Assembly: GCF_011067135.1 (NCBI RefSeq)
Contig: NZ_JAAMOW010000003.1
Location: forward strand, 248,001 to 312,000
Reading direction: 5' to 3'
DNA: 64,000 bases
Source of the DNA: Solimonas terrae
Lineage (GTDB): Bacteria > Pseudomonadota > Gammaproteobacteria > Nevskiales > Nevskiaceae
Shown: in pieces, positions 1 to 64,000 of the stretch
Layout: every line of letters begins with the position of its first letter
Numbering within the stretch: the first letter of the stretch is position 1
Made by a program: the position numbers and the translations under genes
Notes under the pieces: model-generated
Seen by the model: the letters and a program-made list of their open reading frames with translations, nothing else
Told to the model about the DNA's origin: nothing
Databases searched by the model: none

Positions 1-295
1 GACGGGAGCCAGCGGCCTGTCCGTGCGACAGGAACTGCAGGCCGACTGCTACGCCGGTGTCTGGGCGAATCGCGCGCAGGCGCGCCACCAATGGCTGGAG
101 CAGGGCGACATCGAGTCCGCCCTGAATACCGCGACCGCGATCGGCGACGACCGCCTGCAACGACAGGCGCAGGGCGAAGTCGTGCCGGATTCATTCACGC
201 ATGGAACTTCGGCGCAGCGCGTGCGCTGGTTCAAATCGGGCTTCGATTCGGGGCAGGTCGGTGCCTGCGACACGTTTGCAGCGCGGGATCTTTAG
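1..295 (+). CDS. ypfJ: YpfJ-family neutral zinc metallopeptidase, C-terminal part
   Basis: The frame is open from base 2 and ends at TAG 293-295, so the gene is cut by the window edge. The visible 97 residues contain [14 protein letters not shown], the conserved block that follows the zinc-binding HExxH in YpfJ-type putative neutral zinc metallopeptidases, and end with the family's typical '[20 protein letters not shown]' tail. The HExxH itself would lie upstream of the window. The cellular role of the family is poorly defined; membrane association through an N-terminal helix is usual for full-length members but cannot be seen here. Confidence 0.8.
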
Positions 296-397
296 TCGGA
301 GCGGGTCGGGCTCCAAATGGCGATCCTGCGGCTTGATGTCGCAGGAGCTCCTCCGTCACCCCCAGGGCACGACATCCGAGGTCCGCTCGTCGAGGCC

Positions 398-723
398 CCT
401 CGATACGATCGCTGCGCGATCACTCGGGGCGAACGGCGGTGGTGTGACGTGGCTTGAGCGGCGTGGTCGTGAGACCGCCGAACCGTTCATGCCGAGTGCC
501 GCCGGAGGCGGTGTATCGAGGCACGCGCCGTTCTGACACCGAGCCGCGCACTGCTCCGGCGACGAATGCAGCCCGGTGTCGGCGGCATGTGCGGAGGCCC
601 CTCGATACGATCGCTGCGCGATCACTCGGGGCGAACGGCGGCGCTGTGGCGTGGCTTGAGTTGGGTGGTCGTGAGACCGCCGAACCGTTCATGCCGAGTG
701 CCGCCGGAGGCGGTGTATCGAGG
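398..723. repeat. REP-like element pair in two tandem 202-bp units
   Basis: The 435 bases between the metallopeptidase and the GIY-YIG gene hold no gene. They contain two tandem units with a 202-bp period. Each unit has a forward element (398-436, 600-638) reading CCTCGATAC, hairpin GATCGC-tgc-GCGATC, then CACTCGGGGCGAACGG. Each also has an inverted element (483-521, 685-723) ending in GTATCGAGG, with a CCGCC/GGCGG stem. The inverted-pair layout resembles BIME/REP elements. Open frames here on both strands are by-products of the repeats. Confidence 0.85.
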
Positions 724-730
724 CACGCGA

Positions 731-1021
731 TCAGTCGCGCTCGAACGTCTTCTTCGCCGCCGCGTGCAGAGCATGCCAATCGTGTTTGATCAGCGCTTCC
801 TTCTTGCGCCGACTCCACCGTTTGATCTGGCGTTCTGCAGCCAGTGCATCTTCCCTGCTCGGGAGATCCTGAGAATAGACCAGTTCTACCGGTCGCCGTC
901 GGCAGGTGTAGCCGTGCGCGGTGCCGTGCTCGTGTTCTGCCAGACGGCGCTGCAAGTCATCGGTATGTCCTGCGTAAAAGCTTCCATCGGCACAGCGCAG
1001 GAGATAAACCCAGAACGACAC
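731..1021 (-). CDS. GIY-YIG nuclease-superfamily protein (UPF0213-like)
   Basis: A 96-residue single-domain protein. It begins FWVYLLRCADGSFYAGHT, where the GIY-YIG signature appears as VYLL...FYAG, followed by DDLQRRLAEHEHG and ERQIKRWSRRKKEALI. This matches small stand-alone GIY-YIG proteins, whose substrates are mostly unknown. I chose the GTG at 1021, 16 bases after the gpx stop, because all recognisable homology starts there; the longer open frame reads into gpx. It may be co-transcribed behind gpx. The last codons run into the end of the REP repeat cluster. Confidence 0.8.
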   Translation of the reverse strand: MSFWVYLLRCADGSFYAGHTDDLQRRLAEHEHGTAHGYTCRRRPVELVYSQDLPSREDALAAERQIKRWSRRKKEALIKHDWHALHAAAKKTFERD

Positions 1022-1037
1022 GCCACGGCTCGCCGCC

Positions 1038-1517
1038 CTACAGCAGCGCCTTGATGTCGCCCTCGATCTTTTCGGGCGTGTCCATCGAGCCGTAGCGCTT
1101 GACGACCTTGCCGCTCTTGTCGACGAGGAACTTGGTGAAGTTCCACTTGATGCCTTCGGTTCCCAGCACACCCGGCGCCGTACTCTTCAGGTGCTTGTAA
1201 AGGGGATGGGTGCCGGCACCGTTGACGTCGATCTTCGCGAACATCGGAAAGTCGACCTCGTAGGTCAGCGAGCAGAAGTTCTTGATCTCGTTTTCGTCGC
1301 CCGGTTCCTGATGGCCGAACTGGTCACAGGGGAAGCCGAGCACCGCGAAGTTCTGGTCCTTGTACTTGCGCCACAGGGCTTCGAGGCCCTTGTACTGCGG
1401 CGTGAAGCCGCATTTGCTGGCGACGTTGACGATCAGCAGCACCTTGCCCGAATACGCGTCGAGCTTTTGCTCGCTGCCATCGATGGTTTTCGCTTCAAAG
1501 TCGTAGACGGTCGTCAT
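1038..1517 (-). CDS. Glutathione peroxidase (thiol peroxidase family)
   Basis: This 159-residue protein reduces hydroperoxides with thiols (thioredoxin or glutathione) in the cytoplasm. The peroxidatic Cys lies in NVASKCGFTPQY (about residue 37), the LGFPCDQFGHQEPG block follows near residue 64, and the WNFTKFLVD motif near residue 130 supplies the catalytic Trp/Asn. It is a Cys, not selenocysteine, enzyme. The ATG at 1517 follows a GGGAG ribosome-binding site at good spacing; the open frame extends further upstream without support. The GIY-YIG gene follows closely. Glutathione synthesis genes gshA and gshB are in the same window. Confidence 0.92.
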   Translation of the reverse strand: MTTVYDFEAKTIDGSEQKLDAYSGKVLLIVNVASKCGFTPQYKGLEALWRKYKDQNFAVLGFPCDQFGHQEPGDENEIKNFCSLTYEVDFPMFAKIDVNGAGTHPLYKHLKSTAPGVLGTEGIKWNFTKFLVDKSGKVVKRYGSMDTPEKIEGDIKALL

Positions 1518-1623
1518 CGCATGCTCCCGGATTGGTGGACGGAGCGTAACAGCTGCAGGCAGGACAGCGAAGCGGAATCGATCGTGTTCGGCCGAGCCGG
1601 GCGCCCCGAAATGAGGCGTGACT

Positions 1624-1816
1624 GGATACACCATCTTCGATGGCACTCGTGCCTCGATACACCGCGCTAACGCGCGGCACTCGGCACGAACGGTTCAGGA
1701 ATATCCGTCACGGCGGTCTTGCGGGGTGATCGGCCCAGCCACACCGTTCATGCCGAGTGCCGTCGAAGACGGTGTATCGAGGCACGAGTGCCGCACACTA
1801 GCGCGGTGTATCGAGG
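1624..1816. repeat. REP-like cluster between gpx and acyl-CoA dehydrogenase genes
   Basis: Four elements of the CCTCGATAC family fill most of the 370-base gap. They are a 5'-truncated one at 1624-1649 (stem CCATC-ttc-GATGG), a full one at 1652-1693 (CCGCGC-taac-GCGCGG), an inverted one at 1744-1782 (stem CCGTC/GACGG) and a degraded inverted one at 1785-1816. Stems differ between copies yet stay paired. No gene is seen in the gap. Confidence 0.85.
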
Positions 1817-1887
1817 CATGCTTGCGGCACTTCGAAGAAGGATATCGAGTGGCGCCCCCAACTCGATATCCTGCATAGCACGCTCGC

Positions 1888-3630
1888 TCAGAGCGCGGCC
1901 ACGTCCAGTTCCATCAGTTCGGCCGCGCTTTCGCGCACGTTGGCGAGCAGACTTGGCACCTGCGACAGCATGCGAGTGGCAAAGAACTGCGCGGTCGCGC
2001 GCTTGCTCGCCGCAAAAGCCGCATCACCGCCGGTTTCCGCTGCGCGCACCATGCGCAGCCAGTTCCAGCCCAGATAGGTCAGCGAGAATGCGCGCAGGAA
2101 GTCGACGCAGCCGAAGGCGGCATCGTCCGGCGTCAGCTTGTAGGATTCCTGCACCCAGCGCGTCGTCGATTCGAGCTCGGCGAGCGCCTTGGCCAGCGGT
2201 GCGGCGATGAAGGCCGGCGCCGCGTCCAGGTCGGCGCGCACGGCTTCGAAGAAACGCTTCGGCAGGCGGCCGCCGTGCAGCATCAGCTTGCGGCGCACGA
2301 GGTCCATGGCCTGGATGCCGTTGGTACCTTCATACAGGCAGAGAATCTTGGAGTCACGGACGATCTGCTCGATGCCGTGCTCCTTGATGAAGCCGTGGCC
2401 GCCATAGACCTGGATCGCCATCGAGCCGAGCTCGACCGCCGAGTCCGTGCAGAACGCCTTGACCAGCGGCGTGTTCAGTTCGACCCAGTCCTGCGCTTCC
2501 TCGCGCGCCGCGGCGTCGGCGGCGTGGTGCGAGGCGTCGACGTGCATGGCGGTCTCGTAGCACAGCACGCGCGCACCTTCGGTGACTGACTTCATCTGCA
2601 GCAGCATGCGGCGCACGTCGGGGTGATGGGCGATGACATCGCCGCCGTTGAACGCCTTGCCCTGCTTGCGTTCGAGCGCGTAGCGAATGGCGTTCTGCGT
2701 GGCGAGCTCGCACTGGCCCAGACCCTGGTAGCCGACCATGATGCGCGCGAGGTTCATCATCACGAACATGTTCTGGATGCCGGTGTTCGGTTTGCCGATC
2801 ATCCAGCCGCGTGCGTTCTCGAACGACATCGTGCAGGTGCACGAGCCGTTGATGCCCATCTTGTGTTCGATCGAGACGCATTTCACCGGGTTGCGTTCAC
2901 CAACCGAGCCGTCGTCCTTCACCAGGTACTTCGGCACCACGAAGGTCGAAAGCCCCTTGATGCCCGGCGGCGAGTCCGGCAGGCGCGCGAGGACGAAGTG
3001 GACGATGTTGTCGACCATCTCGTGTTCGCCGGAGGTGATGAAGATCTTGCTGCCTTCGAGCAGGAAGGAGCCGTCATCCTGCGGGTGCGCCTTGGTCTTG
3101 ACCGCGGCGAGATCGGAGCCGGCCTGCGGCTCGGTCATGCACATGGTGCCCGACCATTCGCCGGTCGCCAGCTTCGGCAGGTAGGTCTGCTTCTGCTCGT
3201 CGGAGCCGTTGGCGGCGATCGCCTCGAAGCAGCCCTGCGTCAGGCCCGGATAGAGCGCGAACGCGACATTGGCCGAGCACAGCAGTTCTTCGATGACCTT
3301 GCCGAGCGTGTAGGGCAGGCCGGCACCACCGTATTCCTGCTTCTGCATGATGCCGATCCAGCCGGCTTCGGCGTAGGCCTTCCAGAAATCGGCGAAGCCG
3401 TCAGGAACGGTGACCGTGTTGTTGCCGTTGTACGTGCAGCCCTGTTGGTCCGATTTGGCGTTCAGCGGCGCCAGCTCGTTCTCGATCAGCTTGGCGGCTT
3501 CGTCGATCAGCCCGGAGAGGGTTTCCGCCGAGGCGTCTTCGTAGCCGGGCAGTGCCGCCAGCTTGTCGGCGCCGAGCACCTGACTCAGAACGAAATTGAT
3601 TTCCTGCAGGGGCGCTTTGTAGCTCGCCAT
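1888..3630 (-). CDS. Acyl-CoA dehydrogenase (DmdC/FadE-like, long form)
   Basis: An FAD-dependent dehydrogenase of 580 residues that introduces a trans-2 double bond into an acyl-CoA. It has an N-terminal extension typical of the approximately 580-600-residue group that includes 3-methylmercaptopropionyl-CoA dehydrogenases. The acyl-CoA dehydrogenase signature MTEPQAGSDLAAVKT is near residue 163, GGHGFIKEHGIEQIVRDSK near residue 418, and the catalytic glutamate lies in CLYEGTNGIQAMDL near residue 440. A C-terminal helical domain covers the last 120 residues. Substrate chain length cannot be told from sequence. It is transcribed alone, divergently from ugd. Confidence 0.9.
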   Translation of the reverse strand: MASYKAPLQEINFVLSQVLGADKLAALPGYEDASAETLSGLIDEAAKLIENELAPLNAKSDQQGCTYNGNNTVTVPDGFADFWKAYAEAGWIGIMQKQEYGGAGLPYTLGKVIEELLCSANVAFALYPGLTQGCFEAIAANGSDEQKQTYLPKLATGEWSGTMCMTEPQAGSDLAAVKTKAHPQDDGSFLLEGSKIFITSGEHEMVDNIVHFVLARLPDSPPGIKGLSTFVVPKYLVKDDGSVGERNPVKCVSIEHKMGINGSCTCTMSFENARGWMIGKPNTGIQNMFVMMNLARIMVGYQGLGQCELATQNAIRYALERKQGKAFNGGDVIAHHPDVRRMLLQMKSVTEGARVLCYETAMHVDASHHAADAAAREEAQDWVELNTPLVKAFCTDSAVELGSMAIQVYGGHGFIKEHGIEQIVRDSKILCLYEGTNGIQAMDLVRRKLMLHGGRLPKRFFEAVRADLDAAPAFIAAPLAKALAELESTTRWVQESYKLTPDDAAFGCVDFLRAFSLTYLGWNWLRMVRAAETGGDAAFAASKRATAQFFATRMLSQVPSLLANVRESAAELMELDVAAL

Positions 3631-4019
3631 GGCGGTGTTCCGGGCTCGTGCTTTTTGGGGGCGCCAAGGCTAGCACAGGGCGGCCGACAAGCTGACTTGG
3701 GTGGCATGCCGGTGGTGCTTCGGGCGGACAGCCGGAATATTCGCCGCTGCGAGCGCAATGGTGGCGTCGCAGTCCCGCGGCACTCTGCGCTGTAGGTGGC
3801 CGGCAGCGCCGAGGTCGCCGTGCCGCCTCGCACGGGTGGGCTTTTAGAGTCCGGTTGACCACAGTACAACGGCGAATTCGAACTCGGGTGCTGCGGCGCG
3901 GCGCGGCTCATCCGCTCATCGAGACGGCGGTTGGCCCGTGATTTGCGTTGCGCCTACCGGGCGCGGTCGACGGTCCGTTACACTTCGGCCGCTCGCGTCT
4001 CCCCAGCTATTGGAGTTTC
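3631..4019. other. Divergent intergenic region acyl-CoA dehydrogenase / ugd
   Basis: These 389 bases separate two divergently transcribed genes and so must carry both promoters. I see no convincing coding sequence, no member of the repeat families and no clean -35/-10 pair. The only clear signal is the GGAG ribosome-binding site immediately before the ugd start. Confidence 0.5.
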
Positions 4020-5351
4020 ATGAACGTTACCGTTTTTGGTTCCGGCTACGTCGGTCTGGTTACTGCTGCCTGTCTCGCCGAGGTCGGAAATCATGTCCTT
4101 TGCGTTGATGTGGACCCGGACAAGATCGCCACGCTGAAAGCCGGGCACTGCCCCTTTTACGAGCCGGGTATCGAGTCCCTGCTGACGCGCAATGCAGCAG
4201 CGAATCGCCTCGATTTCACGACAGACGCCGCGACCGGCGTGGCGCACGGCGAAATCATCTTCATCGCGGTCGGCACGCCGCCGCAGGAGGATGGTTCGGC
4301 CGACCTGCAGTACGTGCTGGCAGTGGCCCGCACGATTGGCACGCACATGTCCGGCTATCGCGTCGTTTGCACGAAGTCGACGGTTCCGGTCGGAACCTCG
4401 GCGAAGGTGCGCAAGGCCCTGCAGGAGAAACTGGCCGAGCGAGGCGCGGATCTGCCGTTCGATGTGGTGTCCAACCCGGAGTTCCTCAAGGAAGGCGCCG
4501 CCGTCGAGGATTTCATGCGGCCGGACCGCATCATCGTCGGCACCGACGGCCCGCGTCCGCTGGAGCGCATGCGTGCCTTGTACGCGCCGTTCAATCGCAA
4601 TCACGACCGCGTGATGGCAATGGATGTCGAGTCGGCCGAGCTGACCAAGTACGCCGCCAACGCGATGCTGGCCACCCGCATCAGCTTCATGAACGAGCTG
4701 GCCCTGCTTGCCGAGAAGGTCGGCGCCGACATCGAAAGCGTGCGCCGCGGTATCGGCTCCGATCCGCGCATCGGCTTCCAGTTTCTCTACGCCGGTTGCG
4801 GTTATGGCGGCTCCTGCTTTCCCAAAGACGTCAAGGCGCTGGTCAAGACCGGCCACGAGCATGAGCAGACCTTGCAGGTGCTGACGGCCGTGGAAGCGGC
4901 GAACGATCGCCAGAAGCATCTGTTGTTCGAGCGCATCACGGCTTATCTCGGCGACCTGCGCGGCAAGACCGTGGCGATCTGGGGCCTGGCTTTCAAGCCG
5001 AACACGGACGACATGCGTGAGGCCCCGAGCCGCGTGCTGATGGAGGCCATCTGGGCGGCAGGCGGCAAGGTCCGGGCGTTTGATCCGGTGGCGATGGAGA
5101 CCACCCGCAAGCTCTACGGCGAGCGGCCCGATTTCCAGCTTGTGGATGCCCCTGAAGCGGCGTGTGAGGACGCCGACGTGCTGGCGATCGTGACCGAGTG
5201 GGCCGTTTTCCGCAGCCCGGACTTTGCTGCGATCAAGAAGCTGTTGCGCCAGCCGGCGATCTTCGACGGCCGCAATCTCTACGACCCGGCGGTGGTGGCC
5301 GCTGCGGGCTTTCATTACCAGTCGATCGGTCGAGGGGCGAAGGCAGCCTGA
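4020..5351 (+). CDS. ugd: UDP-glucose 6-dehydrogenase
   Basis: Oxidises UDP-glucose to UDP-glucuronate with two NAD+, giving a precursor for polysaccharides. The 443-residue protein begins with the NAD-binding motif [16 protein letters not shown]. It carries the catalytic cysteine block [14 protein letters not shown] near residue 263, and the C-terminal domain has [17 protein letters not shown]. The ATG at 4020 follows TTGGAG at correct spacing; 24 in-frame codons upstream lack similarity. It is monocistronic, flanked by repeats, and 5 kb from the exopolysaccharide locus. A role in supplying glucuronate to that polymer is an inference, not shown by linkage. Confidence 0.95.
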
Positions 5352-5374
5352 GGTTGCCGTCTGCTCGACTCGTG

Positions 5375-6146
5375 CCTCGATACACCGCGCTGCGCGCGGC
5401 ACTCGGCATGAACGGGAAGAAGGGGGCTCCGCGGCGGTCCTTCGAGCGATTCGTCACGGGTGGGTGGGGCCGCCGCTGTCCTTCAGGCCGTTCGTCCCGA
5501 GTGATCGCGCAGCGATCGTATCGAGGGAGCCGAATCCAGCACAGGCGACGGTGGCCTGAGTTTGCCGTGCGCTCGGCTCGTGCCTCGATACACCGCGCTG
5601 TGCGTGGCACTCGGCATGAACGGGAAGGAGGGGCTCCGGCGGTCCTTCAAGCGATTCGTCACGGGTGGATGGGGCCGCCGCTGTCCTTCAGGCCGTTAGT
5701 CCCGAGTGATCGTGTAGCGATCGTATCGAGGGAACCGGATCCGGCATCGGTGACGGCAGTATGAGTTTGCTGTCCGCTCGGCTCGTGCCTCGATACACCG
5801 CGCTGTGCGCGGCACTCGGCATGAACGGGAAGAAGGGGGCTCCGGCGGTCCTTCGAGCGATTCGTCACGGGTGGATGGGACCGCCGCTGTCCTTCAGGCC
5901 GTTCGTCCCGAGTCATCGCGTAGCGATCGTATCGAGGGAACCGAATCCGGCATCGGTGACGGCAGCACGATTTTGCCGTGCGCTCGGCTCGTGCCTCGAT
6001 ACACCGCGCTGCGCGCGGCACTCGGCATGAACGGGAAGAAAGGGGGCTCCGCGGCGGTCCTTCGAGCGATTCGTCACGGGTGGATGGGGCCGCCGCTGTC
6101 CTTCAGGCCGTTCGTCCCGAGTGATCGCGTAGCGATCGTATCGAGG
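5375..6146. repeat. Four-unit tandem array of REP-like inverted pairs upstream of yajC
   Basis: Four tandem units start with CCTCGATAC at 5375, 5583, 5788 and 5994 (periods 208, 205 and 206). Each unit has a forward element with stem CCGCGC-tgc-GCGCGG or its variants, about 75 bases containing GGTCCTTC..GCGATTCGTCACGGGTGG, then an inverted element ending GATCGTATCGAGG (for example 5488-5526 and 6108-6146). The array fills the gap between ugd and the yajC promoter region. Short open frames on both strands are repeat-derived and not genes. Confidence 0.9.
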
Positions 6147-6289
6147 GACCTGCGCCTGGCACAGACAGAACAAGTCCGATGTCTTGCGCCGCGGTGGGCA
6201 TGCAGACGGGGTCGGTGCGGCGTCTCGGGCGGCCACCCCCAACATGCGGCATAATCGCGCGCTCGTTTTCAGCGCCACTGGAGTTTTTC

Positions 6290-6625
6290 GTGTTGGATTT
6301 CCTGATCAGCCCCGCATTTGCGCAGCAGGCCGGCGCCACATCTCCGCAGGGTTTGCTGAGCGCGTTCTGGCCCTTGCTGGTAATGATTCCGCTGTTCTAC
6401 TTCCTGCTGATCCGCCCGCAGAGCAAGCGCGCCAAGGAAACCCGCGACATGCTCGCGAAGATTGCCAAGGGCGATGAAGTCGCCACCAGCGGCGGTATCG
6501 CCGGCAAGGTGGTCGGCCTCGGCGAAACCTACATGACGGTCGAGATTGCCGACAATGTGCACGTCAAAGTGCAGAAGTCGGCGATCACCGGCGTGCTGCC
6601 GAAAGGCACGCTGAAGTCGCAGTAG
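6290..6625 (+). CDS. yajC: Preprotein translocase subunit YajC
   Basis: A small single-span inner-membrane protein of the SecDF-YajC holocomplex that assists the SecYEG channel. The product has 111 residues. A hydrophobic span LLVMIPLFYFLLIRPQ lies near residues 28-43 and is followed by the family's KRAKE, GDEVATSGGIAGKV and VKVQKSAI blocks. The GTG at 6290 (CTGGAG six bases upstream) is preferred; TTG at 6293 is an alternative. A possible -10 CATAAT at 6250-6255 lies 34 bases upstream without a convincing -35. secD follows after 57 bases. Confidence 0.93.
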   Translation: MLDFLISPAFAQQAGATSPQGLLSAFWPLLVMIPLFYFLLIRPQSKRAKETRDMLAKIAKGDEVATSGGIAGKVVGLGETYMTVEIADNVHVKVQKSAITGVLPKGTLKSQ

Positions 6626-6682
6626 GGCCCGCGCTTTCCCGCGCACAGCCTGTCCGAGCACAGGCGCGATAACCGAACGACG

Positions 6683-8536
6683 ATGAAAACCTACGCAAGC
6701 TGGAAATATCTGCTGCTGATCGCAGCACTGGTGTTCGGCGTGATCTATGCCGCGCCGAATCTGTATGGCGACGATCCGTCCGTGCAGATTTCGCTGGAAA
6801 ACGGTGATCCGATCCCGGCCGACCTCGGCGACAAGGTCGCCGCGTCGCTCAAGAACGCGAACCTGACGCCGATCGGCAGCCGCATCGAGAACCAGCAGTG
6901 GGTGGTGCGCCTCGATACCGAGGAGCAGCAGCTGCGGGCAGCAGACGAGCTCAAGCAGGATCTCGGGCGCGAGTACGTCGTCGCCCTGAATCTGGCGTCC
7001 AAGACACCGGGCTGGTTGCGTGCGATCGGCGCGCGGCCGATGAATCTCGGCCTCGATCTGCGCGGCGGCGTGCACTTCCTGCTCGAGGTCGACATCGACG
7101 ACGTGCGCAAGAAGGCCGTCGATCGCATCGTCACCGACGTGCCGGCGCTGCTGCGCAAGGAAGACATCCGTTATACCGGGCGTCACGAGGACGGCAATAC
7201 TGCGGTGCTGGATTTCGCCGACAGCGAGCATCTCGAAGCCGCGAGCGCCGCCATTTCCAAGGAGTTCAACGAATACCAGCTGACGACGCTGCCGGATGCG
7301 CCGCTGAGTCTGCAGATCAAGCTGTCCGACAAGGAAGCCAAGCGCATCGTCGACTTCGCGGTCCAGCAGAATCTGACGACGCTGCGCAATCGCGTCAATC
7401 AGCTCGGCGTCGCCGAGCCGCTGGTTCAGCGCCAGGGGACCAACCGCATCGTCGTGCAGTTGCCGGGCGTGCAGGACACGACGCGCGTCAAGGACCTGCT
7501 CGGTGCCACGGCGACGCTCGAATATCGCGCAGTCGCGGACGGTGATGCCGAGACGGCGGCCGCGACCGGCGTGGTGCCGGCCGGTACGCAGCTGTTCTAT
7601 CACCGCGACACCCATCAGCCGATCCTGCTCAAGCGCGAAGTCATCGCCGGCGGCGACAATCTTGTCGATGCGTCTTCGACCGTCGATCAGGACGGCGGCC
7701 CGGCGGTCAGCGTCACGCTGGACTCGGGCGCTGCCAAGCGCATGTTCGCGTTCACCGAGAAGAACGTCGGCAAGCCGATGGCGGTGCTGTTCAAGGAACG
7801 CCAGGTCGTCACCAACTACAACGCCAAGGGCGAGCCGATTCGCGAGCATCGCGAAGTCGAGGACGTGATTTCCGTCGCCAGCATCCGCGGCGTGTTCGGC
7901 AAGCGCTTCCAGACCACGGGACTGTCGAGCAAGGAGGCACATGATCTGGCCTTGCTGCTGAAGGCAGGTGCCTTGGCTGCGCCGGTCGACATCGTCGAGG
8001 AGCGCACGGTTGGTCCGAGCCTTGGTGCGGACAACATCCGCAAAGGCTTCACGGCCGCCGCGCTGGGCTTGGCGCTCGTCGCATGTTTCATGATTTTCTA
8101 CTACCGCGTGTTCGGCCTGTTTGCCGTGAGCGCGCTGCTGTTGAACCTGTTGTTGCTCGTCGCCGTGCTGTCGCTGTTGCAGGCGACTCTGACAATGCCC
8201 GGCATCGCCGGCGTGGTCCTGCACATGGGTATCGCCGTCGATGCGAACGTGCTGATCTACGAACGCATAAGAGAAGAACTTCGCAATGGCTCGAAACCGC
8301 ACAGCGCGATCGAGGCTGGTTACGACCGTGCATTCCTGACCATTGCCGACGCCAACGTCACCGTCTTGATCGGTACCGTGGTGCTGTTCGCGCTCGGCGC
8401 CGGCCCGGTCAAGGGCTTTGCGATCACGCTTGCGATCGGCATTCTGACGTCGCAGTTCACGGCCATCGTGGGTTCGCGTGCACTGGCGCAGCTGTGCTTT
8501 GCGAAGCGTCAGCTGAAAGACGTGCCGATCTGGTGA
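6683..8536 (+). CDS. secD: Protein translocase subunit SecD
   Basis: RND-type inner-membrane protein that uses proton motive force to complete export of Sec substrates. It has 617 residues. TM1 is near residues 6-26, the conserved GLDLRGGVHFLLEVD motif follows near residue 122, then come a large periplasmic region (the P1 domain) and five C-terminal spans from about residue 455. The TM4 signature DANVLIYERIREEL is near residue 516. Length and domains are normal for the family. It follows yajC and should be followed directly by secF, but here a 736-base gap with a repeat array intervenes. Confidence 0.97.
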   Translation: MKTYASWKYLLLIAALVFGVIYAAPNLYGDDPSVQISLENGDPIPADLGDKVAASLKNANLTPIGSRIENQQWVVRLDTEEQQLRAADELKQDLGREYVVALNLASKTPGWLRAIGARPMNLGLDLRGGVHFLLEVDIDDVRKKAVDRIVTDVPALLRKEDIRYTGRHEDGNTAVLDFADSEHLEAASAAISKEFNEYQLTTLPDAPLSLQIKLSDKEAKRIVDFAVQQNLTTLRNRVNQLGVAEPLVQRQGTNRIVVQLPGVQDTTRVKDLLGATATLEYRAVADGDAETAAATGVVPAGTQLFYHRDTHQPILLKREVIAGGDNLVDASSTVDQDGGPAVSVTLDSGAAKRMFAFTEKNVGKPMAVLFKERQVVTNYNAKGEPIREHREVEDVISVASIRGVFGKRFQTTGLSSKEAHDLALLLKAGALAAPVDIVEERTVGPSLGADNIRKGFTAAALGLALVACFMIFYYRVFGLFAVSALLLNLLLLVAVLSLLQATLTMPGIAGVVLHMGIAVDANVLIYERIREELRNGSKPHSAIEAGYDRAFLTIADANVTVLIGTVVLFALGAGPVKGFAITLAIGILTSQFTAIVGSRALAQLCFAKRQLKDVPIW

Positions 8537-8562
8537 TCGACGCAGTGCATCTCCTGGCGCAG

Positions 8563-9198
8563 GCACCTCCTCACCCAACCCTCTCCTCCGAAGGAGGAGA
8601 GGGTTCGTGGCGGAACTCGGCTGAAGCTTCGCGTCGCCGCTCTGCTCTTGTTCCCCTCCGCCCGCTTGCGGGGGGAGGGGTTAGGGGAGGTGGGTGCCCG
8701 CGTTCCGCGCCCAAGCCAGAAGCACCTCCTCACCCAACCCTCTCCTCCAAAGGAGGAGAGGGCTCGTGGTCGAGTTCGCCTGAAGCCCCGCGTCGCCGCT
8801 CTGCTCTTGTTCCCCTCCGCCCGCTTGCGGAGGGAGGGGTCAGGGGAGGTGGGTGCCCGCGTTTCGCACCCAGGCCAGAAGTACCGCCTCACCCAAGCTT
8901 CTCGTTCAAGGTAGGAGAGGGCTCGTGGCGGAACTCGGCTGAAGCCCCGCGTCGCCGATCTGCTCTTGTTCCCCTCCGCCCGCTTGCGGGGGGAGGGGCC
9001 AGGGGAGGTGGGTGGCGGCGTTTCGCACCCAGGCCAGAAGTACCGCCTCACCCAAGCTTCTCGTTCAAGGTAGGAGAGGGCTCGTGGCGGAACTCGGCTG
9101 AAGCCCCGCGTCGCCGCTCTGCTCTTGTTCCCCTCCGCCCGCTTGCGGGGGGAGGGGTCAGGGGAGGTGGGCGGCGGCGTTTCGCCCCCGAGTCTCTT
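8563..9198. repeat. Four tandem copies of a 159-bp repeat between secD and secF
   Basis: Copies begin at 8563, 8722, 8881 and 9040, an exact period of 159 bases each time. Each unit carries two inverted-repeat sections. The first is CTCTCCTCC..GGAGGAGAG near its start (degraded in copies 3 and 4). The second is the CCCCTCCGCCCGCTTGCGGGGGGAGGGG type in its second half, with a TGTTCCCC lead. Because 159 is divisible by three, the array leaves long open frames on both strands that encode repetitive peptides; these are not genes. The array is almost all of the secD-secF spacer. Confidence 0.93.
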
Positions 9199-9272
9199 CA
9201 GCCTCACTGCGTCGCTTCTGGCGTGCAGCATACTGACAACGTGATCTACGCCCTTTGCGGCCGAGCTGACCG

Positions 9273-10202
9273 ATGAAATTCTTTGCCCGCGTTCCCAAAA
9301 TCGACTTCATGGCCCAGCGCAAGGTGGGCTTGGCTGTCTCCACAGTGCTGACGATAGCGGCGATCCTGCTGGTCGTTTTCCGTGGCCTCAATTTCGGCAT
9401 CGACTTCACCGGCGGTGTGCTGGTCGAAGTCTCGTATCCGAAGAGCGTGGAGCTCGACAAGGTTCGCAGCGATCTCGCCGAGGCCGGCTACGATCGGGCG
9501 GTCGTGCAATATTTCGGTGCGTCGTCCGTCGTGCTGATCCGCCTGCCGCCGGCCAAGAGCGAGAATTCGTCGCAGGTCAGCACACATATTCTCGACGCCC
9601 TGCATTCGGCCGATAGCCAGATCACCCTGCGGCGCATCGACTTCGTCGGTCCGCAGATCGGCGAAGAATTGTTCAGTGCCGGCGGCCTGGCGCTGCTGTT
9701 CGCGTTCATGGGCATCGCGGCGTACATCATGTTCCGCTTCGAGTGGAAGTTCTCGGTCGGCGCGATCGCGGCCCTGATCCATGACGCGCTCATGGTGCTC
9801 GGGTTCCTGTCGGTGTTCCAGGTCGAGTTCGACGTGACGACGCTGGCCGCCATCCTCGCCCTGATCGGCTACTCCAACAACGAAACGATCGTCATCTTCG
9901 ACCGCATTCGCGAAAACCTCATCGGCGAGCGCCGCAGCGGCATTCTCGAGGTGGTCAATCTCTCGGTGAACCAGACCATCCTGCGTTCGGTCATCACGCA
10001 CTTGACGACCCTGCTCGTGTTGACGGCCCTGTTCACCTTCGGCGGCAGCACCGTGCACAGTTTCTCCGTTGCGCTGATCGTCGGCGTCATCGTCGCCACG
10101 TATTCCTCGATCTACGTGTCGACCAACCTGGCCGTGGCGCTGGGTATCTCGCGTGAGGATCTGCTGCCGCCCGCCGAGAAGGAAATCGACGGTCTGCCGT
10201 AG
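9273..10202 (+). CDS. secF: Protein translocase subunit SecF
   Basis: Partner of SecD in the RND-type translocase motor. The 309-residue protein has TM1 near residue 20, GIDFTGGVLVEVSYP near residue 47, five further spans and the TM4 signature reading YSNNETIVIFDRIREN near residue 197 (more often YSLNDTVVVFDRIREN in relatives). The ATG at 9273 has only a weak GAG upstream. The gene would normally be translationally close to secD; the 736-base spacer means it needs read-through across the repeat array or its own promoter. Confidence 0.96.
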   Translation: MKFFARVPKIDFMAQRKVGLAVSTVLTIAAILLVVFRGLNFGIDFTGGVLVEVSYPKSVELDKVRSDLAEAGYDRAVVQYFGASSVVLIRLPPAKSENSSQVSTHILDALHSADSQITLRRIDFVGPQIGEELFSAGGLALLFAFMGIAAYIMFRFEWKFSVGAIAALIHDALMVLGFLSVFQVEFDVTTLAAILALIGYSNNETIVIFDRIRENLIGERRSGILEVVNLSVNQTILRSVITHLTTLLVLTALFTFGGSTVHSFSVALIVGVIVATYSSIYVSTNLAVALGISREDLLPPAEKEIDGLP

Positions 10203-10578
10203 CGACTTATCGGTCACCCCCACTTTTGGTGCGCCGACCAAGCCCGCTTCCCCGGGCTTCAGGGGAGCGGCTCGTCTTCCCGGCGACAACTATTCGGCGC
10301 CCGGTGACAACTATTCGGCGCCGTGCCAAGCCGCAGCCGGTCTCGTCCCGGCGTGTCACCGTCTACGTCCGGCATCCGAAACCCCACGAATCGGGTATGG
10401 CGCAAATGAGGCAGCCGTCACACTTTAGGCTGGCGGCCTATGGCATGCTTCATGCTGCTTTGCACCATGACTGAATCGGTATAAGGTAGTCGCTCCTTGA
10501 TGGTGCGGCTGTTCAAAAAAGGGGCAGTGTGGGGCCCGCCGAGAGCAGCATGCTTTTTAGCCGCGCACTCAATGGCGA
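10203..10578. other. Intergenic region before the exopolysaccharide locus, with 21-bp direct repeat
   Basis: The 376 bases hold no gene that I can support. A 21-bp direct repeat beginning GACAACTATTCGGCGCC occurs at 10285-10305 and 10306-10326. A hairpin AAGCCCG/CGGGCTT lies at about 10240-10259 but has no T-run. The region must contain the promoter of the polysaccharide operon; TATAAG near 10481 is a possible -10 without a good -35. No JUMPstart/ops element was seen. Confidence 0.5.
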
Positions 10579-11358
10579 ATGCGCACAGGAATGGGGTGTA
10601 TGGAAGGCAGTGCAGCAATTGAGCGACTTCCGTCGCGCGACAGAGACGGCCGGGCTGTGCCCAATGGAACGCCTCGTCAAGCGGTGGCAGAGCGACCGAA
10701 TCTGACGCTGGTAGGCCCGCATACACGCCGCGAAGTCAGGCCGGCAACGGCGAAGACGACGGTCTATCAGGCGTTCGGCAAAAGACTTTTCGACATCATT
10801 TTCTCGCTGGCTTTTCTCGTCGCGGTCGGCAGCTGGTTGTTCCCCTTGCTTGCCATCGCAATCCGCGCAAACTCGAAGGGGCCGGTGTTCTTTCGCCAGC
10901 GTCGCGTCGGTCTTGGCGGTGAGGTCTTTACCTGCCTCAAGTTCCGCACGATGGCCCACTGTCCGAATGCCGGATTCGTGCAGGCACAGAAGGACGATTG
11001 CCGGATCACGGCCGTGGGGCGCTTTCTGCGCCGGACCAATCTCGACGAGGTTCCACAGTTCGTCAATGTGCTCGTCGGCGACATGTCGGTCATCGGGCCA
11101 CGCCCGCATGTGCCGGAGCTCGACGGCATGTTCAAGGACCTGATTCCTGCATATACCCAGCGCAATTCGGTGAAGCCCGGTGTGTCCGGTCTGGCCCAGG
11201 TTTCCGGCTGCCGTGGCGAAACCCGCAGCGTGCGCGAGATGAACCACCGGGTTCGTTTCGACGTGTTCTACTGCCGGAACGTCAGCTTTGCGATGGATGT
11301 GAAACTCGTCTGCCTGACGGTTCTGCGTGCACTTCGCGGAGACGAGCGGGCATACTAG
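10579..11358 (+). CDS. Undecaprenyl-phosphate sugar-1-phosphate transferase (ExoY/PglC type)
   Basis: Initiates exopolysaccharide repeat-unit synthesis by moving a sugar-1-phosphate to the lipid carrier at the inner membrane. After a non-conserved N-terminus of about 60 residues comes KRLFDIIFSLAFLVAVGSW with one membrane helix. The catalytic domain then follows: GPVFFRQRRVGLGG, FRTM, RFLRRTNLDEVPQFVNVLVGD and SVIGPRPHVPE, all hallmarks of the bacterial sugar transferase family. With 259 residues it is the short monotopic form, without the four extra helices of WbaP/WcaJ. The start could also be ATG 10591 or 10600. It leads the wza-wzc group. Confidence 0.9.
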   Translation: MRTGMGCMEGSAAIERLPSRDRDGRAVPNGTPRQAVAERPNLTLVGPHTRREVRPATAKTTVYQAFGKRLFDIIFSLAFLVAVGSWLFPLLAIAIRANSKGPVFFRQRRVGLGGEVFTCLKFRTMAHCPNAGFVQAQKDDCRITAVGRFLRRTNLDEVPQFVNVLVGDMSVIGPRPHVPELDGMFKDLIPAYTQRNSVKPGVSGLAQVSGCRGETRSVREMNHRVRFDVFYCRNVSFAMDVKLVCLTVLRALRGDERAY

Positions 11359-11422
11359 GCCGGCTCGGCATCGGCCCGCAGACGGGTTCTGATGCCTCAA
11401 TACTAAAACCTAGGGAACCGGT

Positions 11423-12526
11423 ATGTTCGTCAAGAATTCCTTTCGCGCCGCGTGGCTGGGCGCGCTCGTCTCGCTGTGTGGGTGCGCGCTGGTCCCCGGC
11501 TTGCGCGTGAGTGCCGGCAGCAGTCAGCCTGATGGCGACATTCCATATCAAGTCTTCGACGTCACACCGGCACTGATTGCTTCGCAAAAGGCTGCGGAAC
11601 TTGCGGGTCCGCCCCCTTCGGGCGCCCTTCCCGCCGCGGACCCCACGCAACCTCCTCTGGATTACCGAATTGGCCCCGGAGATGTGCTGCAAATCGTGGT
11701 CTGGGACCACATTGAGCTCACCAACCCCTTTGGCGCCGTCACCAGAGATCCGGTGACGGCCGGCCAGCTCGTGTCTGCGGACGGAATGGTGTTTTTCCCG
11801 TATGCGGGCCTGGTTCGTGCCGGCGGCAAGACCATCGAACAAGTCAGATCCGAGTTGACGGACAGACTGAGGTCGGTCGTCACCAAGCCGCAGGTTGACG
11901 TCCGGGTGGTGGCCTACCGCTCGGGCCGAATCCAGGTGACGGGAGAAGTGGCGCAGCCCGGTCTGGTGACATTGGACGACACGACCAAGGGCGTGCTCGA
12001 GGCCATCAACGAGCGAGGGGGTCTGAACCCGGCGGCGAGCCGGCGGGATGCCCTGCTGGTTCGTGGTGGGACGACGTACACGATCGATCTGGCGGGCCTG
12101 CTCTCCGGCGCGCGTCCGGCGATCAATCCGGCGCTGGAGCCGGGTGACATCATTCATGTGCCCGACACTTCAAATGATCAGGTGTTCGTGCTCGGTGAGG
12201 TGACAAAGCAAGGGCCGGTTGTCATGGGCCAGCAGCAGATGACACTGATCGAAGCATTGACCAAGACCGGCGGCCTGGACCAGCTGTCGGCCAACGATTC
12301 CGGTGTCCTCGTATTTCGCAAACCGGCCGAACCCAACAAACCTGCAGAAGTCTTTACGCTGGATCTTTCACAGCCGGCGGGACTACTTCTTGCGGGTGAA
12401 TTCGATCTCGATGCCCGGGACGTGGTCTACGTCAAGGCGACGAAGTTTGCCCAGTACAATCTGATCATTCGTGAGATTCTGCCGACGGTGACGACAGTAT
12501 TCCAGATTGATCGATTGACGAACTAG
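11423..12526 (+). CDS. wza: Polysaccharide export outer-membrane lipoprotein (Wza-type)
   Basis: Forms the outer-membrane channel for polymer export. The 367-residue precursor has a signal peptide with lipobox LCGC (Cys 21), then DYRIGPGDVLQIVVWDH near residue 79, the start of the Poly_export domain. Two SLBB-type segments follow, the first around IQVTGEVAQPGLV and the second around VFVLGEVTKQGPV. The C-terminal QYNLIIREILPTVTTVFQI helix corresponds to the outer-membrane helix of Wza. ATG 11423 follows AGGGAACCGGT. It sits 64 bases after the initiating transferase and 172 bases before wzc. Confidence 0.92.
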   Translation: MFVKNSFRAAWLGALVSLCGCALVPGLRVSAGSSQPDGDIPYQVFDVTPALIASQKAAELAGPPPSGALPAADPTQPPLDYRIGPGDVLQIVVWDHIELTNPFGAVTRDPVTAGQLVSADGMVFFPYAGLVRAGGKTIEQVRSELTDRLRSVVTKPQVDVRVVAYRSGRIQVTGEVAQPGLVTLDDTTKGVLEAINERGGLNPAASRRDALLVRGGTTYTIDLAGLLSGARPAINPALEPGDIIHVPDTSNDQVFVLGEVTKQGPVVMGQQQMTLIEALTKTGGLDQLSANDSGVLVFRKPAEPNKPAEVFTLDLSQPAGLLLAGEFDLDARDVVYVKATKFAQYNLIIREILPTVTTVFQIDRLTN

Positions 12527-12698
12527 CTGGAGTCAGCTGCCGCGAATAAGCGACTGGCAATGCCCCGTTCGGACACGGTCATCGAATTTCGAGGAGCGAT
12601 GATGTCGGTGGTTGTGCCATCGGCAGTTGGCTTGACGCGTATATAAAACGGCCCAGCTAATGTCTTGGGTTCTTACTTCACATTGATTAACACAGAAA

Positions 12699-14951
12699 AT
12701 GACTGCTGACCGTATTCCACCAATTCAGCCGACAGCGAACGCATCGGATGGCGCACACGATGAAATAGATTTGCGCCAGATGTTCGCGGTGCTCTGGGGG
12801 GGCAAGTTTAAGCTCTTGTTGGCCGTACTGATCACTTTGGCGCTGGGGGCTCTCTACCTGATTGCAAAAGCGCCCGTTTACGAAACAAACGGATTGGTGC
12901 AGGTCGAACAAGACAACAACAGTTTGAGCAGTTCCCTAGGCGGTAGCGACCTGTCCGCACTGCTTGGCGCCCCGGTGCAGACGGAAGCGGAAATCGAGAT
13001 CCTCCAGAGCCGTATGGTGCTCAACAAGGTCATCGACAATCTGAAGCTGGATATCCAGGCTGGACCCAACTATTTTCCGCTGATTGGCCGCTTCATTGCC
13101 CAGCATCGTGGTACGCCCGGTCAGATTGCTCCCGCTTTGCTTGGCATGAGCCGGTTCGCATGGAGTGGTGAGCTGATTGACGTTTCGAGCTTTGCGGTGC
13201 CGCCGTCGCTGCTCGACCAAAGCCTCACATTGGTGGCCGGGAGCAAAGGTGCCTATACCCTCCTTGGCCTGGATGGCGCTCCGCTCTTGCAAGGACACGT
13301 TGGCGAGACGGCTACGGCAAAGCTGGCGGACGGCAACGTCGAGTTGTTCGTCAAGGATCTTCAAGCGGCGGCGGGCACCCATTTCACGGTGACGCACTTC
13401 GCCCGTCAGGATGTGCTTTACGACTTGAGCCAGGCACTAACGATCGCCGAGCAGACCAAGGATTCGGGAGTCATCGGAATCACCTATGACGGAAAGTCAC
13501 CGCAAGCGGTGACGAACGTCATAAGAGAAATTGAAGACGCCTACCTGCGTCAGAATGTCGAGCGACGCTCCGCTGAAGCCCAGCAGTCATTGGACTTCCT
13601 GCAGCAGCAGCTTCCCGCGATCAAGGCGAAGGTTGATGCCGCGCAGGCCGGATTGAACGCGTACCAGATGAAGCAGGGTTCGATCGACATCACCAAGGAG
13701 ACCGACCTCGTTCTGCAGACTGCGGTTGATCTGGGCACTCAACGGCTTGAGCTGGAACAGAAGCGTCAGGAGGCTTTGCAGCGATTCACTCCGAATCACC
13801 CCGTCATCCAGGGGATCGATGCGCAAATCCGGGAAATTGATAACCGGGAGACTGATCTCAAGAAGCGGACAGAAGCGCTTCCTGAAACACAGCAGGAGAT
13901 CCTGAGCCTGATGCGCGATCTGGAGGTCAATACCGGCCTATACACCGCGCTCTTGAACTCCGCGCAGCAGTTGCAAATCGCCAAGGCCGGGACTGTCGGT
14001 AACGTCCGCATCATTGATTACCCGTTGGCGCCGATCGATCCTGCCAAGCCGAAGCCAGTATTCGTCCTCGCCATTAGTCTGGTTGTCGGATTGATGTTTG
14101 GCGTTGGCTACATTCTCATAGAAAAGGCGTTGTTCCGCGGCGTCAGTAGCCCCGACGAGGTGGAGAAGGCGCTCGGACTTCCGACATATGCCGCGATCCC
14201 ATTCACGCCGGCGCAGGAAAAGATGAGTCGAGGGTTCCGGCAGAGCGATAAGAAGAGCCATATTCTCGCGACGGCCCAGCCGGAGAACGTTGCCATTGAA
14301 GCACTGCGCAGCTTGCGCACATCGCTGCAGTTCGCTCTGCTCGAATCCGGCAACAACATCGTGATGTTCAGCGGACCAACCCAAGGCCTGGGCAAGTCAT
14401 TTGTATCGATCAATCTTGGTGCGGTACTGGCGACATCGGGGAAGCGAGTTCTCGTCATTGACGCGGATTTGCGGCGCGGTTATCTGCATCGTTATTTCGG
14501 GGAATCCGCTGCGCCCGGACTCAGCGACTATATCGCCGGCAATGCCGATATGGCCTCTGTCATCAAGAAGACGGCAGTTGACGGGTTGTTCCTTTTGACC
14601 AACGGGACAACGCCCCCGAATCCGTCCGAGTTGCTTCTGCACGAAAAATTCAATCAATTACTTCAGAATCTTTCAAAGAACTTCGATTACGTCCTGATTG
14701 ATACGCCACCCGTATTGCCGGTTACCGACGCCTGTATCGTTGGGCGAGTAGCCGGCAATGTCCTGCTGGTACTGAAGGAGGGGGAGCATTCGATGAACGT
14801 GATCGAAGAAACCATTCGTCGAATGCGAAATGCCGGTGTGAACCCTCGCGGCATATTGTTCAATCAGGTTGGCGTGCGCGGCGGCGGATATGGCTACTAC
14901 AGTTCTTATTCCTACGCGTACAAGCAGGAGTACAGCTCAACCAAGCGTTGA
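12699..14951 (+). CDS. wzc: Wzc-type polysaccharide co-polymerase / tyrosine autokinase
   Basis: Inner-membrane chain-length regulator and BY-kinase that controls polymer assembly and export with Wza. The 750 residues contain a Wzz domain with TM1 near 37-57, a periplasmic coiled-coil region around residues 270-420, and TM2 near 450-470. The cytoplasmic kinase follows, with Walker A SGPTQGLGKS (about 556-565), Walker A' VLVIDADLRRG (about 584) and Walker B VLIDTPP (about 665). The tail is tyrosine-rich (YGYYSSYSYAYKQEY), the autophosphorylation cluster expected of this family. No Wzb-type phosphatase gene is seen nearby. Confidence 0.95.
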   Translation: MTADRIPPIQPTANASDGAHDEIDLRQMFAVLWGGKFKLLLAVLITLALGALYLIAKAPVYETNGLVQVEQDNNSLSSSLGGSDLSALLGAPVQTEAEIEILQSRMVLNKVIDNLKLDIQAGPNYFPLIGRFIAQHRGTPGQIAPALLGMSRFAWSGELIDVSSFAVPPSLLDQSLTLVAGSKGAYTLLGLDGAPLLQGHVGETATAKLADGNVELFVKDLQAAAGTHFTVTHFARQDVLYDLSQALTIAEQTKDSGVIGITYDGKSPQAVTNVIREIEDAYLRQNVERRSAEAQQSLDFLQQQLPAIKAKVDAAQAGLNAYQMKQGSIDITKETDLVLQTAVDLGTQRLELEQKRQEALQRFTPNHPVIQGIDAQIREIDNRETDLKKRTEALPETQQEILSLMRDLEVNTGLYTALLNSAQQLQIAKAGTVGNVRIIDYPLAPIDPAKPKPVFVLAISLVVGLMFGVGYILIEKALFRGVSSPDEVEKALGLPTYAAIPFTPAQEKMSRGFRQSDKKSHILATAQPENVAIEALRSLRTSLQFALLESGNNIVMFSGPTQGLGKSFVSINLGAVLATSGKRVLVIDADLRRGYLHRYFGESAAPGLSDYIAGNADMASVIKKTAVDGLFLLTNGTTPPNPSELLLHEKFNQLLQNLSKNFDYVLIDTPPVLPVTDACIVGRVAGNVLLVLKEGEHSMNVIEETIRRMRNAGVNPRGILFNQVGVRGGGYGYYSSYSYAYKQEYSSTKR

Positions 14952-15361
14952 TGAAACTCGCAAATTCGGCGACTTCGATTTTTCCGGCCACGTTGTGAGT
15001 GGCGCTTGCGAGTTTGGCTGAATCGCTGCTCCGGGGCGGCCAAAAATTTCGTGGACAGAGAAACAGGCAAATGGATTGGATCGGAGTGTTGTCCGGACGC
15101 CGCTTGATGCAGCGCATCAGGAGGGCCAGGTCGGAACGCCTCGGCACGGGTCTTGCCAACCAGATGCGAGTTTGACTCGGCTGGGACACGCCAGGACGAA
15201 TGGGGCCAAGCAATCCAGTAGAAGCGCCAGTTGTCACGAACTTTGCCGGTCAGCAGCTGTTCTCGGAGGAGCCTTGCGGGTAGCGTGAGGCGAATCCGCG
15301 CGAATTGATGATTACTGCCGTCAGCGCGTTTTCGCGCCGAGAAATCGTAGAGTGTGTGTAA
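14952..15361. other. Intergenic region wzc / glycosyltransferase
   Basis: The 410 bases contain no gene I can support. A perfect 10-bp inverted repeat, AAACTCGCAA at 14954-14963 and TTGCGAGTTT at 15006-15015, begins right after the wzc stop and has no T-run. Open frames on the minus strand (up to 271 codons, 14912-15727) run into the ends of both neighbouring genes and show no recognisable domain. The region could be a decayed gene or a promoter region for the glycosyltransferase group. Confidence 0.45.
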
Positions 15362-16504
15362 ATGCATGAGTGCTCCGAGGTGCTGGTCCTTGCCAAAGCC
15401 ATTCCCCCAGTCGTAGGCGGCATAGAGGCGTATAGCGCTGAACTCGCCGACGCCTATGCGGATAGTGGATTCGCAACAACGCTTGTCACTCCGAGCATGA
15501 CCCAGCGGCTCCGCCCCGGTGAAACTGTGAGCCGGAGCAAGCATCCGAGCTCGACGGTATCGCAGCTTAGGGCAATTTTTTCGACTCTCCGGCGCCTGTG
15601 CTCTTTGCGCAAGCGGAAATGGCATTTTGTTCATGCCACCAGCTGGCGGATGTGTCTGCCCTTGATGATGCTCGGCGTACGAGCGCGGCTGGTCGTGACG
15701 GTTCATGGGCGTGAATTGACAGAGCAATCGCGACTGATGCGCTGGCTTGCACAGAGACTTCTGCGCAGGGTCAACCTGCTTGTCTACGTGAGCGACGCAA
15801 CGAAGCGCGAAATAGAGGGCGCTTTGCCGTCGCTTAAAGCTGTACCCAGCCTGGTGGCGTGGAACGGAGTATCAAGCGCCGCGACCACTGCTGCTGCTGC
15901 TGGTCGCAGCGTCGTCGCCGATACCGATCGGCGCGAGCCTCTGCTGATATTGAGCGTATGCCGACTTGTGAAGCGCAAGAATCTGCCATTCGCGATACGT
16001 GCGGTGGGCGAACTTTATCGTCGTGGTGTGCCGAGCTTTCGTTACGTCATAACGGGCAATGGACCGGAACACCCGGCGCTGCTGGCGGCGATTGAAGAGC
16101 TGGGAGACGCGGGTCGGTGTATCCATTTGGCAGGCGCTGTTCCCGAGCCGGAACTTTGGCGCCTTTATCGACAAGCCGATATTTTCTTCCATCCGCAATC
16201 CAGCGCGCACGACGCAAGAGATATCGAGGGTTTTGGGATCTCGATCATCGACGCCATGGCGTGCGGTCTACCTGTGGTGTGTGGCCGGGATGGCGGTCCC
16301 AGCGAATATGTCATTGATGGCCGGAATGGATTTCTCGTTGATGGCCGCGATTTGGAACAGTCAGTGGACGCTCTGGAAAAGCTCATGATGAGCCCCGAAC
16401 TTCGCCTGACAATAGGCCAGGCCGGTGAGCAGCTGGTTCGACTGCGAATGACCTGGAAGGCCCACGTGGACGCTGTGGTTGAAGAGCTCATCGTCAATGC
16501 TTGA
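15362..16504 (+). CDS. Glycosyltransferase family 4
   Basis: A cytoplasmic GT-B retaining glycosyltransferase that presumably adds one sugar to the lipid-linked repeat unit. The 380 residues begin with VLVLAKAIPPVVGGIEAYS, the N-terminal acceptor loop of GT4 enzymes. The C-terminal half has LSVCRLVKRKN, YVITGNGPE, a DIFFHPQ block and the donor-binding EGFGISIIDAMACGLPVVCG with its E-x7-E pattern. Donor and linkage cannot be read from sequence. The stop overlaps the start of the sulfotransferase downstream, so the four genes to the polymerase read as one transcription unit. Confidence 0.9.
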   Translation: MHECSEVLVLAKAIPPVVGGIEAYSAELADAYADSGFATTLVTPSMTQRLRPGETVSRSKHPSSTVSQLRAIFSTLRRLCSLRKRKWHFVHATSWRMCLPLMMLGVRARLVVTVHGRELTEQSRLMRWLAQRLLRRVNLLVYVSDATKREIEGALPSLKAVPSLVAWNGVSSAATTAAAAGRSVVADTDRREPLLILSVCRLVKRKNLPFAIRAVGELYRRGVPSFRYVITGNGPEHPALLAAIEELGDAGRCIHLAGAVPEPELWRLYRQADIFFHPQSSAHDARDIEGFGISIIDAMACGLPVVCGRDGGPSEYVIDGRNGFLVDGRDLEQSVDALEKLMMSPELRLTIGQAGEQLVRLRMTWKAHVDAVVEELIVNA

Positions 16505-17498
16505 TGGATCTCCGTTCTTCATCATCGGTGTCCCACGAAGCGGGACGACTCTGCTTCGCGACCTCCTTGCGCGACACACGGCTATCACTCTTCCGCCGGA
16601 AGAATCCCAGTTCTTGCCGGACTTGATCAGGGCGCGTGAGTTAGTAGCCGACGATGCTGCTTTTTTGGGGCTGGCAAAAAAAATCGTCGAACGCAGCAAC
16701 TATGCGTTCCTGATGCAACTCCGACACAAGGTCAGTGCAAAAGCACTGACAGAACGGTTGTTTTGCGCTGATCCAGTTGCCGTTCTGCGGGATGTCGTAG
16801 TGGCCAGCCGACCTCAAGCAAATTTGCCCGGCACTGTGCTGTGGGGCGACAAGACACCCAATTACGCGTGGATGGCTGAGGAAATTCTGAAGTGGGCACC
16901 GAGTGCCAAGTTTGTCCACATTGTGCGAGATCCCCGAGATGTGGCCATGTCCATGGCGACCGCCTGGAGCAAGTCCGCCTTGCGTAGTGCGCTCGATTGG
17001 AGAAAGACGGAAATCCACCTTGATACGCTCAAGTCCCGGGGTCTGCTCCACGGCAGCAATTTGCTGGAGCTCAAATATGAAGATCTGCTGGCGGAGCCAC
17101 GCCCACAGCTATCTCGAATCTGCTCACTGCTCGGGGTGAATTTCGAGCAATCAATGCTGGATTTACCCGCAAGTTCCGAACGCTGGGGACAAGGAGCCGG
17201 CCATCGCGGAGTCAAATCCGACAACAGCGGCAAGTTTCTCCAGAATGTGGATTCACGCACCATTCGCGTGGTCGAATCCATTTGTGTCGACCGTATGCGC
17301 GCGCATGGTTATGCGGCATTGCAGATCGATCCAGGCGCTGAGCCCAGGATTCCCGGTTCGTTCGCTGTCCGTCTGGCGGCGCTTCGCGACGCTGTACGCG
17401 TGATCGGCGCCTACGTTCAGGAATTTGGCCTTTTCGAAGGCATACGCTACAAGTTGCGGCAGCGCGGTGTTCGGGCGCTTCGAAGGACGACGGTATGA
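16497..17498 (+). CDS. PAPS-dependent sulfotransferase
   Basis: Transfers sulfate from 3'-phosphoadenosine-5'-phosphosulfate to an acceptor. The 5'-phosphosulfate loop FIIGVPRSGTTLLRDLL lies at residues 7-23 and the 3'-phosphate motif FVHIVRDPRDVAMSM at about 138-152. Both mark the sulfotransferase family 1/3 fold. 333 residues from ATG 16497, which overlaps the glycosyltransferase stop; a TTG at 16479 is an alternative. The stop overlaps the next glycosyltransferase by four bases (ATGA). Location inside a polysaccharide operon implies sulfation of the polymer or its lipid-linked precursor; that is inference. Confidence 0.88.
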   Translation: MLDGSPFFIIGVPRSGTTLLRDLLARHTAITLPPEESQFLPDLIRARELVADDAAFLGLAKKIVERSNYAFLMQLRHKVSAKALTERLFCADPVAVLRDVVVASRPQANLPGTVLWGDKTPNYAWMAEEILKWAPSAKFVHIVRDPRDVAMSMATAWSKSALRSALDWRKTEIHLDTLKSRGLLHGSNLLELKYEDLLAEPRPQLSRICSLLGVNFEQSMLDLPASSERWGQGAGHRGVKSDNSGKFLQNVDSRTIRVVESICVDRMRAHGYAALQIDPGAEPRIPGSFAVRLAALRDAVRVIGAYVQEFGLFEGIRYKLRQRGVRALRRTTV

Positions 17499-18508
17499 AA
17501 CTCAGTGTTATTGTTCCGTGCTACAACGAGATCAAATATATACAGCGCTGCGCGGAGTCGCTGGCGGCAGGCTTGACCAACGTCGACTACGACTGGGAAA
17601 TGCTGATTATCGACGGCCGGAGCGACGACGGAACAAGGGAGATACTACAAAGGATTGCGTACGAAAATCAGAATATCAGAGTGCTGGATAATCCCCGGAA
17701 ATTTCAGGTTCACGGACTGAATGTTGGACTGAAGGAAGCGCGCGGGGAAATCATCATTCGCTGCGACGCACACTCTCAGTATCCGCACAACTATCTTCGG
17801 ACTCTGGTTGCTTTGATGGATAGCGCCGCGACGGACGTGGGCAATATCGGAACGCCGCATGTCTGCGAACCCGGAGCAAATACGGAGTTGGCGCGATGCA
17901 TCAGCGTGGCCATGGGAATGCGTGCTGCTGTCGGCGCCAGCCATCGGAGTCTCTCCAGTGCGGCACTTCAGGAAGTTGATACGCTGCTGTTCGGATGTTG
18001 GCGCAGAGAGATTTTTGATCGCGTAGGGCTGTTCGATGAGCGCTTCATCCGCGGCCAGGATCTGGAGCACAACTGCCGGATTCGAGCCGCCGGGCTGCGG
18101 GTACTGCTGTATCCGGGGGAGCCGTTCATCTTTTTCACAAGGGCGACGCTGAAGCAACTCGGGCGCATGGTCTACCAATACGCAGCAGCAAAGATTGAAA
18201 TCCTGACCGTGACTGGCGTCAAGCCGCCATTGCGTGGCTTCGTCCCGTTCTGCTTTTTTCTGGTGATGTTGCTATTGCTGGCAACACCTCTGGCGTTAGC
18301 GTTGCCGCTAGTCTATGTCACCGCCATTGGCGTCATATCGATTCATAAGGTTGTTCAGTTGCGCGACCGTGCAATGCTGAATTTGATTCGTGTTCTGCCG
18401 GCGATGCATGTCAGCCATGCTGCAGGGTGCGCGTACGGCTTATGTAGGGGGCTTCTAGGATCGCGTAAACCCACACGTTGGTCAGGAACACGGGCAAATG
18501 AGCGATGA
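17495..18508 (+). CDS. Glycosyltransferase family 2 (ExoA-like), membrane-associated
   Basis: A GT-A inverting glycosyltransferase of 337 residues. It begins MKLSVIVPCYNE; IIDGRSDDGT gives the nucleotide-binding block, IIRCDAHSQYP supplies the DxD-like metal site near residue 90, and RGQDLEHNCRIRAAG near residue 187 is the usual ED-type acceptor motif. Two or three hydrophobic segments at about 245-290 suggest membrane attachment, as in succinoglycan ExoA-like enzymes. It overlaps the sulfotransferase upstream and the polymerase downstream by ATGA junctions, so its product probably acts on the same repeat unit. Confidence 0.9.
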   Translation: MKLSVIVPCYNEIKYIQRCAESLAAGLTNVDYDWEMLIIDGRSDDGTREILQRIAYENQNIRVLDNPRKFQVHGLNVGLKEARGEIIIRCDAHSQYPHNYLRTLVALMDSAATDVGNIGTPHVCEPGANTELARCISVAMGMRAAVGASHRSLSSAALQEVDTLLFGCWRREIFDRVGLFDERFIRGQDLEHNCRIRAAGLRVLLYPGEPFIFFTRATLKQLGRMVYQYAAAKIEILTVTGVKPPLRGFVPFCFFLVMLLLLATPLALALPLVYVTAIGVISIHKVVQLRDRAMLNLIRVLPAMHVSHAAGCAYGLCRGLLGSRKPTRWSGTRANER

Positions 18509-19809
18509 ATAAGCAGCTTTCTGCAGCGGCTATATTCGTGGCCGTGTTTTGTGCTCCGTTTCAATGGATCCAAATAGCTGGGTCGTTAACGATCTCAGAT
18601 CTCGGGTTTGTGATGTCGGCTGGCCTCTTGCTATGTGGTGTCGTGTTTTCCGCCGCCTACTTCCCAAATTTCAGAAGTAATTTTATATATTGGTTCTTAA
18701 TTTTATATGTTGCGAACCTGATTATCCAGGTAGTATCGCTTGTGCATTCGCCGAAGCCGATGCAGGGGTTATTTGACATTTTGCGAGATGCCATTTATTT
18801 AAGCTGGGTTATCCTTTTATTTTCTGGGATATCAAGAATAGGCTTTGTAGATGCTTGTCGTATTATATACAGGGCCGCTTTTATTTCAGGAATTGGAGTG
18901 CTGATAGTCGCCTCTATTCAGCTCGCCCATAAAGGTATTCATCCGATCGATGTCTACGTCAGAGCGTTCGTTGATCTTGATCCGGACCGCATACAGTATT
19001 CTGTCTTTAAAGGGCTCTTTAACGAAACAGACGCGGACACATATAGTTCAGCTACGCGGCATACCATGGCATTGCTTTTTACTCTCGGCCTAGCTTGCGC
19101 AAAATGTGTCGCCTATGTGAACAAAAGAGAGCGACATTTTTCGGCAATTGTTCAAGTGTTTCTCGCGGCTTTGATTTTGGCGACGCTCAGCCGTCAAGCG
19201 ATCGTTGCGCTGCTGTGGGTTTTTATGTCTAGCTCAGTCTTTATGAGTGGCGACAAAAGAAAGGCTCGATACGGAATTGTTTTGGGATTTTTTGTTTCCG
19301 TGGCGTTAGCTATCCCTGCTTGGGATTTTATTAAAATAAAATTCATTGATGATATTTTGGAAAACCCTCGAGTCGAACGGTACGGGCAGGCACTGATAGA
19401 GATAAGTAAACATCCGTTTTGGGGGTATGGCGCAGGCTCCTTGGTCGATAACTCTTACTACGCTGACCAGTATGTAATTAACGCTTGGCATCAAGGTGGT
19501 CTGATGTCTCTTATCGCTGCTGTAGGTGTGACCTTACTGTTATTGCTCCAGCTTCTCCGTCCAGCGTTTAGTCGGCTTCCAGAGGGAAAAAAGATATTCT
19601 GTCTTTGGTGCTCTTGGTTAGCTATATTTCCATTGATTCGATTGCTTGTTAGCTTGCGCGGCACATTCGACATGTCCGCTTGTATTGCTCTAGCTCTTTT
19701 GTTCTTTCTTGCTGGACAGCTATTAAATCGTGGAGACAGCCGTCAGCCAAATATCGAGACCAACTTTCGCTTTCAGAATTGGAAATTGCGGCCTTATGAA
19801 AGCGCATAG
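18505..19809 (+). CDS. O-antigen ligase/polymerase-like membrane protein (Wzy candidate)
   Basis: A 434-residue polytopic protein with about eleven hydrophobic segments. A long non-membrane loop contains HPFWGYGAGSLVDNSYY near residue 305; a loop with a 'G-x-G-x-G' and an N-s-y-y element is typical of Wzy/WaaL-like enzymes. It would join repeat units in the periplasm. The gene is visibly AT-rich compared with wzc and the flanking genes, as are the next two genes. It is assigned Wzy mainly because the locus has Wzx, Wza and Wzc and no other candidate. Confidence 0.75.
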   Translation: MNKQLSAAAIFVAVFCAPFQWIQIAGSLTISDLGFVMSAGLLLCGVVFSAAYFPNFRSNFIYWFLILYVANLIIQVVSLVHSPKPMQGLFDILRDAIYLSWVILLFSGISRIGFVDACRIIYRAAFISGIGVLIVASIQLAHKGIHPIDVYVRAFVDLDPDRIQYSVFKGLFNETDADTYSSATRHTMALLFTLGLACAKCVAYVNKRERHFSAIVQVFLAALILATLSRQAIVALLWVFMSSSVFMSGDKRKARYGIVLGFFVSVALAIPAWDFIKIKFIDDILENPRVERYGQALIEISKHPFWGYGAGSLVDNSYYADQYVINAWHQGGLMSLIAAVGVTLLLLLQLLRPAFSRLPEGKKIFCLWCSWLAIFPLIRLLVSLRGTFDMSACIALALLFFLAGQLLNRGDSRQPNIETNFRFQNWKLRPYESA

Positions 19810-20497
19810 CTTTATCAGATCGGCATTGTTTGACGCAGTAAGGTTATATGATCCATACCCTTATCGCCGCTATATGCGGGCCAATAGGATAGTATTCATC
19901 CACGTCCCCAAAACCGGTGGAACTGCATTTCTGGATGCTATGAAGGCTAAGAGGGCGCGCATGCATATTCCTTGGCAGGTCTTCTGGCAAGCTAACAAAT
20001 ATCGATTTGAACGTTACAGGAAGCTGGCTGTAGTGAGGAACCCTTACGATCGCGTGGTGTCAATATACAGCTATCTAATGGGCGGAGGATCTCCCGGCAC
20101 AGATGGACCGCTGGCGGCTGACGTGGCTCGTCGCGCTCCTAATTTCGAGTCGTTTGTTCTTGAATATCTTCAGCCATCCAGAATTTGTCTCCATAATTTG
20201 TTTCGCCCGCAGGCATTCTACGTTTGTGACCATGCTGGAAAAATAATGGTTGATCATTTGTGTCGATTTGAAAATCTGCAAGCCGATCTTGATCAGGTAC
20301 TGCGCGCCGTTGGTATGAAAAATGTTGTTCTAGCGCCTGTAAATCGATCTGTGCGGAGTTTGGATTGGCGTACTTACTATACTGAGGCTAGCGCGGAGCG
20401 CGTTCGAGAACTTTACAGTTGCGACTTTGACGCTTTTGAGTACGAACGTAGCTTTGAAATTCCTGACTCGAGAGAGTCTTTTTCGATCGCGAGTTAA
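19796..20497 (+). CDS. Sulfotransferase family 2-like protein
   Basis: This 233-residue protein carries IVFIHVPKTGGTAFLDAM near residues 32-49, the PAPS-binding loop of the sulfotransferase 2 family. LAVVRNPYDRVVSIYSYL near residue 81 is its 3'-phosphate site. ENLQADLD and a C-terminal YE..F segment also fit. It differs clearly from the sulfotransferase at 16.5 kb, so the locus has two unrelated sulfotransferases. ATG 19796 overlaps the polymerase stop by 14 bases with no strong ribosome-binding site, suggesting translational coupling. Base composition is low GC, as in its neighbours. Confidence 0.85.
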   Translation: MKAHSFIRSALFDAVRLYDPYPYRRYMRANRIVFIHVPKTGGTAFLDAMKAKRARMHIPWQVFWQANKYRFERYRKLAVVRNPYDRVVSIYSYLMGGGSPGTDGPLAADVARRAPNFESFVLEYLQPSRICLHNLFRPQAFYVCDHAGKIMVDHLCRFENLQADLDQVLRAVGMKNVVLAPVNRSVRSLDWRTYYTEASAERVRELYSCDFDAFEYERSFEIPDSRESFSIAS

Positions 20498-20502
20498 GTG
20501 CC

Positions 20503-21483
20503 ATGACCTTGGTATCACTGCTGTTAGCGTTCCCGCTCACGATAAGCTCGGGGCAAAGCAGTGCTAAATGCGGTATTGTTGATTCAGGAGTTTTGCGAAG
20601 TGCTCCTGATATTCTCGATTTATCAAAGAACCGTTGTTGGCGCATAGAAGCAAGCAAGCGGTCGCAACCCGTGGTGGTGTCTACTCCTGAAGGGCCGGTG
20701 GTTCACATTAAATGGAGGCCTTGCGACTATCTGGGGAAGGGATTTCGTACCGAAATTGTGCAAAACGTGGTCGCGTCAGATAGGGCTCAGGGCGGCGTAT
20801 GGGGGGTTGAAGACGAAAAGCGGTTTCCTAGAGTTTCATATGATTGGTCGTTCTCGCTGAACGACTCAGGGCATCTCATAGGTGATTGGAGTCGTGGTGC
20901 TTTCATTGCGCAATGGCACTCTAGTAATTTTGGTCCGCGAGATCGCGCCTTGGATGGAGGGTCTCCGGTTATAGGATTGTTCTACACAAAACCTTCTGGT
21001 TCGCAAGATTTGCACGGTACGTTGCAGTTGGCGATGAAGATTGCACGGGCTAGTGGTTACTGCCGATCTTCGGATGATTTAGTTAATGATCGATTTTGCC
21101 GAGTCGTTCTAGCCGAGGCGCCAATTAGTGAAAATGAAACTCATCGCGTTCATGTGGATGTTGAGTGGGATCGCCCTGGAAAAACAGGAGCGGTCGGCGT
21201 GCTCGTTGACGGTAAACCGATGCCAGCGGCACCAAACGATAATCAATCTGGTGACCGCTTCATCTACCCCAACAAGCAGAATTCGGCGCCAGATCGTATG
21301 CAGATGGGCCTTTATGTTCAAAGTAAATACAAAGAAGAACTGCAGGAGAAATTTGGTGTGAAAGCAAAGTCGGATAAGTTCTTGAGAGATAAAGAAAGTG
21401 ATGTAAGCCAGTTCTGCAGTGACGATCGAGAGCTGTCGCTGACTGTCAGTAATTTCAGCTTTACCGCACACGAGGTGCGCTGA
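20503..21483 (+). CDS. Secreted protein, possible polysaccharide lyase (heparin-lyase-I-like fold)
   Basis: 326 residues with an N-terminal signal sequence (MTLVSLLLAFPLTISSGQSSA). The order of motifs resembles Polysacc_lyase (PF14099) proteins: FRTEIVQN, a VSYDWSFSLND strand, FIAQWHSSNFG with the central QWH, a P-V-I-G-L-F strand, and HVHVDVEWD followed by GAVGVLVDGKP near the end. Such enzymes cleave uronate-containing polymers in the periplasm or outside the cell. It starts six bases after the sulfotransferase, so it is in the operon. The lyase assignment rests on motif order only; a carbohydrate-binding protein of the same fold is possible. Confidence 0.5.
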   Translation: MTLVSLLLAFPLTISSGQSSAKCGIVDSGVLRSAPDILDLSKNRCWRIEASKRSQPVVVSTPEGPVVHIKWRPCDYLGKGFRTEIVQNVVASDRAQGGVWGVEDEKRFPRVSYDWSFSLNDSGHLIGDWSRGAFIAQWHSSNFGPRDRALDGGSPVIGLFYTKPSGSQDLHGTLQLAMKIARASGYCRSSDDLVNDRFCRVVLAEAPISENETHRVHVDVEWDRPGKTGAVGVLVDGKPMPAAPNDNQSGDRFIYPNKQNSAPDRMQMGLYVQSKYKEELQEKFGVKAKSDKFLRDKESDVSQFCSDDRELSLTVSNFSFTAHEVR

Positions 21484-21496
21484 TCGTTGCCGCAGG

Positions 21497-22777
21497 CTAA
21501 ATCAGTCCGAATGTGAAGAAACCGAGTCGATATCGCACCATCAGCATTGCCGCCGCGTTTTGTATCGCTACGGTCAGGGTTATTGCCCAAGCCGCTCCCA
21601 CAACGCCGTGGTAACTGGTGAGTGCAACTGCCAGTGCAACCGCCAGGCAGCCGGAAAAAATCGAGATGTTGCGCATGTCTCGTTCGTGCCCTGTCATCTG
21701 CAGGAGCAGGCCAACGGAACCACTGGCCACGTTGACCCATTGGCCAAGTACCAGAATTCTGAGTAGAGCCGCGGCAGGTATGAATTCGTGACCGAAAAGC
21801 CGCATCAGCGGCGTCGCGGCGGCGGCGATTGCGCTGACCACGATTGTCGCAACAAGGGTCATCAAGCTGGTTGACCGTCTCGCAAGTCGCTTCAGGTCCT
21901 TTGCGTTGCCTTGCTGATGCAACGCTGCGAATCTGGGCGCTACCAGCATATTGGTTACCATCAAAACCAGGCTGATGAGCACGGCGGTTCTTTGTGCTGC
22001 CGCCAGCAGCGCAACTTGGGCTGCGCCAAGCCATATCCCTGAAACAATTTGTCCGCCCCAGCTCACGACCTGACTCATCAGCACCACAACCCATAGCGGA
22101 GCTGCGCTTTTCCACAGGGCTTCGGCGTCGGACATCGGGGGTGCTGCCGGTATTAATTTCGACCAAAGAGTCAGGGCCAGGAATAGAGTTGCAGCGCCGG
22201 CCAGCGTGTAAGCAGCGGCGCCCAATATCTCGCCGCGCGCAGGCAGGGAGATCAGCGTTGCGAGCGTCAGCAGCAACACAAAGCTCAGCGGCAACCCGAT
22301 GTTCTGCAGAAAAGTGGCTATTTCCGGGCGTCGGGTGCCAATGAAACTTTGGGCGCACAGGACGTAAATGGTTGTCGCCGGGACCATCCAGGCCATGATT
22401 TGCAAGACTGGCGCCAGCGCGGGCTTATGAAACCCGTATTCGGCGATCATGCCGGCGGACAGGCAGACCAACGCGGCAGTGCAAAGCGACGTGCGAACTG
22501 ACCACTTGAGCGCCAAACGGAAGGCGCCTTGCACTTTGTTCCACTCGCCGTTGGCCGCATGCATTCCTATGTGCCGCACCAGCGCATTGTCCAAGCCAAT
22601 TCTGGAAAAAGCCGATAGTACGGTCACGATGGACAGCGAAAGTAAAACGAGGCCGGCATCCTTGGCACCCAGCAGCCGCGACGCCGTAATGGTGGCCAAA
22701 ACACCTGCAACACCGCCGGCGCCGCGCACGCCCAGAACCAAAAGCCAGTGCCGGGCTTTGGAGATTCCACCCTTCAT
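21497..22777 (-). CDS. wzx: Polysaccharide flippase (Wzx/MATE-type exporter)
   Basis: Moves the lipid-linked repeat unit across the inner membrane. 426 residues with about 12-14 hydrophobic segments starting with VLGVRGAGGVAGVLATITASRLLG, a typical Polysacc_synt N-terminus. LVLGQWVNVASGSVGLLLQMTGHE near residue 345 is also typical of RfbX-type flippases. ATG 22777 has GAGAG upstream; the frame is open 78 codons further but that part has no flippase similarity. The gene is convergent with the lyase-like gene (13 bases between the stops) and lies downstream of manC in the minus-strand half of the locus. Confidence 0.88.
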   Translation of the reverse strand: MKGGISKARHWLLVLGVRGAGGVAGVLATITASRLLGAKDAGLVLLSLSIVTVLSAFSRIGLDNALVRHIGMHAANGEWNKVQGAFRLALKWSVRTSLCTAALVCLSAGMIAEYGFHKPALAPVLQIMAWMVPATTIYVLCAQSFIGTRRPEIATFLQNIGLPLSFVLLLTLATLISLPARGEILGAAAYTLAGAATLFLALTLWSKLIPAAPPMSDAEALWKSAAPLWVVVLMSQVVSWGGQIVSGIWLGAAQVALLAAAQRTAVLISLVLMVTNMLVAPRFAALHQQGNAKDLKRLARRSTSLMTLVATIVVSAIAAAATPLMRLFGHEFIPAAALLRILVLGQWVNVASGSVGLLLQMTGHERDMRNISIFSGCLAVALAVALTSYHGVVGAAWAITLTVAIQNAAAMLMVRYRLGFFTFGLI

Positions 22778-23010
22778 GCTGTCGACTCTCGAAAATTTTC
22801 GGTCATTACAAAAGTGCAGTCGAGGCACCCTTGTTGATAAAGGTCCACAGTGGTGAGCGTATCGTGCTTGCGCGTCGATATTGCCGTTGGCGCTGACTTG
22901 GCTGCCGGCGACCGAGCCTGAAGGGCCGTTGATGGTCCAGGCGTAGCGTGCCGGACCGTTCACGGCTACAAGCCCCCTAGTCGGACTCTGGCAGACGGCA
23001 ACGGTGGGCA
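22778..23010 (-). other. Open in-frame leader before wzx with Ig-like-domain resemblance
   Basis: The 233 bases between wzx and manC stay open in the wzx frame. They encode ARYAWTINGPSGSVAGSQVS followed by a few residues (ANGNID), a pattern like a strand pair from bacterial Ig-like/PKD domains of surface proteins. It lacks a start with a ribosome-binding site. It may be a fossil of a deleted surface-protein gene or chance. It is not annotated as a gene. Confidence 0.3.
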
Positions 23011-24447
23011 TTAACGCCCATATATATCCTCAAATCGAACGATATCGTCTTCGCCGACGTAGCTTCCGGTCTGAACTTCGATGATTTCCAGCGGAATCTT
23101 CCCTGAATTGTCGAGGCGATGCTTGTTGCCGAGCGGTATGTACGTGGACTGATCCTCGGACAGGAGGAAGACCTTGTCCTCGATCGTTACCTGCGCAGTG
23201 CCGGACACGACGATCCAGTGCTCTGCGCGATGGTGATGCATCTGGAGCGAGAGCTTTGCGCCGGGCTTGACCATGATGCGCTTGACCTGGAAGCGGCCGG
23301 CGAGCGCAATGGTCTCGTACCAGCCCCATGGACGGTAGACGCGCGGGTGCACTTGGGCTTCACTGCGGCCTGACGCCTTGAGTCTCTGCACAATTTTCTT
23401 GACGTCTTGCGTATGGTCCCTGGATGCAATCAGTACGGCATCCGCGGTCTCGACCACGACATGATTTTCAACGCCGATGAGGCTTACCAGCCTTGAATTC
23501 GCACTGATCAGGTTATTGCGCGAGCCCTCGAGGAAGACATCGCCGCGGGCGACATTTCCACTGTTGTCGCTGGGTGGCAGCGCGGCGAGGTATTCCCAGC
23601 TGCCGACGTCATCCCATCCTGCGTCCATGGTCACCAGCGCTGCCAGTGCTGTCTTTTCCATGACGGCATAGTCGATCGAGTCGCTGCGACAGTTCTGGAA
23701 GCTGTCTGCGTGCAGGCGAATGAAATCGAGATCGTGCTTGCCGAGCCTGTATGCATTTTCGGCATTTTCGGCGATTCCCGGTTCGAATTTGGTAAGTTCT
23801 CCCAGAAAGACATTCGCACGAAAAACGAAAAGACCGCCGTTCCACAAATAGTCGCCGTCGGCAATGAATTTCCGGGCGGTCTCAAGATCGGGCTTCTCGA
23901 CAAACTGTGCGACCTGATAGGCGTCGCCATCCAGGGCTGTCCCTCTCTTGAGGTATCCGTAGCCGGTTTCCGCACGCGTGGGGACGACACCGAATGTGAC
24001 GATGTGGCCGGAGCTTGCGGCACCGCAGGCAGCGATGGCGCTGCGAACGAAGGCTTCGTTGTCCCGAACCGTGTGGTCGGCGGCCATCAGGAACACTGCG
24101 ACATCCTCGCCATATTTTTCCGTCGCGAAGTGTGCCGCCACCGCAGCGGCCGGAGCAGTATTCCGACCGGTCGGTTCCAGGATGATCGTTGCGTCCGTCA
24201 TGCCGATCTGTCGCAATTGCTCGGCAGCGATGAAACGATGCTGATCGCCGCAGATCACCAGCGGCGGCAGCGATCCGGGAATGCGAGCCGCACGGAGCGC
24301 GGTATTTTGCAGTAGCGACTTGTCGTCGATGAGGTTGAGGAATTGTTTTGGGTACTGCTCGCGGGATTGCGGCCAGAGGCGAGTGCCGGAACCACCGGCC
24401 AGGAGCACGGGAAGGATACGGATGGGAGCGTTGTTCGACGTGTTCAT
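23011..24447 (-). CDS. manC: Mannose-1-phosphate guanylyltransferase / mannose-6-phosphate isomerase
   Basis: Bifunctional 478-residue enzyme making GDP-mannose (and interconverting fructose-6-P and mannose-6-P). The N-terminal nucleotidyltransferase carries PVLLAGGSGTRLWPQSR at about residues 13-29 and FVEKPD near residue 180. The C-terminal cupin isomerase domain has PWGWYETI and QMHHHRAEHWIVVSG, with the metal-binding histidines near residues 405-411. The next gene toward wzx follows 233 bases downstream; manB lies 117 bases upstream on the same strand, giving the GDP-mannose supply unit for the polysaccharide. Confidence 0.94.
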   Translation of the reverse strand: MNTSNNAPIRILPVLLAGGSGTRLWPQSREQYPKQFLNLIDDKSLLQNTALRAARIPGSLPPLVICGDQHRFIAAEQLRQIGMTDATIILEPTGRNTAPAAAVAAHFATEKYGEDVAVFLMAADHTVRDNEAFVRSAIAACGAASSGHIVTFGVVPTRAETGYGYLKRGTALDGDAYQVAQFVEKPDLETARKFIADGDYLWNGGLFVFRANVFLGELTKFEPGIAENAENAYRLGKHDLDFIRLHADSFQNCRSDSIDYAVMEKTALAALVTMDAGWDDVGSWEYLAALPPSDNSGNVARGDVFLEGSRNNLISANSRLVSLIGVENHVVVETADAVLIASRDHTQDVKKIVQRLKASGRSEAQVHPRVYRPWGWYETIALAGRFQVKRIMVKPGAKLSLQMHHHRAEHWIVVSGTAQVTIEDKVFLLSEDQSTYIPLGNKHRLDNSGKIPLEIIEVQTGSYVGEDDIVRFEDIYGR

Positions 24448-24544
24448 GCGGCTGATTCGTCAGTAGTTGGTGCGAGAATTTGAGATGCCTTGCTGCCGGA
24501 GCGGTATGGACGTTAGCCGAAGCGCAACATTTTGTGCTTTGGGT

Positions 24545-24570
24545 GATCGCGGCTTGCGCCGCTCCTACAG
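24545..24570. repeat. REP of the GTAGGAGCGGC...GCCGCGA type at the manB stop
   Basis: On the minus strand this reads CTGTAGGAGCGGC-gcaa-GCCGCGATC, a hairpin repeat common between genes of Xanthomonadales and Pseudomonas. It is different from the CCTCGATAC family. Its TAG supplies the stop codon of manB, so the repeat has replaced the original end of that gene or landed exactly at it. Confidence 0.7.
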
Positions 24571-25941
24571 GTGTGCTGGGGCAGGGCTGCTCAACTGGTC
24601 GATCAGGCCCAACAATTCGGTAGTGCGCTGACGCATCAAGGCTTCGTCTGCGCGGGACTCTACGTTGAGACGCAGCACCGGTTCGGTGTTGGAGCCGCGC
24701 AGATTGAAGCGCCAGGCCGGGAATTCCATGCTGAGGCCGTCTGTGTGGTCGGTCGCTCCTGTCCCAGCATACCGCGTGCGGATGCCTTCAATGACGGCTC
24801 TTACGTCCGGAACTGTGCGGTTGATCTCACCGCTCGCCGGGTAGCGTCTGACGCGCTCTTCGACGAGCGCGGACAGGGGCCTGCCTGATTCGGATATCAG
24901 CTTGGCGACCAATAGCCAAGGCAGCATTCCGCTGTCGCAGTAACCGAAGTCGCGGAAATAGTGATGTGCGCTCATTTCGCCACCGTAGATGGCATCTTCA
25001 TGGCGCATGCGCTCCTTGATGAAGGCGTGTCCCGTCTTCGATTGCACGGCAATGCCACCCGCTGCCGACACGATATCAATCGTATTCCAGATCAACCTCG
25101 GGTCGTGCACGATCTTTTGGCCGGGTGTCGCACGCAGTAGCGCTTCAGCGAGCAGCCCGACAATGTAGTACCCCTCGATGAATGTTCCGTTTTCATCAAA
25201 CAGGAAACAGCGATCGAAATCTCCATCCCACGCAACTCCGAAATCGGCACCGGACTGCGCAACGGCATCGCTGGTTGCGCTGCGATTTTCTGGCAGCAAT
25301 GGATTCGGTATGCCGTTCGGGAAGCTCCCGTCAGGGTCAAAATTCACCCGAATCAGCTCAAATGGCAGGTGCGGCGACAGTGCCTCAAGCAGAGGGCCGG
25401 CAGCCCCATTTCCCGGATTGACCACCACTTTCAATCGGTGCGTACCGGGTGGTGGCATATACGCTCGCAAAAAATCGACGTAGCGCTGCCGGAAACTGGC
25501 CGCTCGAACGGGCGCTGGTCCGCTCGGACAGATTTCCACCGAACTCGCCGTCATTCGTTCCAGATCGCGAAGTCCCGAATCGCCTGAAACCGGAATCGCA
25601 CCGCCGAGCACCAGCTTCATCCCGTTGTAGTCAATGGGGTTGTGGCTGGCCGTGACTTCGATGCCGGCATCGACTCCGGGCTGCTGTGCCGCCCAGTACA
25701 CTTCTTCGGTGCCGCAGAGTCCGAGGTCCAGTACGTCCACACCTCGCTGACTCAGGCCGTGCGCCAGCGCGTTGAGGAGCGTGCTGCTCGAGTGCCGGAT
25801 ATCGCGGCCCAGTGCCACCGTTCGTGGCTGGAATCGCTCCGCAAAAGCAAGGCCGAGCCGGAATGAGATGTTCTCATTCAGCTCGTCGGGAACGCGCCCC
25901 CGGATATCGTATGCCTTGAAGCATTTGAGTGAACTTTGCAT
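24565..25941 (-). CDS. manB: Phosphomannomutase / phosphoglucomutase
   Basis: Interconverts mannose-6-P and mannose-1-P (or glucose phosphates), the step before ManC. 458 residues. The N-terminus is FKAYDIRGRVPDELN, the active-site phosphoserine loop is GIEVTASHNPIDYNGMK near residue 96, the metal-binding loop AWDGDFDRCFLFDENG is near residue 236, the sugar-binding GGEMSAHHYFRD near residue 316, and the phosphate-binding RGSNTEPVLRLNVE near residue 412. ATG 25941 is chosen; a GTG at 25977 abutting the tauE stop would add 12 residues. The gene follows tauE and precedes manC on the same strand. Confidence 0.93.
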   Translation of the reverse strand: MQSSLKCFKAYDIRGRVPDELNENISFRLGLAFAERFQPRTVALGRDIRHSSSTLLNALAHGLSQRGVDVLDLGLCGTEEVYWAAQQPGVDAGIEVTASHNPIDYNGMKLVLGGAIPVSGDSGLRDLERMTASSVEICPSGPAPVRAASFRQRYVDFLRAYMPPPGTHRLKVVVNPGNGAAGPLLEALSPHLPFELIRVNFDPDGSFPNGIPNPLLPENRSATSDAVAQSGADFGVAWDGDFDRCFLFDENGTFIEGYYIVGLLAEALLRATPGQKIVHDPRLIWNTIDIVSAAGGIAVQSKTGHAFIKERMRHEDAIYGGEMSAHHYFRDFGYCDSGMLPWLLVAKLISESGRPLSALVEERVRRYPASGEINRTVPDVRAVIEGIRTRYAGTGATDHTDGLSMEFPAWRFNLRGSNTEPVLRLNVESRADEALMRQRTTELLGLIDQLSSPAPAHL

Positions 25942-25977
25942 GACTCGGGGTTTGAATATTGAGCGGGAAGTTGGCAC

Positions 25978-26766
25978 TTACAGCGAGATCATTTTTATGC
26001 CGGACGCAACAAGCGCCAGCGCGATCGCCGCCCGGATGACGTTTTCGGGTGCGCGGCTGCTCGCGAACGAGCCGATGATGACCCCTGGCACGCTGCCAAG
26101 AAGCAGTGTGAGCATCAAGACGTAATTGACATTGCCTAAGAGCAAATGTCCGGTTCCGGCGACGATGGTCAGCGGCACGGCGTGCACGAGATCCGTGCCT
26201 ATCAGCTTCGCCGGCTTCATGCGCTTGGGATACAGGTAGAGGAGCATGACCGCGCCGAGCGCGCCAGCGCCGACCGACGTGAACGTCACGAGGAAGCCCA
26301 GAATGGCACCGGCGAAGACAGTCAAGGCTGGCTGAATCAACTTGAATTGTGTCGGCATGGTTTCACGTAACCGATTGCCGACGGCATGCACTTTCTGGCG
26401 AAAAATCGTTGCGACTGCCGTGACGATGAGCACGACGCCCAGAGCCGTCATCATCCGGGCATCCTGTGAACTCTGTACCGCGCTGGTGTGGAGCCAGACG
26501 AGCGTCAGGACCGCAGTTGGGATGCTACCCGCGCTAAGGCGTCGAAATACCTCCCAGTCCACCGAACCGTGATGCTGATGCACAGTGCCACCGACGAGCT
26601 TCGTGACGGCGGCGACCCAAAGATCTGTGCCCACTGCCGTGCGCGGTGCCACGCCGAACAACAGCATCAGGACAGGCGTCATCAAAGCGCCACCACCAAC
26701 TCCAGTCAATCCAACGAGGAATCCAATACCTAGCCCGGCTGCGCTGTATGACCAGTCAATATGCAT
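25978..26766 (-). CDS. Sulfite exporter TauE/SafE-family permease
   Basis: 262 residues with about eight membrane spans in the two-repeat TauE/SafE layout. The first repeat opens with GIGFLVGLTGVGGGALMTPVLM and continues with VGTDLWVAAVTKLVGG. The second has GAILGFLVTFTSVGAGALGAVMLLYLYP and LIGTDLVHAVPLT. Family members move sulfite or related organosulfonates and anions. It lies immediately upstream of manB (the gap before its first ATG is 36 bases, and a possible GTG abuts the tauE stop), so it is likely co-transcribed with manB-manC-wzx. With two sulfotransferase genes in the locus, a role in sulfur-anion handling for polymer sulfation is an attractive inference. Confidence 0.88.
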   Translation of the reverse strand: MHIDWSYSAAGLGIGFLVGLTGVGGGALMTPVLMLLFGVAPRTAVGTDLWVAAVTKLVGGTVHQHHGSVDWEVFRRLSAGSIPTAVLTLVWLHTSAVQSSQDARMMTALGVVLIVTAVATIFRQKVHAVGNRLRETMPTQFKLIQPALTVFAGAILGFLVTFTSVGAGALGAVMLLYLYPKRMKPAKLIGTDLVHAVPLTIVAGTGHLLLGNVNYVLMLTLLLGSVPGVIIGSFASSRAPENVIRAAIALALVASGIKMISL

Positions 26767-27013
26767 TTCTATTAATTGTTATGATTGAGTTATTGGGGTG
26801 AAGCCCCATGTTTCCGTGTAGCTTTTGGGTATCTCTATACGTAAATATTGCTGACGCAAAAAGCTTGCCCATGCATCTTGGGTTGCCCGACAGAGATATC
26901 TTCAACTCAAGTGAGAATATCGTTAAAATGGCGAATTGCTTTTCAGTTATCTGAATTTACTTCAAAATTCGACCATTAATATTCCAAGTTGAACGACTGC
27001 GAGAAAAGAAACA

Positions 27014-27319
27014 ATGGCTACCTATAGCGAGTTGCTCAAGCAGATTGAATCCCTGACGCGCCAGGCAGAGGATCTTCGCCAGGCCGAAATAGAAAAAGTA
27101 ATTTCCGAGATCAAGGAAAAAATGGAGAAGTACGGGTTGACGATCGCTGACCTCGGTGGCCTCAAGCCGAGCAGCAAGGCCAAGAAGAGTACCGGAAAGG
27201 TCGCTGCCAAGTATCGGAACTCGGTCACAGGAGAAACCTGGACTGGCCGTGGTCGTACGCCGAAATGGTTGGCGGATGCCGAAGCTGCCGGGAAGTCTCG
27301 CGAGAGCTTTGCGGTCTGA
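27014..27319 (+). CDS. H-NS/HvrA-family histone-like nucleoid protein
   Basis: A 101-residue DNA-binding protein. A coiled-coil oligomerisation region covers residues 4-45 (LLKQIESLTRQAEDLRQAEI). A basic linker follows, then the C-terminal domain NSVTGETWTGRGRTPKWL near residues 70-87, the minor-groove-binding GRGR motif of proteobacterial H-NS/Bph3/HvrA proteins. Such proteins silence AT-rich, foreign DNA. The gene has an AT-rich 247-base upstream region shared with the divergent tauE end of the polysaccharide locus. That this protein controls the AT-rich polysaccharide genes is plausible but not shown. Confidence 0.9.
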   Translation: MATYSELLKQIESLTRQAEDLRQAEIEKVISEIKEKMEKYGLTIADLGGLKPSSKAKKSTGKVAAKYRNSVTGETWTGRGRTPKWLADAEAAGKSRESFAV

Positions 27320-27408
27320 TTGATCGGGTGAGGGTGATTGCTGCAGCTTTCATGCACGACCACCTCACCCAACCCATTCTTTCCGGGGCGAGGGGGGGGG
27401 CCACCCGG

Positions 27409-28440
27409 TCAAAGCACGAGATGCCCAAGGTGCCAGGCAAGCGCCGCGATGATCGCGCTGGCCGGGATCGTCAAGGTCCACGCCCACACGATAGACCCGG
27501 CCACGCCCCAGCGCACCGCGGAGAAGCGTCGGGTCGCGCCGACGCCCATGATGGCGCCGGTGATGGTGTGGGTTGTCGAAACCGGAATACCGAAGCCGGA
27601 GGCAATGAACAGGGTCGCGGCGCCGCCGACTTCTGCGCAGAAGCCACCCACCGGCTTGAGCTTGGTGATCTTCTGGCCCATGGTCTTGACGATGCGCCAG
27701 CCGCCGAACATGGTGCCGGTTGCGATCGTCACGTAGCACGCGCCGACGATCCAGCCGGGCAGGTGGTCGGCATGGGCGTGCATCCAGTGGGGCAGCACGC
27801 CGGGATCGGATGCCGTCGTGGCGATCAGCAGCATCCAGATGATGCCGGCGGTTTTCTGCGCATCGTTGCCGCCATGTCCAAGACTGTAGAGCGATGCGGA
27901 GACCAGTTGCAGTCGCCGGAACAGGGTATCGACGCGCCGTTGGGTCGAGTGGAAGAAGATCCAGCTGACGGCCAGCGTGAGGATGGAACCGAGCACGAAA
28001 CCGAGCAGGGGCGAAAGCACGATGAAGGCGATGGTCTTCAGCAGGCCGGACCAGATCAGCGAGCCCATGCCGCCCTTGCAGATGCCGGCGCCGACGAGGC
28101 CGCCGATCAGCGCGTGCGAGGAGCTCGATGGAAGGCCGAAATACCAGGTGATGAGGTTCCAGACGATGGCGCCGGCCAGCGCGCCGAAGATCACGTAGTG
28201 ATCGATGATGCCCGGATCGATGGTGCCCTTGCCGATCGTGGCAGCGACTTTCAGCGGGAAAATGAAGTAGGCGACGAAGTTGAAGAATGCCGCGAACACG
28301 ACCGCGAACTGCGGCTTCAGCACGCCGGTGGAGACGACGGTGGCGATCGAATTTGCGGCGTCGTGAAAGCCGTTGATGAAGTCGAAGGCCAGTGCCAGCA
28401 CGATCAGGAAGATGATGACGTGCAGCGTCACGTGCTCCAT
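27409..28440 (-). CDS. Inorganic phosphate transporter, Pit family
   Basis: Low-affinity phosphate (metal-phosphate) symporter of 343 residues. The two inverted PHO-4 repeats are recognisable by FDFINGFHDAANSIATVVSTG near residue 20 and SLGHGGNDAQKTAGIIWMLL near residue 186. GLPSSSSHALIGGLVGAG and GIPVSTTHTITGAIMGVG are the paired re-entrant motifs. ATG 28440 is eight bases after the DUF47 gene stop, so the two are co-transcribed. The preceding 89 bases after the H-NS gene contain a fragment of the secD-secF type repeat (about 27360-27400). Confidence 0.93.
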   Translation of the reverse strand: MEHVTLHVIIFLIVLALAFDFINGFHDAANSIATVVSTGVLKPQFAVVFAAFFNFVAYFIFPLKVAATIGKGTIDPGIIDHYVIFGALAGAIVWNLITWYFGLPSSSSHALIGGLVGAGICKGGMGSLIWSGLLKTIAFIVLSPLLGFVLGSILTLAVSWIFFHSTQRRVDTLFRRLQLVSASLYSLGHGGNDAQKTAGIIWMLLIATTASDPGVLPHWMHAHADHLPGWIVGACYVTIATGTMFGGWRIVKTMGQKITKLKPVGGFCAEVGGAATLFIASGFGIPVSTTHTITGAIMGVGATRRFSAVRWGVAGSIVWAWTLTIPASAIIAALAWHLGHLVL

Positions 28441-28448
28441 CGCGCGTC

Positions 28449-29087
28449 TCAGGAGTTTTCGAGGACGATCGCTTCGAGCATGTTGCCGACGTCGTCGCAA
28501 TGGTCTGTCACGGTTTCCAGCGACTCGTAAAGATCCTTGAGCTTGATCAGCTGACGGACGTCCGGTTCTTCGCGGAATATCTTCGACAGCGCGTCGCGCA
28601 GCAGCTTGTCCGCGTCGGCTTCGAGGGTGCCGATGTCGCGGGTGGCCGCCATGATCTTCGGGCCGTTGTCCATGTCGGAGAGCAGGCCCACGGCCTCGGC
28701 AACCTTGAGCGCCGACGCCAGGATGATTTCCGCGAAGCGCACGGCTTCCGGTGTGCTCGCGCGCAGATCATAGGTGGCGACCATCTGCGCGGCACCCTGG
28801 ATCATGTCGAGGACGTCGTCGAGTCGCGAGATCAGCTGGTGTATTTCGTCCCGGTCCATCGGCGTGATGAAGGTCGAATGCAGCAGTGCAACGGTCTGGT
28901 GCGTGATCTTGTCGGCGCGATCTTCGATGACGTCGATCTCGTCCGCGTGCTTTTGTGCTTGCTCGGCCGATACACCCAGGGTTTGCATCAGACCCAGCAG
29001 GCGCTCGGCACCAACCACGATCTGCTGCGCGTGTGCATTGAAAAGATCGAAGAATCTGCCTTCGCGAGGCATGAGGCGTCCAAGCAT
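28449..29087 (-). CDS. DUF47/PhoU-like Pit accessory protein
   Basis: 212 residues, predicted all-helical and cytoplasmic. FFDLFNAHAQQIVVGAERL, EDRADKITHQTVALLHSTFITPMDRDEIHQLISRLDDVLDMI and YESLETVTDHCDDVGNMLE match the DUF47 (YkaA) family. These are distant PhoU relatives almost always encoded with Pit transporters and thought to modulate them. The acidic/metal-binding E-D-x-A-D patterns are present in both halves. It is first in the two-gene unit with pit. Confidence 0.9.
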   Translation of the reverse strand: MLGRLMPREGRFFDLFNAHAQQIVVGAERLLGLMQTLGVSAEQAQKHADEIDVIEDRADKITHQTVALLHSTFITPMDRDEIHQLISRLDDVLDMIQGAAQMVATYDLRASTPEAVRFAEIILASALKVAEAVGLLSDMDNGPKIMAATRDIGTLEADADKLLRDALSKIFREEPDVRQLIKLKDLYESLETVTDHCDDVGNMLEAIVLENS

Positions 29088-29150
29088 CGTCGTTGATTCT
29101 CGGCGGATTTTCGGAAGGTTACGGAATTCGTTAGCGTGGCGACGCCGTGC

Positions 29151-29918
29151 TCAGCGCAACAGCTGGGTCAGCTCGTCGCCCAGCTTGAGCGTGGTCGCCA
29201 GAATATGGCCATGCTTGAGTACGTCGTCGCTGCCATCCAGCGAGCGCACGATGCCGCCGGCCTCCTGCACCATGACGATACCAGCGGCGATGTCCCAGGG
29301 CTTGAGATTGAATTCCCAGTAGCCGTCGAGACGGCCGGCAGCCACGTAGGCCAGATCCAGCGCCGCCGAGCCGGCGCGACGGATGCCGGCAGTATTGGCG
29401 GCGATATTGCGCAGCATCGGCGTATAGCGGTCCAGATATTCCTCACGCAGCGGCACGCCGGTGCCGATCAGCGCGCGCTCCATTTCCTTGCACTGGCTGA
29501 CGCGCATGCGGCGATTGTTGAGCGTCGCGCCTGAACCATTGGACGCCACGTACAGATCCTGCGTGCAGGGTGCGTAGATCACCCCGTGCTCCAGCTTGCC
29601 GCGGACCTCGATGCCGATCGACACGGCAAAGTGCGGAATGCCGTGCAGGAAGTTGGTGGTGCCGTCGAGCGGATCGATGATCCAGGTCACTTCGTTGTCG
29701 CCGCTTGCACCACTCTCTTCGGCGAGGATGGCGTGCTGCGGATAGGCCTTGCGGATCAGGCGGATGATTTCCTGCTCGGCGCCGCGGTCGACCTGTGTGA
29801 CGAAGTCGTTCTTGGCCTTGCGCTCGATCTGCAGCTGATCGCTGCGCTCGTAGTACTTCATGATGAAGTTGCCGGCGGAGCGTGCGGCTGAAACAGCAAT
29901 ATTGACCAGCGGGTGCAT
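29151..29918 (-). CDS. suhB: Inositol-1-monophosphatase family protein SuhB
   Basis: Li+-sensitive, Mg2+-dependent phosphatase that in gammaproteobacteria also serves as a factor in rRNA antitermination complexes. 255 residues. The metal-binding ILAEESG motif is near residue 64, WIIDPLDGTTNFLHGIPHF near residue 81 is the family signature, and the C-terminal site is LKPWDIAAGIVMVQEAGG near residue 210. ATG 29918 is chosen where homology begins (MHPLVNIAVSAARSAG). In Pseudomonas suhB is divergent from trmJ-cysE, as here, but an extra nucleotidyltransferase gene stands between them. Confidence 0.93.
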   Translation of the reverse strand: MHPLVNIAVSAARSAGNFIMKYYERSDQLQIERKAKNDFVTQVDRGAEQEIIRLIRKAYPQHAILAEESGASGDNEVTWIIDPLDGTTNFLHGIPHFAVSIGIEVRGKLEHGVIYAPCTQDLYVASNGSGATLNNRRMRVSQCKEMERALIGTGVPLREEYLDRYTPMLRNIAANTAGIRRAGSAALDLAYVAAGRLDGYWEFNLKPWDIAAGIVMVQEAGGIVRSLDGSDDVLKHGHILATTLKLGDELTQLLR

Positions 29919-30005
29919 GACGGGCCGGGATTGAGCGATGGGGATAAGCAAATAGAATATCAGAGTGCATGCGCATACACTGAGCGCCTCTTGATAAATC
30001 AATTA

Positions 30006-30047
30006 CTTAACCTACGTTCACCGAGTTTCTTGCTGACGTTGGTTAAG
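30006..30047. promoter_or_regulatory. Inverted repeat upstream of the nucleotidyltransferase gene
   Basis: CTTAACCTACGT at 30006-30017 and ACGTTGGTTAAG at 30036-30047 pair with one mismatch over 12 bp, separated by 18 bases, and end 17 bases before the ATG at 30065. The region is AT-richer than its surroundings. It could be an operator or a 5'-leader hairpin; no T-run follows, so it is not a simple terminator. Confidence 0.45.
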
Positions 30048-30064
30048 TCTTTGATTAATTTGCC

Positions 30065-31024
30065 ATGAAGCTCAGATCCGAACAGCTCCGGATTCTTGAA
30101 AACGCCGCAGTGGCGTATGACGCCTGGCTGCACGCGAGCCGCCAGGCCGACGAGCACGCGCACCGTCTGGAATGGAAGCGTATTGACGGGGTGGAGTACC
30201 TGTACCGTCATTTCGGCCGCAGCGGCGCGCAATCACTCGGTCGCAGAAACGCCGAGACCGAGGCGCTGAAGCATGCTCAGGATATCGCCAGGCCGCAGAT
30301 TGATCGCGCGCTCGCCGAGCTTCGCGAGCGTTTGGGGTTGATCGCCGCGGAGTATCGTGCACATCGCTTGCCACGAGTTCACCCGATTCTCGGGAAAATC
30401 TGCCGCGAAGCGGATCGTCGCGCCTTGCTGGGTACGTCGCTGCTGGTGGTCGGGACCAATGCAATGCCCGTTTATGAGTTCGAGGCCCAGGATCGCTTCG
30501 CGATCGGTCTTGAAACAACGGAGGACTGCGACTTTGCCTGGTGTCGGCAGGCGCAGATGACGGTCGCTGGCGGCGGTGCGACACCGTTCTATTCCTTGCT
30601 CAAGTCGGTCGATTCGACGTTCACGCCGAACTACGAGAAGCCTTTTCAGGCGCGCAACGCCGGTGCCTATGAGGTCGAGTTGCTGTTGGCCCCATCTTTG
30701 AAAGCGCACTTTCCGGCCAGCGAGCCCATACGGCCGATCCCGCTGCCCGAACAGGAATGGCTGTTGCGCGGCCGCAGCTTGGCGCATGTCGTATTCGACA
30801 TGAACAATCAGCCCGTTCGGCTGGTGGTGCCTGACCCGCGGTGGATGGCTTTGCACAAACTCTGGCTGTCGGAGAAGCCGGAACGCAATCGCAACAAGAA
30901 ACCGAAAGATGGTGAGCAGGGGCGACGCCTGCTGCTCGCCATACAGGAATCGATGCCGCACTTGCCGTTCGACGACGAGTTTGTCCGCGAAGTGCCCGAC
31001 GAGCTTCAACGTTATTTGCCTTGA
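30065..31024 (+). CDS. Nucleotidyltransferase-fold protein (GSU2403 / NTP_transf_8 family)
   Basis: 319 residues. The central part GTSLLVVGTNAMPVYEFEA followed by LETTEDCDFAW is the nucleotidyltransferase (polymerase-beta-like) core of the GSU2403 family. A variable helical N-terminus (HASRQADEHAHRLEWKRIDG) and a C-terminal segment LAHVVFDMNNQPVRLVVPDPRWMALHKLWLS complete it. The catalytic G-T-N/D-D pattern is partly kept, and the substrate is unknown. The stop is three bases before the trmJ start, so it is coupled to trmJ, yet it is not part of the conserved suhB/trmJ/cysE order and is probably an acquired gene. Confidence 0.75.
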   Translation: MKLRSEQLRILENAAVAYDAWLHASRQADEHAHRLEWKRIDGVEYLYRHFGRSGAQSLGRRNAETEALKHAQDIARPQIDRALAELRERLGLIAAEYRAHRLPRVHPILGKICREADRRALLGTSLLVVGTNAMPVYEFEAQDRFAIGLETTEDCDFAWCRQAQMTVAGGGATPFYSLLKSVDSTFTPNYEKPFQARNAGAYEVELLLAPSLKAHFPASEPIRPIPLPEQEWLLRGRSLAHVVFDMNNQPVRLVVPDPRWMALHKLWLSEKPERNRNKKPKDGEQGRRLLLAIQESMPHLPFDDEFVREVPDELQRYLP

Positions 31025-31027
31025 GAC

Positions 31028-31819
31028 ATGACTGATCTTTCTTCGAACGAGCCGCTCACCAACATCCGTATCGTGCTGGTCAAGACGCAGCATCCGGGCA
31101 ATATCGGCTCGACCGCCCGCGCCATGCTGACCATGGGGCTGACCGAGTTGGTGCTGGTCAGCCCCGATCGCTTTCCGCATCCGCAGGCACGAATGACGGC
31201 GGCCCATGCCGGGCCGGTGATCGACCACGCGCAGGTGGTCGATTCGCTCGCCGAGGCCGTCGCCGGCTGCGTCTGGGTGGTGGCCAGTTCGGCCCGTCCA
31301 CGGCATCTGGGCGACGAACCACTGCGGCCATGGGACGCGGCGGCGCGCGCGGCATCCGTGGCGAAGGCGGGCAAGGTCGCGATCGTGTTCGGCTGCGAGC
31401 GCACCGGGCTCACCAATGAAGAGCTCGATCTCTGCCACGCCGTGACGATGATTCCGGCCAATCCCGGCTATAGCTCCCTGAATCTTTCACAGGCCGTGCA
31501 GGTACTCGCCTACGAGCTGCGCAAGGCGTCGCTGCCGGATGCGCCGACGGTATCGAGCAAGCAGGGGCACCCATGGTACGAGCCGCCGGCCGCCGAGGAG
31601 ATGGAGCGGTTCTATGGCCATCTCGAGCGGATTCTGCTGTCGACCGGCTTTCTCGATCCGGCCAATCCGCGCCTGCTGATGCGGCGGCTGCGTCAGTTCT
31701 TCAATCGCGCGAGTCCGGATCGCAACGAGCTGAATATCCTGCGCGGCATCCTGACGTCGATCGAAAAGCCGAAGCGTCGTCGCATTCCGCTGGACGGCAG
31801 TGCCGCGGCCGACGAGTGA
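31028..31819 (+). CDS. trmJ: tRNA (cytidine/uridine-2'-O-)-methyltransferase TrmJ
   Basis: SPOUT-class methyltransferase of 263 residues that 2'-O-methylates position 32 of tRNA using S-adenosylmethionine. The N-terminal RIVLVKTQHPGNIGSTARAM, the central VAIVFGCERTGLTNEEL and MIPANPGYSSLNLSQAVQVLAYEL form the knotted AdoMet site. A C-terminal helical extension of about 80 residues distinguishes TrmJ from shorter SpoU proteins. It is followed by cysE in the usual order, but a 1.1-kb repeat cluster separates the two genes. Confidence 0.94.
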   Translation: MTDLSSNEPLTNIRIVLVKTQHPGNIGSTARAMLTMGLTELVLVSPDRFPHPQARMTAAHAGPVIDHAQVVDSLAEAVAGCVWVVASSARPRHLGDEPLRPWDAAARAASVAKAGKVAIVFGCERTGLTNEELDLCHAVTMIPANPGYSSLNLSQAVQVLAYELRKASLPDAPTVSSKQGHPWYEPPAAEEMERFYGHLERILLSTGFLDPANPRLLMRRLRQFFNRASPDRNELNILRGILTSIEKPKRRRIPLDGSAAADE

Positions 31820-31858
31820 GCGATCGGTGGAGTGTGCGAGCCGCCCCGACGCATCCGA

Positions 31859-32879
31859 TCATGCCGAGTGCGAGGCCGAAGGCCTCGTGTATCGAGGGAT
31901 ACTGGTGATCGGGTCGCATGCCTCGATACACCGCCTGCGGCGGCACTCGGCATGAACGGGTGGGGGAAAAGGGGGCAAAGCGATTCATTCCACCGTTCGC
32001 CCCGAGTGATCGCGAAGGAATGCTTCGGTACCCCACGCCCCACGCGGCACTCAACATCGACGGATATCGAGGCGGCGGCTCGACCCACCAACCGGGCACT
32101 GGGTGAACACGCGGTGCATTGGGTTGTCTTATCTTCGCCACCCCCCACCGTTCGCGCCGAGTGCCGCGCGAATGCGCGGTGTATCGAGGTGCACGATAGT
32201 CTTGCGTGATTGATTCGCCACCGTATCGAGAGGCTTGCAATACCGTGCCGGGATGACGGGCTTGCGCGCGTGCCTCGATACACCGCCTGCGGCGGCACTG
32301 GGCATGAACGGGTGGGGGAAAGGGGGCAAAGCGATTCAGTCCACCGTTCGCCCCGAGTGATCGCGAAGGAATGCTTCGGCACCCTACGCTCCACGCGGCA
32401 CTCAGCACCGACGGATATCGAGGGGCGGCTCGACCCACCCACCAGGAACTGCGTGAACACGCGGTGCATCGGGCTGCGTACCTTCACACCCCACCGTTCA
32501 CACCGAGTGCCGCGCGAATGCGCGGTGTATCGAGGTGCACGATGGTCTTGCGTGATCGATTCGCCACCGTATCGAGAGGCTTGCAATACCGTGCCAGGAT
32601 GACGGGCTTGCGCGCGTGCCTCGATACACCGCCTGCGGCGGCACTCGGCATGAACGGGTGGGGGAGAAGGGGGCAAAGCGATTCATTCCACCGTTCGCAC
32701 CGAGTGATCGCGAAGGAATGCTTCGGTACCCCACGCGGCACTCAGCACCGACGGATATTGAGGGGCGGCTCGACCCACCCACCAGGTACTGCGTGAACAC
32801 GCGGTGCATCGGGCCGTCTATCTTCACAACCCCCCCACCGTTCGCACCGAGTGCCGCGCGAATGCGCGGTGTATCGAGG
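31859..32879. repeat. REP-like tandem array between trmJ and cysE
   Basis: An inverted element at 31859-31897 (stem GAGGCC-ttc-GGCCTC) is followed by three long units beginning CCTCGATAC at 31921, 32273 and 32619 (periods 352 and 346; the third is shortened and ends at 32879). Each unit contains a forward element with stem CCGCC-tgc-GGCGG, a degenerate inverted one (CCGTTCGCCCCGAGTGATCGC), and an inverted one with stem CCGCGC/GCGCGG ending GTATCGAGG. The cluster runs to 40 bases before the cysE -10. Long open frames across it are repeat artefacts. Confidence 0.9.
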
Positions 32880-32905
32880 TGCATGCGGATCTCGGGCATA
32901 AACAG

Positions 32906-32924
32906 GACCGAAGCGGTCTACAAT
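32906..32924 (+). promoter_or_regulatory. Putative cysE -10 with abutting palindrome
   Basis: TACAAT at 32919-32924 is a good -10 34 bases before the cysE ATG. It is directly preceded by the 5-3-5 palindrome GACCG-aag-CGGTC (32906-32918), positioned where a repressor or activator would touch RNA polymerase. No canonical -35 is present at 16-18 bp, which would fit an activator-dependent promoter. Assignment is by inspection only. Confidence 0.35.
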
Positions 32925-32957
32925 AGAAAACCCGGTGCCGGAGCAATCCTCAAACCT

Positions 32958-33755
32958 ATGTTTGCCCGAATCAAAGAAGACATCGCCAGCGTTTTCGATC
33001 GTGATCCCGCCGCGCGGAACACGTGGGAAGTGCTGACCTGCTATCCGGGCCTGCATGCGATCTGGGGCCATCGCGTGAGCCACTGGCTCTGGGCACATGG
33101 TCTCAAATGGCTGGCACGGCTCAATTCGAATCTGGCGCGCTGGCTGACGGGTATCGAGATTCATCCCGGTGCGCGCATCGGCCGACGTTTCTTCATCGAT
33201 CACGGCATGGGCGTGGTGATCGGCGAGACGGCCGAGATCGGCGAGGACGTGACCCTCTATCACGGCGTGACGCTGGGCGGTGTCAGCTGGAACAAGGGCA
33301 AGCGCCACCCGACGCTCGGCGATCGCGTGGTCGTTGGCGCCGGCGCCAAGATTCTCGGGCCGTTCACGGTCGGCGCCGGTGCGCGCGTCGGTTCGAATTC
33401 GGTGGTCGTCAAGGAAGTGCCTCCCGGTGCGACCGTCGTCGGCATTCCGGCGCGCATCGTGCACGAAGCTGCCGAGCCGTCCGCAGCCGTGGCCGCGATT
33501 GCGAAGAAAATGGGTTTCGACGCTTACGGTCTGTCCCGTGACATGCCGGATCCGGTCGCGAATGCGATGTCGACGATGTTCGATCACGTGCAGCGCCTCG
33601 ACGAGCGGCTGGTGCAGATCTGCCGGCTGCTGCATGAAATGGACTCGCGCATGCCGGAGCTGGAGCTCTCGAAGCTGGAGTTGCCGGACATCTGCGTCGA
33701 TTCGACGTCCGCGCTGGATTCTCTGGCGGGGAATTCGCGTCGCAAGGGTGACTGA
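32958..33755 (+). CDS. cysE: Serine O-acetyltransferase
   Basis: Acetylates serine with acetyl-CoA, the first step of cysteine synthesis. 265 residues: a helical N-terminal region, then the left-handed beta-helix of hexapeptide repeats. The active-site block is [21 protein letters not shown] near residue 76, then [19 protein letters not shown] and [14 protein letters not shown]. The C-terminal approximately 85-residue extension after the beta-helix is longer than the inhibitory tail of E. coli CysE and ends in a variable segment. Start ATG 32958. The gene heads the reduced isc cluster, 49 bases before the first desulfurase. Confidence 0.94.
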
Positions 33756-33804
33756 TGGGGGGCGTTGTTTTTTGCTCGACGCTCCTGAACTGCAGGCTGA
33801 GCTG

Positions 33805-34944
33805 ATGCCCGTCTACTTCGACAACAACGCCACCACGCGACTTGATCCGCGCGTGCTGGAGGCGATGCTGCCCTACCTGTCCGGGCCGTATGGCAATGCA
33901 TCATCGCTGCATCGTTTCGGCCGCGCGGCGCGGGATGCGGTGGAGCATGCGCGCGAACAGCTCGCGCAGCTGGTCAATTGCCAGCCGCGCGAGATCATCT
34001 GGACCTCGGGCGGCACCGAGTCCGACAATCTCGCGCTCAAGGGTGTCACCGAGGGCGCGCGGCCTTCGCGCCTGCTCTACGGTGCGACCGAACATCCGGC
34101 GGTGCTGGAAGCGGCCGAGTCGCTGCGGGCACGAGGCTGGCAGGTCGACACGGTCGCGGTCGGCGACGATGGCGTGATCGACTGGCCGCGCTTCGAGCGT
34201 CAGCTCGCAGCCGGCGCGACGCGGCTGGTCTCGCTGATGCGCGCCAACAACGAGACCGGTGTGATCCAGGATGTCGCGCGCGCGGCCGAACTCGTGCATG
34301 CCGCTGGCGCCTGGCTGCACGTCGACGCCGTGCAGGCCTGCGGCAAGATCGTGGTCGACTTCGCCCGGCTGCAGGCCGATCTGATGAGCGTTTCCAGCCA
34401 CAAGATCTACGGGCCGAAGGGCATGGGCGCCTTGATCGTGCGTGCCGAGGTCGAACTTCATCCCTTGCATCACGGCGGCGTGCAGGAGCGCGGTCTGCGC
34501 GGTGGAACCGAGAATGTCGCGTCGATCGTCGGCTTCGGCGCGGCGGCCGAGCTGGCCGCGCAGGAGCTGGGTTCGCGTGCCGCGCACGTGCGAGACTTGC
34601 GCGAGCGACTGGAGCGCGGCTTGCACGCGCTGCCGGACGCGCGGATTTTTGCCGGGCATGTCGAGCGTCTGCCGAACACGGTGCAGTTCGCGATCGCCGG
34701 GTATGAAGGCGAGGCCTTGCTGATGCAGCTCGATCGTCAGGGCTTCGCGGTGTCCAGCGGCTCGGCCTGCGCGTCCGGGCGTGGCGAACCGAGCCACGTG
34801 CTGCTCGGCATGGGCATCGCGCGCGAGATCGCCGAAGGGGCCATTCGCGTCAGCTTCGGCAAGGACAATACCGAGGCCGAAGTCGACCGTTTTCTCGCGG
34901 CTCTGGCGGGCCTGACGCGCCCGACCGCAATGGCGGCGCGATGA
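33805..34944 (+). CDS. Cysteine desulfurase, class-V aminotransferase (first copy)
   Basis: PLP enzyme that removes sulfur from cysteine for Fe-S and thio-cofactor synthesis. 379 residues: YFDNNATTRLDPRVLEAM at the start, TSGGTESDNLALKG near residue 71, HVDAVQACGKIVVD near residue 172, PLP lysine in SSHKIYGPKG (Lys 200), catalytic cysteine in SSGSACASGRGEPSHVL (Cys 322). Both essential residues are present. It overlaps the second desulfurase by four bases (ATGA). The two copies are clearly diverged, not a recent duplication, and neither has the long IscS C-terminus that binds IscU. Confidence 0.92.
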   Translation: MPVYFDNNATTRLDPRVLEAMLPYLSGPYGNASSLHRFGRAARDAVEHAREQLAQLVNCQPREIIWTSGGTESDNLALKGVTEGARPSRLLYGATEHPAVLEAAESLRARGWQVDTVAVGDDGVIDWPRFERQLAAGATRLVSLMRANNETGVIQDVARAAELVHAAGAWLHVDAVQACGKIVVDFARLQADLMSVSSHKIYGPKGMGALIVRAEVELHPLHHGGVQERGLRGGTENVASIVGFGAAAELAAQELGSRAAHVRDLRERLERGLHALPDARIFAGHVERLPNTVQFAIAGYEGEALLMQLDRQGFAVSSGSACASGRGEPSHVLLGMGIAREIAEGAIRVSFGKDNTEAEVDRFLAALAGLTRPTAMAAR

Positions 34945-36110
34945 TCTATCTCGACTATGCGGCGACGACGCCGCTCGACCAGCGTGTTCGTGACGCGATG
35001 CTGCCCTGGCTGGACGCCGAAACGCAGTTCGGCAATCCGGCATCCGACCATGCGCTCGGGCGCTGCGCGCGCGCTGCAGTCGAGCGGGCGCGCAGCGAGG
35101 TTGCGGCGCTGCTCGGCGCCGGCAGCGACGAAATCGTCTGGACCTCCGGCGCAACCGAATCGAACAACCTGGCGCTGAAGGGGGCACTGGAATTCCGCGG
35201 ACTGCAGGGCGCGCATCTGGTGACCAGCCGCATCGAGCACAAGGCCGTGCTCGACACCTGTCGCTACCTCGAGACGCTGGGCGTGCGCGTCACGTATCTG
35301 ACGCCGGGCGCCGACGGCATCGTCGCTGCCGAACAGGTCTTGAATGCCGTGCGCCCGGACACGACGCTGGTGTCGCTGATGTGGGTCAACAACGAAACCG
35401 GCGCGATCAACCCGGTGGCGGCGCTCGCATCGCAACTGCGTGAGCGCGGCATCCTGTTTCACGTGGATGCGGTGCAGGCTGCCGGCAAACTGCCGATCGA
35501 CCTGGCGCGGCTGCCGATCGATCTGCTGTCGGTGTCGGCACACAAGCTCTACGGACCCAAGGGCGTCGGCGCCCTGTTCGTCCGCAAGCGGCCGCGTGCG
35601 CGTCTGGCGCCGCAGATTCACGGCGGCGGCCACGAGCAGGGCATGCGTTCCGGAACCCTGGCGACGCATCAGATCGTCGGGTTCGGCGCCGCATGCGGGA
35701 TCGCGGCGGCGGCGATGGACGAGGAGGGCAGACGCCTGACCGCGTTGCGCGAACGCCTGTGGCTGGGGCTGCAGGCCTTGCCGAAGATCCATCTGAATGG
35801 CTCGGAAACGCAGCGTGCCCCCGGCATTCTCAATGTCAGCTTCGCCGGTGCCGAAGGCGAATCGCTGCGTGCGATGCTGCCGGAGCTGATGGTGTCGAGC
35901 GGCTCGGCCTGTTCGTCGGCGACGCGCGAACCGTCCTACGTGCTGCGTGCGCTCGGTCGCGACGACGAACTCGCCGGCTCCTCGCTGCGCCTGTCGCTGG
36001 GTCGTTACACGAGCGAGGCGCAAGTCGATGCTGCTGCGGCGCGGATCGTCGAGGCGGTCGGATTTCTGCGTGAGCTGTCGCCGTTGTGGAGCGCCGATGA
36101 GACCGCCTGA
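34941..36110 (+). CDS. Cysteine desulfurase, class-V aminotransferase (second copy, IscS-like)
   Basis: 389 residues. YLDYAATTPLDQRVRDAML is the canonical IscS/NifS opening, TSGATESNNLALKG lies near residue 73, HVDAVQAAGKLPID near residue 174, PLP lysine in SAHKLYGPKG (Lys 202) and catalytic cysteine in SSGSACSSATREPSYVLRALG (Cys 324). The latter motif is closest to group I IscS. The gene is sandwiched by ATGA-type overlaps with the first desulfurase and, about 14 bases, with the IscU-like gene, so the four Fe-S genes form one tightly coupled unit. Confidence 0.93.
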   Translation: MIYLDYAATTPLDQRVRDAMLPWLDAETQFGNPASDHALGRCARAAVERARSEVAALLGAGSDEIVWTSGATESNNLALKGALEFRGLQGAHLVTSRIEHKAVLDTCRYLETLGVRVTYLTPGADGIVAAEQVLNAVRPDTTLVSLMWVNNETGAINPVAALASQLRERGILFHVDAVQAAGKLPIDLARLPIDLLSVSAHKLYGPKGVGALFVRKRPRARLAPQIHGGGHEQGMRSGTLATHQIVGFGAACGIAAAAMDEEGRRLTALRERLWLGLQALPKIHLNGSETQRAPGILNVSFAGAEGESLRAMLPELMVSSGSACSSATREPSYVLRALGRDDELAGSSLRLSLGRYTSEAQVDAAAARIVEAVGFLRELSPLWSADETA

Positions 36111-36492
36111 TCAGAACATCTACGCGTACACCGAACCGGTCTGGCAGCGCTTCCGTGAACCGGCGCATGCCGGGCGTCTGGACGCCGGCTCGCAGGTCTT
36201 CTCCGCGGAGGCCGGCAGCGCCGCGGCGCGCTCGTTGCTGCGGCTGCAGGTCGAGCTTGCAAGTGGTGCCGTACGGCGGGCGCGCTTCCAGGCCTACGGC
36301 TGTCCGTCGGCGATTGCCGTCGGCGAGTGGCTCGCCGAGCGGCTTGAGGCCACGCCGTTGGCGGCGTGGCACGCGATCGACGCTGCCGGAATACGCGCGG
36401 CGCTTGAAATCACCGAGGACAAGGCCCATTGTGCCCTCATGGGCGAGGACGTTCTTCGCGCCTTGTTGCAGACGATGAGTGGCAGGCCATGA
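36097..36492 (+). CDS. Degenerate IscU/NifU-N-like scaffold protein
   Basis: 131 residues aligning with IscU: the segment RARFQAYGCPSAIAVGEWLAERL matches the IscU block with Cys 63, and DKAHCALMGEDVLRALL matches the Lys-x-His-Cys block with Cys 106. These cysteines are Cys 69 and Cys 112 here. The first cluster ligand of IscU (Cys 37 in A-P-A-C-G-D) is replaced by Ala 44, and the adjacent conserved Asp by Ser 46 (SAAARSLLRL). Canonical [2Fe-2S] assembly is therefore doubtful. ATG 36097 overlaps the desulfurase; its stop overlaps iscA (ATGA). No hscB, hscA or ferredoxin follows. Confidence 0.85.
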   Translation: MRPPDQNIYAYTEPVWQRFREPAHAGRLDAGSQVFSAEAGSAAARSLLRLQVELASGAVRRARFQAYGCPSAIAVGEWLAERLEATPLAAWHAIDAAGIRAALEITEDKAHCALMGEDVLRALLQTMSGRP

Positions 36493-36812
36493 GTATCCAG
36501 TTGACCGAAAGCGCCGCCCGGCGCATCCAGCAGCAGATCGACAAGCGCGGCGCCGGCCTGGGCCTGCGCGTCGGCGTGCGCAAGTCCGGTTGTTCCGGTT
36601 TCGCGTACACGATGGACTACGCCGATCAGATCGGCAGCGACGACCGTGTGTTCGAACAGTTCGGATCGAAGCTCGTGGTGCATCCGGATCATTTGCCGAT
36701 GCTCGAAGGCATGACGCTGGATTTCCAGAAGCAGGGCCTCAACGAGGCTTTCAAGTTCGTCAACCCGAACGTCAAGGCCGAGTGCGGCTGTGGTGAAAGC
36801 TTCACCGTCTGA
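36489..36812 (+). CDS. A-type Fe-S carrier protein (IscA/ErpA-like)
   Basis: 107-residue HesB-family protein. The three conserved cysteines are present: Cys 35 in KSGCSGF, and Cys 99 and Cys 101 in ECGCGESF. VRKSGCSGFAYTMDYAD and NVKAECGCGESFTV are closest to IscA. It would take up iron or pass [4Fe-4S]/[2Fe-2S] clusters to apoproteins. It is the last gene of the cysE-desulfurase-desulfurase-IscU-like unit. In Pseudomonas iscA is followed by hscB-hscA-fdx-iscX before ndk; here ndk follows directly, 149 bases downstream, behind its own promoter. Confidence 0.92.
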   Translation: MSIQLTESAARRIQQQIDKRGAGLGLRVGVRKSGCSGFAYTMDYADQIGSDDRVFEQFGSKLVVHPDHLPMLEGMTLDFQKQGLNEAFKFVNPNVKAECGCGESFTV

Positions 36813-36850
36813 GCGCCCGCGGGCGGGCATGCCGGCGCATCACGGTTCAA

Positions 36851-36880
36851 TTGCCGCATCGCAGCAGCGCCGGCTATAAT
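36851..36880 (+). promoter_or_regulatory. Sigma-70-type promoter of ndk
   Basis: TTGCCG at 36851-36856 and a perfect TATAAT at 36875-36880 are separated by 18 bp, the strongest sigma-70-like promoter visible in the window. Transcription would start near 36887, giving a leader of about 75 bases before the ndk GTG at 36962. Confidence 0.65.
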
Positions 36881-36961
36881 TCCTTGATTTCTCAGCAAAC
36901 CTAAACGGGGCCGCCGCTGGCCCTTTTGCCATTTCCCCTTCAGTTTTCAAGGAGTTTCACC

Positions 36962-37393
36962 GTGTCGGTTGAACGTACCCTCTCGATTCTCAAGCCGGAT
37001 GTCATCGCCAAGAATGTCGTCGGCCAGGTTATTGCGCGCATCGAGAGCGCCGGACTCAAGGTCATCGCCGCGCGCATGACGCATCTCACGCAGGCTGAAG
37101 CCGAAGGCTTTTATGCCGTGCACCGCGAGCGCCCGTTCTTCGGCGATCTCGTCAAGTTCATGATCAGCGGCCCGGTGGTCGTGATGACGCTCGAAGGCGA
37201 GAATGCAGTCGCGACCTATCGCGACATCATGGGCGCCACCGATCCGAAGAAGGCCGCCGCCGGTACGATCCGCGCCGATTTCGCCGACTCGATCGATGAG
37301 AACGCCGTCCACGGTTCGGACAGCCTCGAGAACGCCGCGAATGAAATCGCGTACTTCTTCCGCAGCATCGAGCTCTGCCCGCGCACGCGCTGA
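36962..37393 (+). CDS. ndk: Nucleoside diphosphate kinase
   Basis: Transfers the gamma-phosphate between nucleoside tri- and diphosphates through a phosphohistidine. 143 residues, the normal length. [18 protein letters not shown] starts the protein, [19 protein letters not shown] is in the middle, and the active-site [20 protein letters not shown] has His 117. GTG 36962 is preceded by AAGGAG at eight bases. It has its own promoter and is followed by a repeat array, so it seems uncoupled from rlmN. Confidence 0.97.
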
Positions 37394-37420
37394 GCCTTTG
37401 ATGACGAGCCGTCAACACTC

Positions 37421-38001
37421 GCTGCTCCCGCTTCTCTCGGCCCGCTTGCCGGGCACTGGGCGGGCGGGGGCGGGTGTTTGCGGTTCGCGCCGGGCGTCGA
37501 GTTTCAACCAAAGCCCCACCTCACCCAGCCCTCTCCGCCCCAGGGCGGAGAGGGTGCTTGTGTCTTGTCCGGCCGCGTGTGCAGCAAGTCGCTTTGCGCT
37601 CCCGGACGTCCGTGCGCAGTGGGACGGGCTCAGAGCGGCGGGCGCTTGCGAGTCGCGTCGGGTGTCGAGTTTCAACCAAAGCCCCACCTCACCCAGTCCT
37701 CTCCACCCCAGGGCGGAGAGGGTTGTTGTGTCTTGTCCAGCCGCGCGTGCAGCAAGTCGCTTTGCGCTTCCGAACATCCGTGCGCAGTGGGACGGGCTCA
37801 GAGCGGCGAGCGCTTGCGATTCGCGTCGGGTGTCGAGTTTCGACCGCATCCCCGCGTCACCAAACCTTATCCGCCCTGGAGGGGACAGGGTTCTTGTGTC
37901 CCGCGCCACTGCCGGTGCGGTGAGTAATTTCGTGCTCCCCTCCGCCCGCTTGCGGGGGGAGGGGTTGGGGGGAGGTGGGTGCTTGCGATCCGCGCCGGGC
38001 G
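37421..38001. repeat. 168-bp tandem repeat array between ndk and rlmN
   Basis: Unit boundaries at the GTCGAG motif fall at 37496, 37664 and 37832, with the next junction at 38001 (periods 168, 168 and 169), preceded by a partial unit from 37421. Each unit has a CACCTCACCCAG..CCTCTCC section with a CGCCC..GGGCG hairpin. The final unit has the CCCCTCCGCCCGCTTGCGGGGGGAGGGG hairpin also found between secD and secF. Thus the same family was amplified independently at two sites. The array fills most of the 666-base ndk-rlmN gap; no gene is seen in it. Confidence 0.9.
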
Positions 38002-38059
38002 TCGGACTTCGGCAAGGTCCGCGTTTCGCTTCGCCGGCAGGCGGACAGGACTTTTCCGG

Positions 38060-39202
38060 ATGCCGCATCGCATGACCACGAACGTCGTCAATGCGGGGCT
38101 GGCAGCAGCGCCGAAACAGATCAATCTGTTTGGCCTGGACCGCGAGCAACTGCGCGCGCGGTTCGCGGAAATGGGCGAAAAGCCGTACCGCGCCGACCAG
38201 ATCATGTTGTGGATTTACCGGCGTGGCCGGAATTCGTTCGACGAGATGACGAATATCGGCAAGGAGCTGCGGATCAAGCTCGCGCAGCACTTTGTCATTC
38301 GCACGCCGGAACTCGTTACCGAACAAGTGTCGACCGACGGCACCCGCAAATGGGTGCTGCGGCTGGATGGTGGCAATGCCATCGAGACCGTCTACATTCC
38401 CGAAGAAGGGCGCGCCACGCTTTGCATTTCATCGCAGGTCGGCTGCGCGATGGACTGCAGCTTCTGCTCGACTGCGCAGCAGGGACTGAACCGCAACATG
38501 ACGACGGCGGAAATCATCGCCCAGGTCTGGTTTGCGGCGCGCACGCTGGGCGGCGATTTCCAGAACGATCGCGTGATTTCGAACATCGTGTTCATGGGCA
38601 TGGGCGAACCGCTGGCGAATTACGCTGCGGTGCTGGCGGCGATCCGCATCCTGCTCGACGACTTCGGTTTCGGTCTGTCGAAGCGCAAGGTCACGGTCTC
38701 GACCTCCGGGCTGGTGCCGTTCATGGATCGCCTGCGCGAGGAAGTCGATACCGCGCTGGCGGTGTCGCTGCACGCGCCGAACGACGCGCTGCGCAATGAG
38801 CTGGTGCCGATCAATCGCAAGTATCCGATCGCCGATCTGCTGGCCGCCTGCCGTCGCTACACGGCCGGCAAGGATCGCAAGGCGCACATCGTCTACGAAT
38901 ACGTGATGCTCGACGGCGTCAACGACAAACCCGAACACGCGCGCGAGCTTGCAAAGCTGCTCGGCGGCATGTCGGCCAAGGTCAATCTGATTCCGTTCAA
39001 CCCGTTCCCCGGCGCGCCGTACCAGCGTTCGAAGCCGGAAACGATTGCAGCGTTCTCGAAGATCCTGCGCGATCGCAAGGTGTTCGCGACCACGCGCAGG
39101 ACGCGCGGCGACGATATCGACGCGGCCTGCGGGCAGCTCGTCGGCAAGGTCGAGTCGAAACAGAAGAACCGTCTGCGCGGCATTCCGGTGGCGGTGCAGT
39201 GA
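38060..39202 (+). CDS. rlmN: Dual-specificity RNA methyltransferase RlmN
   Basis: Radical-SAM enzyme that C2-methylates A2503 of 23S rRNA and A37 of certain tRNAs. 380 residues. The [4Fe-4S] motif CAMDCSFC has Cys 129, 133 and 136; FMGMGEPLANY near residue 187 and VSLHAPNDALRNELVPIN near residue 236 follow. The second catalytic cysteine lies in the C-terminal TRGDDIDAACGQL segment. ATG 38060 has AGGAC upstream; ATG 38072 is an alternative. The gene is followed not by pilF directly but by a partial copy of its own 3' end. Confidence 0.95.
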   Translation: MPHRMTTNVVNAGLAAAPKQINLFGLDREQLRARFAEMGEKPYRADQIMLWIYRRGRNSFDEMTNIGKELRIKLAQHFVIRTPELVTEQVSTDGTRKWVLRLDGGNAIETVYIPEEGRATLCISSQVGCAMDCSFCSTAQQGLNRNMTTAEIIAQVWFAARTLGGDFQNDRVISNIVFMGMGEPLANYAAVLAAIRILLDDFGFGLSKRKVTVSTSGLVPFMDRLREEVDTALAVSLHAPNDALRNELVPINRKYPIADLLAACRRYTAGKDRKAHIVYEYVMLDGVNDKPEHARELAKLLGGMSAKVNLIPFNPFPGAPYQRSKPETIAAFSKILRDRKVFATTRRTRGDDIDAACGQLVGKVESKQKNRLRGIPVAVQ

Positions 39203-39274
39203 TCCGCAGGCCGCCAAGCCGTTCGCTGGTCGCATCCCCGCGGCGCGGGGCCCCTGCTCGGGCGCTCGCGTCTT

Positions 39275-39351
39275 CCTGCGGTCAGCTCGTCGGCAAGGTC
39301 GAGTCGCAGCAGAAGAACCGTCTGCATGGAATTCCGGTGACCGCGCAATGA
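39275..39351 (+). pseudogene. Relic of a second rlmN 3' end overlapping the pilF start
   Basis: Bases 39275-39351 match the last 77 bases of rlmN (39126-39202) with about ten mismatches and no gaps. They encode GQLVGKVESQQKNRLHGIPV(TAQ) against GQLVGKVESKQKNRLRGIPV(AVQ), and both end in TGA. The relic's TGA overlaps the pilF ATG in an ATGA junction, the arrangement expected of an intact rlmN-pilF operon. So the relic looks like the original junction and the complete rlmN upstream like a second, possibly introduced copy. The 72 bases between are unlike either. Confidence 0.8.
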
Positions 39352-40091
39352 GCGCCCGTCGCGTTCTTGTTGCGCTGATTCCGGCCTTGCTGCTCGGTGC
39401 CTGTGCAAGCCCGGCCGAACGCGCCGCGCAGCGCAACATCGCGCAGATCAATACGCAGCTGGGCGTCAATTACGCGCGTGAAGGGCAGTACGATCGCGCG
39501 ATCGAGAAGCTGCAGGCGGCGGTCGCCGCGCGCAACGACTATGCGCCCGCGCATTCGGCACTCGCGGTGATCTACCAGTCGCGCGGCGAGTCCGATGCGG
39601 CCGAGAAGGAATATCGCCGTGCGCTGGCGCTCGATGGCAGCGATCCCACGGTCAAGAACAATTTCGGCGTGTTCCTCTGCGAGCGGGGCAAGAACGACGA
39701 GGCCCGCGCGTATTTCATGGACGTGGTCAACGACGTTCGCTACCCGGCGCCGCAAGAGGTCTGGACCAACGCCGGGATCTGCGTCAAGAAGAAGGATCCG
39801 AAGCTCGCCGAGCATGATTTTCGCGAGGCCCTGCGGATCAAGCCGGACTACCGTGACGCGCTGGCGCAAATGGCCTTGCTGAGTTTCGATCAGCAGGATT
39901 TCCTGCGCACGCGTGCGTTCCTGCAACGTTACGATCTGAAGCAGAGCGCGACGCCGGAGTTGCTGGGTGTCGCGGCGCGCACCGAATACGCGCTCGGCAA
40001 TCGCGAAGGCGCGCTGGAATTCGCGCGTCGTGTCGTGCAGGAATTCCCCGCATCCAAAGAAGCTGAACTGTTTGCCGATTGGCAGCCATGA
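39348..40091 (+). CDS. pilF: Type IV pilus biogenesis lipoprotein PilF/PilW
   Basis: Outer-membrane lipoprotein pilotin that helps PilQ secretin assembly. 247 residues: signal peptide with lipobox LLGACAS (Cys 19), then about five to six TPR repeats (NYAREGQYDRAIEKLQAAV, AHSALAVIYQSRGESDAAEKEYRRAL, KNNFGVFLCERGKNDEAR and so on). The start ATG 39348 lies within the rlmN relic. The stop overlaps rodZ (ATGA). Type IV pilus signalling genes pilG, pilH and pilJ occur further along the window. Confidence 0.92.
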   Translation: MSARRVLVALIPALLLGACASPAERAAQRNIAQINTQLGVNYAREGQYDRAIEKLQAAVAARNDYAPAHSALAVIYQSRGESDAAEKEYRRALALDGSDPTVKNNFGVFLCERGKNDEARAYFMDVVNDVRYPAPQEVWTNAGICVKKKDPKLAEHDFREALRIKPDYRDALAQMALLSFDQQDFLRTRAFLQRYDLKQSATPELLGVAARTEYALGNREGALEFARRVVQEFPASKEAELFADWQP

Positions 40092-41038
40092 CTACAGAAC
40101 CCAACGAAAACGAAGTGGTAACGGAAGCAGCAAGCGCGGCTGAGGTCGCAAGCCCGGCTGCGGCGCTCAGCCCCGGCACGATGATTCGCGAAGCGCGTCA
40201 GGCCCAGCGTCTGTCGGTCGATGACCTGGCGGCGCACACCAAACTGGCGCGTGCAACGGTCGAGGCGCTGGAGCGCGACGATTTCGGTGCCCTGCTGGAG
40301 CCGGTCTATGTCCGCGGTTATTACCGCAAGTGCGCCAAGGTTCTCGGTGTCGACGAGAAAGCGCTGATCGACGCCTATGCGTCGCGCGTTGCGCAGCGTG
40401 CACCGCAGGCGCCGGCCAAGCTGCGCCTGGCGTCCGGAACCGAGCTCGGTTCCAGCAGCCGTCTGCCGATGGCGATGGCCGTGCTGTTCGTGATCATCGC
40501 GGTGGCCATCTGCGCATTCCTGTGGTGGGTGCGTGGTGCAACGTCGAAGTTCGATACGGCCCGCCCGGGGCTGCCGTCGATCAATGCGACGCCGAGTCCG
40601 GCAGCACCGAGCGCACTGACGCCGCTGGCCAGCGATACCGTGGCGGCGCCGGCTGAAAGTGCAACGGCGGGTGCGGCGCAGGGCAATGCGATGCCGCCGG
40701 TGCCGCAGGCGGGCGAATCCGCGGCGCCGGCCGGTGAGGCGGCCGCGAACAGTGACAATCCGGTGCCGGCCTCGGCAGCGGCGGTCGGCAGCGGCAGGCT
40801 GCAGCTGGTCTTCACCGGTCAGTCCTGGGTTCATATCACCGACGCCAGCGGCAAGACCCTGCTCGATGGTCTGATCGCATCCGGAGCACGACGCGGACTG
40901 GATGGCCAGCCGCCGTTCGAGCTGGCGATCGGCAAGGCATCGGCGGTCAGCGTCCAGTTCGACGGTCAGACGGTCGATCTGCAGCCGTACACGCGTGACA
41001 ACGCGACCGCGCACCTGAAGCTGCCGGCAACGCCCTGA
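40088..41038 (+). CDS. rodZ: Cytoskeletal protein RodZ
   Basis: Bitopic membrane protein linking MreB to the cell-wall elongation machinery. 316 residues. An N-terminal helix-turn-helix domain spans about residues 30-100 (GTMIREARQAQRLSVDDLAAHTKL... VYVRGYYRKCAKVLGVD). One transmembrane span follows near 132-152 (MAMAVLFVIIAVAICAFLWWV), then a long Ala/Pro-rich periplasmic linker and the C-terminal DUF4115 domain (LQLVFTGQSWVHITDASGKTLLDGLIASG). ATG 40088 overlaps the pilF stop. ispG follows after 24 bases. Confidence 0.92.
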   Translation: MTTEPNENEVVTEAASAAEVASPAAALSPGTMIREARQAQRLSVDDLAAHTKLARATVEALERDDFGALLEPVYVRGYYRKCAKVLGVDEKALIDAYASRVAQRAPQAPAKLRLASGTELGSSSRLPMAMAVLFVIIAVAICAFLWWVRGATSKFDTARPGLPSINATPSPAAPSALTPLASDTVAAPAESATAGAAQGNAMPPVPQAGESAAPAGEAAANSDNPVPASAAAVGSGRLQLVFTGQSWVHITDASGKTLLDGLIASGARRGLDGQPPFELAIGKASAVSVQFDGQTVDLQPYTRDNATAHLKLPATP

Positions 41039-41062
41039 ACACCGTCTTGCCGAGGTAGACAC

Positions 41063-42208
41063 ATGGCGATGACCAGTCACCACCAGATCGAACGTCGACT
41101 GTCGCGGCAGATTCGCGTCGGCCGCGTCGCCATCGGCGGCGGCGCACCGATCGCGGTGCAGACCATGACCAATACCGACACCGAGGACGTCGCCGCGACC
41201 GTCGCGCAGATCCGCGCCGCGGTGAAATCCGGCGCCGACATCGTGCGTGTGTCGGTGCCGACACTGGCCGCCGCCAAAGCCTTCGGCGAGATCAAGAAGG
41301 AAGTCGGCTACGTGCCGCTGGTTGCCGACATTCACTTCAACTACAAGTGTGCGCTCGCGGCGGCCGAGGCCGGCGCCGATTGCCTGCGCATCAATCCCGG
41401 CAACATCGGCAGCGACAAGAAGGTTTCGGAAGTCGTGGCCTGCGCGCGCCATCACGGCGTGCCGATCCGCATCGGCGTCAATGCCGGTTCGCTGGAAGCC
41501 GAGCTGCAGGAAAAATACGGCGAGCCGAATGCCGATGCGCTGGTCGAATCGGCGCTGCGCCACATCGAGATTCTCAAGCGGCACAACTTCGAGGACTTCA
41601 AGGTTTCGCTGAAGGCCAGTGAAGTGTTCCTGACCGTGTTCGCGTACCGCAAACTCGCCAGGCTGATCGACCAGCCGCTGCATCTGGGCATCACCGAAGC
41701 GGGCGGTCTGCGTGCTGGCGCCGTCAAGAGCTCGATCGGGCTGGGCATGCTGCTGGCCGATGGCATCGGCGACACGATCCGCGTCTCGCTGGCTGCCGAT
41801 CCGGTCGAGGAAGTGAAGGTCGGCTGGGACATTCTCAAGTCCCTGCATTTGCGTTCGCGCGGCATCAATCTGGTCGCCTGTCCGTCGTGTTCTCGCCAGA
41901 ATTTCGATGTGATCAAGGCGGTCACCGAACTCGAATCGCGTTTCGACGAGGTCGACGAGCCGCTCGATCTGGCGGTGATCGGCTGCGTCGTCAATGGCCC
42001 CGGCGAAGCGCGCGAGGCGGCGATCGGTGTCGCCGGCGGCTACCCGAACTCGATCTACGTGGACGGCAAGATCCAGCACAAGGCCCACAATGCCGAGCTG
42101 GTCGATGTGCTGGAAAAGCTGGTGCGCGAAAAACTGGCGCAGCGTCGCGCGGAGCGCGCGGCGGCGGTGGACCGCAACGCAGAAGACGCCGAAACGGCGC
42201 ACTCCTAG
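41063..42208 (+). CDS. ispG: 4-hydroxy-3-methylbut-2-en-1-yl diphosphate synthase
   Basis: [4Fe-4S] enzyme of the methylerythritol phosphate isoprenoid pathway. 381 residues: [18 protein letters not shown] at the start, [31 protein letters not shown], and [18 protein letters not shown]. The cluster cysteines are in [14 protein letters not shown] near residue 272 and [15 protein letters not shown] near residue 309. ATG 41063 has CGAGG upstream. Its need for an Fe-S cluster is notable beside the reduced isc gene set. hisS follows after three bases. Confidence 0.96.
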
Positions 42209-42211
42209 ATC

Positions 42212-43498
42212 ATGGCGAATCTCTTCCGATCCGTTCGCGGATTCAATGACGTATTGCCTCCCGATGCCGCCGCCTGGCAGCAGCTGTACCGGATTGCCGC
42301 CGAAGTTTTCGCGGGATACGGGTACGGCGAGATCAAGCTGCCCTTGCTGGAGCAGACGGCGCTGTTCAAGCGCTCGATCGGGGAGGTCACCGACATCGTC
42401 GAGAAGGAGATGTTCAGCTTCGTCGATCGCGAGGGCGACAGCTTGAGCCTCCGTCCGGAAGGCACCGCGTCCTGCGTGCGCGCCGGTCTCGAACATGGTC
42501 TGCTGCACAATCAGCAGCAGCGGCTCTGGTACGCGGGCCCGATGTTCCGTCACGAACGGCCTCAGGCGGGTCGCTACCGCCAGTTCCATCAGTTCGGAGT
42601 GGAGGCCTACGGCATGGCCGGGCCGGACATCGACGCCGAGGTGATCGCCCTGTCGGCGCGTCTGCTCAAGCGACTCGGCCTTGGCGATGTGACCCTGGAG
42701 CTCAATTCGCTGGGTGGCAGCGACGTGCGTCTGCGCTATCGCGAAGCCCTGCTCGAATTCCTGTTGCGGCACGAGTCGTCGCTGGACGCCGATTCCCAGC
42801 GGCGGGTGCGTACCAATCCCCTGCGCGTGCTGGACGCGAAGTCGGCGCAGACCCAGGCGATTCTCGCCGACGCGCCGAGTATCGCCGAGTCGTTCGACGA
42901 CCACGCCCGCGCCCATTTCGACGGCCTGCAGCAGGCACTTGGCGATCTGGGCCTGGCTTTCACGATCAATCCGCGGCTGGTGCGTGGCATCGACTACTAC
43001 ACCAGCACCGTGTTCGAATGGACCACGAGCCAGCTCGGCGCCCAGGGCACCGTGCTCGCCGGTGGCCGCTACGACGGCCTGGTCGAGCAGCTCGGTGGCA
43101 GCTCGACGCCGGCGGTTGGCTGGGCCTGCGGCATCGAACGCCTGTTGCTGTTGATGAAGGCGCAGGGCGTGGCGATCGACAGCGGTGCGGCGCACCTCTA
43201 TTTCTGCTCGCTGGGCGATGCTGCGCAGCGTGCGGCGGGACAGCTGGCGGAGCAGCTGCGCGACGCCGATCCGTCGCTGCGGGTGGTGCTGAACGCCGGG
43301 GGCGGTAAACTGGCCGCCCAGCTCAAGCGCGCCGACCGCAGTGGTGCACAGTTCGCGCTGGTCCTCGGTGACGCCGAAGTCGAGGCTCGTACCGTTCAAG
43401 TAAAATCGCTGCGCGGCGAGCCCGGCAGCGGCGCTGCGCAACAAATTCTGCCTTGGCCGGAACTGGCGAGTCGCCTTGCCGGTCTTGTGAAGCACTGA
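42212..43498 (+). CDS. hisS: Histidyl-tRNA synthetase
   Basis: Class II aminoacyl-tRNA synthetase, 428 residues. Motif 1 is around LPLLEQTALFKRSIGEVTDIVEKEMF; SLRPEGTASCVRAGLEHG and the motif 2 loop MFRHERPQAGRYRQFHQFGVEAYG follow. The histidine-specific RGIDYYTSTVFEW is near residue 257, and motif 3 is VGWACGIERLLLLM. A C-terminal anticodon-binding domain runs from about residue 325 (HLYFCSLGDAAQRAAGQLAEQLR). Start ATG 42212, three bases after ispG. Confidence 0.97.
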   Translation: MANLFRSVRGFNDVLPPDAAAWQQLYRIAAEVFAGYGYGEIKLPLLEQTALFKRSIGEVTDIVEKEMFSFVDREGDSLSLRPEGTASCVRAGLEHGLLHNQQQRLWYAGPMFRHERPQAGRYRQFHQFGVEAYGMAGPDIDAEVIALSARLLKRLGLGDVTLELNSLGGSDVRLRYREALLEFLLRHESSLDADSQRRVRTNPLRVLDAKSAQTQAILADAPSIAESFDDHARAHFDGLQQALGDLGLAFTINPRLVRGIDYYTSTVFEWTTSQLGAQGTVLAGGRYDGLVEQLGGSSTPAVGWACGIERLLLLMKAQGVAIDSGAAHLYFCSLGDAAQRAAGQLAEQLRDADPSLRVVLNAGGGKLAAQLKRADRSGAQFALVLGDAEVEARTVQVKSLRGEPGSGAAQQILPWPELASRLAGLVKH

Positions 43499-43524
43499 AG
43501 AATCAATACCAAGAGTATCCATTC

Positions 43525-44163
43525 GTGACTACGCATTACGACGACGAAGCACAGGCCGAACAGCTCAAGCTCTGGTGGAAGGAAAACTGGATGGCGCTCG
43601 CCGCCGGTCTGGTGATCGGCCTGGCCGCGATCTTCGGATGGGAGGGCTGGCAGAACCACAAGACGCAGCGCGCCGCCGACGCGTCGCAGATGTACGAAGA
43701 GCTCAAGCAGGCGCTCGCCGACGGCAAGGCCGATGTCGCCAAGCCGCTGGCCGACAAGCTGGTTGCCGAATACACGGATACGCCGTATGCCGCCGGCGCG
43801 CAGCTGCGCATGGCGGCCGACGCGGTCAAGAACAGCGAGTTCGATGATGCCGCCACGCGCCTGCAGTGGGTGCAGACGCATGCCAGGGACGACGGCCTGC
43901 AGCAGATCGCCGAGCTGCGCAGTGCGCGCGTGCTCTGGCAGCAGGGCAAGCTGGACGACGCCCTGAAGCTGGTCGACGGCAAGACCGGCGCGTTCGCGCC
44001 GCTGTTCGACGAGCTCAAGGGTGACATCAAGCTGGCGCAGGGTGACCGCAGTGCCGCGCGCAGCGCCTATCAGAAGGCTTTCGCCGCGACGCCGGAGGAT
44101 CAGCCGAGCCGCAAGCTGTTGCAACGCAAACTCGACGATCTCGCCGACACGGAGCAGTCATGA
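43525..44163 (+). CDS. yfgM: YfgM-like membrane-anchored TPR protein
   Basis: A 212-residue protein with a cytoplasmic N-terminus, one transmembrane span near residues 24-43 (WMALAAGLVIGLAAIFGWEGW) and periplasmic TPR-like helices. This matches the YfgM/TPR_21 family, an ancillary factor of the Sec translocon that works with periplasmic chaperones such as PpiD. GTG 43525 is the start where similarity begins (TTHYDDEAQAEQLKLWWKEN); AAGAG lies nine bases upstream. The stop overlaps bamB (ATGA). Confidence 0.9.
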   Translation: MTTHYDDEAQAEQLKLWWKENWMALAAGLVIGLAAIFGWEGWQNHKTQRAADASQMYEELKQALADGKADVAKPLADKLVAEYTDTPYAAGAQLRMAADAVKNSEFDDAATRLQWVQTHARDDGLQQIAELRSARVLWQQGKLDDALKLVDGKTGAFAPLFDELKGDIKLAQGDRSAARSAYQKAFAATPEDQPSRKLLQRKLDDLADTEQS

Positions 44164-45329
44164 GGCGCACCTTGCGGGATCATGCCCGCGTCGCGGCTGT
44201 CGTCGCGCTGGCGCTCGGCGCGGTGGCGCTGGTCGGCTGCTCGAAGAAGAACCTTCGCAAGCCTGCCGAGCTTCAGGACATCGTCAATCCGGCCATCAAG
44301 CTGCAGACCGCCTGGACCGCATCGGCAGGCAACGGCGGCGGCAAGTACTACAGCGAAATGACCCTGTCGCTGGCGCCGGACGCGCTGTTTGCGGCGGACG
44401 TCGAAGGTCGCATCTTCGCCTTCGATCCGGTCAAGGGCGAGCGGATCTGGACCGCTGATACCCGGAAGCGCCTGATTGCCGGACCGACGGTCAGCGGCGA
44501 CGCGGTGCTGGCCGGCACGATGGATGGCGAGCTGCTCGCAGTGAAGCGTGCCGACGGCAAGCCGATGTGGTCGTCGCGTCTGGCCAGCGAGGCGCTGTCG
44601 CCGCCGGCCGGTGACGGCGATCGCGTGTTCATGCGCACCGGCGACGGCAAGATCTACGGTCTCGAAGCGACGACCGGCACCGAGCAGTGGATGGTCGATC
44701 GCAGCGAACCGAGCCTGACCCTGCGTGGCCTGTCGCCGCCGCTTGCGGTCGGCAACCGTGTGTATGTCGGTCTCGACAACGGTCGCGTGCTGGCATTGCG
44801 GGCGAGCGACGGGCAGGTCGCCTGGGAGCAGGTGGTGTCGGCGCCGACCGGCCGCAACGAGCTCGAGCGCATCACCGATATCGACGCGCCGCTGCTGTCC
44901 GACGGCGGGCAGCTGTACGTGGCGAGCTACGGTGGCGAGATCGCCTGCCTCGATGACGACACCGGCCAGATTCTCTGGCGCCATGCCGTCAAGAGCTACA
45001 GCGGCATCGCGCGTGTCGACAACACGATCGTGGTGACCGACGACGACGGTACCGTCTGGGGTCTGGATGCGACCAGCGGCACCGAGATCTGGAAGAACAG
45101 CGATCTCAAGTATCGTCAGCTGTCGGCGCCGGCCGTGTTCAAGGGCTACGTCGTCGCCGGCGATTTCAAGGGTTATCTGCACTGGTTCGACGCCAAGGAC
45201 GGCCATCTGGTCGCCCGCACCCGTGTCGGCAGTGACCCGATTCGCGTCGCGCCCGTGGCCAGCGATGATCTGCTGTACGTGCTGTCGAGCGAGGGACGCA
45301 TCGCGGCGATCAAGATCGAGCTGCGCTGA
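44160..45329 (+). CDS. bamB: Outer-membrane protein assembly factor BamB
   Basis: Lipoprotein of the BAM complex that inserts beta-barrels into the outer membrane. 389 residues with lipobox LVGCS (Cys 27), then an eight-bladed PQQ-like beta-propeller whose blades are visible as repeated 'V-Y-A-L-d-a-x-t-G-x-x-x-W' units, for example GRIFAFDPVKGERIWTADT, GKIYGLEATTGTEQWMVD and GTVWGLDATSGTEIWKN. It ends at a strong terminator, closing the ispG-hisS-yfgM-bamB unit. Confidence 0.95.
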   Translation: MRRTLRDHARVAAVVALALGAVALVGCSKKNLRKPAELQDIVNPAIKLQTAWTASAGNGGGKYYSEMTLSLAPDALFAADVEGRIFAFDPVKGERIWTADTRKRLIAGPTVSGDAVLAGTMDGELLAVKRADGKPMWSSRLASEALSPPAGDGDRVFMRTGDGKIYGLEATTGTEQWMVDRSEPSLTLRGLSPPLAVGNRVYVGLDNGRVLALRASDGQVAWEQVVSAPTGRNELERITDIDAPLLSDGGQLYVASYGGEIACLDDDTGQILWRHAVKSYSGIARVDNTIVVTDDDGTVWGLDATSGTEIWKNSDLKYRQLSAPAVFKGYVVAGDFKGYLHWFDAKDGHLVARTRVGSDPIRVAPVASDDLLYVLSSEGRIAAIKIELR

Positions 45330-45350
45330 AAGCCTGAACTGAACGACGGA

Positions 45351-45390
45351 GGCGGGCAGGGCCGACCAGGCCCTGCCCGCCTTTCTTGTT
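45351..45390 (+). terminator. Rho-independent terminator after bamB
   Basis: GGCGGGCAGGGCC (45351-45363) and GGCCCTGCCCGCC (45369-45381) form a perfect 13-bp stem with a five-base loop, followed by TTTCTTGTT. It lies 21 bases after the bamB stop and 30 bases before der, so der needs its own promoter, possibly overlapping the T-run. Confidence 0.92.
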
Positions 45391-45419
45391 GTACCGGCAT
45401 CACCGACAATCATCCCTTC

Positions 45420-46820
45420 ATGAGCGACAAGCTGCCCACTCTCGTACTCGTCGGCCGACCCAATGTCGGCAAGTCGACGTTGTTCAATCGCCTGACCGGT
45501 ACGCGCGACGCGCTGGTCGCCGATCTGCCGGGGCTGACGCGCGATCGCCAGTACGGCAGCGGGGTGTTCGATGAGCGTGCTTTCATCGTCGTCGACACCG
45601 GCGGCCTGATGCCGGACTCCGGCGATCCGCTGGCCGCGCTCGCCGAGGAGCAGGCGCAGCTGGCGCTGGCGGAAGCCGACCACATCCTGTTCCTGGTCGA
45701 CGTGCAGCAAGGCCGTACCGGCGCCGACGAATCGATCGCGCGTCACCTGCGCAAGTTCGGCAAGCCGCTGACACTGGTCATCAACAAGTCCGAAGGCTAT
45801 CCGCGCACCAGCGCCACTGCGGATTTCTATGCGCTGGGTCTGGGTGAACCGCTGACGATCTCGGCCGAACAAGGGCAGGGTGTCGACGCGCTGCTGCGTC
45901 AGGTGCTGGAGAAGTTGCCGGTGGTGGCGCCGGAGCCGCCGGACGACGACGGTACCGTGCGGGTCGCGATCATCGGTCGGCCGAATGTCGGCAAGTCGAC
46001 GCTGATCAATCGCCTGATCGGCGAGGAACGGGTGCTGGCGGCCGACTTTCCCGGCACCACGCGCGATGCGATTGCCGTGCCTTTCGAGTACGACGGCCAC
46101 CCGTACACACTGATCGATACCGCCGGCATCCGTCGCCGCGCACGGGTCTGGGAGGCGGTCGAGAAGTTCTCGATCGTCAAGACCCTGGGCGCGATCGAGC
46201 GCGCGCACGTGGTGATCGCGGTGGTCGATGCGCAGAGCGATATCGGCGAGCAGGACGCCAAGCTGATGGGGCTGGTCGCGCAGCGTGGTCGCGCCATGGT
46301 GTTTGCCGTCAACAAGTGGGATGGCCTGGACAGCGGCGAGCGCGAACGCGTGCGTTATCAGGTGTCGTTGAAGCTGCCGTTCCTGGACTACGCGCCGCTG
46401 CATTTCATTGCCGCGAAGCACGGGTCGGGACTCGGCGAACTGATGGAAGATGTACAGCTGGCGTACGAGTCGACGACCCGCGAATTCTCGACGCCGGAGC
46501 TGAACCGCATTCTTGGCGAGGTCGTCGAAGCGCATCCGCCGCCGGCGGTGCTGGGCCGCCGCATCAAGTTGCGCTATGCGCACCAGGCCGGCAGCAACCC
46601 GCCGCGGATCATGGTGCACGGCAACCAGACCGACAAGCTGCCGGACCACTACAAGCGCTATCTCGCCAACCAGTTCCGTGCACAGCTCAGGCTCAAGGGC
46701 GTGCCGCTGTTGATGAGCTTCAAGACCGGCGACAACCCATTCAAGGACAAGAAGAACGAATTGACGGGTCGGCAGATCAAGAAGAAGCGCCGGCTGATGG
46801 CGCGCGTCAAGAAGCGCTAG
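45420..46820 (+). CDS. der: Ribosome-associated GTPase Der (EngA)
   Basis: Essential tandem-GTPase for 50S subunit maturation. 466 residues with two G domains: G1 motifs GRPNVGKSTLFNRLTGTRDA (residues 10-29) and GRPNVGKSTLINRLIGEERV (about 186-205), DTGG and DTAG G3 motifs, and NKSE and NKWD G4 motifs. The KH-like C-terminal domain contains the HPPPAVLGRRIKLRYAHQAG segment and a lysine-rich end. It is separated from bamB by a terminator and is convergent with the MFS gene downstream. Confidence 0.97.
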   Translation: MSDKLPTLVLVGRPNVGKSTLFNRLTGTRDALVADLPGLTRDRQYGSGVFDERAFIVVDTGGLMPDSGDPLAALAEEQAQLALAEADHILFLVDVQQGRTGADESIARHLRKFGKPLTLVINKSEGYPRTSATADFYALGLGEPLTISAEQGQGVDALLRQVLEKLPVVAPEPPDDDGTVRVAIIGRPNVGKSTLINRLIGEERVLAADFPGTTRDAIAVPFEYDGHPYTLIDTAGIRRRARVWEAVEKFSIVKTLGAIERAHVVIAVVDAQSDIGEQDAKLMGLVAQRGRAMVFAVNKWDGLDSGERERVRYQVSLKLPFLDYAPLHFIAAKHGSGLGELMEDVQLAYESTTREFSTPELNRILGEVVEAHPPPAVLGRRIKLRYAHQAGSNPPRIMVHGNQTDKLPDHYKRYLANQFRAQLRLKGVPLLMSFKTGDNPFKDKKNELTGRQIKKKRRLMARVKKR

Positions 46821-46952
46821 GTGTAAAGGTTCGAGGCGTCAGGCACCGTCACGGCGTGCCGGGCAGCAAGCCGCCTTCGGCAGTGTCGCGCGCAAGGCAC
46901 CTGAGGGGCTTTTCGCAGGGCCGCGTGCATCGCACACATCCCGGCGGGCAAT

Positions 46953-48170
46953 TCAGGATGCTGTCTGCGCGCGCCATACCGCTCGCAGGCGCGCGGGTCC
47001 GCGTCCGCGATCGAGCGCCGTGATCAGCATCAGGCAGCCACACGCCGACAGCAGCACGCTGGCGAGGAACATCGGTGCATAGCCGAACAGCTGGGCGACG
47101 ACACCGGCGCTGAGCGTGGCCGCACCCTGCGCGATCACGACCGCGCAGGCCAGCAGGGTGTAGTCGCTGCTGGCGTGCTCGCGATCGGCGGCGTCCATCA
47201 TCAGGGTGAACAGTGCGACGGTCGCGGCGCCGCCCAGCACGTGCTCGGCGATGCAGGCACCGGCGATCAGCGGGTAGGCACCGATGCCGGATGCCGCAGC
47301 TGCATACAGGGCAAGACTCAGGGTCTGGCTCAGGCCGCCGATCAGCAAGGCGGTGCGCCGACCGAACGAGAATGCGAGCCAGCCGCCGGCCGCGGCACCC
47401 AGCAAGGCCGCTGCCGAAGCCAGCGTGCCTTTCAGCCAGGCGATCTGCGCAAGGCCCAGGCCGGCATCCTTCATGAACGGGCCGACCAGCGCCGCGCCCA
47501 TCGAATCGCCGAACTTGTAGAAGCAGATCAGCATTGCAAACATCGGAAAGCCCGGCTGGCGCAGGCGACGCAGCCACGCGTGTCGTGCCGGAGCGACCTC
47601 GACTGCCGGCGCACGTGGTGTTTCGTGCAGCCCCAACACCGGCAGCACGGTCAGACCCAGCAGGATGGCCATCGTCGCGAACATCGGCCGCCATCCGGCC
47701 AGACCGTAGATCCACAGCAGCAGACCGCCGCCGAGCACCATGCCGAGCCGATAGCCGCCGACCTGAATGCCGTTGGCAAGGCCGCGGTCGCGCGGTCCGA
47801 GCAGGATGACGGCGAGGCCATCGGTGACGATGTCCTGTGTGGCCGCCAGCAGGTTGAAGATCAGCAGCGCTACGAAAACCAGGCGCAGCGAGCCTGAAAA
47901 GTCGATGCCGGCGAGCAGCGCGGCGCCGATTGCGCTCGCCAGCTGCAGCGGCAGCAGCCAGCGCCGACGTGTGCCGTAGCGATCGACATACGGTGCCCAC
48001 AGGAATTTCAGCGCCCAGGGCACGAACAGGAAGGTCGTGGCACTGATGCTGATCAGCGAATAGCCGGCGTCACGCATCAGGACCGGCAGCGCCTGTGTAA
48101 AAAATCCGTAGGGCAGGCCCTGGGCGAGGTACAGCGCGGAGAACAGCAGCAGCCTGGCGCCGCGTGTCAC
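46953..48170 (-). CDS. MFS transporter (AmpG/RhtX-like)
   Basis: 405 residues with 12 predicted spans. LLFSALYLAQGLPYGFFTQALPVLMRDAG at the start and FVPWALKFLWAPYVDRYGTRRRWLLPLQL give the MFS motif A region of the AmpG/RhtX-FptX-like branch. ATQDIVTDGLAV near residue 110 is typical of that branch. Candidate substrates are muropeptides or siderophores; neither can be decided. The start is taken as GTG 48170, nine bases past the DUF502 stop, with no clear ribosome-binding site, so translation may be coupled to the FAH-DUF502 unit upstream. Confidence 0.78.
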   Translation of the reverse strand: MTRGARLLLFSALYLAQGLPYGFFTQALPVLMRDAGYSLISISATTFLFVPWALKFLWAPYVDRYGTRRRWLLPLQLASAIGAALLAGIDFSGSLRLVFVALLIFNLLAATQDIVTDGLAVILLGPRDRGLANGIQVGGYRLGMVLGGGLLLWIYGLAGWRPMFATMAILLGLTVLPVLGLHETPRAPAVEVAPARHAWLRRLRQPGFPMFAMLICFYKFGDSMGAALVGPFMKDAGLGLAQIAWLKGTLASAAALLGAAAGGWLAFSFGRRTALLIGGLSQTLSLALYAAAASGIGAYPLIAGACIAEHVLGGAATVALFTLMMDAADREHASSDYTLLACAVVIAQGAATLSAGVVAQLFGYAPMFLASVLLSACGCLMLITALDRGRGPARLRAVWRAQTAS

Positions 48171-48178
48171 CGGTGAAC

Positions 48179-48844
48179 TTACAGCTTCGTCGTGCGCGGG
48201 ATTCGTGATTCGCCATCCGCCGCCGAACGCGACACGCCGGCGGTGACGACGAAGCGCATCGCATCCTCCAGGCTCATGTCGAGCGGCGTCAGGAATTTGC
48301 GCGCAATGAAGACCGTATGGCCGCCGATCTGGTAGCTCATCGGCAGGTAGACGGCAACGCAGTCTTCGTCGTCGGCGATCTCGAAACGACTCAGGTCCTC
48401 GACCGTGATGAAGCCGACCATGCGCACCGGCTGGCCCGGCCACTGCAGCATGACGACCTTGCCGAGCTTCTGTCCGCCCTTGTTCGAGACCAGCTCGGTG
48501 AGATCGCGGACCGCGCCGTAAATGGTCTTGATCAGCGGGATGCGATGCAGGTTCTGGTCGATCCACGCCAGCACCTGCTTGGTCACCAGCCCCTGCATCG
48601 CGACACCGACGACGAAGATCAGCGCAATGCCGCCGACCAGTCCCATGCCGCGACGATAGGCGTCGCTGGGCAGCACGACGCTGAGCATGCCGCCCAGCAC
48701 CGATTCGGCGGCGCCGATCAGCCACATCACCAGACTGATGGTGACCAGAATCGGCAGTACCGCGAGCAGGCCGGTGAAGAATATCGACGTCGCCTTGCGC
48801 ATGGTGGCGCGCGCGGCGTCGGACAGCAGCGGACGTACGGCCAT
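48179..48844 (-). CDS. DUF502 family membrane protein
   Basis: 221 residues with two membrane spans: FFTGLLAVLPILVTISLVMWLI near residues 22-43 and GMGLVGGIALIFVVGVAMQGLV near 66-87. The conserved RIPLIKTIYGAVRDLTELV and KVVMLQWPGQPVRMVGFITVED follow, then VAVYLPMSYQIGGHTVFIARK. This is the DUF502 family; its function is unknown, though plant and bacterial members are proposed to act in membrane trafficking or transport. The start ATG overlaps the FAH-family stop by one base (TAATG). Confidence 0.87.
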   Translation of the reverse strand: MAVRPLLSDAARATMRKATSIFFTGLLAVLPILVTISLVMWLIGAAESVLGGMLSVVLPSDAYRRGMGLVGGIALIFVVGVAMQGLVTKQVLAWIDQNLHRIPLIKTIYGAVRDLTELVSNKGGQKLGKVVMLQWPGQPVRMVGFITVEDLSRFEIADDEDCVAVYLPMSYQIGGHTVFIARKFLTPLDMSLEDAMRFVVTAGVSRSAADGESRIPRTTKL

Positions 48845-49473
48845 TACACGCATCTCCAGCTGAAGCGGCCGATCGCGGCGCCGTCGAGAACGATCTCGTC
48901 GCCCGCGACCAGCGGACCGACGCCCTTGGGGGTGCCTGTATAGATGATGTCGCCGGGCGCCAGCGACCAGGTTTGCGACAGGATGTGAATCTGCCGCGCG
49001 ACCGGATAGAGCATGTCGCGCGTGTGTCCGTGCTGGCGCAGTTCGCCATTGACGTGGCAGGTGAATTCCAGGGCCTGCAGATCCTGTCCGAGGTAGGGCC
49101 TGAAGTCGCCCAGCGGTGCGGCGCCGTCGAAGGCCTTGGCCAGTTCCCAGGGCTTGCCCTTGTTCTTCAGTTCGGTCTGCAGATCCCGCAGGGTCAGGTC
49201 GAGCCCGAGCGTGATGCCGGCGACGCAATCGAGCGCTTCGTCGAGCGGAATGTCGCGACCGCCGCCCGTCAACTGCACGACGAGTTCGGTCTCGTGATGA
49301 ATGCTGCCGCGCTGCTTCGGCAGTTCGATCGCGCGGCCTTCTTCGACGATCGCCGACGGTGGCTTGAGAAAAATCACACATTCGCCGTCCGGCGCGTGGC
49401 CGAGATGGGCGAGTTCTGCAACATGCTCGGCGTAGTTCTTGCCGATGCAGAAGATGCGTCTGACGGGGTTCAT
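48844..49473 (-). CDS. Fumarylacetoacetate hydrolase-family protein (YcgM-like)
   Basis: 209 residues covering only the catalytic FAH domain. FCIGKNYAEHVAEL at the start, FLKPPSAIVEEG, the metal-binding HHETELVVQLTGGG with two glutamates near residues 62-64, GLDLTLRDLQTELKNKGKPWELAKAFDG, and IIYTGTPKGVGPLVAGD. Such small proteins act as acylpyruvases or oxaloacetate decarboxylases; the exact substrate is not decided by sequence. It is first in a unit with DUF502 and MFS genes. Confidence 0.9.
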   Translation of the reverse strand: MNPVRRIFCIGKNYAEHVAELAHLGHAPDGECVIFLKPPSAIVEEGRAIELPKQRGSIHHETELVVQLTGGGRDIPLDEALDCVAGITLGLDLTLRDLQTELKNKGKPWELAKAFDGAAPLGDFRPYLGQDLQALEFTCHVNGELRQHGHTRDMLYPVARQIHILSQTWSLAPGDIIYTGTPKGVGPLVAGDEIVLDGAAIGRFSWRCV

Positions 49474-49636
49474 GAAGTAGGGGAGCAGAATCTTCGGCCC
49501 AGTATAAGCTGGCCCTGGCGGATGCCGGGTGCCCCGCGACCAGATTTGCCCTTGCGTCGCAAGCTCTTTCGGCTGATGCGAACTTGATCAGGTCGGCTCG
49601 GCGTGATTGGCCAGGCGCCCGTGGTTCTTACGCACC

Positions 49637-51325
49637 CTAACGCCTGATGGGCGCAGACGCGATTTCGGCGGCGAATCGGTATCCATAGCCGTGCGCGGTC
49701 TTGATGATGCACTGGTTGTCGTCGCGAAGCGCTTCGCGCAGGCGACAGACACACTTGGTGACAGCGGTGTCATTGAGCACGCGCCCCGGCCAGACGGCGT
49801 CCAGCAGTTCCTCTTTGGTCACTACGTCGCCAGCATGCCAGAGGAGATAACGGAGGACCTCGAGCGGTTTACGTTCCAGATTGATGAGCGTGCCGGCGAC
49901 GCTCAGTTCGAGACTGCCCTCGTTGAACACTGTGTCGCCAAATTGCCAGATCGTGGTGCTGGAGTTCGCAAGTGCAGGTGATCCGGATTCGGGCGTATGT
50001 CTGGCCTGATACAGGGTCGGCTGCTGTCGCAGTAGTGACTGGATGGCATAGACCTGCAGTGGGGCGCCCAGACCGGCAACCGGAAGTTCGCCGTGTTTTA
50101 CGCAGCGAATCTCGTCGTGGACCAGCGCCCAACTCGAATGACTCATCAGCACACCCCCTGGCTCGCATTGGCTCTGCAGGTGCTTGGCGAGCCTCGTTTG
50201 CACACCAATGCCGGCGTACAGCTTGCGGCCGGCCGAGCCAAAGTCACCGACACTGGCATACCCCGTGTTGATTCCTATGCTGATCTGGAATGGACGGTTC
50301 AGCCCGTATCGCGACCACATGTCGCGTAGGTTTTCTATGCAGTCCTGCATCTCGAGCGCCATGCGAGCGGCGCGCAGGGCGTGATCCCGGTCGCTGGTCG
50401 CACGAGGGGCGCCGAAGAAGACCATCACGCCATCGTCCACGATCTGGTTGACGGTGCCGCCGTGACGATCGGCGATTGCCACCATGTCCGCGATGTACTG
50501 CGCCAGTATGGAAGCGAGATCTTCAGCCTCCAGCTCCTCCGCTGCGGCCATGAACTGCTCGACGGCGGCGTAGACAACGGTCAGTTTGAGGCGTTCCGGT
50601 TTGGCACTCTCCACGTAGTGGCCCGACGCAATCTGGTCGCCGAGCTGGGCTGGTACATAGCGGCGAATCAGGCGGTTGGCCTGTTCCAGTGCCTCGTGCG
50701 CCGCCAGCAGCCGACGCTGCTGAGCGCGCTGAGTTCGCTGAAATAGAACGCATAGCGAGGTGACGAAGCCAAGCAGGATCAGAATGTGCATCGATACTGC
50801 GGTAAACCAACGTGGATCGTTCTGAACGTCAATCTGCCGGGTCAAGATGGCAGGCGCATAAGGCAACAGCTGTGCGATTTCCAAGGTGCCGACAATGCCC
50901 ATCCACACCACAAGGTTGCAGAAGCCAAAAAGTCCGATCCACTCGTCCAAAACCAATGTCCACAGGATCACGATCGCCGGGTAAATGGCCACCAGCGGCG
51001 TGCCCATGGTTCCGAACAGGTGCAACAGTCCGACGATGAAAGGGGACTGCACCGCAGCGAAGAGATAGGCTGCCCACTTGCCTTCCCGGCCAGCCCGACC
51101 GGCGGGGATCGCCGTCGCCGTGACGGCGATCTGCACGACGATCCACGTGCTCATGTAGTGATCGATCAGGCCAAGGTCCAGCGCCGATCCTCGGCTCGCC
51201 CCGAAGATCAATTCGTTCGCTACTACGGCCAGTGTCGTGGTCAGCGCGCCAGTGAAGCCGAGCAACAGCAGCCGACGGCTCGTCGGCCAGTGAATAAAGC
51301 CGCGCAGATGCGCTCGAATGACCAT
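49637..51325 (-). CDS. Membrane pseudo-cyclase with C-terminal winged-helix DNA-binding domain
   Basis: 562 residues from ATG 51325 (GGTGGGG upstream; ATG 51421 would add 32). About six spans lie within residues 15-195, then the linking helix RRYVPAQLGDQI. A class III cyclase domain covers about 245-425 (GGTVNQIVDDGVMVFFGAP, SIGINTGYASVGDFG), and an OmpR/PhoB-type winged helix about 461-553 (KPLEVLRYLLWHAGDVVTKEELLDAVWP ... AHGYGYRF). In the cyclase domain the first metal Asp is Ala (VVYAAVEQF), and the transition-state Asn and Arg are Arg and His (GVQTRLAKH). So it is probably non-catalytic, sensing a ligand or signal at the membrane and binding DNA directly. Confidence 0.85.
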   Translation of the reverse strand: MVIRAHLRGFIHWPTSRRLLLLGFTGALTTTLAVVANELIFGASRGSALDLGLIDHYMSTWIVVQIAVTATAIPAGRAGREGKWAAYLFAAVQSPFIVGLLHLFGTMGTPLVAIYPAIVILWTLVLDEWIGLFGFCNLVVWMGIVGTLEIAQLLPYAPAILTRQIDVQNDPRWFTAVSMHILILLGFVTSLCVLFQRTQRAQQRRLLAAHEALEQANRLIRRYVPAQLGDQIASGHYVESAKPERLKLTVVYAAVEQFMAAAEELEAEDLASILAQYIADMVAIADRHGGTVNQIVDDGVMVFFGAPRATSDRDHALRAARMALEMQDCIENLRDMWSRYGLNRPFQISIGINTGYASVGDFGSAGRKLYAGIGVQTRLAKHLQSQCEPGGVLMSHSSWALVHDEIRCVKHGELPVAGLGAPLQVYAIQSLLRQQPTLYQARHTPESGSPALANSSTTIWQFGDTVFNEGSLELSVAGTLINLERKPLEVLRYLLWHAGDVVTKEELLDAVWPGRVLNDTAVTKCVCRLREALRDDNQCIIKTAHGYGYRFAAEIASAPIRR

Positions 51326-51525
51326 GCGTCCCCACCCAGCAGATGCACGCAGCTTAGCGCGGCGTATGGCTAAAAAGTGCGCAACACTGTGCGCTCTGTC
51401 ACAGCTGGACGGTTTCGTCATAAGAATGGAAGGAAATTTCCAGCCGTCGGGAAGAACTTCCGAGGATCACGGCGCTAGGCTTGTTCTCACGGCGGTTGTC
51501 TTTGCGACCGGCAGAAGGGGGCGAC

Positions 51526-51945
51526 ATGGGCACGCGTTCAAAGGCGGCGCAGCGGTGCTTTCGAGTAGTCCGGACCAGTGCCGTCGGGGCGGCGATCAAG
51601 ACCGGCAGCGCCGCGGCGGGCGGCGCCGGGCTGGGACAAACTATGGTTCCGACTCTGCTGGCGGCGCCACTGTGGGTCTTGCCGGCCGTCCTATTGGCTC
51701 TCTGCCTGTCCGCTCTGGTTGTCCTCATCAGCCTGGACTGGCTTGAGGAGCGACGGCTCAAACCGGCCTCCACCCCGACGACCACGACATCGACGCCCGC
51801 CGTCCGAAGGCCCGCCCGCCCCATCGCGAAGAAGGCGAAGAAGGGCAAGCCACAGAACTTGCGGAAGCGTTCCCTGAATGCCATCCGGTTGTCCAAACGG
51901 GTGTCGCATCGAGGCCGCTCCTCGCGCCGGGCCGAGCTTTCCTGA
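51526..51945 (+). CDS. Small hypothetical membrane protein with basic C-terminus
   Basis: 139 residues from ATG 51526, preceded by AGAAGGGGG at seven bases. One hydrophobic stretch (LLAAPLWVLPAVLLALCLSALVVLISLDW, residues about 44-73, perhaps a hairpin) is followed by a Thr/Pro-rich linker and a strongly basic tail rich in Lys and Arg. No family recognised. It is divergent from the pseudo-cyclase regulator, with 200 bases between the starts, so it may be that regulator's target. A competing minus-strand frame over the same bases lacks such features. Confidence 0.5.
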   Translation: MGTRSKAAQRCFRVVRTSAVGAAIKTGSAAAGGAGLGQTMVPTLLAAPLWVLPAVLLALCLSALVVLISLDWLEERRLKPASTPTTTTSTPAVRRPARPIAKKAKKGKPQNLRKRSLNAIRLSKRVSHRGRSSRRAELS

Positions 51946-51978
51946 GACTCCTGTGCGGCTGCGGTTGCGGCGCGCCAA

Positions 51979-52009
51979 CGAAAATGCCGCAGCATTGCGC
52001 TGCGGCATT
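51979..52009 (-). terminator. Rho-independent terminator after pckA
   Basis: On the minus strand AATGCCGCAGC and GCTGCGGCATT form a perfect 11-bp stem (52009-51999 and 51993-51983) with loop GCAAT, followed by TTCG, so that the end of the stem and the tail read TTTTCG. It lies 46 bases past the pckA stop and can also stop transcription of the small plus-strand gene from the other side, though with a weaker tail. Confidence 0.8.
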
Positions 52010-52055
52010 GCCTACTTCTGAGACTCGGGGCGGCCGGCCCGGGCGGGCCGAGCGT

Positions 52056-53708
52056 TCAGATCCGTTCTTCGATGCCGTAGTCGGCGAATCCCTTCTTCTT
52101 GAAGTTGTCGCGGAACATGTCGCGCAGCTTGGTTGCCGTCGCGTCGTACGCATCCTTGTCGGACCAGGTGTTGCGCGGGTTGAGAATGGCGCTGTCGACG
52201 CCGGGGCAGGACTTCGGCATTTTCAGATTCAGGATCGGCTGCGTCTCGGTTTCGACACCGTCGAGTTCGCCGTTGAGGGCTGCGTTGAGCAGGGCGCGCG
52301 TGACCGACAGTTTCATGCGCTTGCCGGTACCGTAGGCGCCGCCGCTCCAGCCGGTATTGAGCAGGATGCAGCGCGCGTGGTGCTTCTCCATCTTTTCGGC
52401 CAACAGCCTGGCGTAAACATTCGGCTTCTGCGCCATGAACGGGCCACCGAAACAGGCCGAGAAAGTCGGCTGCGGCTCCGAGACGCCGACTTCGGTGCCG
52501 GCAACGCGCGCGGTGAAGCCCGACACGAAGTGGTACATCACGTCCTTCGGTTCGAGAATCGAGATCGGCGGCAGCACGCCGAAGGCATCGGCCGTCAGCA
52601 GCACGATGGTGCGCGGGTGCGGACCCTGACCGTTCGGCATGACATTCGGGTTGGCTTCCAGCGGGTAGCTGAAGCGCGTGTTCTCGGCGATGGAGCCGTC
52701 GAACAGATCGAGCTCGTCCGGATGGCACTCCTCCATCTTCTTGCCGGGCAGCGGCGGCACGTTCTCGATGATCGTGCCGGCCTTGCTCAGGGCGTCGGCG
52801 ATGACCGGTTCGGCGTTCTTGTCGAGGTCGATCAGCTTGGCGTAGCAGCCGTCCTCGAGATTGCACAGGCCGTTGTCGGACCAGATGGTTTCGTCGTCGC
52901 CGATCAGGCGCCGCGACGCGTCGGCCGACAGCGTGGTCTTGCCGGTGCCGGACAGGCCGAACAGGATCGCCGCGTCGTTGTTCTTGCCGACGTTGGCCGA
53001 GCAGTGCATCGACAGGCGGCCTTCCTTCGGCATCAGGTAGTTGCCGACCGTGAAGATGGTTTTCTTGTTGACGCCGCAGTAGTCGGCACGGCCGGCGACG
53101 AGACAGATCTTGTTGCGCGTGTCGATGATCACCGCAGCTTCCGAGCGGGAACCGTCACGCGCCGGTTCGCAGACGAAGCTCGGCACGTTGAGCATGGTCC
53201 AGCGGCGTGCGTCGACGTCCTTCACGCCGGCGAGGTTCTTCGGAAACATGTTGTGCACGAACATCGCGTGCGTCGCGTATTCGCCGACGAAACGGTACGG
53301 CACCGCAAAGTCCGGATCGGAGCCCATGAAGACGTCCTTCACGTACAGCGTCGCCTTCTTCGCGTTGAGATGGTCGATGACGCGCTTGAGCAGGCCTTCG
53401 TACTGGGCAGGCTCGTAGCGGTTGAGGTCGGCCTTGAACCAGATTTCGTCGGCGACCTCCGGCCAGTTCACCGCGTAGGTGTCCTTGGTGCGGCGGCCGG
53501 TGCAGTCCGGATCGGTGTAATAGACCAGCGGACCATTGACGCCGAGCCGGGTCGGGAAGGCCTTCTGTTCGTCGCTCGGACCGTCGCGATGGACGCGGCC
53601 CCGGTCATTGGCAATTGCCTCGTGAAAAAGCTCGGCTTTCGACAGTTCGTATTTGTAGGAAATGTCTTTGAGTCCGAACAGCTTCTCAAGATCGGCCTGA
53701 AAGCGCAT
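52056..53708 (-). CDS. pckA: Phosphoenolpyruvate carboxykinase, ATP-type
   Basis: Converts oxaloacetate to phosphoenolpyruvate and CO2, the entry to gluconeogenesis. 550 residues. The substrate-binding DPDFAVPYRFVGEYATHAMFVHNMF is near residue 160. The P-loop ILFGLSGTGKTTLSAD near residue 257 is the ATP-type kinase-1 motif, followed by the metal-binding HCSANVG upstream and SDNGLCNLEDGCYAKLIDL. GGAYGTGKRMKL is near residue 462. ATG 53708 has GAGG ten bases upstream. Monocistronic, bounded by terminators on both sides. Confidence 0.95.
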   Translation of the reverse strand: MRFQADLEKLFGLKDISYKYELSKAELFHEAIANDRGRVHRDGPSDEQKAFPTRLGVNGPLVYYTDPDCTGRRTKDTYAVNWPEVADEIWFKADLNRYEPAQYEGLLKRVIDHLNAKKATLYVKDVFMGSDPDFAVPYRFVGEYATHAMFVHNMFPKNLAGVKDVDARRWTMLNVPSFVCEPARDGSRSEAAVIIDTRNKICLVAGRADYCGVNKKTIFTVGNYLMPKEGRLSMHCSANVGKNNDAAILFGLSGTGKTTLSADASRRLIGDDETIWSDNGLCNLEDGCYAKLIDLDKNAEPVIADALSKAGTIIENVPPLPGKKMEECHPDELDLFDGSIAENTRFSYPLEANPNVMPNGQGPHPRTIVLLTADAFGVLPPISILEPKDVMYHFVSGFTARVAGTEVGVSEPQPTFSACFGGPFMAQKPNVYARLLAEKMEKHHARCILLNTGWSGGAYGTGKRMKLSVTRALLNAALNGELDGVETETQPILNLKMPKSCPGVDSAILNPRNTWSDKDAYDATATKLRDMFRDNFKKKGFADYGIEERI

Positions 53709-53877
53709 GCAAAGTCCTCGGAAATGGCGGAATTCGATTTGGCGGCCGCGGGCCGCAGGCGCCGGCAGGCGCGAAAGGGGGCAAATGGTAAGGGGAGCTC
53801 TAATATCGGCGCAAGCGAGCAAGCCGGGCGCACTTTTTACCAGTTCGGAGCTTGCCTGACACTGACCGCAAAACCAA

Positions 53878-53905
53878 AAAAACCCGGCGCTGGGGCCGGG
53901 TTTTT
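53878..53905 (-). terminator. Bidirectional rho-independent terminator after pilJ
   Basis: AAAAACCCGGC (53878-53888) and GCCGGGTTTTT (53895-53905) form an 11-bp stem with loop GCTGGG. On the minus strand the stem is followed by further T residues (complement of the A-run at 53871-53880). It lies 31 bases past the pilJ stop and insulates the pckA promoter region. Confidence 0.9.
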
Positions 53906-53936
53906 GCGACAGCTTTTGTGCTTTTTGGCGGGATAC

Positions 53937-55946
53937 CTACTGCGGCAGGGTGAAACCGGCGACCGACTCGCGGAGCTTTTCCGACATCGTGTTGAGGTTG
54001 CCGACCGCCTGGGCGGTCTGGCTGGCCGAACCCGAGGTCTGCACGGCGATGTCGCGAATGACCTGCATGGTGCCCGCGATTCGCGTTGCCGCCGCCGACT
54101 GGTTGCGCGCCGAATCGGCGATTTCCGTGATCAGCTTCGACAGGTCCTGCGACGAGCTTTCGACCTTGGTCAGCGCCTGGCCGGCTTCCTCGGCGCTCTT
54201 CGCGCCGCTCACCACGTTCTGCGTCGAGCGTTCCATCGAGGTGATCGCTTCCTGCGTGTCGGCCTGAATGGTCTTGACCAGGGTTTCGATCTGGCGCGTG
54301 GCGGTGGCGGCGCGCTCGGCGAGCTTCTGCACTTCGTCGGCGACCACCGCGAAGCCGCGGCCCGCTTCGCCGGCCATTGCCGCCTGGATCGAGGCGTTCA
54401 GTGCCAGCGTGTTGGTCTGTTCGGCGATGTCGTTGATGAACTCGATGATGTTGCCGATTTCCTGCGAAGACTCGCCGAGGCGCTTGATGCGCTTCGAGGT
54501 GTCCTGGATCTGCTCGCGCAGCGCGCTCATGCCGAGAATCGTCCGATTCACGGTGCCGGCACCGTCGTGGGCAACCTGCACCGAGGCCTGTGCCTGCTGT
54601 GCCAGACGTTCGGCCTGGCTGGCCACCTGCTGCATCGACTGCGAGGTGGCGGCGATCGTGCTGGTCACGGCGGTGACCTCACGCGCCTGGCGTTCCGAGG
54701 CGGCGCTCATCTTCAGCGCGGTCTCCTGGGTGCCCGATGCGGCGTTGGCGACGTCGTCCGAGGTCGACGTGATGGTGCCGACCAGGTTGCGCATGTTCTG
54801 CACGGTGTAGTTGATCGAGTCGGCGATGGCGCCGGTGAAATCCTCGGTCACGGTAACGTCGACCGTCAGGTCGCCGTCGGCGAGATTGGTGATTTCGTCG
54901 AGCAGCGACAGAATCGCCTGCTGCTGGCGGGTATCGCGTTCTTCGGCGCGTGCCAGCCGGCCGCGGGTCGCGACGACCGTCAGCACGCCGAACGCGATCA
55001 GCGCCAGGATGGCCAGCGCACCGGCGACGTACACGACGATCGGCAGCACCAATTGCTGGGTGCGCGTGTCGATCAGGCGTTGTTCGAGCTCGGACGCGGC
55101 CGAAATGACATTGGCGGCGCGTGCCTTGAGGTCGGCGGCGGCAATCTGCATCTGCGCCACAGCCGGCGCCGATGCCTTGATGTCGGCCACGGCGCTGCTC
55201 AGGTTGCTGAACTGGTCCTGGGCTTCGCGCGCGGCGGCGGCGGTGGCGGCGTCGGTGATCAGCGCTTCGTTGTCGGTATTGAAACCCTGCAACTCGTCGA
55301 CCAGCGCGTCGGCATGGACCTGCGCGTCGCGGCCCTCATTGAGCACGCGGCGCGCTTCGCTGGTGATCCGCTCCAGCCGGACGACCTGCTGCACGGCGCG
55401 GGCGATCTGGTCGGGCGAACCGCTGCGGCTCAGTCGTTTGGCGGCCTGCTGGTAGAGATCCGACAGGCCCTTCTTGTCGGGATCGGCCGGGTGGATGGCG
55501 TCGATGATGGCCGCCGTTGCCATCGCCGTCTTGCCGTACGGGTCTTCGGCCTTGAGGATCGTCCGTGTCGCCTGCTGCATGGATTTCCACGCGGCGTCGG
55601 TCGCGGCCAGTTCCTTGGAGACGGCGTCGGGCACCTGGCTGACGCCGGCGTCGCTGTCGCCATTGCTCAGGCCCTGGACGATGGCATCGATGTCTTCCGA
55701 ACGTGCCGACAGCAGCAGGAAGTCCGGCTTGCTGCCGCGCGCGGCTTCGTCACCGACCTTGCTGATGTCGCCGAGATTGGTCGACAGTGCGTGCGCCTGC
55801 TGAACCCAGGTTTCCTCGCGGCCCTTGGTGTGCTGCGACAGAAAGAAGCCGACCAGTGCGATCGTGATCAGAATGACGGCGCTGGTGAACAGCAAGGTCT
55901 CGCGCCGATTGCCCAGCGAGCGTGCCGATGCGGATGGTTCCGCCAT
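53937..55946 (-). CDS. pilJ: Methyl-accepting chemotaxis protein PilJ (type IV pilus signalling)
   Basis: Inner-membrane receptor of the Chp system controlling twitching motility. 669 residues: TM1 near 18-36, a long periplasmic region with PilJ-type sensor repeats, TM2 near 316-338, a HAMP-like segment [25 protein letters not shown], and the signalling hairpin with the conserved tip [49 protein letters not shown] 55946 follows GGGGAGGAC. It is directly preceded by pilH on the same strand; no pilI or chpA is adjacent, unlike the usual pilGHIJ-chpA order. Confidence 0.92.
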
Positions 55947-55976
55947 ATGTCCTCCCCTGGGACGGTGTGACCGGCG

Positions 55977-56342
55977 TCAGACGCCGAGCACGGTTTTGAT
56001 CTTGGCGAGCAGGTCGCTTTCCTTGACGGGCTTGACCAGATATTCCCGGGCGCCCTGACGCAAGGCCCAGACGCGATCGGTTTCCTGGTTCTTGCTGCTC
56101 ACGACGATGACCGGAATGTGTGCGGTACCCGGATCCTTGGACAAGGTGCGCGTGGCCTGGAAGCCGTTCACGCCGGGCATCACGACGTCCATGATGACGA
56201 CGTCCGGCTTTTCGCCCTTGACGCGCGTCAGCGCATCCTGTCCGGAGGTCGATTCGATGACCTCGTGTCCGGCTTTCTGCAATATGCCCTTGAGATTCAG
56301 AACATCCGTGGGTGAATCATCCACGATCATGACCCGCGCCAT
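55977..56342 (-). CDS. pilH: Response regulator PilH
   Basis: 121-residue single-domain CheY-like receiver. RVMIVDDSPTDVLNLKGIL has the acidic pair Asp 8/9, the phospho-acceptor Asp lies in VVIMDVVMPGVNGFQATRTL (about residue 51), and VIVVSSKNQETDRVWALRQGAREYLVKPV has the conserved switch Ser and Lys. This pattern, particularly SSKNQETDRVWA, is PilH. ATG 56342 has AGGAGA upstream. pilJ follows after 30 bases. PilH is thought to act as a phosphate sink or retraction regulator in the Chp system. Confidence 0.92.
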   Translation of the reverse strand: MARVMIVDDSPTDVLNLKGILQKAGHEVIESTSGQDALTRVKGEKPDVVIMDVVMPGVNGFQATRTLSKDPGTAHIPVIVVSSKNQETDRVWALRQGAREYLVKPVKESDLLAKIKTVLGV

Positions 56343-56570
56343 ACGTTCTCCTGCGCCCCCCGCGGGCGTCGTCCGTCACTTTATACCGTGCATCGTGCGG
56401 CGAGGGAATGGCTCGCCAGCGCCATGCCATCGGCAAACCGTTCGTTCCAGGTGCGTTCCCGTCGTGCCGGCAGGCGCTTGCGTGTCGTCGTCGCCGGCCC
56501 TTCGATCCGGGTTGCCGTCGGCACAAGGCCCGGCAGCACTCGCCGGCGTTTCCTCCGTGTCGGAGCAGCG

Positions 56571-57908
56571 CTAGCCGACGAACACCGGTTCGCCGCGATA
56601 CAAGGTGGTGCTTGCGCAGCCTCTGAAGCTGCGGCCGTCGAACGGCGTGTGGCGTCCGGCGCTGCGCAGATGATCGGCGCGCAGCACCCACTCGCGCGCC
56701 GGATCGATCAGGGTCAGATCGGCAGCCGCACCGACGGTGATCGTCCCGGCGTCCAGTCCGGCGATGCGTGCCGGACCCAGACTCAGGCGCGCCGCGGCAT
56801 CCAGTGCCGTCAGCACGCCTTCATGGACCAGCGCCAGACTCAGCGGCAGCAGGGTCTCCAGTGCCGAGATGCCGGGCTCGGTCATCGGGAACGGATTGAT
56901 CTTGGCGTCGGCTTCGTGCGGCTGGTGATCGGAGCAGATCGCGCCGATCACGCCGTCGGCGACCGCCTGGCGCAGGGCATCGCGATCCTCGCTGCTGCGC
57001 AGCGGCGGCATGACGTGGCAGAGCGCATTGAAACCGTCGACGTCGGTGTCGGTCAGGAACAGCTGATGCGCCGCCACATCCGCGGTGACCGGAAGACCGC
57101 GTTCCCGGGCGAGGGCGACCAGTTCGGCGCCGCGCGCGGTGGACAGCCGGCAGAAGTGGATGCGCGCGCCGGTGTCCTCGACCAGCGAAATCCAGAAGCG
57201 GATGCCGGAGACTTCGGCGGCAACCGGAATCGAGGCCAGGCCAAGACGCGTCGCGACCGCGCCTTCGTGCGCACAGCCGCCGGCCGCCAGCGCCGCGTTC
57301 TGCGCGAACACATGCACCGTCAGTCCGAGTCCATGTGCGTATTCGAGCGCGCGGCGTGCGACCAGCATGTCGCGAATCGGCTGCAGGGCCTGGCTGGCGC
57401 CGACCGCTCCCGCGCTGCGCAATGCCGAGAGCTCCGCCAGCGCTTCGCCACCCAGACCTTTGGTCAGGGCGCCGAGCACGCGCACATCAAGCCCGCCGAC
57501 CTGAGCAGCGATGCGCTGCACGCGCAGCAGCGTCGCCGGCGAATCGATCGCCGGCTGGCTGTCGGGCGGCAGGATCACGGTGGTGATGCCGCCGACCTGC
57601 GCGGCCGGCGTTTCGCTGGCGAAGCTGGCCTTGTGTGTCTGCCCGGGTTCGCGGAAGCGCGCACACAGATCGACGATGCCGGGCATCAGCCACTGACCGC
57701 GGCCATCGATCGTCTGTTCGAAACGGTCCGTCGGCAGACTTGCGCCGATGTCGCTGACGACGCCATCGCGAATGCCGACATCGGCGATGCCGTCATGGCC
57801 GCTGGCCGGATCGAGCACGCGGGCGCCACGGATCAGCAGCGAGCGTGGTGGCGTGCCGGCTGCCGGGGCCGCGCGTGCTGCCGACCAGTCCTGTGGGCCT
57901 GCTGTCAT
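56571..57908 (-). CDS. pyrC': Dihydroorotase-like PyrC' (probably non-catalytic)
   Basis: 445 residues of the amidohydrolase fold: [23 protein letters not shown] near residue 72, [15 protein letters not shown], and [13 protein letters not shown] near residue 315 with the late Asp kept. The metal-binding His-x-His of active enzymes (D-L-H-x-H-x-R-E-P-G) is changed to Cys-Ala-Arg. In Pseudomonas the comparable inactive PyrC' is needed for aspartate transcarbamoylase assembly. The start overlaps the pyrB stop (ATGA), as expected for a subunit partner of PyrB. An active dihydroorotase must be elsewhere in the genome. Confidence 0.88.
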
Positions 57909-58906
57909 CGGCGGCTCCGTCGGGCGCGCGCGCGTTCCGTTGCCGGCGCGCCGAGGATCATCGACATCACCGCCATGCGCACCGCAATGCCGTGGCTGAC
58001 CTGCTGCAGGATCAGCGATTGCGGGCCGTAGGCAACGTCGCCGCCGATCTCGACACCGCGATTGATCGGGCCGGGATGCATGACGATGGTTTCCGGCTTG
58101 AGCCTCGCCAGGCGTGCCTTGCTCAGGCCGAAGTCGCGATGGAATTCCGCAAGCGACGGCAGGAAGGCGCCGAGCATGCGTTCCTTCTGCAGCCGCAGCA
58201 GGATCACGACATCGGCGCCGGCCAGGCCCGCGTCGAGGTCGTGGAACACTTTGACGCCCATGTCGGCGATACCGGCCGGTATCAGGGTCGGCGGCGCGAC
58301 CACGCGAATTTCCTTCGTGCCGAGCGTGCGCAGGCCGTGGATGTCGGAGCGGGCGACGCGCGAATGCAGCACATCGCCGACGATCGCGACGGTCAGCTTT
58401 TCGAAACAGTCGTCGGCCGGACCCTTGTAGCGGCGGATCGTAAACAGATCGAGCAGCCCTTGCGTCGGATGCGCGTGGCGGCCGTCGCCGGCATTGAGGA
58501 TCGCGACGCCCGGCGCCGCGTGTTCGGCGAAGAAGTGCGCGGCGCCGGAGGCTTCGTGGCGGACCACGAACATGTCGGCCTGCATCGCCTCCAGGGTTTT
58601 CAGCGTGTCGAACAGGGTTTCGCCCTTCGAGGTCGACGATGCCGAGACCTGAAGGTTCAGGACATCGGCCGACAGACGCATCGCCGCCAGCTCGAACGTG
58701 GTTCGGGTGCGCGTGCTCGGCTCGAAGAACAGGTTGATGATCGAACGCCCGGCGAGCGTCGACTGCTTCTTGTCGGCACCACGCAGCGCCTTGTCGTGGG
58801 CCTCGGCTTCATCGAGGATCTTCAGCAGCAATTCGCGGGACAGGCCTTCCAGCGTCAGCAGATGGCGCAGGCGGCCTTGTGCGTCGAGTTGTAGCGTCGG
58901 CTTCAT
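57905..58906 (-). CDS. pyrB: Aspartate carbamoyltransferase catalytic subunit
   Basis: Condenses carbamoyl phosphate and aspartate in pyrimidine synthesis. 333 residues: the carbamoyl-phosphate site [19 protein letters not shown] near residue 57, [38 protein letters not shown] near residue 138, [15 protein letters not shown], and the aspartate-loop segment [22 protein letters not shown] near residue 282. ATG 58906 is chosen although the ribosome-binding site is weak. No pyrR is present between ruvX and pyrB, in contrast to Pseudomonas. It overlaps pyrC' by four bases. Confidence 0.94.
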
Positions 58907-58966
58907 GCGGGCGTATTCATGCGATTTGCATATTCTCGCCCACTGCGCCGCCAATTGCGAAGTACC

Positions 58967-59380
58967 TCAGCTTTCGCCGGCAAGCCACTGCTCGAGAATG
59001 ACCCGCGCCGATTGCGCGTCGCGGTCGCCCTTGCGGATACGGCGCGTCATGCGGCCGCTGGCGCGGGCGTCGCGCAGGGCATCGTCGGCGGCGCGCGACG
59101 AATAACGTTCGTCGACGTGATGGACCGGCAGTCGGTAGCGCTGCGCGAGTTGCGCGGCGAAGCGTCGAGCCGCGACGCTGGCCTTCTGTTCGGCGCCATC
59201 CTCGTTCAGTGGCAGTCCGACGATCAGCGCCGCCGGCCGCCACTCGGTAATGATGCGTTCGATCGCCGCCCAGTCGCCGTCCGCCAGCGCCGGCAGCGGT
59301 CGCGCGGCACCGGTCAGATCGTCGCCGAGTGCGACGCCGATGCGTTTCTCACCGTGATCGAAACCGAGATAGACGGGCAT
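58967..59380 (-). CDS. ruvX: Putative pre-16S rRNA nuclease / Holliday-junction resolvase YqgF
   Basis: 137-residue RNase H-fold protein that matures the 5' end of 16S rRNA. VYLGFDHGEKRIGVALGDDLTGAARPL carries the first catalytic Asp. LIVGLPLNEDGAEQKAS is the second block and VHHVDERYSSRAADD the third, with Glu. ATG 59380 is where similarity begins; the frame extends 30 codons upstream through the yqgE-ruvX spacer without similarity. It precedes pyrB by 60 bases. Confidence 0.92.
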   Translation of the reverse strand: MPVYLGFDHGEKRIGVALGDDLTGAARPLPALADGDWAAIERIITEWRPAALIVGLPLNEDGAEQKASVAARRFAAQLAQRYRLPVHHVDERYSSRAADDALRDARASGRMTRRIRKGDRDAQSARVILEQWLAGES

Positions 59381-59424
59381 CGTTTGATTGAGTGGGAATC
59401 GCTTCAGAAACCGTAGCGAGCGAA

Positions 59425-59510
59425 GGCCTGTGGCGCTTCGAGCAGCGCAGGCACCGCAGCGTACAGACAAGTACGTGAGGATGCCGGGCAGCGCAGAAGC
59501 GTCACAGGCC
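59425..59510. repeat. Long imperfect inverted repeat between yqgE and ruvX
   Basis: GGCCTGTGGCGCTTC (59425-59439) and GAAGCGTCACAGGCC (59496-59510) pair over 15 bp with one mismatch that becomes G-U in RNA, around a 56-base GC-rich interior. It occupies half of the 156-base spacer between yqgE and ruvX. It could be a dispersed intergenic element or an mRNA stability structure; there is no T-run. Confidence 0.6.
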
Positions 59511-59536
59511 GAGCGCAGCGGGTCGATGAAGCGATT

Positions 59537-60097
59537 TCAGGCGTGGCCGGCGTCGCCGGTCAGTTGTGTCACATCGACGCCCAGCAGGCGCGTTGCGGCC
59601 TGCCAGCGGTCGCGCGCCGGCATGTTGAACAGGATCTGCTCGTCGACCGGCGTGTTGAGCCAGGAGTTGTGCATGATTTCGCTTTCCAGCTGGCCCGCGC
59701 CCCAGCCGGCGTAACCGAGCACGACGATGTAGTCGTCCGGGCCTTCGCCGAGGCCGATCGCACGCAGGATGTCGCGCGATGTCGTGATGTAGAGGCCGCG
59801 CGCCACTTCCATGCTCGATTCCCAGCCGCCGGGCTGGCGATGGACGACGAAGCCGCGTTCCGGCTGCACCGGTCCGCCCCAGAACACGATTGCCTCGTCG
59901 GCAAGGGCCGCGTGTTCGAGGTCCATCTGTTCCATCATTTCGCTGAGCTTGAGGTCGGTCGGGCGGTTGATGACCAGGCCGATCGCACCTTCGTCGCTGT
60001 GTTCGCAGAGCAGCGACACGGTATGCGTGAAGTTCTCGTCCTCCAGGCTGGGCATCGCCACCAGGAACTGATGCTTGAGATAGTCCTCGTCGCTCAT
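59537..60097 (-). CDS. yqgE: YqgE/AlgH family protein
   Basis: 186 residues: YLKHQFLVAMPSLEDENFTHTVSLLCEHSDEGAIGLVINRP at the N-terminus, VFWGGPVQPERGFVVH near residue 71, and VVLGYAGWGAGQLESEIMHNSWL near residue 123 are the three signature blocks of UPF0301 (AlgH). The molecular function is not established. The gene lies in the conserved gshB-yqgE-ruvX order, 61 bases after gshB; the tonB that stands between gshB and yqgE in Pseudomonas is absent. Confidence 0.93.
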   Translation of the reverse strand: MSDEDYLKHQFLVAMPSLEDENFTHTVSLLCEHSDEGAIGLVINRPTDLKLSEMMEQMDLEHAALADEAIVFWGGPVQPERGFVVHRQPGGWESSMEVARGLYITTSRDILRAIGLGEGPDDYIVVLGYAGWGAGQLESEIMHNSWLNTPVDEQILFNMPARDRWQAATRLLGVDVTQLTGDAGHA

Positions 60098-60158
60098 GGC
60101 TTCAGTATCGGCATCGACCTGCCGCTCGACAAGCGCGCCGCCGCCGAACGGTCGCCAT

Positions 60159-61118
60159 TCACAGACGGCGCTCGATTGCCGCGATCAGCTGGCCGCCGAT
60201 ATCGGTGCCGCAGGCGGCATCGATCTCGCGCGCGCAGGTCGGGCTGGTGACGTTGATTTCGGTCAGATGGTCGCCGATCACGTCGAGCCCGACGAACAGC
60301 AGGCCGCGGCGTTTGAGTTCCGGACCGACGGTTTCGGCAATTTCGCGGTCGCGTGCGGTCAGCGGCCGCGCTTCGCCCCGCCCGCCGGCGGCGAGATTGC
60401 CGCGCGTCTCGCCGGCCTGCGGAATGCGTGCCAGGCAGTAGGGCACCGGTTCGCCGTCGACGACCAGGATGCGTTTGTCGCCTTCGGCAATCGCTGGCAG
60501 ATAGCGCTGGGCGACGATCGCGCGCGTGCCCATTTCCGTCAGTTGTTCGATGACGGCGCCCAGATTCAGACCGTCGCGACCGACGCGGAACACGCCCGTA
60601 CCACCCATGCCGTCGACCGGCTTGTAGATGACGTCCCGATGCTCGGCATGAAACGCGCGCAGCACCTGCGGATCGCGCGCGAACAGCGTCGGCGGCGTCA
60701 GCCCGGTGAACCAGGCGGTGAACATCTTCTCGTTGCAGTCGCGCAGCGAACCCGGCCGGTTGACGACCAGCGCGCCGGCCGCTTCGGCGCGTTCGAGCAG
60801 GTAGGTGGTCGTGATGTATTCGAGATCGAACGGCGGATCCTTGCGCATGAGGATCGCACCCAGCGATCCCAGCTCGACGGTTTGCGTGTCGCCGAATTCG
60901 AACCAGCGCTGCTTGTCGTCGAACACCGTGATGCTGCGTGCGCGACCACATGCAACGCCGTCGCGCAGCCACAGATCGGCCATTTCGAAGTACTGAAGCT
61001 GAAAGCCGCGCCGCTGCGCGGCCAGCATCAACGCGAGCGTGGTGTCCTTGTACGGCTTGATGGATCCGATCGGATCCATGACGACGCCGAGCGTGCGGCG
61101 TGAAGCGTTCTTGTCCAT
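60159..61118 (-). CDS. gshB: Glutathione synthetase
   Basis: ATP-grasp ligase joining gamma-glutamylcysteine and glycine. 319 residues: VVMDPIGSIKPYKDTTLALM at the start, MRKDPPFDLEYITTTYLLE near residue 91, the ATP-binding loop YKPVDGMGGTGVFRV near residue 165, and the C-terminal magnesium site FVGLDVIGDHLTEINVTSPTCAREID near residue 276. The start is ATG 61118. A hypothetical secreted-protein gene separates it from gshA, so both glutathione synthesis genes are in one minus-strand run. Confidence 0.95.
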   Translation of the reverse strand: MDKNASRRTLGVVMDPIGSIKPYKDTTLALMLAAQRRGFQLQYFEMADLWLRDGVACGRARSITVFDDKQRWFEFGDTQTVELGSLGAILMRKDPPFDLEYITTTYLLERAEAAGALVVNRPGSLRDCNEKMFTAWFTGLTPPTLFARDPQVLRAFHAEHRDVIYKPVDGMGGTGVFRVGRDGLNLGAVIEQLTEMGTRAIVAQRYLPAIAEGDKRILVVDGEPVPYCLARIPQAGETRGNLAAGGRGEARPLTARDREIAETVGPELKRRGLLFVGLDVIGDHLTEINVTSPTCAREIDAACGTDIGGQLIAAIERRL

Positions 61119-61176
61119 GGCGCGAGCCTAACCGAAAGGCCGCATCCGGCCCATGGTGCCGACTCCGGCCTGTGCC

Positions 61177-61950
61177 CTAGTTCGCCTGCTCCGGTTCGCC
61201 GACGACGCTGAGCCTGAGGCCGTCGCTGGTGACCGATTCGATCTTGAGCCGGAAGCCCGCGAACTGTATTTCGTTCAGCGAACGGTCGAACGCCTGGTGC
61301 GTGGCTTCACCCATCTTGCCGTTGGCCGCGACACGGCTGGACAGGTCGATGGCTGCGGCGTCGATACCGTTCAGAATCAGCGTCGTACCGTTACCGAGCG
61401 ACGCGTCAGGCGTGCCCGTGGCGATGGTCGCCGCGATATCGGGGCTGGCCTTGTAGCTGCCGATCCGGTAGTTGATGGCCTCGTTCCAGTGGGTGTAGGT
61501 CAGCACGTGCTCGCAGAGCTGACCATCCTTGGTGAGGAACAGGTATTCGTCCATGCCGTCGTGCAGCGCCGGCAGTACCAGCGCGCGCAAATCCGGCGCT
61601 GCGGGAATGGCGAGCAGGGTATAGGACTGATCCTTGGCGAGCTTGTACTTGACCGTGAACGGCAGGCTGGAGCCGTAGCTGACATCGTCCGCGAAACTTG
61701 CGGTTTCGCCGGCGGGATTGATCTGGCGACGCAGGATCACGTCACCGACCTTGACGTCAAAAGCCTCGCCGAGCCGGTAGCTGGTGGTCACCACCGGCGC
61801 CGCGGCCGGCGTGAACAGATCGCTGGGCTTGGTCGCGAACAGTTGCAGGACAACCTGCTTCTCCAGGTTGCAGTCCGCTGCCTGCGCGGTGGGCAGGAGC
61901 ATCAGCAGCGGTACGGCAAGCGCCAGATGGCGTGCGACCGAAAAAGCCAT
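61177..61950 (-). CDS. Hypothetical secreted protein between gshA and gshB
   Basis: 257 residues with a clear signal peptide (MAFSVARHLALAVPLLMLLPTAQA, cleavage before ADCN). The mature part is mostly beta-strand-like, with two cysteines (one at the mature N-terminus, one in DGQLCEHVL). It contains repeated short polar strands such as GDVILRRQINPAGETASFADD. No family recognised. ATG 61950 with AGGGAG upstream is preferred over the in-frame codon 24 bases earlier. Probably periplasmic; position in the gsh unit does not reveal a role. Confidence 0.7.
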   Translation of the reverse strand: MAFSVARHLALAVPLLMLLPTAQAADCNLEKQVVLQLFATKPSDLFTPAAAPVVTTSYRLGEAFDVKVGDVILRRQINPAGETASFADDVSYGSSLPFTVKYKLAKDQSYTLLAIPAAPDLRALVLPALHDGMDEYLFLTKDGQLCEHVLTYTHWNEAINYRIGSYKASPDIAATIATGTPDASLGNGTTLILNGIDAAAIDLSSRVAANGKMGEATHQAFDRSLNEIQFAGFRLKIESVTSDGLRLSVVGEPEQAN

Positions 61951-62024
61951 GAGTTGCAACTCCCTTGCGATCAAAGATCCGTGTTCGCATTCCCCAGCAA
62001 TTCAGATGCCAGCCGTGGCGTGAT

Positions 62025-63359
62025 TCAGGCGGCGACCGGCGCGCTCTGCGCACGAACCTGACTGACCGCCTCGATTTCGCGGGCTGCGGCCAGCGCCGCG
62101 AGGCGGGCGACGACACCGTAGGCATAAAAGCGATTCGGGCTTTCGTCGGGGCCGCAGTCGTGATCCGGCGCGCTGCAGGGTTCGTCGAACGCCAGCGGCT
62201 CGAAGCGCATGCCGGGCGCATTGAGGTTTTCCTGATTGCCGCGCTGCGAGTTCAGGCGGTAGAAGCCGCCGACCACATGGCGATCGATCATGTAGACCAC
62301 CGGCTCGGCGGTCGCTTCGTCGGTGCCCATCTTCTCGAAGGTGTAGACGCCCTCCTGGATGATCGCGCCGGTCACTTCGCGGCCCTCCTTGGCGGAAGCC
62401 ATGTGGGTGCGCGCCTTGCGGTTCATGCTGCGCACGTCCTCGACACTCCGGGCCGTCATCACGCCCATGCCGTAGGTGCCGGCATCGGACTTGATGATGA
62501 CGAAGGGCTCCTCCTTGATGTCGTACTCGGCGTATTTGGCGCGGATGTCTTCCAGCAGCAGTTCGACATTGGCTTCCAGGCATTCCTCGCCTTCGCGCTT
62601 CATGAAGTTGATCTGGCCGCAGTTGCGGAACAGGGGATCGACCAGCCAGGGGTCGATGCCGGCGATCACCCCGAATTCGCGCGCGACCTCGCGGTAGAAG
62701 CCGAAGTGGTTCGATTTCTGGCGCAGGTGCCAGCCGACGTCCGGCGGCGGCACGATATCCTGGCTCAGGTCCTTGAGCACGTCCGGCACGCCGGCCGACA
62801 GATCGTTGTTGAGCAGCACGCTGCAGGGGTAGAAGTCGCCGACGTGGATGCGATCACCGTCACGCCGCACGGGTTCCAGCAGCAGCTTGCGGCCGGAAAT
62901 CTCCAGCGTCAGCTCGCTCGGCTCGCGCAGTTCCGGAATCAGCGACCCGATGCGCACGTGGAAGCCCGCCTTCTTCATCAGACCGAACAGGGTCGCGACG
63001 TTTTCGAGATAGAACTTGTTGCGCGTGTGGTTCTCCGGCACCAGCAGCACGCCGGAGGCTTCCGGGCAGACGCGCTCCATCGCCGCCTGCAGCGCCTGCA
63101 CGCACAGGGCCTCGAACGCCGGATTCAGGTTGTTGAAGCCGCCCGGGAACAGATTGGTATCGACCGGCGCGAGCTTGAAGCCGGCATTGCGCAAATCGAC
63201 CGAGCTGTAGAACGGCGGCGCCGTGTGCTGCCACTGCTGGCGGAACCAGGCTTCGATGTCGGCCGCGCGTTCCAGCAGCGTCGATTCAAGCTGCAGCAAC
63301 GGGCCGGTCTGGGCGGTCAGCAGACGCGGGACGGGGTGAGTCGCAGTGCGGGTATTCAT
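62025..63359 (-). CDS. gshA: Glutamate-cysteine ligase (Acidithiobacillus/betaproteobacterial-type GshA)
   Basis: Makes gamma-glutamylcysteine, the first step of glutathione synthesis. 444 residues without resemblance to the E. coli-type enzyme but matching the alternative proteobacterial family: SSVDLRNAGFKLAPVDTNLFPGGFNNL near residue 52, LVPENHTRNKFYLENVATL, FVIIKSDAGTYGMGVMTARS near residue 286 and YMIDRHVVGGFYRLNSQRGNQENLNAPG near residue 362. The IKSDAGTYGMGV block resembles an ATP-grasp phosphate loop. The start is ATG 63359. It is divergent from pilG. Confidence 0.88.
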   Translation of the reverse strand: MNTRTATHPVPRLLTAQTGPLLQLESTLLERAADIEAWFRQQWQHTAPPFYSSVDLRNAGFKLAPVDTNLFPGGFNNLNPAFEALCVQALQAAMERVCPEASGVLLVPENHTRNKFYLENVATLFGLMKKAGFHVRIGSLIPELREPSELTLEISGRKLLLEPVRRDGDRIHVGDFYPCSVLLNNDLSAGVPDVLKDLSQDIVPPPDVGWHLRQKSNHFGFYREVAREFGVIAGIDPWLVDPLFRNCGQINFMKREGEECLEANVELLLEDIRAKYAEYDIKEEPFVIIKSDAGTYGMGVMTARSVEDVRSMNRKARTHMASAKEGREVTGAIIQEGVYTFEKMGTDEATAEPVVYMIDRHVVGGFYRLNSQRGNQENLNAPGMRFEPLAFDEPCSAPDHDCGPDESPNRFYAYGVVARLAALAAAREIEAVSQVRAQSAPVAA

Positions 63360-63691
63360 GGGAACGGATGGTAACGCATGCGCGTCCGGTGGCCGGGTAG
63401 GTGTTCGGGCATCTGGTGGCGATAGGCAGCATTACAAGACTGTGCTAAAAAACCACAATATTGGTCCGGTCGCCATCAATATGACGGATAGTGCCGGTCA
63501 ATCGCCGAGCGCCGTCCTGCAATCGGGGTGGGAAGAGGCCGGATCGATGACAAAACCATGCTCTGTGTTATTGAAGCGACCATCGTCCTCCATCTTCGGA
63601 TCAACGATGCAGGCTGGCACCGACACTTCGTTTCCGGGGCCTGGTGACCGCTTGAATCAAGGCGCAGTGCAACCGTCTGAAGGGGAAGGGA
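63360..63691. other. Divergent intergenic region gshA / pilG
   Basis: 332 bases with no supported gene. The stretch 63430-63490 is AT-richer (GCATTACAAGACTGTGCTAA, AACCACAATATTGG) and is the most likely promoter zone for one or both genes. No member of the REP or tandem-repeat families is present, in contrast to most other gaps of this size in the window. Confidence 0.45.
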
Positions 63692-64000
63692 GTGTCTACT
63701 GAGGCAAAAGCTGCTGCACGCGTGATGGTCATCGACGACAGTCAGACCATACGGCGTACGGCCGAGACGCTGCTCGCGCGCGAGGGCTACGAGGTCGTCA
63801 CGGCGCAGGACGGGTTCGAGGCGCTGTCGAAGATCTCCGACCACCGTCCGGACGTGATCTTCATCGACATCATGATGCCGCGCCTGGACGGCTACCAGGC
63901 CTGTGCGCTGATCAAGAACAATCCGCAGTTCCGCAACACGCCGGTGATCATGCTCAGCTCCAAGGACGGGCTGTTCGATCGCGCACGCGGTCGCATCGTC
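63692..64000 (+). CDS. pilG: Response regulator PilG (5' part)
   Basis: 103 codons of a CheY-like receiver that runs off the window edge. RVMVIDDSQTIRRTAETLLAREGYEVVTAQDGFEAL carries the acidic pair, VIFIDIMMPRLDGYQACALIKNN has the phospho-acceptor Asp, and PVIMLSSKDGLFDRARGRIV matches PilG of the type IV pilus Chp system almost throughout. GTG 63692 is preceded by GAAGGGGAAGGGA. It is on the opposite strand and 7.3 kb away from pilH-pilJ. Whether pilI, a second pilJ or chpA follow lies beyond the window. Confidence 0.93.
   Translation, partial: MSTEAKAAARVMVIDDSQTIRRTAETLLAREGYEVVTAQDGFEALSKISDHRPDVIFIDIMMPRLDGYQACALIKNNPQFRNTPVIMLSSKDGLFDRARGRIV

Follow-up and report, generated by a model that had tools for sequence, protein, structure and literature searches.

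The locus analyzed here raises the question of what an IscU-fold protein is doing in an isc operon that carries neither the chaperones nor the ferredoxin. It lies in a stretch of 64,000 nucleotides from Solimonas terrae (the window; positions 248001-312000 of contig NZ_JAAMOW010000003.1), in a genome of 4.42 Mb, 20 contigs and 99.67% completeness. NCBI puts Solimonas in Nevskiales, a name used below for the 85 genomes of the window's order. The reading that we favor, and regard as probable, is that this protein (IscU') is an ex-scaffold turned standing partner of the desulfurase IscS2 in a stripped isc operon beside SUF.

The operon, its chromosomal site and the cluster machinery of the genome

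Four genes, each overlapping the next by 4, 14, and 4 nt, respectively, occupy positions 33805-36812. They are listed here with the gene in front (IscU' residues follow the E. coli IscU numbering).

cysE (name from the initial annotation), 32958..33755, + strand: ends 49 nt before nifS1; a neighbor in many relatives too.
nifS1, 33805..34944, + strand: NifS-type cysteine desulfurase, first of an ancestral tandem according to its tree branch; catalytic His/Asp/Lys/Cys present.
iscS2, 34941..36110, + strand: IscS-type desulfurase with a shorter C-terminal tail than E. coli IscS and the replacements W45R, I314R, and M315A.
iscS2/iscU' overlap, 36097..36110, + strand: 14 nt read in two frames; at this junction, relatives have the two genes joined in frame.
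iscU', 36097..36492, + strand: protein of the IscU fold in which ligand Cys37 and Asp39 are missing and Cys63, His105, and Cys106 are present; LPPVK stretch changed.
iscA, 36489..36812, + strand: A-type carrier; all three ligand cysteines present.

The families matched by the four genes are Aminotran_5 (twice), NifU_N (59 bits, IscU') and Fe-S_biosyn. A scan limited to consensus motifs found no promoter-like site before nifS1, and cysE and nifS1 would share one transcript. The flank proteins recur in identical order among relatives (in the names of the initial annotation, suhB, trmJ, and cysE on one side and ndk, rlmN, pilF, rodZ, and ispG on the other), and in E. coli K-12 trmJ and suhB adjoin isc. 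The initial annotation was therefore right in calling this the ancestral isc site, as it was in describing four translationally overlapping genes with two different desulfurases. Also as described there, iscR, hscB, hscA, fdx, and iscX are missing, none of the E. coli proteins giving a tblastn match in the window. An IscR-like gene is still found between cysE and nifS1 in Nevskiales families f2, f4, and f5 and in one genus of f6 (L077, L079, L080, L089, L092, L093, L101).

Reconstruction of the locus in relatives, a check proposed at the outset, gives an arrangement that is order-wide, a point absent from the initial annotation. Since the IscU' profile matches 78 of the 85 genomes and the fetched stretches mostly have the same gene order, the four-gene arrangement is not a chance one. 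Among the named matches of IscU', the closest come from Solimonas, followed by Stenotrophobium, Sinimarinibacterium, Nevskia, and others. Two features of this locus had been overlooked, namely the loss of cluster ligands in IscU' and the fusion of IscS2 with IscU' in many relatives.

The two desulfurases had been taken as the mark of a new system, which does not hold because complete isc operons of other Gammaproteobacteria have the same tandem. Other families of the class supplied 15 isc loci, complete or nearly so and with long flanks, some of them chosen for a known second desulfurase; nine have two desulfurases (L186, L207-L212, L214, L217) and six have one (L213, L215, L216, L218, L221, L222). 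The gene order of the tandem operons is iscR-nifS1-iscS-iscU-iscA-hscBA, with cysE in front in 8/9 and fdx-iscX behind in 8/9; L186 stops at a contig end, where its iscU and iscA are broken. Moreover, a tree of 66 desulfurases splits into two branches, one (SH-aLRT 100*) with every one of the 26 first copies, window NifS1 included, the other (100*) with the 40 second or sole copies, including E. coli IscS and the window IscS2. These operons and the two-branch tree make an isc operon with tandem desulfurases, from which hscBA and fdx later disappeared, the most likely ancestor. That NifS1 was recently duplicated or imported is rejected, given that complete isc operons carry NifS1 and that these first desulfurases all group in one branch. 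A NifS1-IscS2 fusion was also considered and rejected, the open frames of 836 and 908 aa being other-frame readings of the upstream gene. The active sites are intact in 143 of 144 desulfurase rows and in the IscA of 83 of 84 loci, with canonical loci and E. coli counted in both sets and a truncated sequence as the only exception in each.

Elsewhere in the genome, an Rrf2 regulator, sufB, sufC, sufD, and sufS stand in a row on contig 11, and sufE is found on contig 20. The proposed search for sufBCDSE thus recovered all of its targets, and the one for iscR returned two Rrf2 regulators, both outside the window's locus and one of them beside sufB. IscU' is the sole NifU_N match in the genome. Two A-type (Fe-S_biosyn) matches are present, the window iscA and one on contig 17. 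Over the order, SufB exceeds its cut-off in 82 of 85 genomes and HscB in none of the 85, this genome included; weaker HscB matches occur in 62 of 85 and, among the matches listed, cover only about the first 60 model positions. The earlier proposal that SUF makes the clusters and the isc complex has been repurposed is borne out in that SUF is present, the locus is stripped and the complex looks repurposed; that SUF makes the Fe-S clusters of this bacterium is something that we infer. According to the available part of PMC11559095, the majority of bacteria make do with a single cluster system, which is usually SUF. IscA, with its cysteines intact, probably carries SUF-made clusters.

Cluster ligands, fold and selection in IscU'

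Ligand Cys37 is absent from all 55 aligned Nevskiales IscU' sequences, whereas canonical IscU keeps it in 17/17. Asp39 is kept in 3/55 and the LPPVK stretch is changed; Cys63 and Cys106 are both retained in 41/55, and all three ligand cysteines are gone in 11/55. These Nevskiales counts leave out L082 and L084, which have a full-length NifU, and L091, L095, and L096 give no tblastn IscU match. The stretches L097 and L220 enter no count. In the alignment A2, built from a scan with His-Cys in its pattern, the invariant Cys106 is a product of that selection and is not evidence. IscU' is below the cut-offs of both TIGR01999 (iscU; 53.4 bits against 192.4) and TIGR01994 (SufU; 13.6 bits against 92.5). 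Nonetheless, sequence kinship and a predicted fold (model pLDDT 92) place it in the IscU family.

Could IscU' still assemble a cluster with fewer ligands and pass it to IscA without HscBA or ferredoxin? The retention in the operon of an iscA with intact cysteines, and the presence of Cys63, His105, and Cys106 in most of the order, would agree with this. However, the loss of Cys37, the near loss of Asp39, the altered LPPVK stretch, the HscB and SufB counts over the order and the existence of Cys-less members make such a reduced scaffold very improbable.

IscU' is under purifying selection. Against eight relatives, the dN/dS of the window protein is 0.19-0.47, below 0.5 in all eight; eight Cys-less pairs give 0.22-0.48, and a ninth pair (L079/L101), nearly identical and not Cys-less, gives 0.68. 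These values, together with the presence of the gene in 78 of 85 genomes, the quality of the IscU' model and a recurrent fusion that decay would not lead one to expect, argue against a remnant retained only to couple the translation of iscS2 and iscA. Some observations do point toward such a relic, since IscU' evolves faster than the neighbor genes, its ligands were lost piecemeal, L091, L095, and L096 have only weak profile matches, and in one member (G055) a stop codon falls inside the match. On balance, we consider decay quite unlikely.

Among the IscU residues that contact IscS, taken from the available part of PMC2854127, Tyr3 is kept in 42/55 and Gly62 in 55/55 Nevskiales IscU', Tyr11 is replaced by Phe in 51/55, and position 103 is Lys or Arg in 45/55. 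Gly38, Val40, Lys42, Lys59, Thr60, and Gly64 are changed.

Changes in IscS2 and its fusion to IscU'

Relative to E. coli IscS, Ile314 is Arg in 35/43 and Met315 is Ala in 36/43 Nevskiales IscS2, both in the helix that touches IscU. Unfused IscS2 ends 6 to 15 residues from position 380 (25 in E. coli), and the conserved tail is absent. Position 45 is Arg in 30/43 and Trp in 0/43; Trp45 is found in 13/13 canonical IscS rows and in 6/19 IscS of other stripped lineages, and the first desulfurases have Arg there in 52/52 rows among those listed. In the text available from PMC2854127, Trp45 of E. coli IscS is needed for TusA and ThiI, and W45R brings mnm5s2U and s4U down to a few percent.

These changes bear on the suggestion of the initial annotation, a dedicated tRNA-thiolation or general sulfur-transfer complex. 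E. coli IscS feeds ThiI and TusA (PMC2854127, in the same text), the ThiI positions Phe89, Arg223, and Arg340 are kept in 38, 37, and 42 of 43 IscS2, respectively, and the six other stripped IscS that keep Trp45 are also in its favor. Nonetheless, the residue that binds TusA and ThiI is gone in 43/43 Nevskiales IscS2 and the window protein carries Trp45 to Arg, Glu49 to Ala, Asp65 to Gly, and Arg237 to Gln on its TusA face, so that dedication to tRNA thiolation finds no direct support and the suggestion appears unlikely.

A single in-frame ORF encodes both IscS2 and IscU' in 14 of 53 Nevskiales loci, and none of 33 distinct canonical iscS-iscU junctions is fused. One such single-chain protein is that of Stenotrophobium (L113, 4819-6381). 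Comparison with the other junctions of the locus gives 14/52 for iscS2-iscU', 0/34 for desulfurase-desulfurase, 0/54 for iscU'-iscA, and 0/35 for cysE-desulfurase. Both domains were detected in one protein in all four fusions tested, and a model of the fused protein has a pLDDT of 83.3 and a pTM of 0.83. Since there is no stop between IscS2 and IscU', translation of IscS2 to its end must yield the fusion; a separate IscU' chain may also be made, given a possible second start codon near the IscU' part in 12 of the 14. On a quick tree, which includes some long rows, the fused or separate state changes at least 10 times, 10 changes being forced by starred branches, and the fused label is near random (10 changes against a shuffled mean of 12.4, with 26 of 500 shuffles as low). 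The short linkers fit the E. coli IscS-IscU structure, whose interface involves the C-terminal helix of IscS as well as the N-terminus of IscU (PMC2854127, part available).

The fusion favors a constant 1:1 complex and disfavors IscS2 as a freely shared hub. Against a standing partner, fusion comes readily to neighboring genes that overlap, and its being tolerated is no proof that the complex works. Moreover, a large part of the tail that is required in E. coli IscS for holding IscU is missing from IscS2, several contact residues of IscU are changed, and IscU' outpaces its neighbors in evolution.

Cys63 or Cys106 is present in each of the 14 fused loci, and none of the 11 Cys-less loci is fused (Fisher p 0.026, uncorrected for kinship). 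This would be expected if IscU' were foremost a persulfide carrier resembling SufU or SufE, taking sulfur from Cys328 of IscS2 to Cys63 and then Cys106 and feeding tRNA thiolation, SUF or another acceptor. The 41 sequences that retain both cysteines agree with it, and in E. coli, according to the excerpt of PMC2854127, Cys63 of IscU becomes disulfide-linked to IscS Cys328 and is about 4 Å away from Cys106. Also, an IscU-like protein that carries persulfide is already known in SufU (PMC8593673, in part). However, the Cys-less members, still at dN/dS 0.22-0.48, imply that the shared function of IscU' cannot need a persulfide relay, Cys37, which IscU' lacks, is regarded as the likeliest first acceptor in E. 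coli (from the accessible portions of PMC2854127 and PMC9769115), SUF has SufE at its disposal, and Trp45 of IscS is replaced. The relay as the foremost function is possible but somewhat doubtful. A related candidate, in which IscU' would provide SUF with an otherwise missing sulfur carrier, was rejected because the genome has sufE.

Stripped loci in the class and relation to known systems

In a class-wide sample of 369 genomes, the IscU' profile, which also matches canonical IscU, is found in 259 and HscB over its cut-off in 157. Of 68 genomes searched again (67 with weak matches and G428), 23 with near full-length matches were fetched and one of these loci is canonical (G116, L186). The remaining 22 stretches, all non-Nevskiales, have at least one isc-neighborhood gene in 18 cases, a desulfurase match in 20, and an hscA, hscB, or fdx match in none. 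Cys37 is kept in 0/16 of their alignable IscU' and no ligand cysteine is left in 12/16; L192, L197, L200, L201, L204, and L206, with a profile match only, are outside these 16 rows. In 57 hand-picked genomes, SufB is over the cut-off in 17/22 stripped (any SufB/D match in 21/22) against 6/35 canonical-IscU genomes. HscB reaches its cut-off in none of the 22 (best E about 1e-7). Family f91 has both states, G169 with a complete isc and no SufB match and G292 stripped and with SufB. The first desulfurases of these two genomes pair as sisters (96*), though the flank-gene tree does not group the two. This last tree wants six state changes, only one of them forced by starred branches. It thus suggests, rather than shows, that the degenerate state arose repeatedly in the class, a single origin being still conceivable.

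For the standing partner that we favor, SUF would have taken over first, the chaperones would then have been lost, and IscU would finally have become attached to IscS2. The remnant operon would now serve as a module for cysteine desulfuration, with SUF making the clusters of the bacterium. IscU' would no longer build clusters; most likely it would occupy the former IscU docking site of IscS2 in a 1:1 ratio, as a separate chain in the window and, in roughly one Nevskiales locus out of four, as part of the same polypeptide, thereby withdrawing IscS2 from service as a common hub for many acceptors. Over most of the order, the window included, IscU' may accept persulfide from IscS2 via Cys63/Cys106 and hand it to a further acceptor, in the manner of SufU with SufS; in the Cys-less lineages it could only tune, stabilize, or shield the desulfurase. 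We see an even chance that, over Gammaproteobacteria with SUF-made clusters, IscU turned, perhaps several times, into a non-scaffold and sometimes ligand-Cys-free subunit of IscS, in Nevskiales repeatedly welded to it, permanently occupying and controlling the desulfurase.

If true, this would mean that a central scaffold may give up its chemistry and still be kept as the partner of its enzyme, and it would reveal a role of IscU for IscS beyond cluster building that is hard to isolate where IscU is the scaffold. The natural fusions would be ready-made single-chain complexes for structural work and make testable whether IscS can exist as a dedicated enzyme rather than a shared sulfur hub. Also, an annotation as IscU scaffold does not equal a working ISC system.

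Among the entries listed for openly licensed PMC papers, nothing on point appeared for a degenerate IscU, for IscS-IscU, NifS-NifU, or SufS-SufU fusions, or for IscU in Solimonas. With ISC (iscRSUA-hscBA-fdx-iscX), the locus shares the chromosomal site, an orthologous IscS (100* with E. coli IscS), the IscU fold, IscA, the nifS1-iscS tandem of complete operons, and intact IscS and IscA active sites. It differs in having no hscBA, fdx, or iscR at the site and, in the order, no HscB over the cut-off; its IscU', lacking Cys37 and Asp39, does not have the three ligand cysteines of a scaffold, its IscS tail is shortened, and relatives carry fusions. SufS-SufU, like SufS-SufE and CsdA-CsdE, also pairs a desulfurase with a small non-scaffold acceptor, and SufU has the IscU fold, but IscU' is below the SufU cut-off. 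The Minimal ISC System, in the part of PMC12192291 available, likewise has a desulfurase and an IscU-type protein, but it is described with a scaffold, without a carrier and as ancestral, whereas this locus derives from stripping, has lost ligands, stands alongside SUF and keeps the A-type carrier iscA. Finally, natural desulfurase-rhodanese fusions (PMC8931425, in part) join a desulfurase to a sulfur-acceptor domain, but the domain fused here is an ex-scaffold IscU without Cys37. The tandem desulfurases are thus not new; what is new is IscU', with its ligand loss and its fusion.

Repeats flanking the stripped isc locus

Direct repeats flank the stripped isc locus of Solimonas terrae at the following window positions (gene names are those of the initial annotation):

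31915-32892, between trmJ and cysE: direct repeats, three copies, spacing of about 346 bp
37469-37972, between ndk and rlmN: 168-bp direct repeat, three copies

Identity among the trmJ-cysE copies reaches 95%, and for the 168-bp repeat, copies 2 and 3 are 91% and 68% identical to copy 1, respectively.

Divergent IscU in other loci

In three Castellaniella loci (L141-L143), the gene order is iscR-iscS-IscU-iscA, with no hscBA match within the fetched stretches. Their IscU lacks Cys37 and Asp39 (E. coli numbering), Cys63 being also absent in two of the three. Moreover, in L140, L144-L148, and L150-L153, from Competibacteraceae and other MAGs (one labeled Synechococcaceae), a divergent IscU without Cys37 is located directly 3' of cysE, together with IscA; no desulfurase match is found between cysE and IscU/IscA in these loci.

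Also, the IscR-like protein of one stripped locus (L079, to which the L101 locus is near-identical) seems to lack, in the cluster-ligand region, cysteines present in its L080 counterpart.

Additional NifU and desulfurase genes

Two genomes of the genus Solimonas (G039 and G046; loci L082 and L084) encode an additional full-length NifU that keeps all ligands, its gene being surrounded by NifS-like desulfurase matches. In the S. terrae genome, at a distance from the isc desulfurase pair, there is:

G000:C18:150764-151846 (stretch L004): additional class V desulfurase

This gene adjoins one encoding 310 residues, and the desulfurase may be a member of a DNA sulfur-modification system.
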